Assembly: GCF_001570585.1 (NCBI RefSeq)
Contig: NZ_BBXF01000002.1
Location: 186,001 to 250,000 of the forward strand
DNA: 64,000 nucleotides
Direction of reading: 5' to 3'
From: Herbidospora daliensis
GTDB taxonomy: Bacteria > Actinomycetota > Actinomycetes > Streptosporangiales > Streptosporangiaceae
The first letter of the stretch is position 1, and each line of letters starts with the position of its first letter. Below are positions 1 through 64,000 of the stretch, in pieces. Position numbers and translations under genes: made by a program. The notes beneath the pieces are model-generated. The model searched no databases. It was not told where the DNA came from and saw only the letters and a program-made list of their open reading frames with translations.

Positions 1-1648
1 AGAGGAAGACCAGCGCGCCGAACATGACCGACAGGCTCAGCAGGTTCAGCACCGCCGCCTTCAGCGGGGCCACCACGCTGCCGCTCATGACGAACAGCAC
101 CACGCAGGTGACCAGCACGATCAGCCCGGCGACCAGCGGCAGGCGGCCGACGACGCCGTCGCGGTAGTCGGCCAGCTCGGCTGGATATCCGCCGACGACG
201 ACCCCGACCGGCGCGGGCAGGGCCCTGATGTCCGCGACCAGGTCGAGCCGGGCTTCGGAGGCCACGACCACCAGCCGGCTCGCGTCTCCGGCGGTGAAAC
301 GCACGCCCGACGGGGCCTCGACCGGCCGACCGGCGGTGAACGACCCGGCGGCCGAATCGACCCGCGCGACGCCCGCGATCCGGGAGAGCTCCGCCGCGTA
401 GGCGGCCGGCAGGGTCCCGGCGGGCGCGACGACCTGGACGGCGTCCGCCTCCTCCACCGGGAAACCGGCCCTGACCTGGTCGTACAGGACACGCGCCGGA
501 GCCGTGGCGGGCAGCACGCGGTCGTCGGGGAGGCCGAACCTGATGCCGAGGAACGGCGAGCCGAGCAGCAGCACGAGCGCCAGCGCGGCCCCGCCCAGCA
601 GCAGCGGGCGGCGCATGACCCGGGTGGCCACCTCGCCCCAGAAGACCGGAGCGGGGGCCGGGCGCCGCCGGGTCACCCGGTGGCCCAGCAGCCGCAGGGC
701 CGAGGGCAGCAGCACGGTCGCGCTCGGCACGGCGGCGGCGACGACCGCGAGGCCGGCGTACCCGAAAGAGCGGAGGAACGGGAACGGGAACGCGAGCAGG
801 ACCGCGAGCGCGGCGGCGACGGTGACGCCGCTGAACACGACGGTCCGCCCGGCGGTCCGCACGGTCCGGGCGACCGCCTCGGCGACCTGCGCGCCCCGGC
901 CGAGCTCCTCGCGGAACCGGAAGACGACGAACAGGCCGTAGTCGACGCCCAGGCCGACGCCCATGACGAGGGCGAGGTTGGCGGCGAACGTGGAGACGTC
1001 GGTGAACAGCGTCACCACGCGGATCAGCGCCAGCGATCCGGCCACGGCGGCGACGCCGACGGCGAGGGTGACCAGCGCGGCGGCGAAGCGGCGGTAGACC
1101 AGCCAGAGCAGCAGCAGGACCATCGGCAGCACGACCAGCTCGGCGCGCAGGAAGTCGGTGCGGGCCTGCTCCATGACCTGCCGGAACACCTCGTCGCCGC
1201 CGCCGACCTCGACCCTGACCAGCGGGCCGTCGCGGGTGAACGCGGGCGTGAGCACCGGCAGGAGGGTCCGCCGGACCGTGTCGGCGTCGCCCGGCACCCA
1301 GGCGAGCACGAGCGCCTGGCGGCCGTCCTGGCTGCGCAGGGTCGCTGAACCGCGGGTCCAGTACGACCAGGCGTCGCCCGTCCGCCCGGCCAGTTCACGG
1401 GTGATCTCCCGGCCCGCCGAGGCGACGGCGGGGTCGTCGACGGTGCCCTGCTTGGCGGTGACGAGGAGGGCGAGGTTGGGGCTGCCGGTGCCGAACCGGT
1501 CGGCGAGCACCTCCTTGGCCCGCATCGACTCCGAGCCGGGGGCCTCGAAGCGGTTGAGGGACAGGGCGTTGAGCGTTCCGGCGGCCACGGCCCCGGCGGC
1601 GAGCGTGATCAGGAGGCCCACCACGAGCACCCAGCTGGCTCCGCGCAC
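1..1648 (-). CDS. MMPL/RND-family exporter (5' part, C-terminus outside window)
   Basis: About 549 residues are in the window; the C-terminal part lies beyond base 1. The translation has an N-terminal transmembrane helix (WVLVVGLLITLAAGAVA), a large extracytoplasmic loop, then a block of four to five helices containing MGVGLGVDYGLFVVFRFREE, the hallmark of MmpL/RND permeases. A second periplasmic-type domain follows and another helix bundle begins at the edge. The family exports lipids or drugs using the proton gradient. I chose the GTG at 1648 because GGGG lies about 11 bases upstream and the first helix starts directly after it. It is divergent from a TetR gene across two inverted repeats, so repression by that regulator is likely. 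The substrate cannot be told from sequence. Confidence 0.88.
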   Translation of the reverse strand, partial: MRGASWVLVVGLLITLAAGAVAAGTLNALSLNRFEAPGSESMRAKEVLADRFGTGSPNLALLVTAKQGTVDDPAVASAGREITRELAGRTGDAWSYWTRGSATLRSQDGRQALVLAWVPGDADTVRRTLLPVLTPAFTRDGPLVRVEVGGGDEVFRQVMEQARTDFLRAELVVLPMVLLLLWLVYRRFAAALVTLAVGVAAVAGSLALIRVVTLFTDVSTFAANLALVMGVGLGVDYGLFVVFRFREELGRGAQVAEAVARTVRTAGRTVVFSGVTVAAALAVLLAFPFPFLRSFGYAGLAVVAAAVPSATVLLPSALRLLGHRVTRRRPAPAPVFWGEVATRVMRRPLLLGGAALALVLLLGSPFLGIRFGLPDDRVLPATAPARVLYDQVRAGFPVEEADAVQVVAPAGTLPAAYAAELSRIAGVARVDSAAGSFTAGRPVEAPSGVRFTAGDASRLVVVASEARLDLVADIRALPAPVGVVVGGYPAELADYRDGVVGRLPLVAGLIVLVTCVVLFVMSGSVVAPLKAAVLNLLSLSVMFGALVFL

Positions 1649-1677
1649 GACGAATCGATCCCCTTGGTAGGATTTTT

Positions 1678-1693
1678 GCGAGCAATCGCTCGC
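1678..1693. promoter_or_regulatory. Inverted repeat, probable TetR operator 1
   Basis: Six-base arms GCGAGC and GCTCGC flank the four bases AATC. It sits 30 bases upstream of the mmpL start and shares its arm sequence with the second repeat 12 bases away, as expected if one dimeric repressor binds both. That it is bound by the adjacent TetR protein is inference. Confidence 0.6.
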
Positions 1694-1705
1694 GTTTGAA
1701 CAATA

Positions 1706-1719
1706 CGAGCGGTCGCTCG
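1706..1719. promoter_or_regulatory. Inverted repeat, probable TetR operator 2
   Basis: A palindrome with arms CGAGCG and CGCTCG around GT. It ends 20 bases before the tetR start and would overlap its promoter: a TTGAAC at 1696-1701 is a plausible -35 element. Binding here would give autoregulation. Confidence 0.62.
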
Positions 1720-1739
1720 CATTTTCAAGGGAGATCGTG

Positions 1740-2339
1740 ATGGAGCGACGCCGGCAGGCGCGCGGTGAGCGGCGGATGGCTGAGATCCTCGACGCGGCGG
1801 CCGACGCCTTCGCCGAACTGGGCTACGAGAAGGCGTCGACCAACGCCATCGCCGCGCGGGCCGGGATCTCGCCCGGCTCGCTCTACCAGTTCTTCCCGGG
1901 CAAGGAGGCGGTGGCCCGCGCGCTGGCCGACCGGTTCGTGGCCGACATGGCGTCCGCCCACGCGGCGGCGTTCGGTGAGGCCGACGTCGCGGCCATGGAC
2001 CTCGGCGAGCTGCTCGACCGGGTCGTCGACCCGCTGGTGGCGTTCAACCTGGCCAACCCGGGGTTCAAGGCCCTGTTCGCCCGGCCCGACATGCCCTCGG
2101 CGCTGGCCGAGTCGTCGCAGCCGATCCAGGCGGCCATGCTCGGGCAGGTCGAGGCGATCCTCGGCGCGCGGGTGCCGGGCCTCGCCCCCGCCGACCGGGC
2201 ACGCAGCGCGCGGGTGCTGGTCCGGATCTTCCAGGCCATGACGCCGCTGGTCACAGCCGCGCCGGACGAGGAGCGCCCGGCCGAGATCGCCGAGCTCAAG
2301 AAGGTGCTGGGGGGATATCTGACCTCGCTCGGCGGCTAG
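1740..2339 (+). CDS. TetR/AcrR-family transcriptional regulator
   Basis: A 199-residue protein of typical family length. The N-terminal helix-turn-helix reads from AEILDAAADAFAELGYEKAST through IAARAGISPGSLYQFFPGK, near-consensus for TetR proteins. The rest is the variable ligand-binding and dimerisation domain. The ATG at 1740 is preferred over the GTG at 1737 because AAGGGAG at 1727-1733 is then six bases away. The gene is divergent from the mmpL exporter with two inverted repeats between, so it probably represses both. Its 3' end overlaps the convergent DUF11 gene by four bases. The inducer is unknown. Confidence 0.9.
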   Translation: MERRRQARGERRMAEILDAAADAFAELGYEKASTNAIAARAGISPGSLYQFFPGKEAVARALADRFVADMASAHAAAFGEADVAAMDLGELLDRVVDPLVAFNLANPGFKALFARPDMPSALAESSQPIQAAMLGQVEAILGARVPGLAPADRARSARVLVRIFQAMTPLVTAAPDEERPAEIAELKKVLGGYLTSLGG

Positions 2340-2881
2340 CGGGCGCCCGCCCGGCGCCGCCACACGAGCACGAGCAGCACGAGCAGCAGGGCCGCGCCCG
2401 CCCCCCACGCCACCGGCACCGACGACCTCTGGGTCTTCATCGCCACCGGAGCCGGGGCGGTCACCGGGGCCGAGTCGGTCGCGCACACCAGCGGCCGCGC
2501 CGCACCCGCGCGGGCCGCGCACGACACCACCGCCAGGCGCTTCAGGCCGGGTGCCAGCCGCTTCACGTCCATGGTCACGCTGAACGTCACGGTCTCGCCG
2601 GCCCGCAGCGGGTGCGTCCAGCGCACCCGGCCGCCGGCCGCCTTGCCCGACGGCGACGACGAGACCAGCGTCAGGCCGGGGTCGACGGTCTGGCTGATGT
2701 CGAGGGACTTGGCGTCGGCGGCGCCGGTGTTGGTCACCGTCGTCGTGTACGTCAGCCGCTGCCCCTGCTGGACCGCGTCACTGCCGCCTTCGACCGCGAT
2801 GGTGAGTTGCGGCGTCTTCGGTTCGATTTGCGCGGCGGGTGTCGCGAACAACACCAGGGCCGCCATTCCGCTGAAAATCAC
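2336..2881 (-). CDS. DUF11-domain surface protein with C-terminal membrane anchor
   Basis: A 181-residue exported protein. A short hydrophobic N-terminus (MIFSGMAALVLFATPAAQ) acts as a probable signal peptide, though it lacks the usual positive charge. Residues of about 24-115 form one DUF11 beta-sandwich (LTYTTTVTNTGAADAKSLDI is the signature). A linker follows, then a helix near 158-173 ending in WRRRAGAR, a membrane anchor with cytoplasmic positive tail. The GTG start has GGAGGA four bases upstream. It is the last gene of the surface-protein operon, and its single DUF11 unit resembles the repeats of the giant protein upstream. There is no LPxTG motif. Confidence 0.75.
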   Translation of the reverse strand: MIFSGMAALVLFATPAAQIEPKTPQLTIAVEGGSDAVQQGQRLTYTTTVTNTGAADAKSLDISQTVDPGLTLVSSSPSGKAAGGRVRWTHPLRAGETVTFSVTMDVKRLAPGLKRLAVVSCAARAGAARPLVCATDSAPVTAPAPVAMKTQRSSVPVAWGAGAALLLVLLVLVWRRRAGAR

Positions 2882-2933
2882 GTGCTCCTCCGAAGGACCG
2901 GCGGACGGATATTCCGCCGGCCATTCTCCGGCA

Positions 2934-3443
2934 TTAGAGCGTGGTGGCGATGTAATTCAGCGTGCCCGTGTAGGTGTCGGGGCGGACGAACGGAATGGTG
3001 ATGCGGTAGTTGTTCGCGATAATGTCGCCCGTGGGCGCCGAGGCCGACGCCTTGGTGTCGACCACGACCGGCGTTCCCGGGTTCAGCGGGGCGAAGGTGC
3101 CCGCCTGGGCCGGGCCGCTCACCTCGAGCAGCGACGCCGGGATGACGTCGGTGCTGCCGGCGATCGAGGGCAGCAGGTTGGGCGTCGTCGGCTGCACCGT
3201 GACGGTGTAACCGGCGAAGTTGTTCGTGGTCACGCGCATGGTCACCGGCGACGCGGTGGTCACGACCGCGCCCGGCGCACCGGTCAGCGTGAACGACGGG
3301 GTCAGCTCGGTGAGCGTGATCTCATCGGTCACCACGACGATCGCCTCGGTGTTGCCGGTGGCCGTGTCGGCCGCCGCGGGCGCGACGTGCAGCAGGCCCG
3401 CCAGGCAGGCGAAAGCCGCGCACGCGATTCTGATGTCAGGCAT
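2934..3443 (-). CDS. Small secreted WxL-like domain protein
   Basis: A 169-residue protein with a clear signal peptide (cleavage near APAAADT). The mature part is a single beta-rich domain: SFTLTGAPG, then NFAGYTVTVQ, and an end of YTGTLNYIATTL. The last domain of the giant protein next door has the same order of motifs (SFTLTGPP, PTGYTVTVR, YSVTLDYIASTS), so the two are paralogous domains. In Firmicutes WxL domains the equivalent positions read GWTLTV and a terminal TLTWTL, so I read this as a WxL-like cell-wall-binding domain with tyrosine replacing tryptophan; that is inference. The ATG at 3443 is preferred to the one at 3452 because AAAGGGA is then about eight bases upstream. Confidence 0.72.
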   Translation of the reverse strand: MPDIRIACAAFACLAGLLHVAPAAADTATGNTEAIVVVTDEITLTELTPSFTLTGAPGAVVTTASPVTMRVTTNNFAGYTVTVQPTTPNLLPSIAGSTDVIPASLLEVSGPAQAGTFAPLNPGTPVVVDTKASASAPTGDIIANNYRITIPFVRPDTYTGTLNYIATTL

Positions 3444-3504
3444 TTGTGCCATCCCTTTCGATTAACCTCGACGCCATGATCACCGCGATTTCCCGTAGTT
3501 AAAC

Positions 3505-6500
3505 TCACGATGTGCTGGCAATGTAGTCGAGGGTCACCGAATAGTTGCCGCTCGGGACAAAAGGAATATCGACCTCATAATCATTCGACAGCGAATCCCC
3601 GATTTGCGCCGACGGCCCCGGCTGCTGATGCACCACGATCGGCGTCGTCGTCGACAGCGGCTCGAAGCCGGCGGTCTCGGGCGAGCGCACCTTGAGCGCG
3701 GAGATCGGGATCGAGGCCCCGGTCACCGGCGAGGTCAGCGCGGGCGCCGACGAGCGTACGGTCACCGTGTAGCCGGTCGGGCTGTTGGTGATGACGTTCA
3801 TCGTCACGATGTCGTCGCCGCGCTGGGTGGTGTCAGGTGGGCCCGTCAGGGTGAAGCTCCTGGTCAGGTCGGCCACGGCGATGCTCTGGGCGATCACGGC
3901 GATGCTCGTCGAGCAGCGCTGGTCGGCCGAGCCCACCGCGCAGTTGGAGCCCCGCGTCGGCGAGGTGATCGTGGTGGTCAGGGTGCCGTCCCCGGCGGCC
4001 GGGTCGATGCGCACCGAGTAGGTGACGGTCGCGCTCGCGCCCTCCGCCAGGTCGCCCGTCCAGATCAGCTCGTCGTCGATGGGCGACACCGAACCCGAGG
4101 AGGCCCAGGCGTCGCCGCCGTAGATGGCCGTGCCGATCGGGTCGGTGAAGGTCGCCCCTGCGTACGGCGTCTGCCCCGTGTTGGCGACCGTCACGGTGTA
4201 GTGCACGATGCCGCCGGCCACGATGCTCGCCACGTCGGCGTGCTTGGTGATCGTGAGCTGGGGCGTCAGCACCCGTACGGTCGTCGAGCACGACGGGCCG
4301 CCCGGGCAGGTCGCGCCCCTCGTCGGCGACACCACCTCCTGGACCAGCCGGCCGTCGCCGGGGTCGGGGTCCTTGATCCGCACCGAGAAGGTGACCACGG
4401 CGACGGCGCCGACGGCCAGGTCGCCCGTCCACGACAACTGCGGCTCGGCGTAGGCCACCGTGCCCGAGGTCGCAATGGCGTCGCCGTCGTAGACCGCGTC
4501 GCCGAGCAGGCCGACCAGCGAGGTGCTCCAGGTCGCGCCCTGGTAGGGCGCCTCGCCGGTGTTCGCGGCGGTGATCGTGTACGTCACGACGTCGCCCGGG
4601 GTCGCGGTCTGCCGGTCGGCGACCGTGGTCAGGGTCAGCTCCGGGATGAGGACGGTGACCTCGGTCGTGCAGACCTGGCAGTCGAGGCCCGGGGTCGTCG
4701 AGGTGAGCTCGCTCGTGAGCGTGCCGCCGTCGCCGCCCGGGTCGATCACCGTGATCGAGGCGGTCGCGGTGACCGACTCGCCCGGGGCCAGCGTGCCGTT
4801 CCAGGTGACCGAGCCGTCGAGGTTGAAGGTCAGGGTGCCGCTGCTGACCGTGGCGTCGTTGTTGTACTGGGCGTTGGCCAGCGCGCCCGCCAGCGACAGG
4901 GTGAAGTCGGCGGGCGAGAAGGTGGTCCGGCCGGTGTTGGTCGCGGTCGCGGTGTAGCGGACGACGTCTCCCGGCATCGCCACCGTCCGGTCGGTGGCGG
5001 TGACGACGGTGAACACCGCCACCGGCACGTCGGTCTCGCAGCGCGGATCGGCGCCGCAGTTGCTTCCCACCGTCGGCGAGGTGATCCGGCTCGACAACAT
5101 CCGGTCGCCCGGGTCGGGGTTCCGTACCGTGACCGAGTAGGTGACGGTCGCCGACTGGCCGGGGGTCAGCGCGCCCGTCCAGCCGATGTCACCCGCCGAG
5201 AAGCCGACCGTGCCCCTCGTGGCGCTGCCGTCGCCGTTGTAGACGGCGTCGTCGAGCACCCCCGCCAGCGCGTCGGTGAACGTGGCCACCGGGTAACTGG
5301 TCTGCCCGGAGTTGGTGACCGTGACCGTGTAGGTCACCGTCCCGCCGGGCGCCGTCGAGGCCGGGCTCGCCGTCTTCACGATGGTCAGCGCCGGGGTGAG
5401 CACCTGGACGTTGCTCGTGCACGCCCCGCACGACAGCCCTTCGGCGTCCGACGTCACCGTGTTCGCCATGATCTTGTCGCCCGGGTCGGGCGACCGCACG
5501 GTCATCGTGTACGTCACCGTCGCCGACGCCCCGACCGCGAGTGAGCCGGTCCAGGTCAGCGTCGAGTCGGCGAAGACGACCGAACCGGCCGTGGCGGCGG
5601 CGTCCCCGCCGTAGACGGCGTCGTCGAGCACGCCCGCCAGCGGGTCGGTGACACTGATCCCCGTGTAGGGCGTCTCGCCGGTGTTCGCGATCGTGATCGT
5701 GTACGCCACCACATCGCCCGGCTCGACCGTCGCGCGGTCGGCCGTCTTGGCGATGGTCAGCTGCGGCACCAGCACGGGGATGTCGACCGCGCACGCCGGG
5801 TCCGTGCCGCCCACCGGGCAGGTAGACCCCGGCGCGGCCGACACCAGCCGGGTCGCGATCCGCCGGTTCCCGGTCGGCGGCGCGTTCGCCGTGAACGGCG
5901 AGGCCACCGTGACGCTGCCGCCGACGGGGATGTCACCCGTCCAGACCAGGTCGAGACCCTCGACCGACAACGTGCCCGAGGTGAGCGTCGTCTCGCCGGT
6001 CGGCGTGGCGTCGTCGACGAGGTCGCCGACCGGGATCGCCACCCGGATCCCGTAGTAGGGCGTCTGCCCGGTGTTCGTGAACACGGCGGTGAGCTCCACC
6101 GTCTGCCCCGGCTTGACGCTGCCGGCGCTCGACGACGCGGTGATCGACAGCTCCGACACGGTGACCGTGGCCGAGCAGCGCGGGTCGGTCCCGCCCGCCG
6201 GGCAGTTGCCGCCCGGTGACGGGGAGACGAGCGTGCCGGTGAGCAGGTCATCGCCCGAGCCTCCCGCCGGGTCGACCGTCACCGAGTAGCTGACGGTCAC
6301 CGTGCCCCCGGCGGGCACGTTGCCGCTCCAGGTCACGTTCGGCGCGGTGAAGGCGGCCGATCCCGACGTCGCGGCCAGGTCGCCGTTGTACGACGCGTCG
6401 TCCAGCACCCCCGCCAGCGGGTCGGTGAAGGCCGCCCCCACGTAGGTCGTGGCGGCGGAGTTGGCCACGGTGATCGTGTACGTCACGACCCCGCCCCGCA

Positions 6501-9500
6501 CCACCGAGGCCGGGTCGGCCGTCTTGGTGAAGGTCAGGTCGGTCGCGTCGGTGACCACCACGGTGACCGCGCACGGCGTGTCGGCCGATCCCGCCGGGCA
6601 GTTCGTGCCCTTGGCGGCCGAGGTGGTCACCGCGGTCAGCCGCTTGTCGCCCAGGTCGGGGTTGTTCACCACGGCCGTGAAGGTGATCGTCGTACTGGCG
6701 CCGACGGCGAGGTCGCCCGTCCAGGTGAGGTTCGGCGCGGTGTAGGCCACCGAGCCCGACGTGGCGACGGCGTCGCCGCCGTACGCGGCGTCGTCGAGCA
6801 GGCCCGACAGGTCGGTGAGCGCCGTGGTGCCCGTGTAGGGCGTCTGGCCGCTGTTGGTGATCGTCGTGGTGAAGGTGACGGTGTCGCCAGGGACGGCGGT
6901 CTGCCGGTCGGCCGAGGTCGCCATGGTCAGCGCCGGCGTCAGCACGACCACCCGCGACACGCAGGCCGACACGCACGTGCTGCCCGGCGCGGCCGAGGTG
7001 ACCGCGTTGATGAGCTGCTTGTCGCCCGGATCGGGATCGCGCACGGTCACGCTGTAGGTGACGACCGCGGCGGCCCCGACGGCGAGGTCGCCCGTCCAGG
7101 TCAGCTGCGGCGTGGCGAAGGCGGCCGTGCCCGAGGTGGCCGCTGCGTCGTTGTTGTAGACGGCGTCGTCGAGCACACCGCTCAGGTCGTCGGTCACGGT
7201 GACGCCCGTGTAGGGCGTCTGGCCGGTGTTGGTGATCGTCGTCGTGTAGTGGACGACGCCGCCGGGTTCCTGGGTGGCGGTGTCGGGCGTGGTGGTGATG
7301 GTCAGGGCCGGGATCAGCACGTCGACGCGGGCGGTGCAGGCCGGGTCGCCCCCGCCGGTCGGGCAGGAGCTGCCCGGCGCGTCGGAGACCAGCGTGCCCC
7401 GGATGATCTTGTTGCCGGTGTCGGGGTTCTTCACGGTCAGCGTGCCGGTGACGGTCACCGTGCCGCCGACGGGGATGTCGCCCGTCCAGTTGATGCCGGT
7501 CGGGCCCAGGACCAGGTTGCCCGAGGTGGCGACCTGGTCGCCGTTCGGGGTGGCGTCGTCGATCACGTCGGCGCTGGACGCCGACACGGTGAGGCCCGTG
7601 TAGGGCGTCTGGCCGGTGTTGGCGAACGTCGCGCTCAGGTGGATGACCGAACCCGGGGTGGTGCTCGTCTCGGTGAAGCCCTGGCTCAGGGCGAGCCGCG
7701 ACAGCCGGACCGTCGACGAGCAGCCGGTCGCGCAGGTCGACCCCGCGACGGTCGAGACGACCGTGCCGGTGATCAGCCCGTCGCCGGGGTCGGGGTTGCG
7801 TACCGTCGCCGAGTAGGTGATCGTCGCGGTCGCGCCGACGGCGAGGTTGCCCGTCCAGGTCAGGTTCGGGGCGGTGTACGCCACCGTGCCGGTGCTCGCG
7901 ACGGCGTCGCCGTTGTAGACGGCGTCGTCGAGGAGCTGGGCCAGCTGGTCGGTCAGGCTCGCGCCGGTGTAGGGCGTCTGGCCGGTGTTCTGCGCGGTGA
8001 TCGTGTAGTTGATCACGTCGCCCTGGGCGGCGCTGCTCCGGTCGGCCTGCCGGGTGATCGTCAATCCCGGGACCAGCACGTTCACCACGGTGGTGCAGTT
8101 CGGGTTCGACGACCCCTGCGGGCAGGTGCTGCCCAGCGTCGGCGACACGACCGCGTTGTACATGAGCCGGTCGCCCGGGTCGGGGTTCTTCACGGTCACC
8201 GTGTACGTCACCGTCACCGACGCCCCCACCGCGAGGTCGCCCGTCCACGACAACACCGGCGCGTTGTAGGCGACCGTGCCGGAGGTGGCCGAGGCGTCGC
8301 CGTTGTAGACGGCGTCGGTGAGCACGCCCGTCAGCGAGTCGGTGAAGGTAGCGCCCTGGTAGGGCGTCTGACCGGTGTTGGTCGCGGTGATCGTGTAGGT
8401 GACCGTGCCGCCGGGTGTGGTGGTCGGCGATCCGGCGGTCTTGGTCAGGGTGAGCCTGGGTTGCAGGATCGGTACGGAGGTCGTACACGACACGCAGTTC
8501 AGGCCGGCCGTCGTCGAGGTGACGTTGCTGGTCAGCGTGCCCGAGGCGGGGTTGTTGACGGTGACCGAGGCGGTCGCGGTCACCGACTGGCCGGGCGCGA
8601 GCGGGCCGGTCCAGGTGATGGTCCCGTTCGGGTTCAGCGTCAGGTTGCCCGAGGTGGCGGTGGCGTCGTTGGCGTAGGTCGCGTCGCCCGCCAGCGCCAG
8701 CGTGAAGTTGGCCGCCGGGTAGGTCGTCTGCCCGGTGTTGGTGGCGGTGACCGTGTAGCGCACCACCCCGGTGGGCGTCGTGCTCGACACGTCGGTGGCG
8801 GTGGTGATCGTCAGCCTCGGCACCAGCGTCGTGACGCTGACCGTGCACGGGCAGTTGTTCCCCGGGCTGGCCGAGGTCACCGTGTTGGTCAGCGCGCGGT
8901 CGCCCGGGTCGGGGTCGCGGACCGTCACCGAGTAGGTGATGGTGGCCGACGCGCCCGCGGACAGGTTGCCCGACCACGACAACGTCGGAGCACCGTAGGT
9001 CACGGTGCCCGAGGTCGCCGTCGCGTCGTTGTTGTACGTCGCGTCGTCGAGCACTCCTGCGAGCGCGTCGGAGAACGTGGCCGGGGAGTACGCCGTCTTC
9101 CCGGTGTTGGTGACCGTGACCGTGTAGGTCACGGTGGCCCCCGGCGTGGGGTTAGCGGTGTCGGCGGTCTTGCCGATGGTCAGCGCCTGGAGCGTGACCG
9201 TCGACCGGCAGCGGCTGTCGGAGCTCGACGCGGGGCAGTTGGTGCCCGAGGTCGGCGAGACGACCGTGTCGGTCAGGATCCCGTTGCCGCCGGTCCGCAC
9301 GGTCACCGAGTAGGTGATCGTCGCGGTCGCCCCGGCGGGCAGGTTGCCGGTCCAGTTCACGGTCTGCCCGGTCAGCGAGGCGCTGCCCAGCGAGGCGGCG
9401 AGGTCGCCGTTGTAGGTGGCGTCGTCGAGCACGTCGGCCAGCGGGTCGCTCAGGGTGACCCCGGTGAAGGCCGACGGGCCGGTGTTCGCCACGGTGATCG

Positions 9501-12381
9501 TGTACGAGAGCGTCGACCCCGGCGTCGCCGCCGACTGGTTGGCCGTCTTGGTGATGACGAGCGGCCCCGCCCCGACGTTGATCGTCGCCGACCTGGTGTC
9601 GCTCTGCCCGTTGGCGTCGGTGACCTTCACCGCGAAGGCGTAGGCGCCCTGCGTGGTCGGGGTGCCCGAGATCAGGCCGGTCGTGGTGTTCAGCGTCAGC
9701 CCCGGCGGCAGCGCCCCCGACGCGAGCGAGTAGGTGTAGGGCGCGGTGCCGCCCGACACCGACAGCGGCAGGTTGTAGGCCACCGCCACCTGCGCGGCCG
9801 GCGGCGCGGGAATGGTCAGCACGGGGGCCGCCGCGATCGTCACGGTCGCCGCCCGGGTGTCGCTCTGCCCGCTCGCGTCGACGATCCGGACGGTGAAGTT
9901 GTAGGTGCCGGCCGTCGTCGGGGTGCCCGACAACAAGCCGGTCGACGGGTTGAGCGTCACCCCCGGCGGCAGCGACCCGGCGCTGATCGACCAGGTGGTC
10001 GGCGCGGTGCCGCCCGTCATCGTCAGCGGCACGTTGTAGGCCACGTTCACCTGCCCGCCCGGTGGCGGCCCGAAGGTGAGCTGCGGGTTGGCGTTCGGCG
10101 TCACGGTCGCCGACGGCGTCGACGGCAGGCCGGGCCCGGCGGCGTTCACCGCCGTCACCGTGAAGGTGTACGCCGCCCCCGCCGTCAGCCCGGTGACGGT
10201 CTGCGTCGTCGCCGTGGACGAGTAGGAGATCGGCGTCTGCGCCACCCCGTTGAGATAGGGCGTCACGACGTAGCCGGTGATCGCGCTGCCGCCGTTCGAG
10301 GCCGGCGGCGACCAGGTCAGCGTGGCCGACAGGTCGCCGGCCGTCGCCGCGGTGATCGTCGGCCGCCCCGGCACGGTGTAGGGCACCACCGCGTTCGACT
10401 GCGGGCTGGCCGTGCCGGTCCCGATGGCGTTCACCGCCGCGACGGTGAAGGTGTAGGAGGCCCCGGCCGTCAGCCCGGTCAGCGTCTGGGTCGTCGCGGT
10501 CGAGGGGTAGGACACCGGCGTCTGCGCGACGCCGTTCAGGTAGGGCGTGACGACGTAGCCTGTGATCGGGCTGCCGTTCGCGGCCGGAGCCGTCCAGGTC
10601 ACGGTGGCGCTGGTCGCGCCCGCCGTCGCGGTCGGCGCGGCGGCCGTGCCCGGGGCCGAGGTGTAGGTGTAGGCGGCCGATCCGGCCACGCCCTGGGTCA
10701 CCACCGTCACGGTCACGGCGGCGGCGGAGGAGCGCGCGGGCATCGGCGAGATCGTCAGCGTGCCGTTGGCGTTCGCGGTGAAGCAGTTCGTGGTGATCGC
10801 GCTGGAGCACGGCAGCAGCACGACCGGCGTGCCCGCCTGCTGTTCGGCCGTGGTGCCGATCTCGATGGCGGTCGCGCCGGTCAGGTTCGAGCCGCTGACG
10901 ATCACGCTCCCGCCGCCCGCGATGGTGCCGCTGGTCGACGACAACGTGATGCCTGATGGCGCCGCCGGGATGGTGCCCGCCGTGGTGGTCGTCGCGATGC
11001 CCGGGTTGCCGTCGTTGGAGGAGACCGTCACCGTCGACCCGTTCTGCACGGTCGACGGTGTCACCGAACTCCCGGTGACGATGCCGACGACGGTGATCGT
11101 CGGCAGGTTGGTGCCGGTGGCGAAGGGGGTGTTGGAGTTCGTACAGGTGATCTTCTGCCCTGATGGGGCCCCGCAGACCCAGCCGGTGCCGAACGCGCCC
11201 ACCGGCACCACCCCGGCGGGCAGCGTCTCGGTCACCGAGATCGGCTGCGTCTCGTTCGCGCCCGACGTCGACACGACCGGCCTGACCGTGTACGTCACCG
11301 GGTCGCCCGGCTTCGGCGACGAGCCGTTGTAGCTCGTCTGCGTCACGGTCAGGTCGGGCACCGGGTTGAGGCTGTTGACCACGACGTTGTCGATCTCGTG
11401 GAAGTCGGTGACGCCGCCGGTCGAGGCGACCCAGCCGAACGCGAGCTGCCGGGGGATGCCGGCCGCCGTCGTCCACGTGGACGACGGGTAGAGGCCCGAC
11501 GACACGGAGGGCAGCGGGCCCGTCAGCGTGCGGGGGGCGCCGCCGACCGGGGTGAACTGGACCGCGTAGCTGTTCGCCGGGACCGCGAGCCCGGCGGCGG
11601 TGCTCAGCGTGCTCCCCGTCGGGTTGATGCCGATCGCGACCGGGACCACCGAGGCCGCCCGCGTGGTGCCGCGCAGCCGCAGGGCCGGCGAGCTCGTCGT
11701 GGTGGCCGTGCTGTTGATCGCGCAGTAGCCGGCGGTGCCCGCGCCCGGCCCGCGCACCACGACCTGGCCCGGGACGAGCCCGGAGGTCGAGATGTACGCC
11801 GGGTTCGTGCAGCCGCTGCCCTGGTAGGAGGAGTTGCTGAAGTTGCCGTAGGCGTCGAACCCGAAGCCCAGATAGGCGTTGGCGAGCCCGGCCCCGGACG
11901 AGAACGGCGAGTACCCCAGCGAGCCGCCGGGCCGTCCGATGTTGGCGGGCGGCACCGGGCTGGCCGGGTCGACGGCCGCGGCGACGAACGCCACGCCGTC
12001 GGCCCCGCCGCCGCCGTACTGGTACATGTTGAACGTCACGTCGAGGCCCTGCGAGGTCGGCACCGCGGTCGCGCCGAAGATGCCGCCCTGCTGGGTGGTG
12101 ACCGCGCTGGTCAGCCGCAGCACCCCCGACCCGTTCAGGTCGGTCGAGGTGAGGCAGCTCTTCAGCCCGGTCCCGACCAGGTTCCCGGCGGCCGACAGGC
12201 AGGCGGCGTTGGTCCCGGTCGAGCCGGCCGGCAGCGCCGGGATCGTCACCGGGTAGGCGGGGTCGATCGTGTTGTTCTTGAACGTCTGCACGAAGAGCGT
12301 CGACCCGGCGGCGTGCGACACCGACGCGGGGACGTGCACGGCCGAGGCGACGAGGGCGACGGCGAGGAACCGCTTAAACAC
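3505..12381 (-). CDS. Giant secreted lectin / FnIII / Ig / DUF11-repeat surface protein
   Basis: A protein of 2958 residues. After a signal peptide (about 1-26) come: a bacterial L-type lectin-like domain (about 27-335; motifs GADGVAFV, GGSLGYS, YLGFGFDAYGN and LAFGWVASTGG); a DUF11-like unit near 340; an IPT/TIG-like unit near 475; two FnIII domains (about 575 and 670, each with ITGYVVTPYLNGVAQTP); two putative Ig domains (about 764 and 853, SLPPGVTLNPSTGLLSGTP type); 15 tandem DUF11-type repeats (about 939-2825); and a C-terminal WxL-like domain (about 2830-2958). It has no LPxTG motif or membrane anchor, so the last domain is the likely wall attachment. Start: the GTG at 12381 has GGGGAG eight bases upstream and overlaps the preceding stop (GTGTTTAA), suggesting coupled translation; an in-frame start at 12405 is weaker. 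A role as adhesin or matrix protein is inferred. Confidence 0.88.
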   Translation of the reverse strand: MFKRFLAVALVASAVHVPASVSHAAGSTLFVQTFKNNTIDPAYPVTIPALPAGSTGTNAACLSAAGNLVGTGLKSCLTSTDLNGSGVLRLTSAVTTQQGGIFGATAVPTSQGLDVTFNMYQYGGGGADGVAFVAAAVDPASPVPPANIGRPGGSLGYSPFSSGAGLANAYLGFGFDAYGNFSNSSYQGSGCTNPAYISTSGLVPGQVVVRGPGAGTAGYCAINSTATTTSSPALRLRGTTRAASVVPVAIGINPTGSTLSTAAGLAVPANSYAVQFTPVGGAPRTLTGPLPSVSSGLYPSSTWTTAAGIPRQLAFGWVASTGGVTDFHEIDNVVVNSLNPVPDLTVTQTSYNGSSPKPGDPVTYTVRPVVSTSGANETQPISVTETLPAGVVPVGAFGTGWVCGAPSGQKITCTNSNTPFATGTNLPTITVVGIVTGSSVTPSTVQNGSTVTVSSNDGNPGIATTTTAGTIPAAPSGITLSSTSGTIAGGGSVIVSGSNLTGATAIEIGTTAEQQAGTPVVLLPCSSAITTNCFTANANGTLTISPMPARSSAAAVTVTVVTQGVAGSAAYTYTSAPGTAAAPTATAGATSATVTWTAPAANGSPITGYVVTPYLNGVAQTPVSYPSTATTQTLTGLTAGASYTFTVAAVNAIGTGTASPQSNAVVPYTVPGRPTITAATAGDLSATLTWSPPASNGGSAITGYVVTPYLNGVAQTPISYSSTATTQTVTGLTAGAAYTFTVTAVNAAGPGLPSTPSATVTPNANPQLTFGPPPGGQVNVAYNVPLTMTGGTAPTTWSISAGSLPPGVTLNPSTGLLSGTPTTAGTYNFTVRIVDASGQSDTRAATVTIAAAPVLTIPAPPAAQVAVAYNLPLSVSGGTAPYTYSLASGALPPGLTLNTTTGLISGTPTTQGAYAFAVKVTDANGQSDTRSATINVGAGPLVITKTANQSAATPGSTLSYTITVANTGPSAFTGVTLSDPLADVLDDATYNGDLAASLGSASLTGQTVNWTGNLPAGATATITYSVTVRTGGNGILTDTVVSPTSGTNCPASSSDSRCRSTVTLQALTIGKTADTANPTPGATVTYTVTVTNTGKTAYSPATFSDALAGVLDDATYNNDATATSGTVTYGAPTLSWSGNLSAGASATITYSVTVRDPDPGDRALTNTVTSASPGNNCPCTVSVTTLVPRLTITTATDVSSTTPTGVVRYTVTATNTGQTTYPAANFTLALAGDATYANDATATSGNLTLNPNGTITWTGPLAPGQSVTATASVTVNNPASGTLTSNVTSTTAGLNCVSCTTSVPILQPRLTLTKTAGSPTTTPGGTVTYTITATNTGQTPYQGATFTDSLTGVLTDAVYNGDASATSGTVAYNAPVLSWTGDLAVGASVTVTYTVTVKNPDPGDRLMYNAVVSPTLGSTCPQGSSNPNCTTVVNVLVPGLTITRQADRSSAAQGDVINYTITAQNTGQTPYTGASLTDQLAQLLDDAVYNGDAVASTGTVAYTAPNLTWTGNLAVGATATITYSATVRNPDPGDGLITGTVVSTVAGSTCATGCSSTVRLSRLALSQGFTETSTTPGSVIHLSATFANTGQTPYTGLTVSASSADVIDDATPNGDQVATSGNLVLGPTGINWTGDIPVGGTVTVTGTLTVKNPDTGNKIIRGTLVSDAPGSSCPTGGGDPACTARVDVLIPALTITTTPDTATQEPGGVVHYTTTITNTGQTPYTGVTVTDDLSGVLDDAVYNNDAAATSGTAAFATPQLTWTGDLAVGAAAVVTYSVTVRDPDPGDKQLINAVTSAAPGSTCVSACVSRVVVLTPALTMATSADRQTAVPGDTVTFTTTITNSGQTPYTGTTALTDLSGLLDDAAYGGDAVATSGSVAYTAPNLTWTGDLAVGASTTITFTAVVNNPDLGDKRLTAVTTSAAKGTNCPAGSADTPCAVTVVVTDATDLTFTKTADPASVVRGGVVTYTITVANSAATTYVGAAFTDPLAGVLDDASYNGDLAATSGSAAFTAPNVTWSGNVPAGGTVTVSYSVTVDPAGGSGDDLLTGTLVSPSPGGNCPAGGTDPRCSATVTVSELSITASSSAGSVKPGQTVELTAVFTNTGQTPYYGIRVAIPVGDLVDDATPTGETTLTSGTLSVEGLDLVWTGDIPVGGSVTVASPFTANAPPTGNRRIATRLVSAAPGSTCPVGGTDPACAVDIPVLVPQLTIAKTADRATVEPGDVVAYTITIANTGETPYTGISVTDPLAGVLDDAVYGGDAAATAGSVVFADSTLTWTGSLAVGASATVTYTMTVRSPDPGDKIMANTVTSDAEGLSCGACTSNVQVLTPALTIVKTASPASTAPGGTVTYTVTVTNSGQTSYPVATFTDALAGVLDDAVYNGDGSATRGTVGFSAGDIGWTGALTPGQSATVTYSVTVRNPDPGDRMLSSRITSPTVGSNCGADPRCETDVPVAVFTVVTATDRTVAMPGDVVRYTATATNTGRTTFSPADFTLSLAGALANAQYNNDATVSSGTLTFNLDGSVTWNGTLAPGESVTATASITVIDPGGDGGTLTSELTSTTPGLDCQVCTTEVTVLIPELTLTTVADRQTATPGDVVTYTITAANTGEAPYQGATWSTSLVGLLGDAVYDGDAIATSGTVAYAEPQLSWTGDLAVGAVAVVTFSVRIKDPDPGDGRLVQEVVSPTRGATCPGGPSCSTTVRVLTPQLTITKHADVASIVAGGIVHYTVTVANTGQTPYAGATFTDPIGTAIYGGDAWASSGSVSPIDDELIWTGDLAEGASATVTYSVRIDPAAGDGTLTTTITSPTRGSNCAVGSADQRCSTSIAVIAQSIAVADLTRSFTLTGPPDTTQRGDDIVTMNVITNSPTGYTVTVRSSAPALTSPVTGASIPISALKVRSPETAGFEPLSTTTPIVVHQQPGPSAQIGDSLSNDYEVDIPFVPSGNYSVTLDYIASTS
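3900..9565 (-). repeat. Tandem array of 15 DUF11-type repeats (about 125 codons each)
   Basis: Fifteen diverged in-frame copies within the giant gene. Each begins near a version of LTITKTAD, continues with PGxxVxYTxTxxNTGQTPYTG, has DDAVYNGDAxATSG and LxWTGDLAVGAxxTVTY in the middle, and ends in a short loop with a cysteine pair. Copies 3, 6, 10 and 13 are more divergent variants placed among the standard ones. Third-position differences are frequent, so the array is old rather than a recent expansion. Confidence 0.85.
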
Positions 12382-13288
12382 GGCTGCCACTCCCCGCCAG
12401 CTCACGCGCGGCCGACTCGACCCGGCGCCGGTACCGGTGCCGGACGACCACCCAGACCAGCGCGCCGCCCATCACGAGGGCGAGCAGGACGACCAGCAGG
12501 TGCAGCGGGAAGACGACCACCTGCACCGTCCGGCTGTTGCCGCCGGGGACCGCCACGGTCACGTCGCAGAAGCAGACGAGCGGGGCGTCCCAGGAGGCCG
12601 CGACCTCTCGGGTGGCCCCGCGCACGACGGTGAAGTCGGGGAGCAGCAGCTCCGACCCGCCGGCCAGCACCTTGAGGCGGCCGGGCCCCCGGAAGTCCCG
12701 GTGCACGGTGCCGGTGCTGCGGATCCGCGCGGTGATCGGCACCGGCCCGCCGAGCACGAACCCGGGCGCCCGCAGGTCGGCGATCTCCGCCGACCGGTCG
12801 ATCGCGCCGGGCACGGTGACGAACACCGGCGCGGCGATGCCCCGGTTGATGCGGATGTTCGCGTTGGTCTTGGCCGCCGGGACCTTGAAGATCACCGCGA
12901 ACTGGTGGTCGCCGGGTTCCGGGGTCTCCGGCACGGTCACGCGCAGCGTCACCGGCCGGGTCTCCCCCGGCGGCACCGTCAGCTGGACCGGTTCGACCGA
13001 GGCCCAGTCCGCCGCCGCGTAGGGGGCGCCGGGCTGGAAGCGCATCGCCCCCGACTCACCGGCGACGAAGTCGGACTTCTCGACGGTGACCTGGAACGCC
13101 TCCCGGCCCTTGTTGCTCACCTCGAACCGGTGCTCGGAGGTGCCCGATGGAACGACCAGCCGGGTCGGCGTGACCTGCATCGAGAAGGCGGGCTCCGGTT
13201 CGGCCGCCCGAACCGGTGTGCCTTGGGTCAAGAAAAGACACAACACGACGAGGAATCCCGCCGTGCCGCCCCGAAACGAATTGACCAT
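12374..13288 (-). CDS. WxLIP/DUF916-like membrane-anchored surface protein
   Basis: A 304-residue protein. It has a signal peptide (about 1-28, ending PVRAAEP) and a first beta-sandwich (FSMQVTPTRLVVPSGTSEHRFEVSN) with a second half rich in PPGETRPVTLRVTVPETPEPGDHQFAVIF, then a second domain (ITARIRSTGTVHRDFRGPGRLKV). A transmembrane helix near 248-272 is followed by a basic cytoplasmic tail. This order of DUF916-like domain, second domain, helix and short tail is that of the WxL-interacting proteins (WxLIP) of Firmicutes. The ATG at 13288 has GGGGGG eight bases upstream. The gene heads the operon, overlaps the giant gene by eight bases, and probably tethers the WxL-like proteins to the membrane or peptidoglycan. 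The family call rests on architecture and motif resemblance, not a profile search. Confidence 0.72.
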   Translation of the reverse strand: MVNSFRGGTAGFLVVLCLFLTQGTPVRAAEPEPAFSMQVTPTRLVVPSGTSEHRFEVSNKGREAFQVTVEKSDFVAGESGAMRFQPGAPYAAADWASVEPVQLTVPPGETRPVTLRVTVPETPEPGDHQFAVIFKVPAAKTNANIRINRGIAAPVFVTVPGAIDRSAEIADLRAPGFVLGGPVPITARIRSTGTVHRDFRGPGRLKVLAGGSELLLPDFTVVRGATREVAASWDAPLVCFCDVTVAVPGGNSRTVQVVVFPLHLLVVLLALVMGGALVWVVVRHRYRRRVESAARELAGSGSRV

Positions 13289-13484
13289 CCGCAATGCCCC
13301 CCATAGCGATCAATTCGAGAAGGTAGTCAATCGACCGCCAAGAGGACTGCTCAAGATCGTCCGTGGATTCCTAGTCTCCGCCCATGGTTTTGAGCGGGGT
13401 CATATTCCGTAAAGCTTCCCCCGATGCGCCTTACTTCCGCCAATTGGGTATATGGGCCGGAGGGCAGGGATATACGGGGGAGAA

Positions 13485-13994
13485 ATGAGAAAAAGCATCG
13501 CCGCGCTGGCGGGCCTGTTGTTCGCGGCCGTGACACCGGCAGCCGCGCTGGCCGCGCCGGATCCGGGCTCGACGGGGGTCTCGATCCGGGTGCTGCCCCC
13601 AGAGGGCACGGTCGACCCGGAGAAGCCGGAGAAGCCCGTCGACCCGCCCGTGGAGGAACCGGAAAGGGAGGAACCGGACGGGCACCGCGGAAAGCCGATG
13701 ACTCATCATGTCGACGACGGCCACCGGGGCGGCATAGACGGCATTCGCGGCAATGTCGACGGCCTGAATTATGAGCGCGACGCCGATTCGGCAATTCCGC
13801 GCGATTCCGACATCACGGGCGTTTCTCCGGAAAAGCCTGATTCCGGAGTCACCGGCGCGCGTCCCGAGGAGTTGCCGTTCACCGGAATGAACGGCGACGC
13901 CCTCCTGGTGCTCGCGCTCGCCGGCGCGGTGGCGTCGCTGGAGGGCGTCGCCCTGATCGTGCTGACCCGCCGCCGGTTCAGACGCTCACCTTGA
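13485..13994 (+). CDS. Small LPFTG sortase-anchored surface protein
   Basis: A 169-residue protein with signal peptide MRKSIAALAG to about residue 24. A proline- and glutamate-rich stretch (VDPEKPEKPVDPPVEEPE) is followed by a low-complexity polar region. A complete sortase signal closes it: LPFTG at 130-134, a hydrophobic helix, and the tail TRRRFRRSP. Sortase would cleave between T and G and link it to peptidoglycan. No sortase gene is in the window. It is divergent from the WxLIP-like operon across a 196-base gap where I see no convincing promoter, and matches the small LPxTG member of Firmicutes Csc clusters in size and position. The start gives the best signal peptide; a GGGGG lies four bases upstream. 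The end overlaps asnB by 17 bases. Confidence 0.85.
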   Translation: MRKSIAALAGLLFAAVTPAAALAAPDPGSTGVSIRVLPPEGTVDPEKPEKPVDPPVEEPEREEPDGHRGKPMTHHVDDGHRGGIDGIRGNVDGLNYERDADSAIPRDSDITGVSPEKPDSGVTGARPEELPFTGMNGDALLVLALAGAVASLEGVALIVLTRRRFRRSP

Positions 13995-15816
13995 CCTCGT
14001 AGTCCTTCAGCCAGGCGTCGAGCTGGAGCAGCCGCTCCAGCGGGGGCCTGGGAAGCGGCTCGCCGTCGGCCCGGCTCACCATCTTGCGGGCGTCGACGAG
14101 GTCCATGACCTCCTGGCTCGGCAGGTAGTCGCCGGCCAGGAGCTCGCGGGCGGCGTCGCGGAGCGCGACGCCGTACGACGGGTCCTGGGTCGAGGGGTAG
14201 GGCGACTTGACCCGGCGCAGGATCGAGTCGGGCAGGATGTCCGCGCAGGCCGCGCGGAGCAGGCTCTTCTCCCGGCCGTCGAACGTCTTCATCGCCCACG
14301 GCGCGTTGAACACGTAGTTGACCAGACGGTGGTCGCAGAACGGCACCCGGACCTCCAGCCCGACGGCCATGCTCATGCGGTCCTTGCGGTCGAGCAGCAT
14401 CTGCACGAACCGGGTCAGGTTGAAGTAGCTGATCTCGCGCATGCGCGCCTGCAGCCCGGTCTCGCCGGGGAGACGCGGCACCTCGGCCATCGAGTCGTGG
14501 TAGCTGTCGGCCTGGTAGCCGGGGATGTCGAGCAGCCGCAGCAGGTCCTGGTCGAGCAGGCCGAGATCCATGTGGCCCACGATGTCGCCGACGGCCAGCC
14601 ACGGGAAGGTGTCGGCGTTGACGGCCACCGGGTCGTGGAACCACTGGTAGCCGCCGAACACCTCGTCGGCCGACTCGCCCGACAGGGCCACCGTCGAGTG
14701 GCTGCGGATCGCGCGGAACAGCAGGTAGAGCGAGGTGTCCATGTCGCCCATGCCGACCGGCAGGTCGCGGGCGCGAAGCACCGCCGCCCTGACGGCCGGG
14801 TCGATCAGGTCGGCCGAGTCGAGCACGATGTCGGTGTGGTCGGAGCCGACGTGCCTGACCAGGTCGTGGGCGTAGGGGCCGTCGGGCGTCGCGCGGGCGG
14901 CGTCGGGCTTGAAGTTCTCGGTGTAGCCGAGGAAGTCGACGGAGAACGAGCGCACCTTGCCCAGGCCCTGGGCCTTGAGGTCGTGCGCGGCCAGCGCGGT
15001 CACGGCGCTGGAGTCGAGCCCGCCCGACAGCAGGGTGCACAGCGGCACGTCGCTGATCAGCTGGCGGGCGACGATGTCGTCGAGCAGGCCCCGCACGTTC
15101 AGCACCGTCTCCGCCACGTCGTCGGTGTGCTCGTAGGCGGTCAGCTGCCAGTAGCGCCGCTTGGTGATCCCCTCGCGCCGGATCCTGACGATCTGGCCGG
15201 GACGGACCTCGTACATGCCCTTGAAGATCGCCATCTCGGGCGTCTTCACGAACGCGAGCATCTCGCGCAGCCCGTCGGCGTCGACGACCCGCTCGGCCAT
15301 CGGGTTGGCCAGGATCGCCTTCGGCTCCGAGCCGAACAGCACCCCGTCGTGCGTCGGGTAGTAGTAGAGCGGCTTGATGCCCATCCGGTCGCGGACCAGG
15401 ATCAGCTGCTCCTTGCGGGTGTCCCAGACGGCGAAAGCGAACATGCCGTTCAGGTGCTCGGCGAGGTCCTCGCCCCACTCCAGGTAGGCGTGCAGGAGGA
15501 CTTCGGTGTCGCTGTACGTCCGGAAGGCGTGCCCCCGCGACACCAGTTCGTCGCGGAGCTCCTGGAAGTTGTAGACCTCACCGCTGTAGGTGAGCACCGC
15601 CAGCTCGCGCCCGTCGGCCTCGGCGATCATCGGCTGCCGTCCTCCGGCGAGGTCGATGATGGCGAGGCGGCGATGCCCGATCGCCGCATGCGGAGAGAGC
15701 CACAATCCTTCGTCGTCGGGCCCCCGGCAGCTCATCGTGTCGGTCATGGCCTGCGCGATGTCCCTGGCCCCCGTCAGGTCGCGCTCGTAGTCCACCCAGC
15801 CGGTGATTCCACACAT
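13978..15816 (-). CDS. asnB: Asparagine synthase (glutamine-hydrolysing)
   Basis: A 612-residue protein of normal family length. The start at 15816 places the nucleophilic cysteine at residue 2 (MCGITGW), as class II glutamine amidotransferases require; an in-frame start 51 codons upstream would bury it. The N-terminal half has RRLAIIDLAGGRQPM and the glutamine-site motifs; the C-terminal half has the ATP-binding loop SGGLDSSAV and the SGESADEVFGGYQWF segment typical of AsnB. It transfers ammonia from glutamine to aspartate using ATP. Some homologues amidate cell-wall or antibiotic precursors, but nothing nearby suggests that here. An AT-rich stretch (15885-15896) upstream may contain its promoter. 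Confidence 0.92.
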   Translation of the reverse strand: MCGITGWVDYERDLTGARDIAQAMTDTMSCRGPDDEGLWLSPHAAIGHRRLAIIDLAGGRQPMIAEADGRELAVLTYSGEVYNFQELRDELVSRGHAFRTYSDTEVLLHAYLEWGEDLAEHLNGMFAFAVWDTRKEQLILVRDRMGIKPLYYYPTHDGVLFGSEPKAILANPMAERVVDADGLREMLAFVKTPEMAIFKGMYEVRPGQIVRIRREGITKRRYWQLTAYEHTDDVAETVLNVRGLLDDIVARQLISDVPLCTLLSGGLDSSAVTALAAHDLKAQGLGKVRSFSVDFLGYTENFKPDAARATPDGPYAHDLVRHVGSDHTDIVLDSADLIDPAVRAAVLRARDLPVGMGDMDTSLYLLFRAIRSHSTVALSGESADEVFGGYQWFHDPVAVNADTFPWLAVGDIVGHMDLGLLDQDLLRLLDIPGYQADSYHDSMAEVPRLPGETGLQARMREISYFNLTRFVQMLLDRKDRMSMAVGLEVRVPFCDHRLVNYVFNAPWAMKTFDGREKSLLRAACADILPDSILRRVKSPYPSTQDPSYGVALRDAARELLAGDYLPSQEVMDLVDARKMVSRADGEPLPRPPLERLLQLDAWLKDYEVKVSV

Positions 15817-15971
15817 GCTCCCGATCCCCCAATCGCTCGCACACCTGTGCCAACCCGCACCCGGGGGCTCGATATGCCCGGATAAAAGTTTTTTGGCGAC
15901 CCGATGTCGAAACCACGGCAACCCGGACGACGCGTTGACGGAAGACCAAGAATCCGAAGGAGACACCAAAG

Positions 15972-16559
15972 ATGGGCAAGGTCATCACCGGCGGCACGAT
16001 GTCCCTCGACGGCTTCATCGCCGGACCCGGCGAGAGCGGCTTCGACCTGCTGTTCCAGTGGTACGGAAACGGCGACGTCGAGATCCCCGGCGCGAGCCCG
16101 AACGTGCCGCCGCTGCGGCTGTCGCAGGTCAGCGCCGACCTGCTGAAGGACGACTGGGGCAACGCCGGCGCGCTGGTCGTCGGCCGCCACCTCTACGACA
16201 TGACCGACGCGTGGGGCGGCATCCACCCGATGGGCGTCCCGGTGGTCGTGCTGACGCACCGCGTGCCGGAGGAGCGGCCGAACTTCGTCTTCGTCGACCA
16301 GGGCATCGAGGCGGCCGTCGCGACGGCGAAGGAGATCGCCGGCGACAAGGACGTCGTGGTCAACGGCGGCCAGATGGCCCGCCAGGCGCTGGAGGCCGGC
16401 CTGATCGACGAGGTCGGCGTGGAGCTCGTCCCGGTGCTGCTCGGCGGCGGCACCCCGCTGTTCGCCGACCTCGGCATCGCGCCGGTCCAGTTCGACGGAC
16501 CGGTCAAAGTGGTCCAGGGCGTCGGCGTCACCCACCTGCGCTACCGCGTCCGGCGTTAG
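15972..16559 (+). CDS. Dihydrofolate reductase-family (RibD C-terminal-like) protein
   Basis: A 195-residue protein resembling the RibD C-terminal reductase fold. MSLDGFIAGP near the N-terminus, GALVVGRHLYDM in the middle and LGGGTPLF towards the end are the family signatures. Such proteins are annotated as dihydrofolate reductases, but most have unproven substrates; NADPH-dependent reduction is the likely chemistry. AAGGAGA lies nine bases before the ATG. It is divergent from asnB and is followed 10 bases later by the blaI-type gene, so it may be co-transcribed with it. Confidence 0.85.
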   Translation: MGKVITGGTMSLDGFIAGPGESGFDLLFQWYGNGDVEIPGASPNVPPLRLSQVSADLLKDDWGNAGALVVGRHLYDMTDAWGGIHPMGVPVVVLTHRVPEERPNFVFVDQGIEAAVATAKEIAGDKDVVVNGGQMARQALEAGLIDEVGVELVPVLLGGGTPLFADLGIAPVQFDGPVKVVQGVGVTHLRYRVRR

Positions 16560-16569
16560 CCTGGAGGGC

Positions 16570-16923
16570 ATGGCACGGCTGGGCACTCTCGAGCGCTCGA
16601 TCATGGACGCCCTGTGGGACCACCCCGACGGGGTCTTCGCCCACGACCTGGCGGCGAAGTTGCCGTCGCGACCGGCCACCACCACGGTCCTGACCGTGCT
16701 GGTGCGGCTGACCCACAAGGGCCTGGTCTCCCGCGAGCGGGTCGGCCGGGCCCACCTCTACCGGGCCGCCGTCGAGAAGGACGCCGTCGTCGCCGAGGCG
16801 ATGCGGGCCGCGCTCGACGAGGCGGGCGACCTCGAAGGGGCCGTGCAGCGGTTCGTCGGCACGGTCTCCCCCGAGGTCGCCGCCGCCCTGCGCGAGGCCC
16901 TCGACGCGAGAGACTCCCGATGA
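16570..16923 (+). CDS. BlaI/MecI/CopY-family transcriptional repressor
   Basis: A 117-residue winged-helix protein. LERSIMDALWDHPDG is the family N-terminus, RPATTTVLTVLVRLTHKGLVSRERVGRAHLY covers the recognition helix and wing, and the C-terminal dimerisation part ends EALDARDSR. Family members repress their own operon and are inactivated by cleavage by a partner M56 metalloprotease receptor. The next gene encodes such a protease and overlaps by four bases (ATGA), so the two form a regulatory pair. No beta-lactamase or PBP gene is beside it; the target regulon is unknown. Confidence 0.9.
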   Translation: MARLGTLERSIMDALWDHPDGVFAHDLAAKLPSRPATTTVLTVLVRLTHKGLVSRERVGRAHLYRAAVEKDAVVAEAMRAALDEAGDLEGAVQRFVGTVSPEVAAALREALDARDSR

Positions 16924-17870
16924 CGCCCTGGTTACTGTCGGCCCTGGTCGCGCTGCTGCCGATGAGCTTCGCGTCGCGGCTCGCGACGGCCGCCTGGACC
17001 TGGCGGCACCCTCGGGCGGCGCTGGTGCTCTGGCAGGCGATCGCCCTGTCGGCCGGGCTGGGCGTGATCACCGCCGGGCTGGTCGCGGCGGTCGCCCCGC
17101 TCGACGCCGTCTTCCCCCACGGCATGCACACCTTCGTCCGCCAGCTCGCGTGGGGGCACGGCCTCCACGGCCTGGGCTGGCCCGAGTTCGCCGCGCTGGC
17201 CTGGTCGGCCGGGGTGCTGCTCTGGCTGACGGCCCACACGGTCAGGGCCGCCGTGGTCGCGCTGGCCGAACGCCGCCGTCAGCGGCTGCTGGTCGACGTG
17301 GCCGCCGAGCACCTGCCCGACGTCGACGTGTACGTCCTCCCGAGCGCCCGCCGCCTCGCCTACTGCGTGCCGGGGGCGGGCGGCCGGGTGGTGCTCAGCC
17401 AGGGGGCCGTCGACGCGTTGTCGGCGGCCGAGCTCCAGGCCGTGCTGAAGCACGAGCGGGCCCACGCGAACGGCCGCCACGACCTGGTGCTGCTGCCGTT
17501 CGTGGCGCTCGCGAAGGCGTTCGCGTGGTTGCCGTTCGCGCGCACCGCCCGGCAGGCCGTCGCGGTGCTGCTGGAGATGATCGCCGACGACCACGCCCGC
17601 GACCCGATCCCGCTGGCCCGCGCCCTGGTGACGATGACGGCCCCGGCCCCCGCCGGGGGGCTGGGCGTCGCCGACGCCGGGGTGGTCGAGCGGGTCCGCC
17701 GCCTGCTGGCCCGGGGCCGGCAGGCGGTGTGGTGGGTGTCGGTGCTGGCCTACTCGTCGTCGGTGCTGGTGCTGAGCGGGCCGGTGGCGGTGCTGGTCGC
17801 GCCGTGGCTGGTGTGGGACTGCCACCCGTCGGCCGACCTGCTCACATGCGTACCTGACTCCAGAACCTGA
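16920..17870 (+). CDS. M56-family membrane metallopeptidase (BlaR1-like, no sensor domain)
   Basis: A 316-residue integral membrane protein with helices near 5-20, 35-60 and 90-115, and a zinc protease motif HERAH at 178-182. An N-terminal topology of this kind plus HExxH is the M56 fold of BlaR1/MecR1, but the extracellular penicillin-sensing domain of those receptors is absent, as in most actinobacterial homologues. It would cleave its BlaI-type partner encoded just upstream. Two further helices lie near the C-terminus (VSVLAYSSSVLVLSGPVAVL). The 3' end overlaps the convergent VKOR gene by 29 bases. Confidence 0.88.
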   Translation: MTPWLLSALVALLPMSFASRLATAAWTWRHPRAALVLWQAIALSAGLGVITAGLVAAVAPLDAVFPHGMHTFVRQLAWGHGLHGLGWPEFAALAWSAGVLLWLTAHTVRAAVVALAERRRQRLLVDVAAEHLPDVDVYVLPSARRLAYCVPGAGGRVVLSQGAVDALSAAELQAVLKHERAHANGRHDLVLLPFVALAKAFAWLPFARTARQAVAVLLEMIADDHARDPIPLARALVTMTAPAPAGGLGVADAGVVERVRRLLARGRQAVWWVSVLAYSSSVLVLSGPVAVLVAPWLVWDCHPSADLLTCVPDSRT

Positions 17871-18372
17871 TCAGGATCAGGGCGATGATCAGCAGGTACC
17901 ACCCGGTCACCATCAGGATCCGGTAGGGGCTGCGCGACCAGCCGTACACGAACATCGGGATCATGACCGCCCAGACCGCCATGCAATAGGGGCAGAGCGC
18001 GCCGATGACGTACAGGCTCTGGTAGATCAGCCAGTGTACGAACAGCGCCCCGAACAGCAGGCCGCCGCGCACCGCCCACCCGAACCACGACGGCAGCTCC
18101 GCGCCGGTCAGCAGCACCGCGCCGACGCAGGCCACGACGGCGAACCCGGCGATCCCGAGCAGCGGGTTCGGGAAGCCGAACACCTCGGCCTGGGCCGTCT
18201 TCATGATCGACCCGCACGACAGCAGCGGGTTGATGCTGCACGTCGGCACGTAGGACGGGTCCTTGAGCAGCGCGATCTTCTCGACCGTCAGGACGAACGC
18301 GGCGATCAACCCGATCAGGCCGCCGCCCAGCAGCCACCGCGCGGCGGCCCGGTCAGCCGGCCAGGGCCGCAT
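17842..18372 (-). CDS. Vitamin K epoxide reductase (VKOR) family membrane oxidoreductase
   Basis: A 176-residue protein with about five helices. It has the catalytic pair C127-P-Y-C130 in a helix and the loop cysteines C45 and C53 (TCSINPLLSCGS), the four conserved cysteines of bacterial VKOR. In actinobacteria VKOR reoxidises a DsbA-like thiol oxidase, passing electrons to menaquinone, and so drives disulfide formation outside the membrane. The gene overlaps the end of the DsbA-like gene upstream by 20 bases, so they are one operon and almost certainly redox partners. Confidence 0.93.
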   Translation of the reverse strand: MRPWPADRAAARWLLGGGLIGLIAAFVLTVEKIALLKDPSYVPTCSINPLLSCGSIMKTAQAEVFGFPNPLLGIAGFAVVACVGAVLLTGAELPSWFGWAVRGGLLFGALFVHWLIYQSLYVIGALCPYCMAVWAVMIPMFVYGWSRSPYRILMVTGWYLLIIALILIRFWSQVRM

Positions 18373-19045
18373 CGAGCGCCGCCTCGAACGCCTGGACCGA
18401 ATCGGGCTGGATCTTCTTCTCGTTGAGGAAGAAGGTCGGCGTGCCGCTCACGCCCAGGGCCTCGCCGTCGGCCTGGTCCTTGCGGATGCGCTCCAGCGTG
18501 GCCGGGTCGGCGTACACCCTGTCCCAGGCGGCCAGGTCGAGCTTGAGCTCCTGGGCGAAGGACCGGAACAGCGGATCGGCGGGCACCTGCCGCTCGCCCC
18601 ACTGCTGCTGGGTCTCGAACATGCGCTTGTACATGTCCTCGAACCGGCCCTGCTGCGCCGCGGCCTCGACCGCACGGGCGGCGCGCTCGGCGTTGAAGTG
18701 GCTCGGGATCGGGAAATAGCGCGCCACGAACGTGACCCGGCCCTCGTACTTCTTCCGCAGCTCCTCGACGACCGGGAAGTAGGCCCGGCACGACTCGCAC
18801 TCGAAGTCGAGGAACTCGACCAGCGTGGCCTTCCCGTCGGCCGCCTTCGACAACACGTGGCTGTCCTCGCGCACGTACCGGCCGTCGGCCGAGGCGGTCT
18901 GGTTCCGGTCGAACACCAGGAAAGCGGCGATGACCACGACGAACAGGCCGACCACTCCCACGGAGACCAGCCGCGCCCGGCGCCGGGCGGCGGCCTGCCG
19001 GTCCTTCTCCCGCATCGCCGTGACCTTGGTACGGACACTCCCCAT
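18353..19045 (-). CDS. DsbA-like thioredoxin-fold thiol oxidase, membrane-anchored
   Basis: A 230-residue protein. A basic N-terminus is followed by an uncleaved-looking helix (about 27-45) and a thioredoxin fold with active site C83-E-S-C86 in FLDFECESCRAYF. The cis-proline loop is SGTPTFF. Such proteins introduce disulfides into exported proteins and are reoxidised by VKOR, whose gene follows directly. AAGGGAG lies six bases before the ATG. The giant surface protein 6 kb away carries some 30 paired cysteines and would be a suitable client; that link is inference. Confidence 0.92.
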   Translation of the reverse strand: MGSVRTKVTAMREKDRQAAARRRARLVSVGVVGLFVVVIAAFLVFDRNQTASADGRYVREDSHVLSKAADGKATLVEFLDFECESCRAYFPVVEELRKKYEGRVTFVARYFPIPSHFNAERAARAVEAAAQQGRFEDMYKRMFETQQQWGERQVPADPLFRSFAQELKLDLAAWDRVYADPATLERIRKDQADGEALGVSGTPTFFLNEKKIQPDSVQAFEAALDAALAG

Positions 19046-19107
19046 GGCCCGCTCCCTTCACTGAACTTTTACCCAATGTAGAAGATGGCTTGTGAGAGCA
19101 TCGTAAA

Positions 19108-19533
19108 GTGCGGCTCGAACAGTTGCGACAGGTCCGCCGGGCCAAAGACGCCATGGACCGCGACTGGGCCGCCCCGCTCGACCTCGACGCCGTCGCGGCC
19201 CACGCCGGTTACTCGCGCTACCACTTCGTCCGGCTCTTCCGGGCCGTCTACGACCTGACCCCCGGCCGCTACCTGAGCCGCCGCCGCATCGAACGCGCCG
19301 AGAACCTGCTGCGTACGGCCAACCTGTCGGTCACCGAGATCTGCGCCCTGGTCGGGTTCGCCAGCCTCGGCTCCTTCTCCACGGCGTTCAAGAAGGAGAC
19401 CGGCCTGACGCCCGGCGAATACCGGTCGCGGCACGCCGGCACGGCGATGGTGCCCGGCTGCTACGCGCTGCTCTGGCACGGCGCCTTCAAGACCGCAATC
19501 CAGGAGAAGCCGGGGCCGCACCCCGCTGACTAG
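19108..19533 (+). CDS. Short AraC-type helix-turn-helix regulator
   Basis: A 141-residue protein consisting almost entirely of the two AraC helix-turn-helix motifs: LDAVAAHAGYSRYHFVRLFRAVYDLTPGRYL and VTEICALVGFASLGSFSTAFKKETGLTPGEYR. There is no separate ligand-binding domain, as in the small AraC proteins that precede VOC-family genes. The next gene, 10 bases downstream, is such a VOC protein. The GTG start is assumed from the position of the first helix; no strong ribosome site precedes it. Confidence 0.88.
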   Translation: MRLEQLRQVRRAKDAMDRDWAAPLDLDAVAAHAGYSRYHFVRLFRAVYDLTPGRYLSRRRIERAENLLRTANLSVTEICALVGFASLGSFSTAFKKETGLTPGEYRSRHAGTAMVPGCYALLWHGAFKTAIQEKPGPHPAD

Positions 19534-19543
19534 CCTCGACAGC

Positions 19544-19987
19544 ATGATTAAGGGACTGTCCATCGCGAACGTCTGGGTGCTCGACCACGATCGGGCCAAG
19601 GCGTTCTACACCGAGAAACTGGGCCTGGAGGTCCGCTCCGACGTGGTCATGGGCGAGGGCGGCATGCGCTGGCTCACCGTCGGCGCGAAAGACCAGCCCG
19701 ACGTCGAGATCACGCTCATGGTCCCCGGCCCGCCCGCCCTCGACCCCGAGTCGGCCGAGGCGCTGAAGACCCTGATCGCGAAGGGCGTCCTGGGCGCCGG
19801 GGTGTTCGGCACCGACGACATCCACGCCGACTACGCCGCCATGAAGGCGCGCGGCGTGGAGTTCCTGCAGGAGCCGGTCGAGCGCCCCTACGGCACCGAG
19901 GCCATCTTCCGCGACGACTCGGGCACGTGGTTCTCCTTCACCCAGCGCCGTGACCAGATCGAGCCGGAGCTCGGCTGGCCCTGCTGA
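19544..19987 (+). CDS. VOC-family (glyoxalase/bleomycin-resistance fold) protein
   Basis: A 147-residue single-domain VOC protein with two beta-alpha-beta-beta-beta modules: SIANVWVLDHDRAKAFYTEKLGLEV at the start and DDIHADYAAMKARGVEFLQEP in the second half, ending GTWFSFTQ. The family includes metal-dependent glyoxalases, dioxygenases and drug-binding proteins; the substrate is not evident. It is likely co-transcribed with and controlled by the AraC-type gene upstream. Confidence 0.88.
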   Translation: MIKGLSIANVWVLDHDRAKAFYTEKLGLEVRSDVVMGEGGMRWLTVGAKDQPDVEITLMVPGPPALDPESAEALKTLIAKGVLGAGVFGTDDIHADYAAMKARGVEFLQEPVERPYGTEAIFRDDSGTWFSFTQRRDQIEPELGWPC

Positions 19988-19998
19988 CTACGCAACGT
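19986..19998 (+). promoter_or_regulatory. 13-base motif shared with 60137-60149
   Basis: The sequence GACTACGCAACGT lies at the stop codon of the VOC gene, 24 bases before the HNH gene. An identical copy lies downstream of the third LAL regulator, and an 8-base partial copy after the second. It may be a regulator binding site. No function is proven. Confidence 0.35.
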
Positions 19999-20021
19999 AA
20001 TCGCAGGGTATCGATCGGGTC

Positions 20022-20618
20022 ATGACCGCCGCTCTCATGACCGTCCTGCTCGTCTCGACCTCCCTGCCCACCTCGGCTGGAACGCTCCCGGCCCGCACGG
20101 CGCTGGAGCGGCTGCACGTCCGGCCCGCCAGCGCCGCGGTGCTGGCCCGCTACGAGCGCTCGAAGTTCATGACCGGCTGGCGGCGGCCGGGCACCGGGGG
20201 CTGCGACACCCGCCAGACCGTGCTGATGCGCGACGACCGGTCGCCCGGCTCGGGCGGTTGCGGCGACGCGACCGGCCGCTGGCACAGCCCCTACGACGAC
20301 CGCACCCTGACCGACTCGGCAGAGATCGACGTCGACCACGTCGTGCCGCTCGCCAACGCCTGGATCTCCGGGGCCTGGCGGTGGAGCCCGGCCCGCCGCC
20401 ACGCCTTCGCCCACGACCTCACCCGGCCCGAGCTGGTCGTGGTGAGCGAGGCGGTCAACCTCGCCAAGGGCGGCCGCAGCCCGGCCAACTGGCGTCCGCC
20501 GGTGCGGGGCTACTGGTGCGCGTACGCCCGCGACTGGATCAGCGTGAAGGACCACTACGACCTGTCGGTCACGCCGAGGGAGAGGGCGGCCCTGCGCGTC
20601 ATGCTCCACACGTGCTGA
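20022..20618 (+). CDS. Secreted HNH nuclease (DUF1524-like)
   Basis: A 198-residue exported protein with a short signal peptide (to about residue 20). The catalytic region contains IDVDHVVPLANAW, the DHxxPL form of the HNH/beta-beta-alpha metal motif, followed by LVVVSEAVNLAKGGRSPANWRPP, where the asparagine and second metal ligand of this family sit. Four cysteines (two near 70-86, two near the end) could form disulfides. Secreted members degrade extracellular nucleic acids, probably for nutrient use. It stands alone between the VOC gene and the protease gene. Confidence 0.85.
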   Translation: MTAALMTVLLVSTSLPTSAGTLPARTALERLHVRPASAAVLARYERSKFMTGWRRPGTGGCDTRQTVLMRDDRSPGSGGCGDATGRWHSPYDDRTLTDSAEIDVDHVVPLANAWISGAWRWSPARRHAFAHDLTRPELVVVSEAVNLAKGGRSPANWRPPVRGYWCAYARDWISVKDHYDLSVTPRERAALRVMLHTC

Positions 20619-20689
20619 CAAGTGGCCGCGCTCAAGGCCGTGAAAACACGTTAAGGAAGTTTTCAGGAGTCGGACGTACCGTCGATTCC

Positions 20690-21436
20690 ATGACCAAAGG
20701 GCCGAAGTCATGGTTGCTCGTCGCGGCCGCCGTGGTCTGGGCCGTGGTGATCACCGTCATGGTCCTGGTCCGCGGCGGCGACGTGCCCGAAGCCGCCTCG
20801 CCAAGCCCGTCGCCCTCCCCCTCCGACACCCCCTTGTCCGCCGCCGAGGTCTACCAGACGCTCATCCCGTCGGTCGTCCGCATCGAGACCAAGCGTGACG
20901 GCTCCGACCACGCCAGCATGACCACCTCGGCCATCGGCACCGGCGTCATCGCCAACGCCGACGGCACCATCCTCACCGCCGCCCACGTGGTGGCGGGGGC
21001 CTCGTCCATCGAGGTCGCCTACACCGACGGCAGCCGGACCGCCGCCAAGGTCGCGGCCAGCGACGACGACAAGGACATCGCGACCCTGCTGCCCGAGAAA
21101 CTCCCCGGCACGCTCGTGCCCGCCACGCTCGGCGGCGGCGCCCAGGTCGGCGACGACGTCGTCGCGATCGGCAACCCGCTCGGCCTCACCTTCAGCACCA
21201 GCGCCGGCGTCGTCTCCGGATTGGACCGCGAGGTCGCCGGCACCGAAGGGCACATCCAGTTCGACGCGACGGTCAACCCGGGCAGCTCCGGCGGCCCGCT
21301 CGTCAACGACCGAGGCCAGGTGATCGGCATCGTCGTCTCCCTCGCGAACCCCACCGACGCCGGCACGTTCATCGGGATCGGCTTCGCCATGCCCATCGGC
21401 TCCGCGATCGGCGACGGCCCCGCCCCGCCCCTGTGA
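20690..21436 (+). CDS. Membrane-anchored trypsin-like (S1C/HtrA-type) serine protease
   Basis: A 248-residue protein: N-terminal membrane helix (about 8-27), a Pro/Ser linker, then a chymotrypsin-fold protease with H99 (TAAHVV), D129 (DKDIATL) and S200 in NPGSSGGPL. The active site would face outside the membrane. There is no PDZ domain; the protein stops shortly after GIGFAMPIGSAIG, where HtrA proteins normally continue. It lies 16 bases before the moxR gene and may belong to that operon. Its targets are unknown. Confidence 0.88.
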   Translation: MTKGPKSWLLVAAAVVWAVVITVMVLVRGGDVPEAASPSPSPSPSDTPLSAAEVYQTLIPSVVRIETKRDGSDHASMTTSAIGTGVIANADGTILTAAHVVAGASSIEVAYTDGSRTAAKVAASDDDKDIATLLPEKLPGTLVPATLGGGAQVGDDVVAIGNPLGLTFSTSAGVVSGLDREVAGTEGHIQFDATVNPGSSGGPLVNDRGQVIGIVVSLANPTDAGTFIGIGFAMPIGSAIGDGPAPPL

Positions 21437-21452
21437 GGAAGGACCCTCCCCC

Positions 21453-22445
21453 GTGAGTTGGAACGACCCCGAGACCGTCCCGTCGGGCCCGATCGAGAAG
21501 CTCCTGTACGAGGTCAAGAAGACCATCGTCGGCCAGGACGCCCTCCTGGAGCGCATGCTGGTGGCGCTGCTGGCGCGGGGGCACGTCCTCGTCGAGGGCG
21601 TGCCCGGCCTCGCCAAGACGCTGGCCGTGAAGTCGCTGGCCGAGGCGATGGGCGGCGACTTCCGGCGGGTGCAGTTCACCCCCGACCTGGTGCCCGCCGA
21701 CATCGTCGGCACCCGCGTCTACCACCAGCCGAGCGGCGAGTTCCAGGTCCAGCTCGGGCCGGTGTTCACCAACCTGCTGCTCGCCGACGAGATCAACCGC
21801 GCCCCCGCGAAGGTGCAGAGCGCCCTGCTGGAGGTCATGCAGGAACGCCAGGTCACCATCGGCCGCGAGACCCACCGGGTGCCCAATCCGTTCCTGGTCA
21901 TGGCGACCCAGAACCCGATCGAGAACGAGGGCGTCTATCCGCTGCCGGAGGCGCAGGTCGACCGGTTCATGATGAAGATCGTGGTCGGCTACCCGAGCAC
22001 GACCGAGGAGTTCGTGGTCGTCGAACGGGCCCTCGCCCCCACGGCCGCCATCCAGAAGATCCTCGAACCCGAGAACCTGAAGGACCTCCAGCGGGAGGCC
22101 GACCAGGTCTACGTCGACCCGTCGCTGATCGAGTACTCCGTCCAGCTCGCCCACGCCAGCCGCGACCCGGCCCGCGTCGGTCAAGGCGACCTGGCCCGCT
22201 ACGTCACCTACGGCGCGAGCCCCCGCGCGTCGATCAACCTGGTGCTCGCGGGCCGCGCGCTGGCCTACATCAGGGGACGGGAGTACGTCGTCCCGGAAGA
22301 CCTCCTCGACCTGGCCCTCGACGTCTTCCGGCACCGGCTGGTGTTGTCGTACGAGGCCCTCTCGGACGACGTGACCGCCGACCTGATCCTGGCGAAGATC
22401 CTGGCGAACCTGCCGGTGCCGAGGCCCGCCGGCCGGGGACGCTGA
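21453..22445 (+). CDS. MoxR-family AAA+ ATPase
   Basis: A 330-residue AAA+ ATPase. Walker A is GVPGLAKT near residue 49; Walker B is LLLADEINRAP; the sensor region FLVMATQNPIENEGVYPLPEAQVDRF is characteristic of MoxR. MoxR proteins act as chaperone-like remodelers for VWA-domain proteins encoded beside them, and three such partners follow. The GTG start is preceded by GAGGAAGGA. It is the first cytoplasmic component of a tightly packed set of four genes ending at 25341. Confidence 0.93.
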   Translation: MSWNDPETVPSGPIEKLLYEVKKTIVGQDALLERMLVALLARGHVLVEGVPGLAKTLAVKSLAEAMGGDFRRVQFTPDLVPADIVGTRVYHQPSGEFQVQLGPVFTNLLLADEINRAPAKVQSALLEVMQERQVTIGRETHRVPNPFLVMATQNPIENEGVYPLPEAQVDRFMMKIVVGYPSTTEEFVVVERALAPTAAIQKILEPENLKDLQREADQVYVDPSLIEYSVQLAHASRDPARVGQGDLARYVTYGASPRASINLVLAGRALAYIRGREYVVPEDLLDLALDVFRHRLVLSYEALSDDVTADLILAKILANLPVPRPAGRGR

Positions 22446-22448
22446 CCG

Positions 22449-23309
22449 ATGGCCACCCCGCCCGACCGGCTGCTGCGCCGCCTGGAGTGGCGGCTGAGCA
22501 GACGGCTCGACGGCCGGTTGCAGGGCGCCTACCGCACGGTGTGGCGCGGCGCCGGCATCGACTTCACCGACCTGCGCGGCTACCTGCCCGAAGACGACGT
22601 GCGGCACATCGACTGGAACGTCACCGCGCGGCTCGACGAGCCCTTCGTGCGTCTCTACACCGAAGACCGCGAGATGACCGCCTGGCTGGTCGTCGACCGG
22701 TCGGCCTCGATGCGCGCCGGGAAGACCGCGGCCGCGACCGACCTGGCCGTCAGCATCGCGCGCGTCGTCTCCCGTGGCGGCAACAAGGTCGGGGCCATCC
22801 TGTACGACAACACCGAGCACCGCCTGATCCCCCCGCGCGGCGGCCGGGACCAGGTGCTGCGCCTGGCCAGAGATCTGATGCGGGAGACCGCGTTCGCGAA
22901 GGCCAGCACCGACCTGGCCGGCATGCTGCGGCTGGCCGCCGCGACGATCCGGCAGCGCAGCCTGGTCGTCGTCATGTCCGACTTCATCGGCGAGCCCGGC
23001 TGGGAGAAGCCGCTCGGCATGCTCACCCACCGCCACGAGGTGGTGGTGGTCCGCATCGTCGACCCCTCGGAGCTCGAACTGCCCGACCTCGGCCTCATCG
23101 TCGTCGAGGACGCCGAGACCGGCGAGCAGTTGCTCGTCGACTCCAGCGACCCGCTGCTGCGCGGCCGGCTGGCCGACCAGGTCGCGGCGCGGGAGGCCCA
23201 GCTGGCCGCCGCGATGCGGACGGCGGGGGTCGACGCCCACCGCGTCACGACCGACCACGACCTGGTGGCCACCCTCCTCGGGCTGGTCAACGGACGGAGG
23301 GCCCGGTGA
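22449..23309 (+). CDS. DUF58 (VWA-like) protein of the MoxR operon
   Basis: A 286-residue cytoplasmic protein. GIDFTDLRGYLPEDDVRHIDWNVTAR is the DUF58 signature, followed by a VWA-like fold with WLVVDRSASMRAG at the metal-ion site. It starts three bases after moxR and overlaps the next gene by four bases. DUF58, MoxR and VWA proteins are consistently co-encoded; a role in stress tolerance or assembly of envelope complexes has been proposed for such operons but none can be assigned here. Confidence 0.9.
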   Translation: MATPPDRLLRRLEWRLSRRLDGRLQGAYRTVWRGAGIDFTDLRGYLPEDDVRHIDWNVTARLDEPFVRLYTEDREMTAWLVVDRSASMRAGKTAAATDLAVSIARVVSRGGNKVGAILYDNTEHRLIPPRGGRDQVLRLARDLMRETAFAKASTDLAGMLRLAAATIRQRSLVVVMSDFIGEPGWEKPLGMLTHRHEVVVVRIVDPSELELPDLGLIVVEDAETGEQLLVDSSDPLLRGRLADQVAAREAQLAAAMRTAGVDAHRVTTDHDLVATLLGLVNGRRAR

Positions 23310-24268
23310 CCTTCGACCAACCGCTCATGCTGGCGCTCGGCGTGCTGCTCACGATCGGCGCGGTGGCGGCGTACGTCGCGATCCAGCGACGGCGCACCGC
23401 CACCCTCGCGGCGGCCGGTTTCGCCGGTCTGGCCGGGGGCGGCCTGCGCCGGCATCTCCCGTACGCCCTCCTCCTCGCCGCCCTGCCGATCCTGCTGACC
23501 GGGCTGGCCCGCCCGCAGGCCGAGGTCAGCGTGCCGCGCATCTCCGGCACCGTGCTGCTGGCCTTCGACGTCTCCAACAGCATGAAGGCCGACGACGTGC
23601 GGCCCTCCCGGCTGGCCGCCGCGCAGGCCGCCGCCAAGGAGTTCGTCGACCGGCAACCCTCGTCGGTGGACGTCGGGGTCATCGTCTTCGGCGACCAGGC
23701 GCTGCTCACCCAGGCCCCGACCGACGACCGGGGCGCGGCGCTGGCCGCGATCGGCCGGGCGGCGGCGAGCGGCGGCACCTCGCTCGGCCGGGCCATCCTC
23801 GTCGGCCTCGGCGCCGTCACCGGCAAGCCGGTCGCCCTGCCCGAGGAGGGACAGCAGCCGCAGAGCCTCGGCTACTTCCCCGAGGCGACCATCGTGGTCT
23901 TCTCCGACGGCCAGGAGACCGGCGGCCCCGACGTCGCGGCGGCGGCCGAACTCGCGGCCGCGTCGGGGGTGCGGGTGCAGACCGTCGGCGTCGGCACGGC
24001 CCGGGGCTCGACCGTCGAGGTCGACGGCTTCCGCCTGGCCACCGCGCTCGACGCGGAGCTGCTGTCCTCCGTCGCGGAGGTCACCGGCGGGAAGTACCAC
24101 GAGGCCGCCGACGCGCAGGCGCTGGCCGCCTCGGCCGACGCCATCGACCTGCGGCTCACCATGAAGAAAGAGCCCCTAGAGCTGACCGCTCCGTTCGCCG
24201 GGGCCGGGCTGCTGCTGCTCACCCTGGGCGGCCTGCTCGGCACCCGCTGGCACGGGAGGATCGTCTGA
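23306..24268 (+). CDS. VWA-domain membrane protein (BatA/BatB-like) 1
   Basis: A 320-residue protein with helices near 6-22 and 47-63, a VWA domain with the metal site AFDVSNSMKADD, and a C-terminal helix (AGAGLLLLTLGGLLGTRW). The VWA domain therefore lies between membrane segments, as in Bat proteins. The GTG start overlaps the DUF58 stop (GTGA) and its own stop overlaps the next ATG (TGATG), so all are translated from one message. The MIDAS serine and aspartate positions are intact (DVSNS), implying metal-dependent ligand binding. Confidence 0.9.
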   Translation: MTFDQPLMLALGVLLTIGAVAAYVAIQRRRTATLAAAGFAGLAGGGLRRHLPYALLLAALPILLTGLARPQAEVSVPRISGTVLLAFDVSNSMKADDVRPSRLAAAQAAAKEFVDRQPSSVDVGVIVFGDQALLTQAPTDDRGAALAAIGRAAASGGTSLGRAILVGLGAVTGKPVALPEEGQQPQSLGYFPEATIVVFSDGQETGGPDVAAAAELAAASGVRVQTVGVGTARGSTVEVDGFRLATALDAELLSSVAEVTGGKYHEAADAQALAASADAIDLRLTMKKEPLELTAPFAGAGLLLLTLGGLLGTRWHGRIV

Positions 24269-25341
24269 TGTCGCTCAGCTGGCCGCTGGCCCTGCTCGCG
24301 CTGCTGGTCGTGCCGTTACTGCTGCTGGCGCGCTGGTTCTTCGACCGCCGCCGCAAACGCTCCGCGATCGTCGTCTCCAGCGTCGGGCTGATCCGGGCGG
24401 CGATCCCCGGCCGCAGCGCGTGGCGGCGGCGGATCCCGGTCGCGCTGTTCCTCGTCGGCCTGCTGCTGATCGGCTTCAGCCTCACCCGCCCGCAGGCCAC
24501 GGTCTCGGTCCCGGCCGACAACACCTCGATCATCCTGGCCATGGACGCGTCGGGCTCGATGTGCTCGACCGACGTCGAACCCAACCGCCTGACGGCCGCC
24601 ATCGAGGCCGCCCGCGCGTTCGTCGAGCAGAGCGACGACGGCACCCGGATCGGCCTGGTCGCCTTCGCCGGCATCGCCGGCCTGCTCGTCCCGCCGACCA
24701 CCGACAAAGACCAGCTGCTGGAGGCCATCGACGGCCTGCGCACCTCGCGGGGCACCGCGATCGGCCAGGCGATCCTCACCTCGATCGACACGATCGCCGA
24801 GTACAACCCCGACGTCGCCGAGACCGGCGTCGACCTGAGCGCCCCGGCGGCCGGGCAGACCGGCTTCGAGCCCGACACGATCGTGGTGCTCACCGACGGC
24901 TCCAACACCACCGGCGTCGAGCCGCTCACCGCCGCGGAACAGGCCGCCGCCCGCCGCCTGCGGGTCTTCACGATCGGCTTCGGCACGACCGAACCGGCCG
25001 CCATGGTGTGCACCGCCGACCAGGTGAGCGGCGACAACTGGCGCGGCGGCGGCGGGGGCTTCGGCCGCTGGGGCGACGACAGCGGCCTGCGCCGCCGGAT
25101 CATGCAGATCGACGAGGCGACCCTCACCCAGGTGGCCGACACCACCGGCGGCAAGTACTTCCGCGCCGAGGACGCCGGGCAGCTCACCGACGTGCTGACC
25201 GACCTGCCCAGCGAGATCGGCCTGCACGAGGCCGAACGCGAGACGACGGTCTGGTTCGTGCTGGCGGGCACGCTGCTGACGTTCGCCGGAGTGGGCCTGT
25301 CGATGTGGTGGAACCGGGGGCGCCAACTCGTGGCGCGGTGA
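24268..25341 (+). CDS. VWA-domain membrane protein (BatA/BatB-like) 2
   Basis: A 357-residue paralogue of the preceding protein: N-terminal helices near 5-20 and 53-68, VWA domain with canonical MIDAS AMDASGSM, and a C-terminal helix before WWNRGRQLVAR. It differs by a glycine-rich insertion (NWRGGGGGFGRWG) around residues 258-270 with a nearby MVCTAD segment, an unusual loop within the VWA fold. It ends the MoxR operon; the next gene begins 17 bases later. Confidence 0.9.
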   Translation: MSLSWPLALLALLVVPLLLLARWFFDRRRKRSAIVVSSVGLIRAAIPGRSAWRRRIPVALFLVGLLLIGFSLTRPQATVSVPADNTSIILAMDASGSMCSTDVEPNRLTAAIEAARAFVEQSDDGTRIGLVAFAGIAGLLVPPTTDKDQLLEAIDGLRTSRGTAIGQAILTSIDTIAEYNPDVAETGVDLSAPAAGQTGFEPDTIVVLTDGSNTTGVEPLTAAEQAAARRLRVFTIGFGTTEPAAMVCTADQVSGDNWRGGGGGFGRWGDDSGLRRRIMQIDEATLTQVADTTGGKYFRAEDAGQLTDVLTDLPSEIGLHEAERETTVWFVLAGTLLTFAGVGLSMWWNRGRQLVAR

Positions 25342-25358
25342 CGCTAGAGTCGGGCGCC

Positions 25359-26054
25359 ATGGCACGGATCACCGAACGGCTCGCCGACCTCGCCAGCGGC
25401 GCCTTCCTCACCCAGGCGGTCGTCACCGCCAAGACGCCGTTGTCGGCGCACTTCGTGCGGGTCGAACTCCGATCAGACCGCTTCCGGACCGCCTCGTGGA
25501 CGCCCGGCTGCAAGGTCCAGCTGCGCACCGACCGCGGCACCATGACGATGCGCACCTACACCCCGTTCGCGTGGGACCCCGCCGAGGGCGCCGTCTCGCT
25601 GGTCGCCTACCTGCACGGCACCGGCCCGGCCGCCCGCTGGTTCGACCGGGTGAAGCCGGGCGACCCGTGTGAACTGCTCGGCCCGCGCCGCTCGATCGAC
25701 CTGACCGCCGCCGCGTCGCCGCTCGTCTTCGTCGGCGACGAGACCAGCGTCGGCCTGGCCGCCGTGCTCGGGCAGACCCGCCCCGACGGCGTCACCTACC
25801 TGCTGGAGGCCGCCGACCCAGCCGAGTACACCGACGTGCTGGCCGCGCTCGGGGTGACCGCGACGGTCGTGGCGAAGACCGCCGACCGGCACGACCTGCT
25901 CGCCGCCGCCCGGCCCGACGGATATGACCTGGTCGTCACCGGCGACGCCGCGACCGTCGGCCCGGTCAGGCGCGCGGCCCGCGACTGGACGCCCGCCCCG
26001 GGCAAGGTCGTCGGCAAGGCGTACTGGGCGGAGGGGCGCGCCGGGCTCGACTAG
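25359..26054 (+). CDS. Siderophore-interacting FAD-binding protein
   Basis: A 231-residue flavoprotein of the siderophore-interacting (ViuB-like) family. MRTYTPFAWDP is a form of the RxYTxR flavin-binding motif, and GPAARWFDRVKPGDPCELLGPRRS the typical following segment; the C-terminal half is an NAD(P)H-binding fold with FVGDETSVGLAAV and ends KAYWAEGR. Such enzymes release iron by reducing ferric siderophores in the cytoplasm. No siderophore synthesis or uptake gene is adjacent. It overlaps the convergent DUF3040 gene by four bases. Confidence 0.88.
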   Translation: MARITERLADLASGAFLTQAVVTAKTPLSAHFVRVELRSDRFRTASWTPGCKVQLRTDRGTMTMRTYTPFAWDPAEGAVSLVAYLHGTGPAARWFDRVKPGDPCELLGPRRSIDLTAAASPLVFVGDETSVGLAAVLGQTRPDGVTYLLEAADPAEYTDVLAALGVTATVVAKTADRHDLLAAARPDGYDLVVTGDAATVGPVRRAARDWTPAPGKVVGKAYWAEGRAGLD

Positions 26055-26284
26055 GTGTTGATGACGGCCAGCACGAGCACGGCCACCATGATCCCCGTCA
26101 TGACCCCGGCCAGCACCAGCAGCGTCGTCTTCTTCACCGTGCCCGGCCAGGCGAGCCGGTTCTGGCTCCGATGGGCGCAGGCGGTGTTCATGCGGTCGAT
26201 CCGGGTGGCGAAGGCCCGGTCGTTCGTGCGCAACGAGTGTTCGATCTCCGTCAGGATGCGCTGTTCAGCCGCCGACATTCCCAT
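26051..26284 (-). CDS. DUF3040-family small membrane protein
   Basis: A 77-residue protein. The N-terminus MSAAEQRILTEIEHSLRTND...FATRI matches DUF3040, an actinobacterial family, and a transmembrane helix (about 53-74) closes the protein. Function is unknown. The start may be the first ATG or the one two codons later (MSAAEQ). Confidence 0.8.
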   Translation of the reverse strand: MGMSAAEQRILTEIEHSLRTNDRAFATRIDRMNTACAHRSQNRLAWPGTVKKTTLLVLAGVMTGIMVAVLVLAVINT

Positions 26285-26341
26285 GGGCGTGATCCTTCTC
26301 GAGGGGCAATCGCATGCCCTGCTACCCCGGAAGGACCGCTT

Positions 26342-26932
26342 TTACACGGCGGCGTGCTCGGCCCATTCGTACATGCGCTGGTCGCGGTGGATCACGATCA
26401 GGTCGGCCTTCTCGATTCGCGCCCGCGCCGGGGGCGCCTCGATCAGCGCGAGCGCCGAGGCGACGGCCGCATAGGCGACCGGCGCGTTGCTGTAGGCGAT
26501 CGAGACGTGCGGGACGAAGCCCGCCTCGCGGCCCGGCACCAGCGGCCACACCTCGGCCATCGCCTGCCGGATCGCCAGCCGCACCGCCACGACGGGCCCG
26601 ACCGGCACCGGATCCCAGCGCACCGCCTCCCGGGTGATCACCGGCCGGACCAGTTCGAGGTCGAACGGGGGCAGCACCGACAGCCTGCGCTTGGCCGCCT
26701 CGACCATCAGCCGCACCTGCTCGTCGGTGACCTCGTCGACGAACCCGACCTGCTGCATGGTCAGGTGCAACGACGCGTCGGGCACCAGGTCGAGCTCCGT
26801 CAGCCCGGCCAGCCCCTGCCGGTAGACGGCCGCGAGGCGGTGGACGTCGGGGTCGTCGCGGAAGGTGAGATGCCAGGCGTACCCCCGCCGCCCCACCCGC
26901 CAGCCGGGCCGCCACCACCAGTGGTCGGCCAT
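26342..26932 (-). CDS. 2'-5' RNA ligase-like 2H phosphoesterase
   Basis: A protein of about 196 residues. Two H-x-T/S motifs, LHLTMQQ and PHVSIAY, lie about 90 residues apart, defining the 2H phosphoesterase/LigT fold. Members cleave or form 2'-5' or 2',3'-cyclic phosphates on RNA or nucleotides; the true substrate is usually unknown. The ATG at 26932 (MADHWWWRPGW) is preferred; a GTG at 26950 and an upstream start at 27004 are in frame. It is divergent from the NmrA-type gene. Confidence 0.8.
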   Translation of the reverse strand: MADHWWWRPGWRVGRRGYAWHLTFRDDPDVHRLAAVYRQGLAGLTELDLVPDASLHLTMQQVGFVDEVTDEQVRLMVEAAKRRLSVLPPFDLELVRPVITREAVRWDPVPVGPVVAVRLAIRQAMAEVWPLVPGREAGFVPHVSIAYSNAPVAYAAVASALALIEAPPARARIEKADLIVIHRDQRMYEWAEHAAV

Positions 26933-27033
26933 CCGCTCTTCATCGCTCACGCCGTCCAGTGTCGACCCTCGGTGATCAAACGGCCACCATGGGTCGTCCC
27001 GCATAGCGCTTAGTGTGAGAGCAGGAGGCGGTG

Positions 27034-27918
27034 ATGAACGACAACCCGATCCTGGTCACCGGCGCGACCGGCAAGACGGGCGCCCAGGTGGTCGGCGACC
27101 TGCTCGACAGGGGCCGGCGCGTATGCGCCATGGTCCACCGCGAAGACGACCGCTCGGCCTGGCTGGCGAAACAGGGCGCCGAGATCGTCAGCGGCGACCT
27201 GCTCGACATCGACGCCGTCGCCCGAGCCCTGACCGGCGTGCGCCGCGCCTACTTCGTCTACCCGATCCGCCCCGGCCTCGTCGAGGCGACCACCGCCTTC
27301 GCCCAGGCGGGCGCGGAGACGGGCCTCGACGTGGTCGTCAACATGTCCCAGATCTCGGCCCGCCGCACCGCCAAGAGCGACGCCGCCCGCCAGCACTGGC
27401 TCTCCGAGCGCGTCTTCGACTGGGCCCCGGCGGGCGCCGTCCACCTGCGCCCGACCTTCTTCGCCGAGTGGCTGCCGGTGAACTGGCGCTTCATCGACGG
27501 TTCCGGCGTGCTGCCCCTGCCCTTCGGCGAGGGCCGGCACGCCCCGATCGCGGCCGGCGACCAGGCCCGCGTGATCGCCGCCATCCTGGTGGCCCCCGAC
27601 GACCACGTCGGCCACACGTATCCGCTCTACGGCCCGGTCGAGCTGAACCACCACGAGATCGCCGCGGCGATGTCGAGGGAACTCGGCATCCCGGTCCGCT
27701 ACGACCCGATCGAGATCGACGCCTTCGCCGAGGCGCTACGCAAGGCCGGCAGCCCGGAACACCTGATCCAGCACCTGTCGGAGGTGGCCGTCGACTACCG
27801 CAACGGCGTCTTCGCCGGCACCGACGACGTGATCGAGCGCATCACCGGCCGCAAACCCCAAACCGTCGAACAGTACGTCAGAACCAACCGCGACCTGTTC
27901 GCGGGAGCGGCCGCGTAG
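27034..27918 (+). CDS. NmrA-family NAD(P)-binding reductase
   Basis: A 294-residue atypical short-chain dehydrogenase. NPILVTGATGKTGAQVVGDLL is the nucleotide-binding glycine motif, and the AEWLPVNWRFI segment and lack of the YxxxK motif fit the NmrA/QorB-like group. Such proteins reduce quinones or act as redox sensors. AGGAGG lies six bases before this ATG; the GTG one codon earlier is closer than usual. The stop codon abuts the ATG of the following VOC gene, so both are co-transcribed. Confidence 0.87.
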   Translation: MNDNPILVTGATGKTGAQVVGDLLDRGRRVCAMVHREDDRSAWLAKQGAEIVSGDLLDIDAVARALTGVRRAYFVYPIRPGLVEATTAFAQAGAETGLDVVVNMSQISARRTAKSDAARQHWLSERVFDWAPAGAVHLRPTFFAEWLPVNWRFIDGSGVLPLPFGEGRHAPIAAGDQARVIAAILVAPDDHVGHTYPLYGPVELNHHEIAAAMSRELGIPVRYDPIEIDAFAEALRKAGSPEHLIQHLSEVAVDYRNGVFAGTDDVIERITGRKPQTVEQYVRTNRDLFAGAAA

Positions 27919-28611
27919 ATGCGACCTGTTCAGGTGAACATCAAGGCTCTCGACGCCTCGGCCGTCGGCCGGTTCTGGGCCGAGGCGCTCGGGTGGAGTG
28001 CCTACAGTCCCGGTGTGACCACCTATGTCGGGCCTCCAGGCGGGCTCGTCTGGCCCGACCCGGTGTTCGTCGGCGTCGACGTCGTGCCCGTGCCCGAGGG
28101 CAAGCCGGCGGTGAAGAACCGGGTGCACCTCGATCTCAACCCCACCTCCGTCGGGCGGCTGCTGGAGCTCGGCGCGACGCCCGTCGACATCGGGCAGGGG
28201 GAGGTGCCGTGGACGGTGCTCGCCGACCCCGAAGGCAACGAGTTCTGCGTGCTGGAGCCGAGGGAGGTCTACCGCGATACCGGGCCCATCGCGGCGATCG
28301 TCGTCGACTGCGTCGATCCGCGGGCCATGGCGCGGTTCTGGGGGGCGGCGCTCGACTGGAAGCTCCTTCACGTGACCGACGACCACGCCGGGTTCCGGTC
28401 GGCCGGGGGCCCCTTCCTCGACTTCTCCCGGTCGCCCGGGGTGAAGACCGTGCCCGATCGGGTGCATCTCGATCTGCTGCCCGGTCGCGAGGGCGAGGTG
28501 GCGCGGGTGCGGGCGCTGGGCGCCCTCGATCTCGACCTCGGTCAGGGCGAGGTCGAGTGGTCGTGCCTGACCGATCCCGAAGGGCACGAGTTCTGCGTGT
28601 TGCGTCCCTAG
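27919..28611 (+). CDS. Two-domain VOC-family protein
   Basis: A 230-residue protein made of two related VOC-like halves: VQVNIKALDASAVGRFWAEALGW and IVVDCVDPRAMARFWGAALDWK. Each ends in a copy of DPEGNEFCVL / DPEGHEFCVL, showing an internal duplication. This arrangement is common among actinobacterial glyoxalase-like domain proteins of unknown substrate. The ATG directly follows the stop of the NmrA-type gene. The end overlaps the convergent CAP gene by four bases. Confidence 0.87.
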   Translation: MRPVQVNIKALDASAVGRFWAEALGWSAYSPGVTTYVGPPGGLVWPDPVFVGVDVVPVPEGKPAVKNRVHLDLNPTSVGRLLELGATPVDIGQGEVPWTVLADPEGNEFCVLEPREVYRDTGPIAAIVVDCVDPRAMARFWGAALDWKLLHVTDDHAGFRSAGGPFLDFSRSPGVKTVPDRVHLDLLPGREGEVARVRALGALDLDLGQGEVEWSCLTDPEGHEFCVLRP

Positions 28612-29288
28612 CCGCAGCGGCCGAACATCTGCACGTACGTCATGGCCGGGGTCGCCGACACCGACGGGTCGGCGCTGCCGTAGGCCGCGCGGGTGTACAT
28701 CTCGGTGTAGCCGGGGGTCAGGATCGTCGCGCGGTGCGGGGGGCTGCCCATCCACCAGGTCACGGCGGCGCGGGGGGTGACGGAGGCGCGGCCCCAGCCG
28801 AGGTAGGCGTTCTCGCCGACCGCCCACGACGTGCCGCTGCGGCAGTAGCCCGCCGCCTTCGCGCGGGCCGCCGGGTCGGTGCCGGTCTCGGGGTTGATGT
28901 GGACGTCGCAGCGGGCCGGATCCGACTTGAGCGGCGTGCAGTTGCCCACCTGGGCGACCGTGCCCCACCAGCGGATCCGGACGGCGGCGGCGACCTCCTT
29001 GGAGGTGGCGGCGCGCAGCGGCACCTGCCGGCCGCCGAGGCCGACGTACCGCTTCAGCGGCTGGAGAGCCCGGGCGGTGCGTTCGGCGTTGACCAGGCAG
29101 AGCACCGACTGTTCGATCTTGCTGCCCTGCATGAGGTGGTCGTAGCGGCCGCGGGCGGTGTCGGGGAAGGCGGACTTCTCGCGGTAGACGAGGTCGGCGT
29201 CGGCGCAGGGGGCCGACGTGGTCGCCGACGCGGGGGCGGCGGGAAAAGCGAGCGCGGCTACCGCGCCGAGGACGAGCAGGCTTCTCAT
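28608..29288 (-). CDS. Secreted CAP/SCP-domain protein
   Basis: A 226-residue protein. With the ATG at 29288 it has a signal peptide ending APASATT. The CAP fold is shown by QSVLCLVNAERTARALQPL, GENAYLGWG and WWMGSPPHRATILTPGYTEM. The first CAP histidine is not where the AHS-type motif normally lies, and six cysteines suggest disulfides. CAP proteins of bacteria are exported and of varied or unknown function. Two further start codons in frame upstream would place charged residues before the signal peptide and are disfavoured. Confidence 0.85.
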   Translation of the reverse strand: MRSLLVLGAVAALAFPAAPASATTSAPCADADLVYREKSAFPDTARGRYDHLMQGSKIEQSVLCLVNAERTARALQPLKRYVGLGGRQVPLRAATSKEVAAAVRIRWWGTVAQVGNCTPLKSDPARCDVHINPETGTDPAARAKAAGYCRSGTSWAVGENAYLGWGRASVTPRAAVTWWMGSPPHRATILTPGYTEMYTRAAYGSADPSVSATPAMTYVQMFGRCG

Positions 29289-29365
29289 GGTGCGAGCGTG
29301 CGCCGACGTCCTTGCCGTCGGCTTGAGTACGCCTTTACTCAATCGGGCTGGGCTAGCCTCTGGCT

Positions 29366-30001
29366 GTGCTCGACTGGGATCACAACGCCTACTACCACCG
29401 GCTCCTGCTCGGCCACCTGCCGCCGGAGCCCGCGCGGGTGCTCGACGTCGGCTGCGGCTCCGGCGCCTTCGCCGCCGAACTGGCCGCCCGTGCCGCGCAC
29501 GTCGATGCCCTCGACCGCGCCCCCGAGATGATCGAGGAGGCCGCCGCGCGCGGCCTCGGCAACGTCTCCTGGGTGCTCGGCGACGTCCTGACCGACCCGC
29601 TGCCGGGCGACGGCTACGACGCGGTCTTCTCGATCTGCGCCCTGCACCACATGTCGCTGCGCGAGGTGCTGCCGATCCTGGCGGCGGCCCTGCGGCCCGG
29701 CGGGGTGCTGGCGGCGATCGCGCTGCCCCGGCTCGACCTGCTCAGGGAGCCGCACCTCGAACTCGCCGCGGCGGCCGGGCACCGGGCCCTCGGGGCGGCG
29801 TACCTGACGAGACGGCTGCTGAACGGCGGCGGCGGGTTCTTCGCCAAGGACGCGGCGCACGACGCCATGCCCATGGTGCTGAACCCGCCGCTGACCACCC
29901 GGGAGGTCGCCCGTGAGGCCGCCGCGCTGCTGCCCGGGGTGCGGGTGCGGCGGCTGGTCTTCTGGCGCTACCTCCTGACCTGGGAGAAGCCGACCGGCTG
30001 A
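29366..30001 (+). CDS. Class I SAM-dependent methyltransferase
   Basis: A 211-residue methyltransferase: motif I VLDVGCGSGAFAAELA, the acidic residue in VDALDRAPEMIEEA, and motif IV-like YDAVFSICALHHM, then RPGGVLAAIALPR. All SAM-binding elements are present, but the acceptor is not evident. It is divergent from the CAP gene and ends one base before the convergent hemerythrin gene. Confidence 0.87.
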   Translation: MLDWDHNAYYHRLLLGHLPPEPARVLDVGCGSGAFAAELAARAAHVDALDRAPEMIEEAAARGLGNVSWVLGDVLTDPLPGDGYDAVFSICALHHMSLREVLPILAAALRPGGVLAAIALPRLDLLREPHLELAAAAGHRALGAAYLTRRLLNGGGGFFAKDAAHDAMPMVLNPPLTTREVAREAAALLPGVRVRRLVFWRYLLTWEKPTG

Positions 30002-30002
30002 C

Positions 30003-30557
30003 TCACTCGCCGAGTGCGGCCAGGAGTTCGTCTTTGGTCATCGAGCTGTAGCCCTCGACGTTCTTCTCCTTGGCCTGTTCGAGCAGTTCCTCCTTGGTCC
30101 GGCCGCGCGGCTTCGGCGGCTTGGCCAGTTCGTCGGCCTTGGCCTGGCTGAACACGCGGCCCAGCCGGACCAGCTTGTCGCCGGGCACGACCTTGGCGAG
30201 GACGGGGAGGATGTCGCTCTCCTCCTCCTCGACGTGGTGCTTGACGGCCTTCTCCATCTGCTCCAGAACCGAGGTGAACTCCGCCTTGTCGGGGTCGGCC
30301 GCCATCAGCGCGGCCAGCAGTTCCTCGGCCTCGTGATGCTCTTCGGTGCCGTGGTGCACCTCGCCCCGTTCGCTCGGCGCGGCCTTGGCCAGCGCGGAGT
30401 AGACGTGGACCTCCTCGGCGCGGGCGTGCGCGACGAACTTGGCGGCCAGTTCGGCCACCAGGGCGGGGCGGTTCTCCCGCTCGGTCTTCAGCTTCTCGAA
30501 GAGCTGCTCGACGTCGCGGTGGTCGGCCATGATCAGGTCGATGACGGTCTGGCTCAT
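30003..30557 (-). CDS. Hemerythrin-domain protein with C-terminal Rho_N/SAP-like domain
   Basis: A 184-residue protein. Residues 1-140 are a hemerythrin-like four-helix bundle with metal ligands in IMADHRDVEQLF, HARAEEVHVYSAL, EEHHEAEELL and KHHVEEEE, able to hold a di-iron centre. Residues about 150-184 (RTKEELLEQAKEKNVEGYSSMTKDELLAAL) match the small Rho_N/SAP-like helical fold, which usually binds nucleic acids. The combination is uncommon. The CBS-pair gene upstream, transcribed in the same direction, ends 25 bases before its start, suggesting a shared operon concerned with redox or stress. Confidence 0.85.
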   Translation of the reverse strand: MSQTVIDLIMADHRDVEQLFEKLKTERENRPALVAELAAKFVAHARAEEVHVYSALAKAAPSERGEVHHGTEEHHEAEELLAALMAADPDKAEFTSVLEQMEKAVKHHVEEEESDILPVLAKVVPGDKLVRLGRVFSQAKADELAKPPKPRGRTKEELLEQAKEKNVEGYSSMTKDELLAALGE

Positions 30558-30582
30558 CTCGTCTCCAGAAGTTCGAAGAGGG

Positions 30583-30999
30583 TCAGTCGGTGGTGAGGGC
30601 GTCCATCAGGTCGCCGACGGTCGCGTCGGGCACGGCGCGGGCGACGTCGGCCAGGGCGACCATGCCCACCAGGGTGTGCCCGTCGATCACGGGCAGCCGG
30701 CGGACCTTGTGGGAGCCCATCGTGCGCAGGACCTCGCGGGCGTCGTCGTCGGCGCCGATGGTGACGACCTCGGCGCCGCCCAGCTCACCGGCCAGGCACG
30801 ACTTCGGGTCGCGGCCCTGGGCGATGACCTTCACGACGATGTCGCGGTCGGTCAGCATGCCCTGGAGCCGGTTGTCCTCGCCGCAGATCGGCAGCGAGCC
30901 CACGTCGAGGCTGAGCATCTTCTCGGCCGCCTCGGCGATGGTCTGATCGGAGTTCACGCACTCCGCGTTCGGGGTCATGATCTCACGTGCGGTGGTCAT
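30583..30999 (-). CDS. CBS-pair domain protein
   Basis: A 138-residue protein with two CBS domains: TAREIMTPNAECVNSDQTIAEAA...LTDRDIVVKV and the second from EVVTIGADDDAREVLRTMGSHKVRRLPVIDGHTLVGMVALADV. Free-standing CBS pairs bind adenine nucleotides and sense energy state. The ATG at 30999 starts directly at the first domain; AGGAGAGG lies just upstream. It is followed at 25 bases by the hemerythrin gene on the same strand. Confidence 0.88.
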   Translation of the reverse strand: MTTAREIMTPNAECVNSDQTIAEAAEKMLSLDVGSLPICGEDNRLQGMLTDRDIVVKVIAQGRDPKSCLAGELGGAEVVTIGADDDAREVLRTMGSHKVRRLPVIDGHTLVGMVALADVARAVPDATVGDLMDALTTD

Positions 31000-31033
31000 G
31001 GCCTCTCCTTCCGTCACGACCCCGCTGCCCCGC

Positions 31034-31552
31034 TCACGGCGGTTGAAAAGCCAGCGCCGCCTCGACCGCCTCCAGAAGGTCGGCGGCGACCCGTTCGGCC
31101 GCCCTGATCTCGCCGATCTTCGTGACGGCCGTGGGCACCAGGATGCCCCGCGCCCCGGCGGCCCGTGCGGCCTCCATGTCGCGGCCGATGTCGCCGATGA
31201 CCACGCACTCGGCGGGCGGCACCCCCAGCCGCCGCGCGGCCGACAGGACCATGCCCGGCGCCGGTTTCCGGCAGGGGCAACCGTCGTCCTCGCCGTGGAC
31301 GCAGACCTCCCACACGTCGAAGGGGCCGAGGAGCTCCTCCACCCGGTCGTTGACTTCCGAGAGTTCACGGAGAGTGATGAGGCCCCGGGCCACCCCCGAC
31401 TGGTTGGTGATCACTCCGATCGGCACCCCCGCCGCCCGCAGGCGATCGAGGGCGGCCCGCGCGCCGGGCATCGGGAGCACACGTTTGGCGTCGTTGTTGT
31501 AGGGGAGGTCGACAATCAGGGTCCCATCCCGGTCGAACAGAATCGCGCGCAT
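31034..31552 (-). CDS. gmhB: D-glycero-D-manno-heptose 1,7-bisphosphate phosphatase-like (GmhB/HisB-type HAD)
   Basis: A 172-residue HAD phosphatase. DRDGTL near the N-terminus holds the nucleophile; ITNQSGVARG is motif II; a zinc-binding loop is formed by CVHGEDDGCPCRKPAPGM, the Cys-x-His...Cys-x-Cys pattern of GmhB and HisB; GDIGRDMEAA is the final acid motif. In the heptose pathway it removes the 7-phosphate. Size and motifs also allow a histidinol-phosphatase, but the divergent cluster holds GmhA and HldE homologues, which favours GmhB. The leading strand partner starts at 31695. Confidence 0.85.
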   Translation of the reverse strand: MRAILFDRDGTLIVDLPYNNDAKRVLPMPGARAALDRLRAAGVPIGVITNQSGVARGLITLRELSEVNDRVEELLGPFDVWEVCVHGEDDGCPCRKPAPGMVLSAARRLGVPPAECVVIGDIGRDMEAARAAGARGILVPTAVTKIGEIRAAERVAADLLEAVEAALAFQPP

Positions 31553-31627
31553 GATCTCGCGCTACCCGTGACTCCGGCCGGAGATGTCAACGCCGCCAAA
31601 CCAGGTGCGGTCGTTTCCGACGCTGGT

Positions 31628-31652
31628 GAAGCGCTACTCCGAGGAGCGCTTC
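31628..31652. promoter_or_regulatory. Inverted repeat upstream of the sugar cluster
   Basis: Arms GAAGCGCT and AGCGCTTC (eight bases, exact) flank nine bases. It lies in the 142-base gap between gmhB and the divergent carbamoyltransferase gene, 43 bases upstream of the latter. It could be an operator or a transcript hairpin controlling the whole cluster. Confidence 0.45.
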
Positions 31653-31694
31653 TCGAGTGGTGTTCTCCACGCGAAAAACGCGAAAGCGGGTCCC

Positions 31695-33323
31695 ATGAGA
31701 TTTCTGGGAATCAACGCGATCTTCCATGACCCTTCCGCCGCGCTGGTCGTCGACGGGCGGACCGTCGCCGCCGCCGAGGAGGAGCGGTTCAGCAGGCGGA
31801 AACACGGCAAACGACCGGTGGCGTTCTCGGCCTGGGAGCTGCCGGAAATGGCGGCGGCCTGGTGCCTGGAGAAGGCGGGGCTGCGGCCGGAGGACCTCGA
31901 CGGGGTGGCGTACTCCTACGATCCCGCCCTGGTGGAGGAGGACGGGCCGGGTCAGGACGGCGGCTGGGAGATGCTGCGCACCGCCTACGCCGTGCGGGCC
32001 CCCGCCTTCTTGGCGACCGCGTTGCCGGGGCTCGACCCCGCGCAGGTGATGTTCGTCCCCCACCACGTCGCCCACGCCGCCTCCGCCGGGCTGGCCGCGC
32101 CGTTCGGCGACTGCGCCGTGCTGGTCTGCGACGGCCGCGGCGAGGCGGTCTCCCACCTGGCGGGCGCCTACCGCGACGGCGAGCTGACCGTCCTGGCGAG
32201 CCAGGCGCTGCCGCACTCCCTCGGGCTCATGTACGAGGACGTCACCGACCACCTCGGCTTCCTGCGCTCCAGCGACGAGTACAAGGTCATGGCGATGGCC
32301 TCCTACGGCACGCCGAAGCACCTCCCCGCGCTCCGCGAGCTGATCGGCGCGACCGGTGACGGCGGCTTCCACGTCGACCCGATCGACTGGAACGTCTTCG
32401 CCAAGCAGGTCCCGCGCGGCGGCGCCTGGAACGGCGAGCACGCCGATCTGGCGGCCAGCGTCCAGGCCCGGCTGGAGGAGGTGCTGCTCGACCTGGCCGC
32501 GTGGTTGCACGACCGCACCGGCCTCGACCGGCTCGCCCTGGCCGGCGGCGTGGCGCTGAACTGCGTGGCCAACACCCGCCTGTTCGAGCGCAGCCCGTTC
32601 CGCGAGGTGTGGGCCCAGCCGGCGGCCGGCGACTCGGGCACCGCCCTGGGCGGCGCGCTCCACCTGGCGAAGACCTACGGCGACCCGGTCGCCCCGATGC
32701 CGGGGGCCGACCTGGGCCGGGGCTTCACCGACGCCGAGCTGGCGGCCTGGCTCGACGTCGCCCAGATCCCCTACTCCCGCCCGCCCGACATCGCGGTGGC
32801 GGTGGCCGACGCCCTCGCCCAGGACCGGATCGTGGCCTGGTTCCAGGGCCGCAGCGAATACGGGCCGCGTGCGCTGGGCCGCCGGTCGCTGCTGGCCCAC
32901 CCGGGCAATCCGCGCAACACCGAACGGCTCAACGACGTGAAGGGCCGTGAGCAGTTCCGGCCGGTCGCGCCCATGGTGCTGGAGGACCGGGCCGCCGAGA
33001 TCTTCTCGCGGGGGCCGGTGCCCAGCCCGTACATGTTGTTCGTGCACGACGTGGCCCCGGTGTGGCGCGACCGCATCCCGGCCGTCGTGCACGTCGACGG
33101 GACGGCCCGCATCCAGACGGTGTCGGCGGGGCGCGACCCGCTCATGGCGGCCGTGCTGAACGCCTTCGAGTCGCTGACCGGGCTGCCCGTGGTGGTCAAC
33201 ACGTCGCTGAACACGGCCGGGCGGCCCATGGTCGACGATCCGCGCGACGCCCTGGAGTGCTTCGGGTCGGCGCCGGTCGACGTGCTGGCCCTCGGGCCGT
33301 TCCTGGTGCGGAGGTCGGCATGA
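31695..33323 (+). CDS. Carbamoyltransferase (NodU/CmcH family)
   Basis: A 542-residue protein. The N-terminal Kae1-like domain starts FLGINAIFHDPSAALV and contains PHHVAHAASAG, whose histidines bind metal; the C-terminal domain has WFQGRSEYGPRALGRRSLLAHP and REQFRPVAPMVLED, the Carbam_trans_C signature. The family transfers a carbamoyl group from carbamoyl phosphate, via carbamoyl-AMP, to a hydroxyl, often on a sugar. As first gene of the sugar cluster it probably carbamoylates a heptose or xylose residue. The ATG at 31695 begins exactly at the conserved domain; a start 37 codons upstream adds unrelated sequence. It overlaps the next gene by four bases. Confidence 0.9.
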   Translation: MRFLGINAIFHDPSAALVVDGRTVAAAEEERFSRRKHGKRPVAFSAWELPEMAAAWCLEKAGLRPEDLDGVAYSYDPALVEEDGPGQDGGWEMLRTAYAVRAPAFLATALPGLDPAQVMFVPHHVAHAASAGLAAPFGDCAVLVCDGRGEAVSHLAGAYRDGELTVLASQALPHSLGLMYEDVTDHLGFLRSSDEYKVMAMASYGTPKHLPALRELIGATGDGGFHVDPIDWNVFAKQVPRGGAWNGEHADLAASVQARLEEVLLDLAAWLHDRTGLDRLALAGGVALNCVANTRLFERSPFREVWAQPAAGDSGTALGGALHLAKTYGDPVAPMPGADLGRGFTDAELAAWLDVAQIPYSRPPDIAVAVADALAQDRIVAWFQGRSEYGPRALGRRSLLAHPGNPRNTERLNDVKGREQFRPVAPMVLEDRAAEIFSRGPVPSPYMLFVHDVAPVWRDRIPAVVHVDGTARIQTVSAGRDPLMAAVLNAFESLTGLPVVVNTSLNTAGRPMVDDPRDALECFGSAPVDVLALGPFLVRRSA

Positions 33324-34291
33324 GCGAACCGGAGATCACCGTCGTCATCCCGACCGTGGGCCGCGGCACGCTGCGCGCGGTCGCCGAGGCGGTGCCGGAA
33401 CGGTTCCCGCTCATCGTGGTCGACGACCGGCCGTGGCGGCGCGTCGACCGGCTGCCCGTCGGGGAGCCGTCGGCGACGCTCGTCATCCTGCCCTCGGGCG
33501 GACGCGGCCCGGCGGCGGCCCGGAACCACGGGTGGCGCGCGGCCTCGACCGAATGGGTCGTCTTCCTCGACGACGACGTGCTGCCGGGGCCCGGATGGGC
33601 CGAGAAGCTGGGCGACGACCTGCGCGATCTGCCGCCCGAGGCGGCGGGCTCGCAGGCCCGGATCGTGGTGCCGCTCGACGGGGGCAGGCCGCCGACCGAC
33701 GCCGAACGCAACACCCTGGGCCTGACCACGGCCCGGTGGATCACCGCCGACATGGCGTTCCGGCGCAGCGCGCTGGCCGCCGTGGGCGGCTTCGACGAAC
33801 GTTTCCCCCGCGCCTACCGCGAGGACGCCGACCTGGCGCTGCGGCTGACCTCGGCCGGGCACCGGCTGGTGACCGGCCGGCGGACCACCGTCCACCCCGT
33901 CAGGGACGAGGGCTTCTGGGCGAGCCTGCGGCGGCAGCGCGGCAACGCCGACGACGCGCTGATGCGCCGGATCCACGGCCCCGGCTGGCGGGCCCGCGTC
34001 GGCGCTCCCGGCCGGTTGAGCCAGCACCTGGTGACGACCGCGCTCGGGCTGACCGCCGCCGGCCTGGCCTGGCGCGGCCACCCCGCCGCCGCCCGGCTCG
34101 CGTTCGCGGGCTGGGCCGGGCTGACCGCCCGCTTCGCCTGGAGCCGGATCGCCCCGGGACCGAGGACGCCGTCGGAGGTGCTGCGCATGGCCGCGACCAG
34201 CGTGCTGATACCGCCCGCCGCCTGCCTGCACCGGCTGGGCGGCGAACTGCGGGTCCGAGTGAGAGGGGGAGGCGCGTGCATCCGCACCTGA
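33320..34291 (+). CDS. Family 2 glycosyltransferase
   Basis: A 323-residue GT-A fold enzyme. ITVVIPTVGRG begins the Rossmann-like domain; VDDRPW and FLDDDVLPGPGW hold the metal/nucleotide aspartates; YREDADLALRL supplies the ED acceptor motif. A C-terminal region with hydrophobic segments (about 240-300) may contact the membrane. It uses a nucleotide sugar to extend the cluster's glycan. The ATG overlaps the carbamoyltransferase stop, and the 3' end overlaps gmhA by 16 bases. Confidence 0.88.
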   Translation: MSEPEITVVIPTVGRGTLRAVAEAVPERFPLIVVDDRPWRRVDRLPVGEPSATLVILPSGGRGPAAARNHGWRAASTEWVVFLDDDVLPGPGWAEKLGDDLRDLPPEAAGSQARIVVPLDGGRPPTDAERNTLGLTTARWITADMAFRRSALAAVGGFDERFPRAYREDADLALRLTSAGHRLVTGRRTTVHPVRDEGFWASLRRQRGNADDALMRRIHGPGWRARVGAPGRLSQHLVTTALGLTAAGLAWRGHPAAARLAFAGWAGLTARFAWSRIAPGPRTPSEVLRMAATSVLIPPAACLHRLGGELRVRVRGGGACIRT

Positions 34292-34827
34292 ACGATCTGA
34301 CCGCCACGCTGAACCGGCTGGAGCACGAGACGGCCCGCGTCCGCGTGTGGGGCCGCAAGCTGGCCGGCGTCCTCGACGACGGGGGACGCCTGCTGGCCTG
34401 CGGAAACGGCGGGTCGGCGGCCGAGGCGCAACATCTGACCGCCGAGCTCGTCGGCCGGTTCCGCGCCGACCGACGGCCGTACGCGGCCATCGCCCTGCAC
34501 GCCGACACCTCGTCGACCACGGCGATCTGCAACGACTACGGCCCGGAGGAGGTCTTCGCCCGCCAGGTGCGGGCGCACGGACGCCCCGGCGACGTGCTGC
34601 TCTCGTTGTCGACCAGCGGGGCCAGCCCGAACGTGCTGGCCGCCACCCGCACCGCCCGCGACTGCGGCCTGATGACCTGGGCGCTGACCGGCCCGCCGCC
34701 CAACGACCTGGCGACCCTCTGCGACGACGCGATCCCGGTCCCGTCGGGCAGCCCGTGCGTCGTCCAGGAGGTGCATCTGGTGCTCGTCCACCTGCTGTGC
34801 GAGGCGATCGAGGAGGCGCTGCCGTGA
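34276..34827 (+). CDS. gmhA: Sedoheptulose-7-phosphate isomerase-like SIS protein
   Basis: A 183-residue SIS-domain protein. LLACGNGGSAAEAQHLTAEL and LSLSTSGASPNVLAA are near-identical to the GmhA active site, and QEVHLVLVHLLCE carries the catalytic histidine helix. GmhA converts sedoheptulose 7-phosphate to D-glycero-D-manno-heptose 7-phosphate, the first step to activated heptose. The GTG start follows GAGGGGGAGG. Enzymes for the next steps are encoded by the following gene and by gmhB upstream. Confidence 0.92.
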   Translation: MHPHLNDLTATLNRLEHETARVRVWGRKLAGVLDDGGRLLACGNGGSAAEAQHLTAELVGRFRADRRPYAAIALHADTSSTTAICNDYGPEEVFARQVRAHGRPGDVLLSLSTSGASPNVLAATRTARDCGLMTWALTGPPPNDLATLCDDAIPVPSGSPCVVQEVHLVLVHLLCEAIEEALP

Positions 34828-36182
34828 CCGGACCTCTGGTCGTCATCGGCGACACCCTGCTGGACTGCGATCTCGACGGGCGCAGCGACCGGGTCGCGCC
34901 CGACTCGGGTGCGCCCGTGATCGAGGACGCGGCGGAGCGCGTGCGGCCGGGCGGGGCCGGGCTGGCCGCGCTGCTGGCGGCGGCCGACGGCACGCAGGTC
35001 GTGCTGGTCACGCCGCTCGGCGACGACCCGGACGGCCGGCTGCTGCACCGCCTGCTGGCCCGGCACCTGATCGTGGTCCCGCTGCCGATGCGCGGCACGA
35101 CCGTGCGCAAGACCCGGATCAGGGTCGGCGGCGACACGCTCGCCCGGCTCGACTCCGGCGACGGCGTGGCGGGCGAGCTGACCGGCCGGGCGCTGCCGGT
35201 GCTGCGGCGGGCGGGCGCGGTCCTCGTCTCCGACTACGGGCGCGGCACCGCCGACCTGGTCGCGAAGCTGCTGCCCGGCCTGGCCGCCGCCCCGGTGGTG
35301 TGGGATCCGCACCCGCGCGGCCCGCTGCCGCCCGAGTGCACGATGGTGACCCCGAACCTGGCCGAGACGGCCGCGCTGACCGGTTCCGGCGAGCCCGCCG
35401 AGGCGGCCCGCCGCCTGCTGGCCATGCTCGGCGGGGAGGCCGTGGCGGTCACCCTCGGGGCCGAGGGCGCCCGCTTCCACTCCGGCGACCGCGGTTTCCA
35501 CGTGCCGGTGCCCGAGCCGGTCACGAGCGGCGACACCTGCGGCGCGGGCGACCGGTTCGCCACGGCGGCGGCCGCCGCCCTGCTCGGCGGGGCGACCTGC
35601 GCCGAGGCGGCCGTGGCGGCGACCGCGGCGGCCACCGCGTTCGTCGCGGCCGGGGGCGTCGCGACGGTTCCGGTCGCCGCGCCCGAGGGCGACGCCGACG
35701 TGCTGCGCCGGGCCGACCGGGTGCGCCGGGCGGGCGGCCGGGTGGTCGCCACCGGCGGCTGCTTCGACCTGCTGCACGCCGGTCACGTCAGCCTGCTGCG
35801 CCGGGCCCGGGAGCTCGGCGACCTGCTGGTCGTCTGCCTCAACTCCGACCTGTCGGTGCGCCGCCTCAAGGGCAAGGGCCGCCCGGTCTCCCGGCAGGAG
35901 GACCGGATGGCCGTGCTCCACGCGCTGGAGGACGTCGACGGGGTCGTCGTGTTCGACGAGGACACCCCGGCCGAGGTCATCCGCGCCCTGCGGCCCCACG
36001 TGTGGGTCAAGGGCTCCGACTACGGCGGCCGGGCGCTGCCCGAGTCGGCGGTGCTGGCCGACGTCGGCGCCGAACTGGTGCTGCTCGACACGGTGCCCGA
36101 ACGCTCCACCACCCGGCTCATCACGGCCGCCGCCCGACGGCCCGACCTCTGGAAGGAACATCGATGCTGGGAAACATCCTGA
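34824..36182 (+). CDS. hldE: Bifunctional heptose kinase / adenylyltransferase (HldE-like)
   Basis: A 452-residue two-domain protein. Residues 1-300 are a PfkB/ribokinase-like kinase (VVIGDTLLDCDLDG at the start; SGDTCGAGDRFATAAA, whose GAGD aspartate is the base). Residues about 310-445 are a nucleotidyltransferase with GGCFDLLHAGHVSLL (HxGH), KGKGRP and VKGSDYGG. The same fusion in E. coli HldE phosphorylates heptose 7-phosphate at C1 and, after GmhB, adenylylates it. Length is slightly below HldE. The GTG overlaps the gmhA stop; the last six codons run into the next gene. Confidence 0.92.
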   Translation: MTGPLVVIGDTLLDCDLDGRSDRVAPDSGAPVIEDAAERVRPGGAGLAALLAAADGTQVVLVTPLGDDPDGRLLHRLLARHLIVVPLPMRGTTVRKTRIRVGGDTLARLDSGDGVAGELTGRALPVLRRAGAVLVSDYGRGTADLVAKLLPGLAAAPVVWDPHPRGPLPPECTMVTPNLAETAALTGSGEPAEAARRLLAMLGGEAVAVTLGAEGARFHSGDRGFHVPVPEPVTSGDTCGAGDRFATAAAAALLGGATCAEAAVAATAAATAFVAAGGVATVPVAAPEGDADVLRRADRVRRAGGRVVATGGCFDLLHAGHVSLLRRARELGDLLVVCLNSDLSVRRLKGKGRPVSRQEDRMAVLHALEDVDGVVVFDEDTPAEVIRALRPHVWVKGSDYGGRALPESAVLADVGAELVLLDTVPERSTTRLITAAARRPDLWKEHRCWETS

Positions 36183-36841
36183 TCACGGGAGGCGCGTCCG
36201 GCCTCGGGCTGGCCACCGCGCGGGCCGTCGCCAAGGCGGGCGGGCGGCCGCTGATCATCGACCGCGCCGTGCCGGAGGACTTCGAGCACGTCCGCGCCGA
36301 CCTGGCCGACGGCCAGGCGACCGAGGCGGCCGTCCGGTCGCTCGCCCGGTCGGCCGGCGGGCTCGACGGCGTCTTCACCGCCGCCGGGACCGACGCCTGC
36401 GGCGCGCTCACCGACGTGCCCGCCGGGACGTGGGAACGCGTCGTGCGGGTGAACCTGCTGGGCACGGCCGCCGTGGTGCGGGCCGCGCTGCCGTTCCTGG
36501 TCGAGAGCCGGGGGCGGGTGGTGACCTGCGCGTCCACGCTCGGGATCAAGGCCGTCGGCGACGCCACGGCCTACTGCGCGAGCAAGTTCGGCGTCGTCGG
36601 GTTCACCCGGGCGCTGGCGGCGGAACTGGCCGGGACGGTGGGCGTGACGCTGCTGATCCCGGGCGGCATGAGCACCAGCTTCTTCGACGGCCGCCCCGAC
36701 CAGTACAAACCCGGCCCGGACGCCCAGCTCAACCGCCCCGAGGACGTCGCCGAGACGGTCGTGTTCGCGTTGTCCCAGCCGTCCGGGTGCGAGTTGCGGG
36801 AACTGGTCGTCTGCCACTCGATGGAGACGTCGTGGCCCTAG
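36164..36841 (+). CDS. Short-chain dehydrogenase/reductase of the sugar cluster
   Basis: A 225-residue classical SDR. ILITGGASGLGLATA binds the nucleotide; TCASTLGIKAVGDATAYCASKFG contains the catalytic Ser, Tyr and Lys (YxxxK). It is too short and of the wrong subtype to be HldD, which is an extended SDR, so a different oxidation or reduction of a sugar is likely. Starts 19 bases inside the HldE gene's end with GGAAGGA upstream and overlaps the next gene by 10 bases. Confidence 0.86.
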   Translation: MLGNILITGGASGLGLATARAVAKAGGRPLIIDRAVPEDFEHVRADLADGQATEAAVRSLARSAGGLDGVFTAAGTDACGALTDVPAGTWERVVRVNLLGTAAVVRAALPFLVESRGRVVTCASTLGIKAVGDATAYCASKFGVVGFTRALAAELAGTVGVTLLIPGGMSTSFFDGRPDQYKPGPDAQLNRPEDVAETVVFALSQPSGCELRELVVCHSMETSWP

Positions 36842-37698
36842 ACCTGCTGGTGCTGCGCGGCCTGGGGCTCGGCGACCTGCTCACCGGGCTGCCCGCGCTG
36901 CGCGCCCTGCGGCGGGCCTTCCCGGCCCACCGGCTGGTGCTGGCGGCGCCCGCGACGTACCGGGAACTGCTGGGCGGGGAGGCGGACGTGTGGCTCGACG
37001 TGCGCGGGCCCGGTCCGGTGCCGGTGACCGGCTGCGACGTCGCGGTCAACCTGCACGGCCGGGGGCCCGAGAGCGTCGCGGCGCTGCGCGCGGCCGAGCC
37101 CCGCCTGCTGATGAGCCACACGGCCGGGCCGCCTTGGAACCCGGCCGCGCACGAGGTCGCCAGGTGGTGCGACCTGCTCGGCTGGTACGGCGTGCCCGCC
37201 GACCCGGCCGACCTCCGGCTCGGCCCGCACGAGGGCGGCGGGCCGATCGTCGTCCACCCAGGCGCGGCCTTCGCGGCCCGTCGCTGGCCGCCCGAACGGT
37301 TCGCCGGCGTGGCCGCCGCGCTGCGCGCCGAAGGACGGCCCGTGGTCGTCACGGCCGGCCCCGGCGAGAGCGGCCTGGCCGCGCGGGTCGCGGGAGACCT
37401 GCCGGTGCTGACGCCGACGCTGCCGGAACTGGCCGAGCTGGTGCGCCGGGCCCGGCTGGTGATCTGCGGCGACACCGGCGTGGCCCACCTCGCCGCCGCC
37501 TACGGCACGCCGTCGGTGGTGCTGTTCGGCCCCACGCCCCCCTCGGCGTGGGGGCCGCCGCCGGGACCCCACCGGGTCATCTGGCACGGCCGCACGGGCG
37601 ACCCGCACGGCCGGACCCCCGACCCGGGGCTTCTGGAGATCACGGTGACCGAGGTGCTGGGCGCGGCCCGGGACCGGCTGGAGGTGAGCGTCGCATGA
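36832..37698 (+). CDS. Family 9 glycosyltransferase (heptosyltransferase-like) 1
   Basis: A 288-residue GT-B enzyme of family 9. LDLLVLRGLGLGDLLTGLPALRALRRAFP is the family N-terminus; IVVHPGAAFAARRWPPERFAGV and ICGDTGVAHLAAAYGTPSVVLFGPT are the donor-binding signatures. Family 9 enzymes in Gram-negatives transfer ADP-heptose to lipid A core. With gmhA, hldE and gmhB beside it, an ADP-heptose donor is likely here too. It is shorter than typical WaaC/WaaF (about 320-350). The GTG start overlaps the SDR gene by 10 bases. Confidence 0.9.
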   Translation: MALDLLVLRGLGLGDLLTGLPALRALRRAFPAHRLVLAAPATYRELLGGEADVWLDVRGPGPVPVTGCDVAVNLHGRGPESVAALRAAEPRLLMSHTAGPPWNPAAHEVARWCDLLGWYGVPADPADLRLGPHEGGGPIVVHPGAAFAARRWPPERFAGVAAALRAEGRPVVVTAGPGESGLAARVAGDLPVLTPTLPELAELVRRARLVICGDTGVAHLAAAYGTPSVVLFGPTPPSAWGPPPGPHRVIWHGRTGDPHGRTPDPGLLEITVTEVLGAARDRLEVSVA

Positions 37699-38639
37699 GG
37701 ACCGTCGTGACCGGCGGGGCCGGGTTCCTCGGCTCCTACCTGTGCGAACGGCTGCTCGACCGGGGCGACGAGGTGGTCTGCCTCGACAACCTGCTCACCG
37801 GCGACCCCGAGAACGTCGCCCACCTGATGGAGCGGCCGGGCTTCCGGATGGTCGACTGCGACGTGACCGAGTTCCTGCACGTGTCGGGGCCGGTCGACCT
37901 GGTGCTGCACTTCGCCTCGGCCGCGTCCCCGGCCGACTACCTGGCCTATCCCGTCGAGACCCTCAAGGTCGGCAGCACCGGCACCCTCCACACGCTGGGC
38001 CTGGCCAGGGAGAAGGGCGCCCGGTTCGTGCTGGCGTCCACCAGCGAGGTCTACGGCGACCCGCTCGAGCACCCGCAGCGGGAGGGCTACTGGGGCAACG
38101 TCAACCCGGTCGGCCCCCGCAGCGTGTACGACGAGGCCAAGCGGTTCGGCGAGTCCCTCACCACCGCCTACGGCCACGCCCACGACATGGACACCGCGAT
38201 CGTCCGCATCTTCAACACCTACGGGCCGCGGATGCGCCCCCACGACGGCCGCGCCATCCCGACGTTCATCCGCCAGGCCCTTGCCGGGGAGCCGATCACG
38301 GTCACCGGCAGCGGCGAGCAGACCCGCTCGATCTGCTACGTCGACGACACCGTCGCGGGCATCCTCGCCCTGGCCGACAGCGACTTCGGCGGCCCGGTGA
38401 ACATCGGCAACCCGGCCGAGACGACCATGACCGAGCTGGCCAGGGAGATCCGCGACCTGGCCGGGTCGTCGTCCCCGATCGTGTACGTCGACCGTCCGGT
38501 CGACGACCCGCACCGGCGCTGCCCCGACACCTCACTGGCCGCCGCCCGGCTCGGCTGGCGGCCCTCGGTCCCGGCCACGGCGGGGCTGCGCCGCACGATC
38601 CGCTGGTTCGCGGAGGAGAGGGAGCCGACGAGGGGATGA
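37695..38639 (+). CDS. UDP-glucuronate decarboxylase (UDP-xylose synthase)-like extended SDR
   Basis: A 314-residue extended SDR. VTGGAGFLGSYLCERLL binds NAD. The region ASTSEVYGDPLEHPQREGYW, then VNPVGPRSVYDEAKRFGE and IFNTYGPRM follows UDP-xylose synthase closely; Tyr and Lys of YDEAK are catalytic. C-terminal PVNIGNPAETTMTELA also matches. It probably makes UDP-xylose (or a 4-keto intermediate) for one of the glycosyltransferases in the cluster. Overlaps both neighbours by four bases (ATGA). Confidence 0.87.
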   Translation: MRTVVTGGAGFLGSYLCERLLDRGDEVVCLDNLLTGDPENVAHLMERPGFRMVDCDVTEFLHVSGPVDLVLHFASAASPADYLAYPVETLKVGSTGTLHTLGLAREKGARFVLASTSEVYGDPLEHPQREGYWGNVNPVGPRSVYDEAKRFGESLTTAYGHAHDMDTAIVRIFNTYGPRMRPHDGRAIPTFIRQALAGEPITVTGSGEQTRSICYVDDTVAGILALADSDFGGPVNIGNPAETTMTELAREIRDLAGSSSPIVYVDRPVDDPHRRCPDTSLAAARLGWRPSVPATAGLRRTIRWFAEEREPTRG

Positions 38640-39619
38640 GCGCTCACGTCCTGCTGGCCCGCCTCGACAGCGTCGGGGACGTGCTGCTGATGGGCCCGGC
38701 GGTCCGCGCCGTGGCGGCGGGGGCCGACCGGGTGACCCTGCTGGCGGGCCCGCGCGGGCGGTCGGCCGCCGACCTGCTGCCGGGCGTCGACCGGGTGCTG
38801 GAGTGGCCGGCGCCCTGGATCGAGCCCGAACCCGACCCGGTCGATCCGGAGCACCTGCGGCTGCTGGTCAAGATGGCCGACGACGTCGACCGGGCGCTGA
38901 TCTTCACCTCGTTCCACCAGTCGCCGCTGCCGCTGGCGCTGCTGCTGCGGATGGCCGGGGTGCCGTGGATCGGCGCGATCAGCGACGACTACCCGGGCTC
39001 GCTGCTCGACCTGCGGCACCGGGTGCCCGACGACATTCCGGAGGCCGAACGCGCCCTCAGCCTGACCACGGCCGCCGGATACACGCCGCGCGGCTTCCAT
39101 CTGGCGGTGCGGCGGCCGCTGCCCGATCCCGGCCTGCCCGCGGGCTACCTCGTCGTGCATCCGGGCACCTCGGTGCCCGCGCGGGCGTGGCCGCCGGGCC
39201 ACTGCGCCGAGCTGGTCGAACTGCTCGCCCGGCACGGCCACCCGGTGGTGGTGACCGGCTCCCCCGGCGAACGCGAGCTGACCTCCCGCGTCGCCGGGCG
39301 GCACGGCGTCGACCTCGGCGGGCGCACCACCCTGGAAGAACTGGCCGGGGTGCTGGCCGGGGCCCGCGTGGTGGTGGCCGGGAACACCGGCCCCGCCCAC
39401 CTGGCCGCCGCCGTCGGCACGCCCGTCGTGTCACTGTTCGCGCCGACGGTGCCCGCCGTCAGGTGGGCGCCCTACGGAGTCCCGCACCGGCTGCTGGGCG
39501 ACCAGCACGCCGCCTGCGCCGGGACCCGGGCCACGGTCTGCCCGGTCGCCGGGCACCCGTGCCTGAGCTCGGTGGTCCCGGCCGAGGTGTACGAGGCGAT
39601 CGAGGAGGTCCGGCGATGA
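38636..39619 (+). CDS. Family 9 glycosyltransferase (heptosyltransferase-like) 2
   Basis: A 327-residue GT9 enzyme: VLLARLDSVGDVLLMGPAVRAVA at the start, YLVVHPGTSVPARAWPPGHCAELVELL and VVAGNTGPAHLAAAVGTPVVSLFAPT in the C-terminal domain, ending with a WaaF-like Cys-containing segment (HAACAGTRATVCPVAGHPCLSSV). Such cysteines are seen in many Gram-negative heptosyltransferases. It is the second GT9 of the cluster, divergent enough from the first to add a different residue. ATGA overlap with the preceding gene. Confidence 0.9.
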   Translation: MSAHVLLARLDSVGDVLLMGPAVRAVAAGADRVTLLAGPRGRSAADLLPGVDRVLEWPAPWIEPEPDPVDPEHLRLLVKMADDVDRALIFTSFHQSPLPLALLLRMAGVPWIGAISDDYPGSLLDLRHRVPDDIPEAERALSLTTAAGYTPRGFHLAVRRPLPDPGLPAGYLVVHPGTSVPARAWPPGHCAELVELLARHGHPVVVTGSPGERELTSRVAGRHGVDLGGRTTLEELAGVLAGARVVVAGNTGPAHLAAAVGTPVVSLFAPTVPAVRWAPYGVPHRLLGDQHAACAGTRATVCPVAGHPCLSSVVPAEVYEAIEEVRR

Positions 39620-40521
39620 GGATCCTGGCCTGGCACGTGCACGGCTCCTGGATGACGGCGTTCGTCCACGGCCCGCACGACTACCTGGTCCCGGTCACCC
39701 CCGACCGTGGCCCCTACGGCAGGGGCCGCGCCCGCACCTACGACTGGCCGGCCAACGCTCGCGAGGTCGCCCCGGAGCGGCTGCGCGACGAGCACGTGGA
39801 CGTCGTCGTCCTCCAGCGCCCCGACGAGCTGGAGCTGGCCCGCCGCTGGCTGGGCCGCGACGTGCCGTGGGTGTACGTCGAGCACAACACCCCGCCCGAC
39901 GTGCGGACCCGCCACCCCATGGCCGACCGGGGCGGGCCGCTCGTGCACGTCACCCACTTCAACCGCCTCTTCTGGGACAACGGCCGGGCCGCCGCCACCG
40001 TGATCGAGCACGGCGTGCCCGACCCCGGCGGGCGCTACACCGGCGAGCTCGCCCGGTCGGCCGCCGTGATCAACGAGCCGGTCCGCCGGACCCGCGTGGC
40101 CGGCACCGACCTGCTGCCCCTCTTCTCGCCCGTGGACGTCTTCGGCATCGGCACCGAGGCGCTGGAGAACGGCCAGGGCGACCTCCCCCACGACCGCATG
40201 CTGACCGAACTGGCGCGGCGGCGGGTCTACGTCCATCCGTACCGGTGGACCTCGCTCGGGCTGTCGCTGCTGGAGGCGATGGCCCTCGGCATGCCCGTCG
40301 TCGCGGTCGCCTCGACCGAGGCCGGGGAGGCCGTGCCGCCCGAGGCGGGCGTGTTGTCCACCGACCCCCACCGGCTCGCCGAGGCGGCGCGGCAGTTCGC
40401 CGCCGACCCCGATCTCGCCCGCCACGCGGGTGAGGCGGCCCGCGCGGCGGCCCTCGGCCGCTACGGACTCGACCGGTTCCTCGCCGACTGGGACCGGCTG
40501 CTCAAGGAGGTGGTGCGATGA
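39616..40521 (+). CDS. GT-B glycosyltransferase (family 4-like C-terminal domain)
   Basis: A 301-residue protein. The N-terminal domain (MRILAWHVHGSWMTAFVHGPHDY) is unusual, with VYVEHNTPP and HVTHFNRLFWDNG typical of acceptor-side GT4 loops. The C-terminal donor site has VYVHPYRWTSLGLSLLEAMALGMPVVAVASTEAGE, the ExE-type signature. Shorter than most GT4 enzymes because the linker region is reduced. ATGA overlap at both ends indicates translation coupled to neighbours. Sugar donor unknown. Confidence 0.83.
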   Translation: MRILAWHVHGSWMTAFVHGPHDYLVPVTPDRGPYGRGRARTYDWPANAREVAPERLRDEHVDVVVLQRPDELELARRWLGRDVPWVYVEHNTPPDVRTRHPMADRGGPLVHVTHFNRLFWDNGRAAATVIEHGVPDPGGRYTGELARSAAVINEPVRRTRVAGTDLLPLFSPVDVFGIGTEALENGQGDLPHDRMLTELARRRVYVHPYRWTSLGLSLLEAMALGMPVVAVASTEAGEAVPPEAGVLSTDPHRLAEAARQFAADPDLARHAGEAARAAALGRYGLDRFLADWDRLLKEVVR

Positions 40522-41717
40522 GGATCGCGATGGTTTCGGAGCACGCCAGCCCGCTGGCCGGGCTGGGCACCCCGGACGCGGGCGGCCAGAACGTCCACGT
40601 GGCGGCGCTGGCGACCGCGCTCGCGGCGCTCGGCCACGAGGTCACCGTCTACACCCGTAGAGACGACCCCGGCCTGCCCGAACGGGTGCCGCTCTGCCCC
40701 GGCGTCACGGTCGCCCACGTGCCCGCCGGGCCGCCGGCGCCGATCCCGAAGGACGACATCCTGCCGTGGGTGCCCGACTTCGCCTCCTGGTTGCGGGAGC
40801 AGTGGGCCTTCGAGCGGCCCGACGTGGCGCACAGCCACTTCTGGATGAGCGGCCTGGCCACGCTCGGCGCGGCCGGGCGGCTGGGCGTGCCGGTCGCGCA
40901 CACCTTCCACGCGCTGGGCACCGTCAAGCGGCGCCACCAGGGCCCGGCCGACACCAGCCCGGCCGAGCGCATCGCCGCCGAGACGGCCATCGGCCGCGCC
41001 GCCGACGTGATCGTCTCGACCTGCCCCGACGAGGTCGACGAGCTGGCCCGGATGGGGGTGCCCCGCCACCGCGCCCGCGTGGTGCCGTGCGGGGTCGACC
41101 TCGGCCTGTTCCGTCCCGGCGAGCCCGGTGAACGCCGGGCGCGGCCGAGGTTGTTGTCGATCGGGCGGCTGGTGCCGCGCAAGGGCGTCGACACGGTGAT
41201 CCAGGCGCTGCCGTACCTGCCGGACGCCGAGCTGGTCATCGGCGGCGGGCGGCCCGTCGACGACCTCGACCACGACGAGGAGGCGACCCGGCTACGGGCC
41301 GAGGCCGGCCGCGTCGGCGTGGCCGACCGGGTGACCTTCACCGGCCAGGTGGCGCGCGATGACGTGCCGGGCCTGATGCGCTCGGCCGCCGCCGTGGTCT
41401 GCGTGCCCTGGTACGAGCCCTTCGGCATGGTCGTGCTGGAGGCGATGGCCTGCGGGGTGCCGGTGATCGCGTCGGCGGTCGGCGGCCAGAAGGACACCGT
41501 GGTCAACGAGGTGACCGGCCTGCTGGTGCCGCCGCGCCGGCCGACGGCCGTCGCCGGGGCGGTCCGGCGACTGCTGGACGACCCCCTGGAGAGCGACTCG
41601 TTCGGGATCGCCGGAGCCGACCGCGCCGCCACCCGCTACGGCTGGGACCGGGTGGCGCGGGACACCGTCGCCGCCTACGCCCAGGCGATGCGCCGCGTGG
41701 AACGCACGGCCTCATGA
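40518..41717 (+). CDS. Family 4 glycosyltransferase
   Basis: A 399-residue GT-B enzyme. MVSEHASPLAGLGTPDAGGQNVHVAALATAL is the glycine-rich acceptor-domain start; HSHFWMSGLATL and AHTFHALGTVKRRH follow; the donor domain has LLSIGRLVPRKGVDTVIQAL and PWYEPFGMVVLEAMACGVPVIAS with the E-x7-E pair. It closely resembles MshA/sucrose-phosphate-synthase-like actinobacterial enzymes, which use UDP-sugars, but the context argues for the cluster's glycan rather than mycothiol. Overlaps both neighbours by four bases. Confidence 0.9.
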   Translation: MRIAMVSEHASPLAGLGTPDAGGQNVHVAALATALAALGHEVTVYTRRDDPGLPERVPLCPGVTVAHVPAGPPAPIPKDDILPWVPDFASWLREQWAFERPDVAHSHFWMSGLATLGAAGRLGVPVAHTFHALGTVKRRHQGPADTSPAERIAAETAIGRAADVIVSTCPDEVDELARMGVPRHRARVVPCGVDLGLFRPGEPGERRARPRLLSIGRLVPRKGVDTVIQALPYLPDAELVIGGGRPVDDLDHDEEATRLRAEAGRVGVADRVTFTGQVARDDVPGLMRSAAAVVCVPWYEPFGMVVLEAMACGVPVIASAVGGQKDTVVNEVTGLLVPPRRPTAVAGAVRRLLDDPLESDSFGIAGADRAATRYGWDRVARDTVAAYAQAMRRVERTAS

Positions 41718-42253
41718 GCGGCTCCTCGACCGCGGTCATCGTGATGGACGTGCTCAACCCCTACGACCACGAGGACGCCGAGGCGCTGGCCGCCAACGTG
41801 GAGGGGACGATCGGCCCGATCAGCGGGCTGATCGACAAGGCCAGGCGGGCCGGCGTGGAGCTGATCTTCGTCAACGACAACCACGGCGACTTCAGCGCCA
41901 CCCGCGACGACCTGATCCGGCGCGCCCTGGCGGGCCGGCGGCCCGACCTGGTCGAACCGCTGGTGCCGCCGGGGAACTTCGCGTTCCTGCCGAAGGTCCG
42001 CCACAGCGTCTTCTACGGCACCCCGCTGGAGTACGCGCTCAACCGCGAGCACGTCGAGACGGTCGTCCTGGCGGGCCAGGTGACCGAGCAGTGCGTGCTC
42101 TACAGCGCCCTCGACGCCTACGTGCGCGAGTTCACGGTGCGGATCGCCGTCGACGGCGTGGCGGCCATCCACGACGACCTCGGGACGGCGGCCCTGCGCA
42201 TGATGGAGCGGAACATGCGGGCCGACCTGCTCCCGGCCGCCGACTGCCTGTGA
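41714..42253 (+). CDS. Isochorismatase-like cysteine hydrolase
   Basis: A 179-residue hydrolase. The triad is visible as Asp12 (VIVMDVLNP), the Lys in FLPKVRHSVF and the Cys in GQVTEQCVLYSALDAY. Members hydrolyse amides or vinyl ethers (nicotinamidase, isochorismatase, N-carbamoylsarcosine amidase). It is the last gene of the sugar operon, overlapping the GT4 gene by four bases. A role on a carbamoyl or amide group of the product is possible but unproven. Confidence 0.86.
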   Translation: MSGSSTAVIVMDVLNPYDHEDAEALAANVEGTIGPISGLIDKARRAGVELIFVNDNHGDFSATRDDLIRRALAGRRPDLVEPLVPPGNFAFLPKVRHSVFYGTPLEYALNREHVETVVLAGQVTEQCVLYSALDAYVREFTVRIAVDGVAAIHDDLGTAALRMMERNMRADLLPAADCL

Positions 42254-42277
42254 CCGACTGCCTGTGACGGAGATCTG

Positions 42278-42904
42278 ATGCGAGACGACGTGCTCCACGC
42301 CCTGGCCGACGAGGCGGCGGCGATGTCGGGTGGCTGCGGCGCGACGGCGGCGGTCTGGGCCCATTCAGGTGCCACGAGCGCGCTGGTCGCCTCCCAGCCG
42401 GAACTCGGGGAGCTGGTCGAACTCGAGCACCTCCTCGGCGACGGCCCCGGCCTGGCCGCCCTGCGCTCGGAGCGGCCGGTGACCGTGCCCGACCTCGCCC
42501 GCGACCCCCGCTGGGTCAGGTTCGGGCGGGAGGCCCTCGCGCGCGGCCTGCGCGGCTGCGTGGCGGCCTCGGGCCAGGATTCGGGGGTGACCGCCGTGAT
42601 CACCGTCTACGGCCTGCGCCCGGGTGAGCCCGGCGAGGCGGCGGCCCCGTTCGTCGTGTCCCTGGCCCGGCAGGCGGCCCGGCTCTCGACCCTGGCCGAC
42701 GCCGAGGAGCGGCACCTGCGCGAGGTGCGCCACCTCCGCCAGACCATGGAGGGCCGGGAGACGATCGAGCAGGCCAAGGGCATGCTCATGCAGGCGCTCG
42801 GGGTGGACGCCGAGCAGGCCTTCGCCGAGCTGCGCCGCACCTCCCAGAACGCCCACCTGAAGCTCAGAGACGTGGCCGAACGCCTCATCGCCAGGGAGAT
42901 CTAG
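42278..42904 (+). CDS. GAF-ANTAR transcription antitermination regulator
   Basis: A 208-residue protein: a GAF sensor (about 1-140, with LEHLLGDGPGLAALRSERPVTVPDL) and a C-terminal ANTAR RNA-binding domain (about 150-208; ETIEQAKGMLMQALGVDAEQAFAELRRTSQNAHLKLRDVA). ANTAR proteins bind paired hairpins in nascent RNA and prevent termination. Its RNA targets are unknown. It starts 24 bases after the sugar operon and overlaps the convergent yihY gene by four bases. Confidence 0.9.
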   Translation: MRDDVLHALADEAAAMSGGCGATAAVWAHSGATSALVASQPELGELVELEHLLGDGPGLAALRSERPVTVPDLARDPRWVRFGREALARGLRGCVAASGQDSGVTAVITVYGLRPGEPGEAAAPFVVSLARQAARLSTLADAEERHLREVRHLRQTMEGRETIEQAKGMLMQALGVDAEQAFAELRRTSQNAHLKLRDVAERLIAREI

Positions 42905-43833
42905 AGCTTGCGGGTGTCGCGGGGCTCGACGTAGGGCTCCTGGTCGGCGGGCTGCCCGGCGGCGATGGCGCGGCCCCGGGCGATCTCGGCGTCGAACTCG
43001 ACCCCGAGCAGGATCGCGATGTTGGTGATCCACAACCAGATGAGGAAGACCACGACCCCGGCCAGCGTCGCGTACGTCTTGCTGTAGGACCCGAAGTTGG
43101 CCACGTAGAAGCCGAACAGGCCCGAGGCGACGATCCAGCCGATGACCGCCACGGTGCTGCCGGGGGTGATCCACCGGAAGCCGGGATGCTCGACGTTGGG
43201 CGCGAACCAGTAGAGCAGCGCCAGCACGAAGATGAAAACGACCACCAGCACCGGCCACTTGGCGATGTTCCATATGGTCAGGCCGGTGTCGCCGATGCCG
43301 AGCACCCGCCCGGCCTGCTCGGCCAGGCTGCCGGTGAACACCACGGCGACGGCGCCGGCCGCCATCATCACGACCAGCACCGCGGTGATGCCCAGGCGGA
43401 GCGGCAGGGTCTTCCAGATGGGGCGGCCCTCGGGCATCTCGTACATGATGTTGGCGGCCCGCATGAACGCCCCCACGTAGCCCGACGCCGACCAGAGTGC
43501 GACGGCGAGCCCGATGACGGTGGCGACCCCGGCCGCTCCCTGGCTGCCCTGCAGCGACTGGAGCACCGTGTCGATGATCTCCCGCGCCGGGCCGGGCGCG
43601 ATGGCGCTCAGGTTCTCGGAGATCGGCCGGGTGGCCGACTGGCCGAACAGTCCCAGCAGCGACACCACGGCCAGCAGGGCCGGGAAGATCGACAGGATCG
43701 CGTAGTAGGTCAGCGCCGCGGCCCAGTCGGTGATCTTGTCCTCCTGGAACTCCGCGACGGTGCGCCGGAGCACCTGCCACCAGGAGCGTCTGAGCACTTG
43801 GGTGGGGCGGTCGGGCACCTGCGGCTGGGTCAT
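42901..43833 (-). CDS. YihY/BrkB-family membrane protein
   Basis: A 310-residue protein with about six helices. AALTYYAILSIFPALLAVVSLLGLFG is the family N-terminus, and LWSASGYVGAFMRAANIMYEMPEGRPIWK and VVFLIWLWITNIAILLGVEFDAEIAR are conserved segments. The ends are charged and cytoplasmic. Function is unproven (once called ribonuclease BN, later withdrawn). It overlaps the small gene upstream by four bases, so the two form an operon. Confidence 0.92.
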   Translation of the reverse strand: MTQPQVPDRPTQVLRRSWWQVLRRTVAEFQEDKITDWAAALTYYAILSIFPALLAVVSLLGLFGQSATRPISENLSAIAPGPAREIIDTVLQSLQGSQGAAGVATVIGLAVALWSASGYVGAFMRAANIMYEMPEGRPIWKTLPLRLGITAVLVVMMAAGAVAVVFTGSLAEQAGRVLGIGDTGLTIWNIAKWPVLVVVFIFVLALLYWFAPNVEHPGFRWITPGSTVAVIGWIVASGLFGFYVANFGSYSKTYATLAGVVVFLIWLWITNIAILLGVEFDAEIARGRAIAAGQPADQEPYVEPRDTRKL

Positions 43834-44219
43834 GGACCTCCGCTACCCGGAGCCCTGGCGAGCAGTCGTTCCATCAGGGCCTTCGGGTCGGCGACCGTCA
43901 CCGTGAGGCCGGGATGGCGCAGCGGCCCGATCGGGCGGCGGAAGCGCAGGCAGACGCCCTGCCGGGTGCTCGTGCCGAAGGTCAGCCCCCGGTCGGCGAG
44001 CGACATCCGGGGCCCGATGGCCTTGATCGCCGAGTAGGGCCCGCTCAGCTCGGCCCCGGCCAGGTTGGCGAGGTCGGTCTGCGCCTTCCAGGGCCCGAAC
44101 CTCACCCTGACGGCGTCGTCGGTCACCACCACCTGGCAGGTGCCGGGACGGATCCCGATGAACCCCAGGAACCGGCGGTAGCGGTCGTCGAATTCGAAGT
44201 CGAACACGTCGTTGGTCAT
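43830..44219 (-). CDS. Conserved hypothetical protein of actinobacteria
   Basis: A 129-residue soluble protein that I do not recognise as a named family. It is beta-rich with FDDRYRRFLGFIGIRPGTCQVVVTDDAVRVRFGPWKAQ, resembling small PH-like fold proteins of actinobacteria, and ends in a short basic segment (LMERLLARAPGSGGP). No signal peptide or membrane helix is seen. It lies between the flavodoxin-like gene (divergent, 50 bases) and yihY, which it overlaps by four bases. Confidence 0.75.
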   Translation of the reverse strand: MTNDVFDFEFDDRYRRFLGFIGIRPGTCQVVVTDDAVRVRFGPWKAQTDLANLAGAELSGPYSAIKAIGPRMSLADRGLTFGTSTRQGVCLRFRRPIGPLRHPGLTVTVADPKALMERLLARAPGSGGP

Positions 44220-44269
44220 GATTTCGCCCTACCCGGGATCAGGGAGACGTCCCGGGGCAGGGGGAGCTC

Positions 44270-44875
44270 ATGAAGGCACTGGTCATCAACTGCACGCTCA
44301 AGCCGTCGCCCGCGCCGTCGAACACGCAGGCCCTCGCCGACGTCGTCATCGCCGAACTCGGCCGCAGAGGTGTGGAGGTCGAGACGGTACGCGCGGTCGA
44401 CCTGAACCTGCTGCCCGGCGTCCAGACCGACATGGGGCCGGGCGACGACTGGCCCGCCGTCCACGACAAGGTGCTCGAATCGGAGATCCTCGTCATCGCC
44501 ACCCCCACCTGGGTGGGTCACCCGTCGTCGGTCGCCCAGCGGGTGATCGAGCGGATGGACGCCATGATCTCCGAGACCGACGACGAGGGGCGGCCGGTGG
44601 CGTACAACCGGGTGGCCGGCGTGGTCAACACGGGCAACGAGGACGGCGCCCACCACGTCATCAGCGAGATCTGCGGGGCCCTGATCGACATCGGCTTCAC
44701 GATCCCCGGCCAGGCGTGGACCTACTGGCACCTGGGTCCCGGCGCGGGCCCGAACTACCTCGACGACCAGCGCGGCCACGACTGGTCCGACAAGACCGGC
44801 CGCGCCATGGCGGCCAACCTCGTCTCCGTCGCGGCGGCCCTGGCCGCCGAGCCGATCGGCGTCCCGCCGGAGTGA
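44270..44875 (+). CDS. Flavodoxin-like NAD(P)H-dependent FMN reductase
   Basis: A 201-residue flavodoxin-fold protein. KALVINCTLKPSPAPSNTQALAD is the FMN-phosphate loop; LVIATPTWVGHPSSVAQRVIERMD is the conserved second FMN segment; GVVNTGNEDGAHHVI the third. Members reduce quinones, azo compounds or FMN. GGGGGAG precedes the ATG. It ends four bases before the convergent TIGR03086-type gene. Confidence 0.88.
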   Translation: MKALVINCTLKPSPAPSNTQALADVVIAELGRRGVEVETVRAVDLNLLPGVQTDMGPGDDWPAVHDKVLESEILVIATPTWVGHPSSVAQRVIERMDAMISETDDEGRPVAYNRVAGVVNTGNEDGAHHVISEICGALIDIGFTIPGQAWTYWHLGPGAGPNYLDDQRGHDWSDKTGRAMAANLVSVAAALAAEPIGVPPE

Positions 44876-44879
44876 CCGG

Positions 44880-45461
44880 CTACGCGGGGGTGCGGCCGAG
44901 GTAACGGAGCAGCTCGTCGGCGACGGGGGTGGCCGAGGAGTCTCCGCCGGCCTCGACGACGGCGGCGTAGGCGCCCCACTGGCGCAGCGGCTCGACGACC
45001 TGCCGCGCGGCGTCGAGCAGGTGGCCGGCGACCTCGTCGCCGATCGGCGACGGCTGACCGGTGGCGATGGCCACGTCCCAGGCGTGGACGAGGGCGTCGA
45101 GCGCGCACATCACCATCGCGACCGGCGTGGGCAGTTCGCCGTGCGGCAGCGGCGTCGGCACGGTCGCGGTGTCGTCGGACACCGTGGCCCACGCCGCCGT
45201 CCCCACCTCGACCGCGTTCTTCACCAGCTCCGCCGCGCCACCCTCGATTGAGCCCGAGGGCGAGAAGGGGTCGTAGGCCGGGCCGGGGCCGACGCCGAGC
45301 GCGCCGGCCCACACGAGCTGGTCGGCGGCGGCGTGCTGGACGACCTGCGCGACCGTCCACTGCGAGCACGGGGTGGCGGCGTCCCACTGGTCGTCGTGCA
45401 CACCCGCGACGGCGTTCTCCAGAGCCTGGTACGAGATGGCCAGAACCTCACGAGCGTTCAT
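44880..45461 (-). CDS. TIGR03086-family / mycothiol-dependent DinB-like protein
   Basis: A 193-residue protein with the N-terminal four-helix DinB/MDMPI fold. DDQWDAATPCSQWTVAQVVQHAAADQLVWAGALG holds the first metal ligand histidine and the TPCSxWxVxxLxxH motif; LDALVHAWDVAIATGQ supplies the third histidine. Relatives are zinc-dependent mycothiol S-transferases or isomerases. It is divergent from a WYL-type regulator and probably its target. Confidence 0.87.
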   Translation of the reverse strand: MNAREVLAISYQALENAVAGVHDDQWDAATPCSQWTVAQVVQHAAADQLVWAGALGVGPGPAYDPFSPSGSIEGGAAELVKNAVEVGTAAWATVSDDTATVPTPLPHGELPTPVAMVMCALDALVHAWDVAIATGQPSPIGDEVAGHLLDAARQVVEPLRQWGAYAAVVEAGGDSSATPVADELLRYLGRTPA

Positions 45462-45511
45462 GGTTGCGCCTTTCGTTCTCGTTCGTGCTGATGAGACAAG
45501 GCTATGAGCCC

Positions 45512-45534
45512 ATTAGGCTAGATTCCTTCCTAAT
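45512..45534. promoter_or_regulatory. Inverted repeat in the TIGR03086/WYL divergent promoter
   Basis: Arms ATTAGG and CCTAAT separated by 11 bases, in the 87-base gap between the two divergent starts and 15 bases before the WYL start. Probable operator of the WYL regulator. Confidence 0.5.
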
Positions 45535-45548
45535 AGGGCGAGGATGAG

Positions 45549-46544
45549 ATGGCCCAGACGACGACCCGGGTGCTCCGCCTGCTGTCGCTGCTGCAAGACC
45601 GCTCGCAGACCGGCCGTGAGCTGGCCGAACGCCTCGGCGTCACCGAACGCACCCTGCGGCAGGACATCCAGCGGCTGCGCGAACTCGGCTATCCGGTCCA
45701 CGCCGCGCGCGGCGCGGTGGGCGGCTACCGGCTCGGCCAGGGCGCGACGATGCCCCCACTGCTGCTCGACGACGACGAGGCGGTGGCCGTCGCGGTCGCC
45801 GTCGGCCTGGCCGAAGACGGCTCCAGCGGCATCGCCGACATCGACGCCAGCCTCAAGCGGGCGCTGGCCAAGCTCCAGCGCATCCTGCCCAAGCACCTGC
45901 AGCGCAAGGTGTCGGCGCTGCGGTCGGCCACCGCCGTCGGGCCCGCCACGGTCGGCTCCCGCGAACCCGACGCCCCCGTGCCCGCCGCGACCCTCACCGT
46001 GGTCGCGGGCGCGATCCGCGACCACGCGACCCTGCTGACCTCCCACGACGACGCCGAGATCGAGGTCGAGCCCTACCGGCTGATCAGCTGGCGGCGGCGC
46101 TGGTTCCTGGTCGCCTACGACCTCGGCACGCACACCTGGCGGGCGCTGCCCGTGGCCGGTCTGTCGTCCGTGCGCGCGGGGTCGCGCCGGTTCGCGGCCC
46201 GGTCGCTGCCCGAGCACGACCTGGTCGCCTTCGTGCTGCGCGAGGTGGCGCAGACGGGCTGGAAGGTGCAGGCGCGCGTGACCGTGCTCGCCCCGGCCGA
46301 GACCGTGATCGCCCGCATCAACCCGGCCGTCGGCTTCGTCGAGCCGGTCGACGCCGAAACCAGCGTGCTGGTCACCGGCGCGGACGCCCTGGAGACCATC
46401 GCCATCTACCTGAGCATGCTGATGATGGACTTCCGCGTCGACGGCCCGCCGGAGCTGGTCGCGCACGTCCGCACCATCGCCCGCCGCTACACCGAGGCCC
46501 TCGGTGGTTCAGACGGGGAACCGCACCCCGGTCAGCTCCTCTGA
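45549..46544 (+). CDS. WYL-domain HTH transcriptional regulator
   Basis: A 331-residue DeoR/YafY-type protein. Helix-turn-helix at 1-60 (SQTGRELAERLGVTERTLRQDIQRLRELGYPV) with wing GGYRLG; WYL domain around 165-235 (VEPYRLISWRRRWFLVAYDL), where the WYL positions read SWRRRWFL; then the WCX C-terminal domain. WYL domains bind nucleic acids or nucleotides. It is divergent from the TIGR03086-type gene with an inverted repeat between. The 3' end overlaps the convergent SDR gene by 36 bases. Confidence 0.9.
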   Translation: MAQTTTRVLRLLSLLQDRSQTGRELAERLGVTERTLRQDIQRLRELGYPVHAARGAVGGYRLGQGATMPPLLLDDDEAVAVAVAVGLAEDGSSGIADIDASLKRALAKLQRILPKHLQRKVSALRSATAVGPATVGSREPDAPVPAATLTVVAGAIRDHATLLTSHDDAEIEVEPYRLISWRRRWFLVAYDLGTHTWRALPVAGLSSVRAGSRRFAARSLPEHDLVAFVLREVAQTGWKVQARVTVLAPAETVIARINPAVGFVEPVDAETSVLVTGADALETIAIYLSMLMMDFRVDGPPELVAHVRTIARRYTEALGGSDGEPHPGQLL

Positions 46545-47438
46545 CAGCGCCCACAACCGGTGCTGGGCCGCCTCGTCGTACGACCGGGCGCTCGACCTCA
46601 CCACCTTCGGGTGTCCCCTGCTCTCCTGGAAGCCGTCAGGGCCGAAGTACCGACCGCCCTCGACGCCGGGGTCGGTCGCGGCGCGCAGCGAGGGCAGCGC
46701 CCCCATCGCGGCCGGCTGGATCAGGAACGGCCGGACCAGCGCGAAGAAGGCCCGGAAGTAGAGGGGCTGCCGCGACACCGACGACCGGGACCCGCCGGTG
46801 TCGGAGCCGCCCGGGTGGGCCGCGACGGCGACGGTCCCGGTGCCGGAGAGCCGCCGCTGGAGTTCGTAGGTGAACATCAGGTTGGCCAGCTTGGAGTTGC
46901 CGTACGCGGCCACACGGTTGTAGTCGCGGGTGGTCCAGGCGAGGTCGTCGAAGTCGATCGGGCCGCCCTGCCGGTGGCCCGCGCTGCTGACGGTGACCAC
47001 GCGCGAGCCCTGTACCGGCAGCATCAGGTCGAGCAGCAGGCCGGTGAGGGCGAAGTGGCCCAGGTGGTTGACGCCGAACTGGGTCTCGAAGCCGTCGGCG
47101 GTGGTGGTGCGGGGGGCGTACATGAGACCCGCGTTGTTGACCAGCAGGTCGAGCCGGTCGTGGGCGGCCCGCAGTTCGGCCGCGGCGGCGCGGATCGACG
47201 CCAGCGAGGCGAGGTCGAGGCGCTGCACGGTGACGTCGGCCGCCGGGCTCGCCGCGGTGATCTCGGCCGCCGCCCGTTTGCCCTTGTCGGCGTCGCGGAC
47301 GGCGAGCACGACGGACGCCCCCCGCGCGGCGAGCACCTTGGCGGTCTCGAAGCCGATGCCGGTGTTGCCTCCGGTGACCACGGCGACGCGCCCCCGCTGA
47401 TCGGGCACGTCGGCGGCGGTCCAGCGTGATGAGGGCAT
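46509..47438 (-). CDS. SDR-family oxidoreductase (retinol dehydrogenase-like)
   Basis: A 309-residue classical SDR: VAVVTGGNTGIGFETAKVLAARGA for the cofactor, LLVNNAGLMYAP, VTVSSAGHRQG (catalytic Ser) and AYGNSKLANLMFTYEL (Tyr and Lys). Length and sequence fit the retinol-dehydrogenase/WW-oxidoreductase-like group with a C-terminal extension. Substrate unknown. It is divergent from the TetR gene with an inverted repeat in the 83-base gap, hence probably controlled by it. Confidence 0.9.
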   Translation of the reverse strand: MPSSRWTAADVPDQRGRVAVVTGGNTGIGFETAKVLAARGASVVLAVRDADKGKRAAAEITAASPAADVTVQRLDLASLASIRAAAAELRAAHDRLDLLVNNAGLMYAPRTTTADGFETQFGVNHLGHFALTGLLLDLMLPVQGSRVVTVSSAGHRQGGPIDFDDLAWTTRDYNRVAAYGNSKLANLMFTYELQRRLSGTGTVAVAAHPGGSDTGGSRSSVSRQPLYFRAFFALVRPFLIQPAAMGALPSLRAATDPGVEGGRYFGPDGFQESRGHPKVVRSSARSYDEAAQHRLWALSEELTGVRFPV

Positions 47439-47466
47439 GGATCCTCCGGGATAGAATCGGGGCGAT

Positions 47467-47493
47467 CGTTCCGTTTAGCACCATACCGGAACG
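47467..47493. promoter_or_regulatory. Inverted repeat, probable TetR operator between SDR and TetR genes
   Basis: Exact seven-base arms CGTTCCG and CGGAACG separated by 13 bases, centred in the 83-base divergent gap. The size suits a TetR dimer overlapping both promoters. Confidence 0.6.
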
Positions 47494-47521
47494 TGCGCCC
47501 CGTTTGCCGAGGAGGACCCGA

Positions 47522-48073
47522 GTGACCGACAAGCGGCTCCGCGCCGACGCCGCCCGCAACCGCGCCCGCGTGCTGCGGGTCGCCTACGAGACCTTCGCCG
47601 AGGAGGGCGCGGGCGTGCCGATCGACGAGATCGCCCGCCGCGCGGGGGTCGGCGCGGGCACGATCTACCGGCACTTCCCCACCAAGGAGTCCCTGTTCCA
47701 GGCGATCGTGGCCGACCGGCTGCGGCAGGTCGTCGAGCACACCCGCGAGCAGGCGGCGGCCGACCCCGGCGAGGGCCTGTTCGCCTTCCTCTTCCACCTG
47801 GCCGAACAGGGCGCGACCGACCTGGGCCTCACCGAGGCGTTCGCGGGCGTCGGCGTCGACCTGGCCACCTCGCTCCCGGAGGCCGAACGGGAGTTCACCG
47901 ACCTGATGACCGGCCTGCTCGCCCGCGCGCAGCGCGCCGGGACGGTACGCCGCGACGTCGACGTCGACGACGTCCGGACCCTGATCGTCGGCCTCCAGGC
48001 GATGCGGCGGTTCCGCGGCGAGCGGGCCGACCGCCTCTACCCGATGATCCGGGCCGGGCTCGCCCCCAGATGA
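47522..48073 (+). CDS. TetR/AcrR-family transcriptional regulator
   Basis: A 183-residue regulator: RNRARVLRVAYETFAEEGAGVPIDEIARRAGVGAGTIYRHFPTKESLF is the helix-turn-helix; the C-terminal part resembles the SbtR-like group (FTDLMTGLLARAQRAGTVRRDVDVDDVRTLIVGL). The GTG at 47522 has AGGAGG six bases upstream; an upstream in-frame start at 47426 would overlap the operator and the SDR start. It likely represses itself and the divergent SDR gene. Confidence 0.9.
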   Translation: MTDKRLRADAARNRARVLRVAYETFAEEGAGVPIDEIARRAGVGAGTIYRHFPTKESLFQAIVADRLRQVVEHTREQAAADPGEGLFAFLFHLAEQGATDLGLTEAFAGVGVDLATSLPEAEREFTDLMTGLLARAQRAGTVRRDVDVDDVRTLIVGLQAMRRFRGERADRLYPMIRAGLAPR

Positions 48074-48089
48074 GTAGTGGGCTACTCAT
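48070..48089. promoter_or_regulatory. Perfect inverted repeat between tetR and lectin genes
   Basis: Arms ATGAGTAG and CTACTCAT around TGGG. It overlaps the tetR stop codon and lies 64 bases before the lectin start. There is no T-tract, so it is more likely an operator for the lectin gene than a terminator. Confidence 0.45.
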
Positions 48090-48152
48090 GTGGACCGTGC
48101 CAACAGCCCGCAGCCTGGTCTCACCCAGTCCCATCGAGAAAGGGAGAGACCC

Positions 48153-48668
48153 ATGCTCCGCAACCTCGTTCGTGCCGGTGTGGCGTTCATGGCCGTGGCC
48201 GGCGTCGCCCTGGCGACCGTGCCCGCCGCGCAGGCGTCCAGCGGCTACTACGTCCAGAACCAGCAGACCTCGCTCTGCGCCACCATCGCGGGCGGCGTCT
48301 CCACCGCCAACAACGTGCAGGCGGTCCAGTACTACTGCGACTCCCACGGCTCGCGGCGCTGGAGCCTCGCGCCCGGCGTCGGCGGCGGCGTCAAGCTCCA
48401 GAACGTCTACACCGGCAAGTGCCTCAGCCCCGCCGGCGGCGTCTCCACCGACAACAACCTGCCGATCGTCCAGTTCGACTGCGACAACCACAACTCGCGG
48501 TCCTGGCACCTCAACTACACCGGCACGCCCGGCCTCTACAAGCTGCAGAACGTGCAGACGGGCAAGTGCCTGACCGTCGCGGGCGGCGTCTCCACCGCCC
48601 CGAACATCTCGCTCGTGCAGTTCACCTGCGACAGCCACCCCTCGCGCGCCTGGTACGTCTACCTGTGA
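48153..48668 (+). CDS. Secreted ricin-type beta-trefoil lectin
   Basis: A 171-residue exported protein: signal peptide to about residue 28 (AQASSG), then three tandem repeats of about 45 residues that form one beta-trefoil. Each repeat has a Cys (42, 90, 139), an AGGVST element and a closing C-D-x-H-x-S-R-x-W in place of the QxW motif (W70, W118, W167). The paired cysteines within each repeat suggest three disulfides. It is a lectin domain with no catalytic partner, so carbohydrate binding alone is inferred. AAGGGAGAG precedes the ATG; the end overlaps the convergent MFS gene by 10 bases. Confidence 0.9.
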   Translation: MLRNLVRAGVAFMAVAGVALATVPAAQASSGYYVQNQQTSLCATIAGGVSTANNVQAVQYYCDSHGSRRWSLAPGVGGGVKLQNVYTGKCLSPAGGVSTDNNLPIVQFDCDNHNSRSWHLNYTGTPGLYKLQNVQTGKCLTVAGGVSTAPNISLVQFTCDSHPSRAWYVYL

Positions 48669-49972
48669 CCGGCCGGGGCCGGGTGGGACGGCCTCCGTTC
48701 CATCCGGCCCGCGGGCTCGTTCAGGTCGCGGTCGCGGGTCTCCGGGGCCAGGGCCACGGCGACGAAGCAGACCAGCGCGCAGCCCGCCATCAGGATCGCG
48801 ACCGGCCATGACGCCCCGCCCGCCGCCGCGACCAGCGCCGTGGCCACCAGCGGGGCCGGGCCGCTGACCAGCGCCGCCGCCCATTCGCGCACGACGGCGA
48901 CGCCGCTGTACCGGTAGCGGGTGTCGAACAACTCGGCGAACAGCGCGGCCTGCGCGGAGAACAACGCCGATACGCCCACCCCGTACGCCACCGCCACCGA
49001 CCCCACGATCAGCACCGGGTGACCGGTGTCGACCAGCCAGAACATCGGGAACGAGAACACCAGCAGGAAGGCCGCCCCGCCGAGGAACACCGGCCGCCGC
49101 CCGACCCGGTCGCTGAGCAGGCCGAACAGCGGGCCGGTCACGATCGACAGGCCCGACGAGGCGAGGTTGGCGATCAGCGCCACCGTCGGGGAGACGCCGA
49201 GGGTCCGGGTGACGTACGACAACACGAACACCTGGATCAGGTAGCCGATCGCGCTGAACGGCGCGTTGGCCAGGAAGGCGATGAGCACGCTGCGCGGCTG
49301 CCGCCGCAGCACCTCCAGCATGGGGAACCGGCTGCGCCCTCGCTGACGCTCCCGCTCGAACACCGCCGACTCCGGCAGCCGCGACCTGACCCACAGGCCG
49401 ATGCCGACCCCCACGACGCTGAGCAGGAACGGCACCCGCCAGGCCCACGCCTCGAAGCCGGGCAGCGCCGACACCAGCGTGAACACGAGCGTGGCCAGCA
49501 CCATGCCGATGGCCACCCCCATCCCGGGCAGTGAGGCCCACAGACCGCGCCGCCGGGGTTCGCTCGCCTCGGCCGCGACGACCAGCGCCCCGGCGTACTC
49601 GGCGCCCGCGCCGAAGCCCTGCGCCACCCGGAGCACCACGAGCAGGATCGGCGCGAGCACGCCGGCGCTCTCGTAGGTCGGCAGCAGCCCGATGCCCGCC
49701 GTCGACACGCCCATCAGCACCAGCGTGGCGGCCAGCATCGGCTTGCGGCCCACCCGGTCGCCGAAGTGGCTGAACACCGCGCCGCCGATCGGCCGGGCCA
49801 GGAAGCCCACGGCGAAGGCGGCCATCGAGCCGAGCGTGCCCGCGATCGGGCTGCTGGAGGGGAAGAACTGATCGTTGAAGACGAGCGCGGCGGCCAGCCC
49901 GAAGAGGGCGAAGTCGTAGAACTCCACGACGCTGCCCACCACGGCGGCGCTCACGACGCGTTTCGCGGTCAT
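48659..49972 (-). CDS. MHS-family (metabolite:proton symporter) MFS transporter
   Basis: A 437-residue, 12-helix protein. SVVEFYDFALFGLAAALVFNDQFFP in helix 1, HFGDRVGRKPMLAATL between helices 2 and 3, and RVAQGFGAGAEYAGALVVAAE identify the metabolite:H+ symporter group (ShiA/ProP/KgtP-like). Substrates of the group are organic acids or osmolytes; this one is not predictable. The start is the ATG at 49972, two bases after the stop of the hydrolase gene, so the two are one operon. Confidence 0.9.
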   Translation of the reverse strand: MTAKRVVSAAVVGSVVEFYDFALFGLAAALVFNDQFFPSSSPIAGTLGSMAAFAVGFLARPIGGAVFSHFGDRVGRKPMLAATLVLMGVSTAGIGLLPTYESAGVLAPILLVVLRVAQGFGAGAEYAGALVVAAEASEPRRRGLWASLPGMGVAIGMVLATLVFTLVSALPGFEAWAWRVPFLLSVVGVGIGLWVRSRLPESAVFERERQRGRSRFPMLEVLRRQPRSVLIAFLANAPFSAIGYLIQVFVLSYVTRTLGVSPTVALIANLASSGLSIVTGPLFGLLSDRVGRRPVFLGGAAFLLVFSFPMFWLVDTGHPVLIVGSVAVAYGVGVSALFSAQAALFAELFDTRYRYSGVAVVREWAAALVSGPAPLVATALVAAAGGASWPVAILMAGCALVCFVAVALAPETRDRDLNEPAGRMERRPSHPAPAGHR

Positions 49973-49974
49973 GG

Positions 49975-50865
49975 TCACTTCCTCTGCAGGATCTGGGCCA
50001 GAAAACGCCCGGCCTGGTCGATGGCCAGTGCGGCGGCGTGGGTGCCGCGCAGCGCGTTGAGCACGACGAACCCGTGGATCACCCCGTCGTAGCGCACGGA
50101 GGTGGCCGTGGCGCCGGCCGAGCGCATCCGGGCCGCGTAGGCCTCGCCCTCGTCGCGCAGGACGTCGGCCTCGGCCGTGATGACCAGGGCCGCCGGGAGC
50201 CTGGCCAGGTCCTCCGCCGGGGCCCGCAGCGGGGGGTCGGCGAGGTACCGGTCCCAGGCCCGGCGCATGTCGGCGGCGCGCAGGAAGTAGCCCTCGGCGA
50301 ACTCCCGGTAGGAGCCGGTGTCGAACGAGGCGTCGGTGACCGGGCACAGCAGCAGCTGCCCGGCCAGGCCGCGCCGGTCGAGCAGGGCCAGCGCGGCGGC
50401 CAGCGCACCGCCTTCGGCGTCTCCCGCGACGGCGATCCGGGTGGGGTCGAGGTCGTGGGCGCGGCCGTGCACCCGCAGCCAGTCGAGCGCGGCCCGGGTC
50501 TCGTGCAGCGCCACCGCGTGGCGGGCCTCGGGCGCGCGGTTGTAGTGGACGAACGCCACGGCGGCCCCCGAGCCCAGCGCGAGTTCGCGGGCCAGCCGGC
50601 CGTGGCTGTGCTCGCCGCCGAAGACCCAGCCGCCGTGCAGGTAGACCACGACGGGGAGCGGGCCCGCGACGTGCTCGGGGCGGAAGATCGTCAGGTTGAC
50701 GTCGTCGAGGTGGTCGCGGGTGACGCCCGGCACCAGCATCTCGGGGTTCTGGAGGTCGCGGACGGCGGTGCGGGCCTCGTGGGGCGGCATGCCGTACAGG
50801 AAGGGCGGCTGGGCGGTGGCGTCGGCCAGCGCCCGGGCGGCGGGCTCCAGCACGGGTCTGCGCAT
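49975..50865 (-). CDS. HSL-type alpha/beta hydrolase lacking the nucleophilic serine
   Basis: A 296-residue protein of the hormone-sensitive-lipase type. The oxyanion motif HGGW is at 77-80, the acid in [11 protein letters not shown] and the histidine in GVIHGF. The nucleophile elbow, normally GDSAGG, reads G148-D-A150-E-G-G: alanine replaces serine. The codon is GCC, so a single base change from TCC/AGC is not the only difference. The rest of the fold is intact, so it may be a non-catalytic binding protein or use another residue. It precedes an MHS transporter gene and is divergent from the first LAL gene. Confidence 0.85.
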
Positions 50866-50903
50866 GACGGTTGACCTTAAGAGGAGTCAGCTCCACGGAC
50901 ATT

Positions 50904-50915
50904 CGTCACATGACG
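50904..50915. promoter_or_regulatory. Short palindrome in the hydrolase/LAL divergent gap
   Basis: Arms CGTCA and TGACG around CA, in the 95-base gap between the divergent starts. It could be a regulator site, but is short enough to arise by chance in this G+C-rich DNA. Confidence 0.25.
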
Positions 50916-50960
50916 TAAGTCTGAGACAATTCGTATGGCGATCTTGGGAGGAGCCGGACC

Positions 50961-53660
50961 GTGAACTCCTTGATCGGGCGCGGCGCCGAGACCGCGCGTC
51001 TCGAAGCGCTCGTCGACGCCATCCGCGAGCAGGGCGACGCGCTGGTGGTGCGGGGCGCGCCCGGGATCGGCAAGTCGGCACTGCTGGCGGTCGCCGCGGC
51101 CCGCGCACGGTCGGGCGAGGTGACCGTGTCGAGCACCTCCGGCGTCCAGAGCGAGACGCACCTGCCGTTCGCGGGGCTCTACCAGCTCGTGCACCCCCTG
51201 CTCGGATCGGCCGACGACCTGCCCGCCCGCCAGCGCGACGCCCTTTTGGGCGCCTTCGGCATGGTGGACGTGAGCTCTCCCGAGCCGTTCCTCATCGCCT
51301 TGGCCGTGCTCAACCTGCTCGGCGAAGCGGCGGCCGACCAGCCGCTGCTCATGATCGTGGACGACGTGCAGTGGCTCGACCGGCCCACCACCGAGGTGCT
51401 CGGCTTCGTGGCCCGGCGGGTGCGGTCGGAGCCGATCGTGCTGCTGCTGGCCGTCCGCGACGGCCACCCGACCAGTCTCGACGACGGCGACGTCGCCGAG
51501 TTGCGGCTGACCGGGCTGGGCCCGCACGACGCCGAGAAGCTGCTCGACTCGCGGGCCCCCGCGCTGCCGGTCGGCATGCGCTGGCGGGTGCTGGCCGAGG
51601 CGGCGGGCAACCCGCTGGCCCTGGTGGAGCTGCCCCGGGCGCTGGCGGCGGCGTCCACGGGCAATCTGGAGTTCCTGCCGCTGACCGCCCGTCTGGAGCG
51701 CGCCTTCGCCGCCCGCCTGGCGTTGTTGCCGCCCGGCACCCGGCTGCTGCTGCTGGCCGCCGCCGCCAACGACGGGCCCGACCTGGCCGCCGCGCTCAGG
51801 GCCGCCGCCATCGTCGCGGGCGCCGGGACCACCGCTCACGCGCTGCTCCCGGCCGTGGAGGCCGGGCTGGTCAGGGCGGACGCCGACGGCATCCACTTCC
51901 ACCATCCGCTGGTGCGCTCGGCCGTCTACCAGAAGGCCGGGCCGGCCGACCGCCTGGCCGTGCACGCCGCCTTGGCCGAGGTCCACGAGGCCAGCCCCGA
52001 CCGCAGGACCTGGCACCGCGCCGCCGCCATCGTCCACCGGGACGACTCAGTCGCCGCCGAGCTGGAGCAGGTCGCCGCCCGCGCCCGGCGGCGCGGCGCG
52101 ATCACCGTGGCGGTGTCGGCGCTGCGCCGGGCAGCCGAGGTGAGCGAGGACCCGGGCGGCCGGGTCGAACGGCTGCTGCGCGCCGCCGAACTCTGCTTCG
52201 AGCTGGGCCGGACCGGCCAGATCGCCGAGCTGGTGGCGCTGGCCGAACCCGAACTGGAGGGCGACCGCCAGCAGGCCCGGCTGACGTGGCTGAAGGAGGT
52301 GCTCGAAGAGAACCGCCACGAAGGGCCTCCCCGCATCAAGCGGCTCATCGCCGCCGCCGAGAGCGCCGCCGACCGCACCCTCGCGCTCAACTTCCTGCGC
52401 GCCGCCGCGCTGCGCTGCTGGTGGACCGACTCCGGCTGGGACCTGCGCCAGCAGGTGGTCACCATGGCCCAGCGGGTGGCCGACGGGCCCGACGACCCGG
52501 AGCTGCTGCAGATCCTGGCCACCGTCAGCCCCGTCGAGAGCGGGGCCCTGGTGGTGGAGCGGCTGACCGCGCTGCGCGGCCGGCGTTTCGAGGCGCCCAC
52601 GGCCAGGATCCTCGGCACGGCCGGCAGCGCGATGGGCGCCCACGACCTGGCGGTGCCGTTCCTCAACGCGGCCATCGCCGACCTGCGCGCCCAGGGCCGC
52701 CTGGGCCTGCTCGCCCAAGCGCTGGTCTCGCTGGTCTGGAGCCTGCTGTTCTGCGGCGACGCGCCGGGCGCGCTGCTGGCCGCCGAGGAGGCCGAGCGAC
52801 TGGCCCGCGAGACCGGGCAGACCCGCTGGCAGTCCGCCGCCTACGCCGGGCAGGCGATGGTCGCCGGGTTCCGCGGCGAGGAGGCGCAGGGCGTCGCGCT
52901 GGCCGCCGAGAGCCAGCGCACCCTCGGCGCCCGCGCCCACAGTTCCGCCGCGGCGCTCATCGCGCACGCCCGGGGCGTGATCGCACTGGGCGCCGGACGC
53001 CACGAGGACGCCTACGGCCACCTGCGCCGCCTGTTCGACCCGGCCGACGTCGCCTTCCACCCCGTGACCCGGTTGTGGGCCATCGCCGACCTGGTCGACG
53101 CCGCGCTGCCCGCCCACCGCGACGAGATCGCGCCGCTGCTGGCCGAGGCCGAGGAGATCGCCACCCGGACCCCCGCCTCCCTGCTGCACCAGGGCCTGCG
53201 CTACGCGCGGGCGCTGCTGGCCGACGACGAACGCCTCTACCAGGAAGCCCTCAACGCCGAACCGTGGCCTATTGGCCGGGCCCGGCTGACGTTCGCCTAC
53301 GGGGTCTGGTTGCGCCGCCGCCGCCGGATCCAGGAGGCCCGGGTGCCGCTGCGCACCGCGCGCGACTCCTTCGACGCGCTCGGCCTGCTGGCGTGGGGCG
53401 AGAAGGCGCGGCAGGAGTTGCGCGCGGCGGGCGAGGTCAGCGACCTGCGCGTGTCGAGTGGGGTCGACCGGCTGACGCCGCAGGAGCTGCACATCGCCCG
53501 GCTGGCCGCGAACGGGTTGTCGAACCGGGAGATCGGCCAGCAGCTCTACCTGTCGCACCGCACCGTCAGCACCCACCTCTACCGGCTGTTCCGCAAACTC
53601 GGCATCACCGCGCGCGGGCAACTGCGCGACGCACTGGGTCCGTCAGCGTACGTCGGCTGA
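50961..53660 (+). CDS. LAL-type LuxR-family regulator 1
   Basis: An 899-residue LAL protein. N-terminal AAA ATPase with Walker [13 protein letters not shown] (about 36-47) and Walker [13 protein letters not shown]; a long helical TPR-like middle (about 300-820); C-terminal LuxR helix-turn-helix ([45 protein letters not shown]). LAL proteins are signal-responsive activators. The GTG is preceded by GGGAGGAG at seven bases. It is the first of three LAL genes in a row and is divergent from the inactive-looking hydrolase, a probable target. Confidence 0.92.
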
Positions 53661-53662
53661 CG
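53641..53662. other. Hairpin at the end of LAL 1
   Basis: Arms CGTCAGC and GCTGACG separated by eight bases, spanning the stop codon of the first LAL gene. There is no T-tract; it may attenuate read-through into LAL 2 or be chance. Confidence 0.3.
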
Positions 53663-53734
53663 GATGCCGCCCGGGGGCGGCGGCGCATAGCGTCGCTTGC
53701 GCCGGGTGTCGGCGTTTCGGGAGAGGTGCTCTGC

Positions 53735-56479
53735 ATGGTGCCGGGCGGCACGCCCAGGGGAATCATCGGACGGGCCGGCGAGCGGGCGGCGCTCGACCGT
53801 TTCGTGGCCACCGTCCGCAACGGCTTCAGCGGGGTCGTCCTACTGCGCGGCGACGCCGGCATCGGCAAGACCGCGCTGCTCGACTACGTGTCCGAGAAGG
53901 CGCTGTCCTCCGCGAGGGTCGCCCGGGTCGCGGGGGTGCAGGAGGAGGCGGCGTTCGCGTACGCCGCGCTGCACCGCCTGCTGATCCCCTTCCTGCACCG
54001 GCACGACCGGCTGATGCCCACCCAGGCGCGGGCCCTGCGGGTGGCGTTCGGGCTGGCCGAGGGGCCGCCGCCGGACCGGTTCCTGGTCGGCCTGGCCACG
54101 CTGAGCCTGCTGGCCGACATGGCCGCCGAGCAGCCGATCCTGTTGTGCGTCGACGACGCGCAGTGGCTCGACGGCGAATCGCTCACGGTGCTGGCCTTCG
54201 TGGCCCGCCGGGCGCACGCCGACGGCATCGGGCTGGCCTTCGGCATGCGTACCGAACTGCCGGGCCTCGACGGGCTGCCGGTGACCGAGCTGACCGGGCT
54301 GCCCGAACCGGAGGCGCTCGAACTGCTGCGCGCCACCGTCGACGGCACCCTCGACGAACGGGTCGCCGCCCGGATCGTGGCCGCCACCTCCGGCAACCCG
54401 CTCGCCCTCACCGACCTCGGCAGGGAGCTGACGTCGGAGCAGCTCAAAGGCGGTCGTTCGCTGCCCGACCCGCTGCCGATCGGCAGCCGGCTGGAGGAGC
54501 TCTACCTCCGGCAGATGCGCGACCTGCCGCCCGACACGCAGGCCTGGCTGCTGCTGGCCGCCGCCGAACCGGGCGGCGACCTGGCCTACATCACCGCCGC
54601 CGCCGAGGCGCTCGGGCTGGGGCCGGCCGCGACCGCGCCGGCCGAGTCGGCCCGGCTGCTCTCCGTGGGCGTGACCGCCGTGTTCCGCCATCCGCTGATC
54701 CGCTCGGCGGTCTACGGCGGCGCGACCAGCGTGGCGCGCCGGCACGCCCACCGCGCGCTGGCCGAGGCGACGACGCGGCCCGCCGACGTCGACCGGCGGG
54801 CCTGGCACCTGGCCGCGGCGTGCCTGCTGCCCGACGAGCAGGTCGCGGCCGAGCTCGAACGGTCGGCCGACCGGGCGGGGGCACGCGGCGGCCACGCCGC
54901 CCGCGCCACCTACCTGGCCAGGGCCGCCGAGCTCACCCCGCAGGGCCCGTGCCGCGACCGGCGCAGGGTCTCCGCCGCCGAGGCCGCCTTCCTCGGGGGC
55001 GCGCCCATGCAGGCCCAGACCCTGCTCGACACCCTCGACCGCGACTCCCTCGACGCCGTCATCCGGGGCCGGGCGCTGATCGTCGGCGGCGGCGCCTCCT
55101 TCGCGATGGGCCTGCCCGGCTCGTTCGCGACCGCCTCCGCGATGTTCCTGGAGGCCGCCCGCGCGTTCACCGGAGTCGCCCCCGAGCTCGCGGGCGACGC
55201 GGTGCTGCGGGCCGCCGAACGCGCGGTGACCGCCGAGCACCTGATGACCGGCACCACCCTCACCGAGATCGCCAAGGCCGCCCAGTCGCTCGCCCCCGCC
55301 GACCCGGTCCTGGCGGCCTTCACCGTCCTGGTCCTGGACGGCTACGAGGCGGCCGTGCCGTATCTGCGCCGCGCCGCCGGACGCATGCTCGACACGGCGA
55401 CCTCCGACGACGAGGTGCTGCTCAAGGCCATGCTGACCGTCACCATGTCGATGGTCCTCTGGGACGACGACGTCGAGGAGGCCCTCTTCCGGCGCATCGG
55501 CGACGTGGCCCGCCGGACGGGCTCCCTGTTCAACCTCGACACCTCCCTGTACGCCTGGTCGATGCAGGAGACCATCCTGGGCAACCTCGACCGGGCCGAC
55601 GCGCTGATCGTCCAGTGCCACCAGATCAGGTCGGCGATGGGCGCGAGCGAGGACCTGTGGGAGGTCTACCGCCACCCCGAGCTGCTGGCCCGGCGGCAGG
55701 TCGAGCACCTGGAGATCCGCCTGGCCCGGACGGCGGAGGCCGCCTCCGCGCTGGGCCTGGGCGCGATCGAGGCGCAGGTCCGCATCGCGGGCGCCCTCTC
55801 CGCACTGGGCCGGGGCGACTACCCCCAGGCGAGCGACGCCCTGCGGCGGCTCGTCGACACCGACGGCCTGGGCGCGCACAGCCGCGTGCTGCCCGACCTG
55901 GTCGAGGCGGCGCTGCGTTCGGGCGACCGGGCGCTGGCCGAGCGGGCGCTGGAGACCCTCACCCGCCGCGCCACCGCCAGCGGCGCGCCCCGCGCCCTGG
56001 GTGTGCTGGCCTTCTCGGCGGCGCTGCTCGCCGACGACGACCACGCCGAACCGCTCTACGGGCAGGCGCTGGACCACCTCGGCGGCCTGCCCGCCCCGAG
56101 CGACCTGGGCCGCGCCCACCTGCTCTACGGCGAGTGGCTGCGCCGCCGCAAACGCCGCCGCGACGCCCGCCACCACCTGCGCGCCGCGCTCACCCTCTTC
56201 GAGGAGAACGGCCTGGTGGGCTTCGCCGCCCGCGCCCGTACGGAGCTCGCGGCCACCGGCGAGCACGCCCGCGCCCGCTCCACCGGGGCCGAATCCGACC
56301 TCACCCCGCAGGAGCTCACCATCGCGACCCTGGCCAGGGGCGGCGCCACCAACCCCGAGATCGCCGGGCAGCTGTTCCTGTCGGCCAACACGGTCGACTA
56401 CCACCTCCGCAAGATCTTCCGGAAGCTCGGCGTCAGCTCGCGCCGCCAGCTCAAGGAGGTCCTCGAAGACAGGTCGTGA
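53735..56479 (+). CDS. LAL-type LuxR-family regulator 2
   Basis: A 914-residue LAL protein. Walker [14 protein letters not shown], Walker [15 protein letters not shown], helical middle, and C-terminal LuxR domain ([55 protein letters not shown]). The DNA-binding domain is closer to LAL 3 than to LAL 1, so 2 and 3 probably share a more recent ancestor. The ATG at 53735 has GGGAGAGG about eight bases upstream. The reading frame stays open far upstream through LAL 1, but that is a G+C effect, not a fusion. Confidence 0.92.
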
Positions 56480-56485
56480 CTACGC
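56478..56485 (+). promoter_or_regulatory. Partial copy (8 bases) of the shared motif, downstream of LAL 2
   Basis: GACTACGC lies at the stop codon of LAL 2, 73 bases before the hydrolase start. It matches the first eight bases of the 13-base motif found after LAL 3 and before the HNH gene. Confidence 0.3.
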
Positions 56486-56557
56486 GGTCCACGGGATTAG
56501 AACGGGCACGGCCTCCCTCAGCATGGCATCACCCGACCCCCACAGAGAGCGGCTCAC

Positions 56558-57352
56558 ATGAGACCCGACACGATCGTCCTCGTCCACGGCTTCTGGGTCA
56601 CGCCCCGCAGCTGGGAGCACTGGATCACGCACTACGAGGCCAAGGGCTTCCGCGTCCTGGCCCCCGGCTACCCGGGCTTCGAGGTCGAGGTCGAGGCCCT
56701 GCGCGCCGACCCGACGCCGATCGTCGACCTGCGGGTGCCGCAGATCATCGAGAAGCTCGAAGGCGTGCTCGACGGCCTCGACAGCAAGCCGATCATCATC
56801 GGCCACTCGGCCGGCGGCGCGTTCACCCAGATCCTGCTCGACCACGGCTACGGCGCGGCCGGCGTCGCCCTCAACTCCGCCCCCACCGAAGGCGTGCGCG
56901 TCGTCCCCCTGACCCAGGTCAAGTCGACCTTCCCGGTCCTGAAGAGCCCGGCCAACCACCACAAGGCCGTGCCGATCGAGTACGACCAGTGGAAGTACGC
57001 CTTCACCAACACCTTCCCCGAAGACGAGTCCCGCGCCCTCTACGAGCGCTACGCCATCCCCGTGTCCGGCCGCATCCTGTGGGACAGCGTCCTGGCCAAC
57101 TTCCAGCCCGGCAAACAGGCCGTCGCCGTCGACTACCACAACGACGACCGGGCGCCCCTGCTCTTCGTCTCAGCCGGCGAAGACCACATCATGCCCCCGG
57201 CCATCCAGAACTCCAACGCCAAGCACTACAAGTCCAAGACGATCACCGAGCTCAAGCACTACGACGGCTACCCCCACCTGCTGCCCGCCGCCCCCGGCTG
57301 GCAGGCCATCGCGGACGAGGTCCTCGAATGGGCCCTCGACCACGCGAAGTGA
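56558..57352 (+). CDS. Alpha/beta-fold hydrolase
   Basis: A 264-residue protein with the triad visible: Ser84 in IGHSAGGAF, Asp in SAGEDHIMPP and His in DGYPHLLP. The start TIVLVHGFWVTPRSWEHW is typical of single-domain esterase-like hydrolases. Substrate unknown. It follows LAL 2 by 78 bases and carries a terminator directly after it, so it is likely the target operon of LAL 2 or LAL 3. No signal peptide is seen, so it acts in the cytoplasm. Confidence 0.9.
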   Translation: MRPDTIVLVHGFWVTPRSWEHWITHYEAKGFRVLAPGYPGFEVEVEALRADPTPIVDLRVPQIIEKLEGVLDGLDSKPIIIGHSAGGAFTQILLDHGYGAAGVALNSAPTEGVRVVPLTQVKSTFPVLKSPANHHKAVPIEYDQWKYAFTNTFPEDESRALYERYAIPVSGRILWDSVLANFQPGKQAVAVDYHNDDRAPLLFVSAGEDHIMPPAIQNSNAKHYKSKTITELKHYDGYPHLLPAAPGWQAIADEVLEWALDHAK

Positions 57353-57363
57353 CCCGGCGGACG

Positions 57364-57386
57364 AGGCCCGCCCGGTACGCGGGCCT
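57364..57386 (+). terminator. Rho-independent-like terminator after the hydrolase
   Basis: Arms AGGCCCGC and GCGGGCCT with a seven-base loop, followed by TTCTCC. It begins 12 bases after the hydrolase stop and ends 22 bases before the third LAL gene, separating the two units. Confidence 0.62.
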
Positions 57387-57407
57387 TCTCCACTAACGTA
57401 CGTTCCC

Positions 57408-60134
57408 GTGTTCGAGCTGTTGGGCCGGGAGGACGAGCAGCGGCGGCTGCACCAGCTGCTCGCCTCCGCCCGCAACGGTCGCGGCGGGTCGTCGCTGATC
57501 ACGGGTGAACCGGGGATCGGCAAGACGGCGCTGCTCGAGTCGGTCACCGCCGGTCCGACCGGCCTGACGCTGTTCCGCCTCGACGGCTTCGAGTCGGAGA
57601 TGGCGTTGCCGTTCGCGGCCGTCCACCGGCTGACGATCCCGCTGAGCGCGTACCTCCCGTCGTTGTCCGGACGCCACCGCGAGGCGATCCGCGTCGCCTC
57701 GGGTCTCGCCGAGGGCCCGCCGCCCGACCGGTTCCTGGTCGGGCTCGGCGTGCTCGGGCTGTTCGCGGCGGCCGCCGCCGCGAACCCCGTGGTCTGCGCC
57801 GTGGACGACGCCCACCTGCTCGACCAGGAGAGCCTCGACGTCATGGCGTTCGTGGCCCGGCGCATCGCGGTCGAGCCGGTCGCGTTGTTGTTCACCGCCC
57901 GCGACGAGCAGGGCGTCGCCGCCCGGCTCGCCGGGGTGCCCGAACTCCCGCTCCAGGGGCTCGCCCAGGAGCCCGCGACCGCGCTGCTGCTGCGCTCGTT
58001 GTCGGCCCCGATCGACCCCGCGTCGGCGGCGGCCGTCGCCCGCGCCTCCGGCGGCAACCCGCTCGCCCTGATCGACCTGGCGGAGCAGGCCCGCGACCTG
58101 ACCTGCCTCGGCCTGTCGGCCACGACCCCGATGCCGGTGGGCCGGCGGCTGGAGGCGTACTACGCCGACCGGGTCGCCCAGGCCGACCCGCAGGTGCGCC
58201 AGTGGGCGCTGCTGGCCGCCGCCGACACCACGAGCACCCTCGGGCTGATCGACTCCGCCGCCCGCACGCTCGGCCTGGGCGAGGACGTCGCCGACCGGGC
58301 CGACGCCGCCGGGCTGATCGAGCTCCGCGACTCCGTCCGCTTCCGCCACCCGCTGGTCCGCAGCGCCGTCTACAACGCCGCGTCCAGCGCCGACCGCCGC
58401 CGTGCCCACCGGGCTCTGGCCAGGGCGGCCGACGACCTCGGCATGGTCGAGCAGGAGTCGTGGCACTCGGCCAAGGCCACGCTCGGCATCGACGCGACGG
58501 TCGCCGACCGGCTGGAGCACAGCGCCGACCTGGCCGCCCGCCGGGGCGGGCTGGCCTCCCGGGCCAGCATCCTCACCATGGCGGCCGACCTGACCCCGCC
58601 CGGCCCGGTCAGGGACGCGCGTCTCGCCGGCGCGGCCGAGGCGGCGCTGGCGGTCGGAGCCGTCCAGACGGCGGGCGAGCTGCTCACCCGGATCGACGTC
58701 GCGGCGGCCGACCCGGTCTCCCGGGGCCGGGTGCTGGTGGTGCGCCACGCGCTCGGGCTGTTCGCCGCCGACCCCGCCGTGTTGCGCTCGGCCACGGCGG
58801 GCCTGGTCGAGGCGGCCGACGCGTTCCACGGCCACGACCTCGAACGCGAGCAGCGCACCCTGCTGAAGGCGTTCGAGTTCTGCGCCACCACCGACCGGCT
58901 GACCCCCGACGCCGTCCGCCGGGAGCTGGGCGCGCGCATCGAGACCGGTGCGGCCTCGGGCGGCGGCCCGGCCGCGACGATCCTGGCCGGTCTCGGCGCG
59001 CTCATGTCCCGCCCGCACACCGAGGCGGTGCCGCTGGTCCGGGCCGCGTTCGACGCGCTGCTGGCGCTGCCCGGCGACGAGCTGATGCACATGGGGTCGG
59101 CCATCGCCGCGCTCGGCACCTACCTCTGGGACGACGCGGGCCGCCGCGCCGGGCTGAGCAGGGCCGCCGAGGCGGCGCGGGAGGCGGGCGCGCTCCAGGC
59201 CCTCGACACGCTGCTCTGGGTCACCTCGCTGGCCGAGCTCACCGGCGGCACGGTCCGGCACGCCCAGGAGGCCATGGAACACGTCCGCGAGGGGCGGCTG
59301 GCCATGGGCTACGACGCCGAGCACGTCGCCAACGCCGCCCTGATGGCCTGGACCGGCGCGCCCCGCGAGGTCGTCCAGGCCATCGCCGACGGGGCCGACG
59401 CCGTCGGCTTCGGCGGGGTCGGCGCGTCGGCCGTGCACGCCCTGGCCCTGCGCGACCTCTCCGAGGGCAACTACCGCGACGCCCACACCCGGCTCAAGCC
59501 CCTGATCGCCGACCCGTTCTTCCAGGTCACCCCCACCCAGTACGCCGACTTCGTCGAAGCGGCCGTGCGCAGCGGCCACCCCGGCGAGGCCCGCCCCCTG
59601 GTCGCCCTGCTGCGGGAGTCGGCCGAGGCCACCGGTTCATCGTGGTGCCGGGGCGTGGCCACCCGCGCCGAGGCGCTGACCAGCGACGACGACACCGCCG
59701 AGGCCGGTTTCACCGCCTCCCTGCGGGCCCTCGCCCCGACGTGCGCCCAGATCGACCTCGCCCGGACCCATCTCCTGTACGGGGAATGGCTGCGCCGCAT
59801 GCGCCGCCGCAGGGAGGCGGGGGAACAGCTCCAGCACGCGGTCGCCCTCTTCGAGCAGAGCGGCGCGCACCTGTTCATTCCCCGGGCGCGGACGGGCCTG
59901 GAGGCGGTCGGCCTGAAACCCGCCGCCGCGGCCGATCCCGGCACCTGCGAGCTGACCCCGCAGGAGTTCACGATCGCCCGGCTGGCCGCCCTCGGCCACA
60001 CCAACCCGGAGATCGCCACGGCGCTGTTCATCAGCGTCAACACCGTCGACTACCACCTGCGCAAGATCTTCAAGCGGCTCGGCGTCTCCTCCCGCCGGCA
60101 GCTGGTCGACAAGCTCAAGATCGCGGTGACCTGA
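57408..60134 (+). CDS. LAL-type LuxR-family regulator 3
   Basis: A 908-residue LAL protein. Walker [14 protein letters not shown], Walker B VVCAVDDAHLLDQES, helical TPR-like middle, LuxR domain ([55 protein letters not shown]). The segment [15 protein letters not shown] near residue 104 is shared with LAL 2 (which has [17 protein letters not shown]), confirming close kinship. The GTG start is taken from the conserved FELLGREDE beginning; the first helix would be lost with later starts. Followed 82 bases later by another alpha/beta hydrolase. Confidence 0.92.
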   Translation: MFELLGREDEQRRLHQLLASARNGRGGSSLITGEPGIGKTALLESVTAGPTGLTLFRLDGFESEMALPFAAVHRLTIPLSAYLPSLSGRHREAIRVASGLAEGPPPDRFLVGLGVLGLFAAAAAANPVVCAVDDAHLLDQESLDVMAFVARRIAVEPVALLFTARDEQGVAARLAGVPELPLQGLAQEPATALLLRSLSAPIDPASAAAVARASGGNPLALIDLAEQARDLTCLGLSATTPMPVGRRLEAYYADRVAQADPQVRQWALLAAADTTSTLGLIDSAARTLGLGEDVADRADAAGLIELRDSVRFRHPLVRSAVYNAASSADRRRAHRALARAADDLGMVEQESWHSAKATLGIDATVADRLEHSADLAARRGGLASRASILTMAADLTPPGPVRDARLAGAAEAALAVGAVQTAGELLTRIDVAAADPVSRGRVLVVRHALGLFAADPAVLRSATAGLVEAADAFHGHDLEREQRTLLKAFEFCATTDRLTPDAVRRELGARIETGAASGGGPAATILAGLGALMSRPHTEAVPLVRAAFDALLALPGDELMHMGSAIAALGTYLWDDAGRRAGLSRAAEAAREAGALQALDTLLWVTSLAELTGGTVRHAQEAMEHVREGRLAMGYDAEHVANAALMAWTGAPREVVQAIADGADAVGFGGVGASAVHALALRDLSEGNYRDAHTRLKPLIADPFFQVTPTQYADFVEAAVRSGHPGEARPLVALLRESAEATGSSWCRGVATRAEALTSDDDTAEAGFTASLRALAPTCAQIDLARTHLLYGEWLRRMRRRREAGEQLQHAVALFEQSGAHLFIPRARTGLEAVGLKPAAAADPGTCELTPQEFTIARLAALGHTNPEIATALFISVNTVDYHLRKIFKRLGVSSRRQLVDKLKIAVT

Positions 60135-60136
60135 AG

Positions 60137-60149
60137 GACTACGCAACGT
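60137..60149 (+). promoter_or_regulatory. 13-base motif shared with 19986-19998
   Basis: GACTACGCAACGT starts two bases after the LAL 3 stop and 67 bases before the next hydrolase start. Exact matches of this length at a gene boundary twice in 64 kb are not expected by chance. Confidence 0.4.
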
Positions 60150-60215
60150 GCGTGGTGCCTCACCCGCCACCGGCGGCCATGCTCGACTTCCGACCCATGT
60201 GAGAGGGAGGCCACG

Positions 60216-61055
60216 GTGTCCTTTGTCATCGCCGACGACGGTGCCCGCATCTTCTACCAGGACTGGGAGCTCGACGGCCCGCCCGTGCTGTTCAGCCACG
60301 GCTGGCCGCTGAACTCCGACGCCTGGGAGGCCGCCGCCCTCTTCGTGGCCGGCCACGGCCACCGCGCCGTCGCGCACGACCGGCGCGGCCACGGCCGGTC
60401 GTCGCGCACGTGGTTCGGCAACGACCTGGACACCTACGCCGACGACCTCGACTGCCTGATCGAGCACCTCGACCTGCGCGACCTCACCCTCGTCGGCCAC
60501 TCGGCCGGCGGCGGCGAGATCGTGCGCTACATCGGCCGCTACGGCACCGCCCGCGTCGCGCGGGTCATCCTGATCGGCGCGGTCCCGCCCGGGGACCTGC
60601 CGGTCGAGACGGTCGACGCCATCAGGGCAGGGGAACTGGCGAACCGGGGGCAGCTCTACCGCGACCTGGCCGACGGCCCCTTCTTCGGCCACAACCGGCG
60701 CGGCGACGTCGCGCAGGGCTTCAGGGACACGTTCTGGCTGCAGAGCATGGCCTGCGGCCACCGGGCCGCCTACGAGTCCATCGGCGCGTTCGCCACGACC
60801 GACTTCCGGCCTGATCTGGCGAAGATCGACGTCCCGACGCTGATCGTCCACGGAGACGACGACCAGATCGTGCCGGTCGAGGCCGGCGAGCGCTCAGCCG
60901 CGCTGATCGACGGCGCGGTCCTGAAGGTCTACGAAGGCGGTGGGCACGCGCTGCCCGACACCCACCGCGACCGGCTGCACGCCGACATCCTGGAGTTCGT
61001 CTCCGGAGGGGCTACAGCGGGTCGAGGATCGGAAAGCGGTCGCTCAGTTCGGTGA
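60216..61055 (+). CDS. Alpha/beta hydrolase, chloroperoxidase/esterase-like
   Basis: A 279-residue protein of the non-heme haloperoxidase-like hydrolase type. Ser96 lies in [11 protein letters not shown], the acid in [12 protein letters not shown] and the histidine in [25 protein letters not shown] is the oxyanion strand. These enzymes hydrolyse esters or act on peracids. GAGAGGGAGG lies before the GTG. A weakly similar C-terminal tail rich in Gly and Arg is an extension into the convergent STAS gene, which it overlaps by 44 bases. Confidence 0.9.
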
Positions 61056-61317
61056 TCCGCAACAACCGGGTCAGCTGCGGGGTGAGGCCGGTCAACGCCA
61101 GGGTCACGCCCCGCGAGCGGGCCCTGCCCTGCGCGTGGAGCAGCATCCCGAGCCCGCCCGCGCCGCAGAACGTCACCGCCGACAGGTCGAGGATGAGCAC
61201 CTCGGCGCTCTGGTCGACGGTGGCGAGAATGCGCCGGCGAAGGTCGGCGGTGGTGCAGACGTCGACGTCTCCGGACAGATACAAGATCGTGGGCGCCGTG
61301 GTTCCGAGCACGGTCAT
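61012..61317 (-). CDS. STAS-domain anti-sigma-factor antagonist without phospho-serine
   Basis: A 101-residue STAS protein: [19 protein letters not shown] and [20 protein letters not shown]. In SpoIIAA-type antagonists the loop reads DSSGLG with a phosphorylated serine; here C-G-A-G-G-L-G has neither the Asp nor the Ser, so kinase control is unlikely and the protein may be constitutively active or work by another route. The ATG at 61317 has GAGGAA eight bases upstream; an in-frame start 27 codons further up is disfavoured. The 223-base gap upstream holds no clear gene. Confidence 0.85.
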
Positions 61318-61540
61318 TACGGAACTTCCTCGTGAGTCGTAGGGCGGCCGAAAGCCCCGCTCGGGGGGAAACAACGTCAAGGCCGCACAGGCTGACATCA
61401 GTCGTGGTTCGCCGGGGGCGACGCCGACCTGAATGCCAACGCTCGAAAAGTCCTCGGTGACTTCACCATATCCCAGGACTTCCGGAATGCGGTGATTGCG
61501 AAAGTCGAGATTAGGGGTGGTGATCGGAAAGAACCCGTCT

Positions 61541-62341
61541 CTAACCAGCGAGGACGAAGACCGCGCTCGCCAGGTAGAAACAGCCCGTGATCGCGACCGC
61601 GACGCCCGCCAGCAGCGGCGTCCAGGCCGACACGGCGGCGGCCGTCGAGCTGCCCCGCAGACCCCGCGTGAGCAGTCCGTGGCCCCGGATCGTGACGACG
61701 CCCACCGCCGTCAGCGTGGCCGCCATGCCGATCCCGAACGCGAGCACCAGCACGACCGCGTCGAGCGCCCGCCCGGTGAGCAGCCCGCTGACCAGCACGA
61801 TGAAGGCCGACGGCGACGGCAGCAGGCCGCCGGACAGGGCCAGCGCGAGCAGCCCCTTCCGCGACCAGGGATCGGTGGCGTCCTCGCCGTGTCCGTGCCC
61901 ATGACCGTGTCCGTGCCCGTGGCCATGGCCGTGCCCATGTCCATGCCCGTGCCCATGGCTGTGGACGAGCGCCCGCCGGCGCAGGTGGCGGACCGCGAGG
62001 TGGACGCCGACGCCGATGACGACGACGGCCGCCACCACCTGCATCCACGCGGTGATGGACTCCGTGCCCACGCCCGCGAGGTCGGAGACGCCGACCCACA
62101 CCAGGGCCAGCACCAGCACCGAGAACGTGTGCATGATCGCGACGATGACGCCGAGGCGGACCGCGTCGCGGTAGCGGCCGTGGGTGCCGACCAGGTAGGC
62201 GGCGGTGACGCTCTTGCCGTGGCCGGGCGCGACCGCGTGCATCGCGCCGACGCCCAGGGCGATGGCCAGCGCCAGCCAGAAGGCGCCGCCGCCGTCGAAG
62301 AACGCGACGAACCGGCTGTCGATGCCGTTGAGGCCGTTCAC
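61541..62341 (-). CDS. NicO/RcnA-type nickel/cobalt exporter with His-rich loop
   Basis: A 266-residue membrane protein with about six helices. GVGAMHAVAPGHGKSVTAAYLVG is the family motif (PGHGK); a second half has LSGGLLPSPSAFIVLVSGLL. Between helices 3 and 4 is a cytoplasmic or periplasmic loop of about a dozen His-Gly dipeptides, a likely metal-binding stretch. It overlaps the gene upstream by four bases (GTGA). Such proteins export Ni2+/Co2+; some relatives handle sulfite or other ions, so the substrate is probable, not proven. Confidence 0.88.
   Translation of the reverse strand: MNGLNGIDSRFVAFFDGGGAFWLALAIALGVGAMHAVAPGHGKSVTAAYLVGTHGRYRDAVRLGVIVAIMHTFSVLVLALVWVGVSDLAGVGTESITAWMQVVAAVVVIGVGVHLAVRHLRRRALVHSHGHGHGHGHGHGHGHGHGHGHGHGEDATDPWSRKGLLALALSGGLLPSPSAFIVLVSGLLTGRALDAVVLVLAFGIGMAATLTAVGVVTIRGHGLLTRGLRGSSTAAAVSAWTPLLAGVAVAITGCFYLASAVFVLAG
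61887..61964. repeat. Imperfect hexanucleotide repeat encoding His-Gly dipeptides
   Basis: About 13 units of a degenerate 6-base repeat (CCGTGC/CCATGN, reverse of CAC/CAT-GGN) encode the metal-binding loop of the exporter. Wobble changes show it is not a recent slippage product, though its length may vary between strains. Confidence 0.8.
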
Positions 62342-63039
62342 GCCGCCGCCTTCCGGCGCCGCGTGCGCAGCACGACCAGGCCGCCGACCCCGGCGACCAC
62401 GACGAACCCCAGCCAGAGGGCGACGCCGACGACGGCCGTGGAGACGCCCGAGGCGGAGAAGTCGAGGTGCTGGGTGGTCGTCGCCGAGGTGAAGAGCATC
62501 TGCTCCCGCTGGACCGGCGGCGCGAAGACGAGCACCGTCCGGTAGTTGCGGTCGAGGTCGGTCAGGGCGCTCAGGGTGACGTCCAGGTCGTCGACCGGCC
62601 GGCCGCAGTCGTAGTCGAACTGGGCGCCGTTGTCGGTCACGCCCACCAGGGACGCCAGCCGGCCGGGGCACGGCTTGCCGTCCTGCGCGACGGCGATCGA
62701 GCGCAGCAGGTAGTCGCGGACCACCGAGGAACGTTCCAGCTTCTCCTCGCCGGTGAGCTGCGGGGCCGGATCCTCGAACGCGCCCTTGGCCGTGCCGAGC
62801 GCGAACCAGTCGTCGGGGCTCGCCGTGTAGTGGATCGCCACCTGCGACCCGTTGGCGCTGATCCGCGCCGTCGGCGGCGCGCCGAAGGGGTGCGCGGAGG
62901 CGGGCCCGGCGAGGCCCGCCCAGACCGTCAGCACGGCTGCGACGAGCAGCACGGCCATCGGCGCGCGGGTGGGAATGGTCACCCGGTCATTCAGCCAGGT
63001 GCGTTCAGCGGGCGTGCGACGGGAGAGCAACCAGTACAT
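62338..63039 (-). CDS. Secreted/membrane-anchored partner of the metal exporter
   Basis: A protein of up to 233 residues. After a basic start there is a helix (about 28-50, MAVLLVAAVLTVWAGLAGPASA) that looks like a signal peptide, then a beta-rich region starting HPFGAPPTARISANG, a pair of cysteines (PCPG... DYDCGR) and a C-terminal helix (about 205-228) before RTRRRKAAA. Architecture matches the exported proteins that precede NicO-type genes in actinobacteria. Start may be further down (62982 or 62958). It overlaps the exporter by four bases and is probably an accessory for metal binding. Confidence 0.72.
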   Translation of the reverse strand: MYWLLSRRTPAERTWLNDRVTIPTRAPMAVLLVAAVLTVWAGLAGPASAHPFGAPPTARISANGSQVAIHYTASPDDWFALGTAKGAFEDPAPQLTGEEKLERSSVVRDYLLRSIAVAQDGKPCPGRLASLVGVTDNGAQFDYDCGRPVDDLDVTLSALTDLDRNYRTVLVFAPPVQREQMLFTSATTTQHLDFSASGVSTAVVGVALWLGFVVVAGVGGLVVLRTRRRKAAA

Positions 63040-63060
63040 GAACGTCCGATTCGCGAAGAT

Positions 63061-63705
63061 TCACCCCATACGCACGATGGGACCTTCGGACGGGCCGGTC
63101 CACCGGGTGAGCAGTTCGTCGTCGTGGGTGATGGCGAGGATCCCGGCGCCGGTCTCGGTCCGGTACGCCTCCAGCCGGGCGACCAGGTGCGCCTGGGTGG
63201 AGGCGTCGAGCATGGTGGTCATCTCGTCGCAGATCACGTAGCGGGGGCGCAGCGCGAGCGCGCGGGCGACGCAGGCGCGCTGGAGCTGCCCGTCGGAGAC
63301 CTCGTGCGGACGGCGGACCAGCAGCTCGGGCGTCAGCCCCACCTCGTCGGCCAGGTCGGCGGCCGGGCCGGGCGGGCGGCCGGTGGCGTGGAAGGGCTCC
63401 TCGGCGATCTCCCGCAGGGTGAGCCGGGGGTCGACGGCGAGCCGGGGCTGCTGGAAGATCAGCGCGACCTTGGTGCGCAGGTCGCGGGCGGCCCGCTGCC
63501 GCCAGCGGCGGACCTCGGTCCCGTCGACGGTGAGCCGCCCGCCGTCGGGCCGCAACATCAGCGCGAGCACGCGGGCCAGCGTCGACTTGCCGCAGCCGCT
63601 CGGCCCGGCCAGCCCGGTGACGACGCCGGGGGCCACGGTCAGGTCGGCGTCGCGCAACACGCGCTGACGTCCGTAGGAGACGGCGATGCCGTCAGCGCGC
63701 AACAT
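63061..63705 (-). CDS. ABC-transporter ATPase (peptide/nickel type, DppF/NikE-like)
   Basis: A 214-residue ATPase: Walker A GPSGCGKSTLARVLAL, Q-loop FQQPRLAVDP, signature VSDGQLQRACVARALAL, Walker B YVICDEMTTMLD, H-loop AITHDDELL. It is of the oligopeptide/nickel group but shorter than usual, lacking the extra C-terminal region. In the signature the second residue pair reads SDGQ (LSGGQ in most). The start overlaps the end of the next ATPase gene by 14 bases, so both ATPases are made together. Confidence 0.87.
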   Translation of the reverse strand: MLRADGIAVSYGRQRVLRDADLTVAPGVVTGLAGPSGCGKSTLARVLALMLRPDGGRLTVDGTEVRRWRQRAARDLRTKVALIFQQPRLAVDPRLTLREIAEEPFHATGRPPGPAADLADEVGLTPELLVRRPHEVSDGQLQRACVARALALRPRYVICDEMTTMLDASTQAHLVARLEAYRTETGAGILAITHDDELLTRWTGPSEGPIVRMG

Positions 63706-64000
63706 GGTGCTCCAGAGGGTGGTGACAGGCCACCGGCCCGGCCTCGGGCGACTCCGAGCAGGCGTCGGTGGATCGGGCGCAGCGGGGCCGGAACGCGCAG
63801 CCCTTGGGCAGGTCGGTGAGTTCGGGCGGCCGTCCGGGGATCGCGGTGAAGCTCCGGGACGGCAGCGCCTCCAGCAGCCCGGCCGCATAGGGGTGGCGTG
63901 GTCCGGCGAAGAACTCCGCCGCCGGGGCGTGCGAGACCACGCGGCTGGCGTACATGACCGCGATGTGGTCGGCGACCCGCTCGGCGGCGCGCAGGTCGTG
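63692..64000 (-). CDS. ABC-transporter ATPase (OppD/DppD-like), C-terminal part only
   Basis: About 102 residues of the C-terminus; the N-terminal ATPase core is beyond the window edge. HDLRAAERVADHIAVMYASRVV is the H-loop region, and HPYAAGLLEALPSRS followed by PPELTDLPKGCAFRPRCARSTDACSE is the cysteine-rich C-terminal domain of oligopeptide/dipeptide/nickel transporters. It pairs with the following ATPase; permease and binding-protein genes must lie outside the window. Confidence 0.85.
   Translation of the reverse strand, partial: HDLRAAERVADHIAVMYASRVVSHAPAAEFFAGPRHPYAAGLLEALPSRSFTAIPGRPPELTDLPKGCAFRPRCARSTDACSESPEAGPVACHHPLEHHVAR

Follow-up and report, generated by a model that had tools for sequence, protein, structure and literature searches.

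A conserved gene cluster of the actinobacterium Herbidospora daliensis looks like a distant, tryptophan-free relative of the WxL/WxLIP surface complexes

The closest described counterparts of the locus are the csc clusters (cscA-D) of Lactobacillus plantarum and other Bacilli, which combine a DUF916-type anchored protein and a small LPxTG protein with small and large secreted proteins that share a type of C-terminal domain (PMC1534035). Ten CscC proteins of Bacilli carry ConA/legume-lectin-like heads, according to the same paper. For the C-terminal WxL domain the distal motif is given as Y-x-x-x-(L/I/V)-T-W-x-L in PMC5817068, and three papers (PMC9772566, PMC10599100, PMC5817068) state that WxL domains of Firmicutes bind peptidoglycan. 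Two WxL proteins of E. faecium are also reported to bind their transmembrane partner in vitro (Galloway-Pena 2015, as cited in PMC5817068), and solved structures exist for the E. faecium WxLIP (DUF916-DUF3324; EfmWxLIP1, 9i1y and 9i25).

In a window of 64,000 nucleotides from Herbidospora daliensis (contig NZ_BBXF01000002.1, 186,001 to 250,000), all five reading frames that a sequence-only reading had proposed are present at 2336-13994. Four lie tightly packed on the minus strand, with a 32-base overlap followed by two 52-base gaps: a CscA/WxLIP-like membrane protein, here called W (12374-13294, 306 aa), a giant secreted protein (3505-12405, 2966 aa), a small secreted protein (2934-3452, 172 aa) and a DUF11 protein ending in a membrane helix and RRR, here DUF11-TM (2336-2881). 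The divergent plus-strand gene (13452-13994, 180 aa) encodes a small CscD-like, sortase-type protein with LPFTG, a hydrophobic segment and a basic tail; the genome holds seven sortase matches. Third-position G+C is 0.93-0.97 in the minus-strand genes and 0.79 in the LPFTG gene. The start codon of the DUF11-TM gene is uncertain, the open frame extending to 2956. Going by gene types and their order rather than by Pfam cut-offs, genes of cscA, cscB, cscC and cscD type stand together here, which bears out the csc-like character claimed for the set. Compared with the csc clusters of Bacilli, the Herbidospora cluster belongs to Actinomycetota, lacks the WxL motif and has the DUF11-TM gene in addition; its giant has 2966 residues and a DUF11 stalk, and its LPFTG gene is divergent and encodes 180 residues, against 90-140 in those clusters.

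The giant consists of a lectin-like N-terminus, two fn3 and two He_PIG domains, about 15 DUF11/DUF7927 repeats and a C-terminal WxL-like domain. Its lectin-like stretch (11815-12132, minus strand) matches the L-type lectin family PF18483 at E 6.2e-8 and 33.2 bits, below the cut-off of 78.3. The repeat stalk (approximately 3961-9561, minus strand) is matched by PF25549 and by PF01345 in 15 stretches each. The DUF11 content proposed for the locus was confirmed above the Pfam cut-off, both in the giant (355 bits) and in the 181-residue DUF11-TM protein (PF01345, 46.5 bits). On inspection no anchor of the giant's own was seen, and the protein is present in all seven genomes of the genus.

W comprises a signal peptide (signal peptides were called by eye), two beta-sandwich domains (about residues 37-163 and 167-262), a C-terminal membrane helix (264-301) and a basic tail. 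The DUF916 family PF06030 does match it, as had been expected, but at 17.4 bits, below the cut-off of 27.3 and on a par with generic Ig/Fn3 families, so that Pfam alone is not decisive for W; nine of 22 W homologues match PF06030 at E up to 1 (best 0.0045). Classifying W and the C-terminal domain by Pfam and NCBIfam alone was abandoned as indecisive. Profile-profile comparison aligned W with actinobacterial WxLIPs, taken from PF06030 loci, at 99.7% probability and a score of 188 over 238 columns covering both domains and the helix, while 60 column shuffles reached at most 19.6. In eight cross-family controls the top score involving W was 30.6 (28%) and the top overall 33.5 (46%), the latter between WxLIP and a DUF11 profile built from four repeats and used for control only; Ig-like families evidently resemble each other. 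A profile of eight actinobacterial WxLIPs in turn matches EfmWxLIP1 (9i25, 9i1y) at E 1e-6 in its first domain, and the AF2 model of W (mean pLDDT 80.6) matches the same structures in Foldseek at 3.5e-8 to 7.7e-8. The DUF916/WxLIP-like identity suggested earlier thus holds, and W is, as judged from profiles and its predicted model, a membrane-anchored WxLIP homologue with two Ig domains. It differs from the E. faecium protein in its PF06030 score and in a C-x-C (Cys241, Cys243) of the second domain that is invariant in 22/22 W proteins. The N-terminal WxLIP motif of NQIDKxxxYFDLK type, given in PMC10599100, is absent from the W sequence when inspected by eye.

The C-terminal ~140 residues of the giant (domain at 3505-3927) and of the small protein (domain at 2934-3365, behind a signal peptide), both on the minus strand, form one domain with 44% identity (E 1.5e-22), as had been claimed. 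It lies at the very C-terminus, ending three residues or fewer from the profile end in 57 of 57 domains read. Eight of these were left out of the alignment (L055 with an undetermined residue, L064 with an unclear start, L029 and five near-identical genus copies); L010, initially a weak match, later gave no match to the domain profile. Not one of the 49 aligned domains has a tryptophan, and both Trp-x-Leu motifs that define WxL domains are absent, whereas Tyr53, Tyr132 and Tyr138 are present in all 49, as is a distal motif Y-x-x-x-L/I-x-Y-x-A/T/V. At the level of sequence this is the published WxL distal motif with tyrosine in place of tryptophan. Pfam WxL (PF13731) matches neither in the Herbidospora genome nor among the 49 domains at E up to 1. 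Lacking both tryptophan and a Pfam match, the domain keeps the name WxL-like; by the motif definition, its sequence does not make it a WxL domain.

Compared directly, the profiles of the domain and of actinobacterial WxL sequences matched weakly (7.6%, score 22.7, with shuffles as high as 17.7), and intermediates were therefore used. Fourteen were chosen by eye from 29 loci; of the rest, four were already in the WxL set, one (L119) carried the Herbidospora type and ten had no recognised upstream C-terminus, L138 and L139 among them having little or no upstream DNA. The WxL set comprised at least 20 C-termini from 19 of 31 loci examined, the other 12 having none recognised or no frame found; L097 belonged to this set but not to WxL profile A5. 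Pfam WxL matches 12 of the 19 WxL sequences used at E up to 1 (best 5.7e-12). The domain linked to the intermediates at 81% (score 37.9; shuffles at most 15.2), and these linked to actinobacterial WxL at 92.5% (score 46.2; shuffles at most 14.3), with a control comparison between intermediates and WxLIP reaching 25.6%. The largest subgroup, of eight sequences, linked to both the Herbidospora domain and WxL (90% and 84%); a subgroup of three showed no link to the Herbidospora domain (1.4%) and another reached 50%. Through intermediates, and not by direct comparison, these profiles support homology of the domain to WxL domains, and it probably works like one. The WxL-like character claimed before is upheld by the shared domain, the intermediates and the distal motif, but not by tryptophans or by Pfam.

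The same genome holds two other WxL/WxLIP pairs, near 87 kb on contig C8 and near 1.602 Mb on C2, in which a WxL-type gene likewise adjoins a WxLIP-type gene. Their WxLIPs, unlike W, come close to the PF06030 cut-off or exceed it, and their domains keep the tryptophan of the first motif and lack the second, whereas the domain studied here lacks both. The partners there are a purple-acid-phosphatase-type fusion and a small WxL-type protein, the latter with large neighbours that by eye resemble hydrolases; metallophosphatases and DUF916 are mentioned as neighbours of 'Ang-2' domains in PMC12537917.

Of 296 actinobacterial genomes sampled, 28 carry PF06030 proteins (20 over cut-off); matches to the W-type profile were seen in 50 out of 396. 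W, the giant, the small protein and DUF11-TM stand together in 15/15 full clusters read, under four genus labels, which is more than chance and agrees with the conserved neighbourhood that had been anticipated. Every one of these clusters has a single small gene, adjoined by a DUF11-TM homologue, and a single W gene, and 13 have the divergent LPFTG gene. Among 200 genomes of the family, strong W matches occur in 24 of the 25 with the domain (the exception being G453) and in none of the 175 without it. Three loci (L054, L064, L069) have the domain and no W within the stretch of DNA examined. That the giant always lies beside W was rejected: the two are unlinked in G541 (1.6 Mb) and G559 (0.11 Mb), both genes being kept.

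We consider it reasonably probable, at roughly 70%, that the cluster represents a branch of the csc (WxL/WxLIP) surface modules in Actinomycetota, one in which W takes up the WxL-like domains and so displays the giant. The small protein and the giant would each end in such a domain, with tyrosines at the places of the WxL tryptophans, and W would take up both C-termini outside the membrane, possibly lending a strand that completes the beta-sandwich, as modelled for E. faecium WxLIP-WxL. The giant would then present a lectin-like head on its DUF11 stalk for glycan binding, and the LPFTG and DUF11-TM proteins may serve as accessory anchors or spacers. Given the peptidoglycan binding stated for Firmicutes, the domains might instead hold the wall themselves, with W merely stabilising them; the loss of the Trp motifs and the strong W in 24/25 genomes with the domain make this somewhat unlikely.

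Structural comparison brings in the pilus chaperones. The 13 best Foldseek matches of the W model are such chaperones, from CsuC (1.2e-9) to PapD (2e-7), slightly outranking WxLIP, with low TM-scores for both. Arg45 is kept in all 14 W proteins reaching that position and Arg151 in 22/22; Arg45 falls on PapD_N position 8 if the weak Pfam match (E 0.08, under cut-off) is ungapped. For the domain (AF2 model of the small protein's domain, mean pLDDT 96.7), the best 50 of 971 matches open with the TasA fibre (1.3e-3) and the pilins CfaB, CsuA/B, FimA and Caf1, none of the 50 being the WxL chain of 9i25; within that listing no resemblance to a solved WxL fold came to light. A Saf pilus fusion is a weak hit for the profile of actinobacterial WxL domains (E 0.0075 for the whole chain, 20 for each stretch alone). 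Sequence searches of the PDB with the domain and W were without significant result, the top matches being a von Willebrand A protein (E 0.011) and cadherin-17 (E 1.2); no WxL chain was recovered there by the WxL profiles A5 and A7, P0001 alone reached E 0.22 at best, and a viral fold library gave no match at E 0.001 or better. These likenesses would suit a W that is a membrane-tethered assembly chaperone, not a lasting anchor, with the small protein polymerising into a TasA- or pilus-like fibre with the giant. We regard this as unlikely, for no domain match reaches E 0.001 among the best 50 of 971 and one small and one W gene per full cluster need no polymer. Unlike the PapD/CsuC chaperones, W is membrane-anchored, and it has no sequence-family match above cut-off. 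A broader idea is offered tentatively, as a doubtful possibility: WxLIP might be the Gram-positive counterpart of PapD chaperones, an Arg45/Arg151 carboxylate clamp gripping the WxL C-terminus between the two Ig domains for donor-strand complementation. The WxL proteins would in that case be pilin-like and assemble on a chaperone bound to the membrane, the Actinomycetota having a Trp-free branch of the family.

A grouping of generic Ig-fold surface proteins unrelated to WxL/WxLIP, for which the similarly weak Pfam scores of W for NPCBM_assoc, fn3_5 and WxLIP_PGBD and the WxLIP-DUF11 control could speak, is very improbable beside the W-WxLIP alignment, the domain links, synteny and co-occurrence.

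The conserved five-gene set of this soil actinobacterium seems distantly related to the WxL complexes that lactobacilli and enterococci carry; in it W, a membrane protein whose model has the shape of a pilus chaperone, probably keeps a giant, putatively sugar-binding protein on the surface. Descriptions of the WxL/WxLIP system have come almost entirely from Firmicutes associated with food, gut and infection, and the set extends it to Actinomycetota. In this branch the tryptophans that gave the family its name are missing but the partner gene persists, so that the role of the motif can be put to the test; the chaperone-like fold of W points to strand complementation as the mechanism by which WxL proteins may be held.

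The gene set proposed by the sequence-only reading is present in the window, which is the stretch 186001-250000 of contig 2 in a genome of 8.52 Mb. Four genes lie on the minus strand, in the order W (12374-13294), encoding a WxLIP/CscA-like protein, giant (3505-12405), encoding a secreted lectin-like/DUF11 protein of 2966 residues, small (2934-3452), encoding a secreted protein of 172 residues, and DUF11-TM (2336-2881), encoding a DUF11 membrane protein. The gene for the sortase-type LPFTG protein (13452-13994, plus strand) is divergent from W. Outside the cluster, the flanks are formed by a TetR-type gene (1737-2339) and an asparagine-synthase-type gene (13978-15969), both named by eye.

This gene neighbourhood is conserved. 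W, giant, small and DUF11-TM occur together in 15/15 full clusters, namely the window, six other genomes of the genus and eight non-genus regions, under four genus labels in all; the divergent LPFTG gene accompanies 13 of the 15 and is missing in L179 and L181. Outside the genus, 18 genomes have the shared C-terminal domain described below, and 12 regions were taken from them; the four regions other than the eight full clusters are small-W pairs with no giant or DUF11-TM in the stretch. Four of the remaining six non-genus genomes were examined, G453 and G499 being left out. Giant and DUF11-TM are separated from W by 1.6 Mb in G541 and by 0.11 Mb in G559. In G491 they have just a W fragment beside them, two strong W genes being located elsewhere, and in G033 the giant is apparently broken. 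At the G033 locus L209 (contig C45), the giant and small genes both appear broken, with W, DUF11-TM and the LPFTG gene still open.

A comparison of the small protein with the C-terminus of the giant bears out that both end in the same domain (44% identity, E 1.5e-22), which is strictly C-terminal (at most 3 residues from the end in 57/57). With a combined domain profile, matches came up at 40 loci of named genomes. Judging by the titles, every one of these genomes is actinobacterial, the genera being Herbidospora, Sphaerisporangium, Acrocarpospora, Streptosporangium, Nonomuraea, Actinomadura, Frankia, Micromonospora, Kribbella and others. W lies within the examined stretch at 22 of these loci. 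The remaining 18 are mostly giants or loci at contig ends, with the upstream side outside that stretch, but three of them (L054, L064 and L069) have no W nearby. The domain is rare across the phylum (2/396 genomes, including the window's own) and present in 25/200 genomes of the family. W above 300 bits was found in 24 of these 25, the exception being G453, vs 0 of the 175 family genomes without the domain (Fisher p 4e-30, ignoring relatedness and assuming the same 200 genomes in both searches, as their handles suggest). The W copy of G519 is weaker and interrupted, and 29 further family genomes have weaker W-profile matches and no domain.

The AF2 model of the domain is confident (mean pLDDT 96.7). 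Among the best 50 of 971 Foldseek matches in the PDB none reached 0.001, the TasA fibre coming first (1.3e-3), followed by chaperone-usher pilins (3e-3 and weaker). Tryptophan is absent from all domains examined (0/49), in which Tyr53, Tyr132 and Tyr138 are invariant and position 136 is Leu or Ile. Against the distal WxL motif in the available text of a review, YXXX(L/I/V)TWXLXXXP (PMC5817068), the window's domain places Tyr132 at Y, Leu136 at L/I/V and Tyr138 at W.

PF06030 was detected in 28/296 actinobacterial genomes (above cut-off in 20) and Pfam WxL in 13/296 (E up to 0.01; above cut-off in four), nine of the 13 being among the 28. An actinobacterial WxL set was assembled from 20 C-termini encoded upstream at 19/31 PF06030 loci. 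Pfam WxL was matched by 12 of 19 scanned (E up to 1, best 5.7e-12), and the first-motif Trp is kept in 19/19, mostly preceded by D-x-R, as in the accessible part of PMC9772566. The second Trp is missing from their alignment. W-like genes were found by the W profile in 50/396 genomes, and small proteins of a type between the window's domain and actinobacterial WxL were recognised upstream at 14/29 W-like loci. In profile comparisons these intermediates, picked by eye with a bias toward finding a link, gave 81% with the window's domain (E 1.2e-5, 125 columns), 92.5% with WxL (E 4.9e-7), and 1.5%, 0.5% and 25.6% with the control families DUF11, W and WxLIP. The largest subgroup (8 sequences) links both ways (90% to the window's domain, 84% to WxL), a second (3 sequences) is half-way (50% and 41%), and a third (3 sequences) links to WxL only (92%, vs 1.4%). 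The WxL affiliation claimed for the shared domain is supported indirectly, through the intermediates; the tryptophans are lacking, and a direct comparison with actinobacterial WxL gives a weak score (7.6%). In view of this weak score and of the bias in picking the intermediates, we name the domain WxL-like, not WxL. At L122, L123, L124, L127, L129 and other W-like loci, the gene immediately upstream of the WxLIP-like gene encodes a small, beta-rich protein that belongs to no named family. Many actinobacterial genomes show this arrangement, and the proteins appear to form a WxL-related family that has not been described.

The Pfam assignment of W is ambiguous. A profile of 22 W proteins matched a second profile, built from 19 proteins encoded at actinobacterial PF06030 loci and including members below the PF06030 cut-off, at 99.7% over 238 columns, with 60 shuffles scoring at most 19.6 and cross-family controls at most 33.5. 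A profile of eight PF06030-locus proteins matched the solved E. faecium WxLIP, EfmWxLIP1, in the PDB (E 1e-6, first domain). The W model, two beta-sandwiches and a terminal helix, matches the pilus chaperones CsuC (1.2e-9), FimC, CfaA and PapD (about 1e-7) as well as EfmWxLIP1 (3.5e-8), with low TM-scores for both (0.35-0.40, query side). Positions 2-36 of Pfam PapD_N aligned to W 39-73 below cut-off (E 0.08). Arg45 is kept in 14/14 W proteins with letters there and Arg151 in 22/22. A C-x-C (Cys241, Cys243) in the second Ig-like domain is likewise invariant in 22/22 (the window's W and 21 homologues).

Searching the window's own genome with W also returned a WxLIP on contig C8 (E 2.4e-5). Near 87 kb of C8 (L026:8468-11535) lies a second csc-like pair: a WxLIP above the PF06030 cut-off and, encoded directly upstream of it, a protein of purple-acid-phosphatase type whose C-terminal WxL-type domain keeps the first-motif Trp. 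On contig C2 near 1.602 Mb (L027:about 9288-10864), a third pair consists of a small WxL-type protein and a WxLIP; upstream of it are genes for two large secreted proteins, which by eye look carbohydrate-active-enzyme-like. Among the neighbours of Ang-2 domains, the available text of PMC12537917 names DUF916 and metallophosphatases, and these neighbourhoods may touch loci like the C8 pair. In the parts of the sources available, WxL is mainly placed in Lactobacillales and Bacillales (PMC5817068), DUF916/WxL is described in bee lactobacilli (PMC4449606), and Firmicutes hold over 91% of WxL sequences (PMC9772566), so that some were already known elsewhere. The listed titles and abstract openings on DUF916, WxL/WxLIP and DUF11 yielded no csc-like cluster of this kind in Actinomycetota.

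W would probably clamp the C-terminus of the shared domain in a PapD-like manner, which fits its chaperone-like fold, the strictly C-terminal domain, Arg45 and Arg151. In PapD, Arg8 and Lys112 form the clamp on the C-terminus. For E. faecium, the accessible text of PMC10599100 gives complex models with a WxLIP hairpin strand inserted in the WxL sandwich, and PMC5817068, in the part available, cites a study reporting that two WxL proteins bind their transmembrane partner in vitro. By eye, no anchor of its own was seen in the giant, which carries a head matching lectin-like PF18483 below cut-off (E 6e-8) and a stalk of about 15 DUF11 repeats; some CscC proteins of Bacilli, in the source excerpts, have similar heads. 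Held by W, the giant would present its lectin-like head on the DUF11 repeats, and we infer that this head binds glycans.
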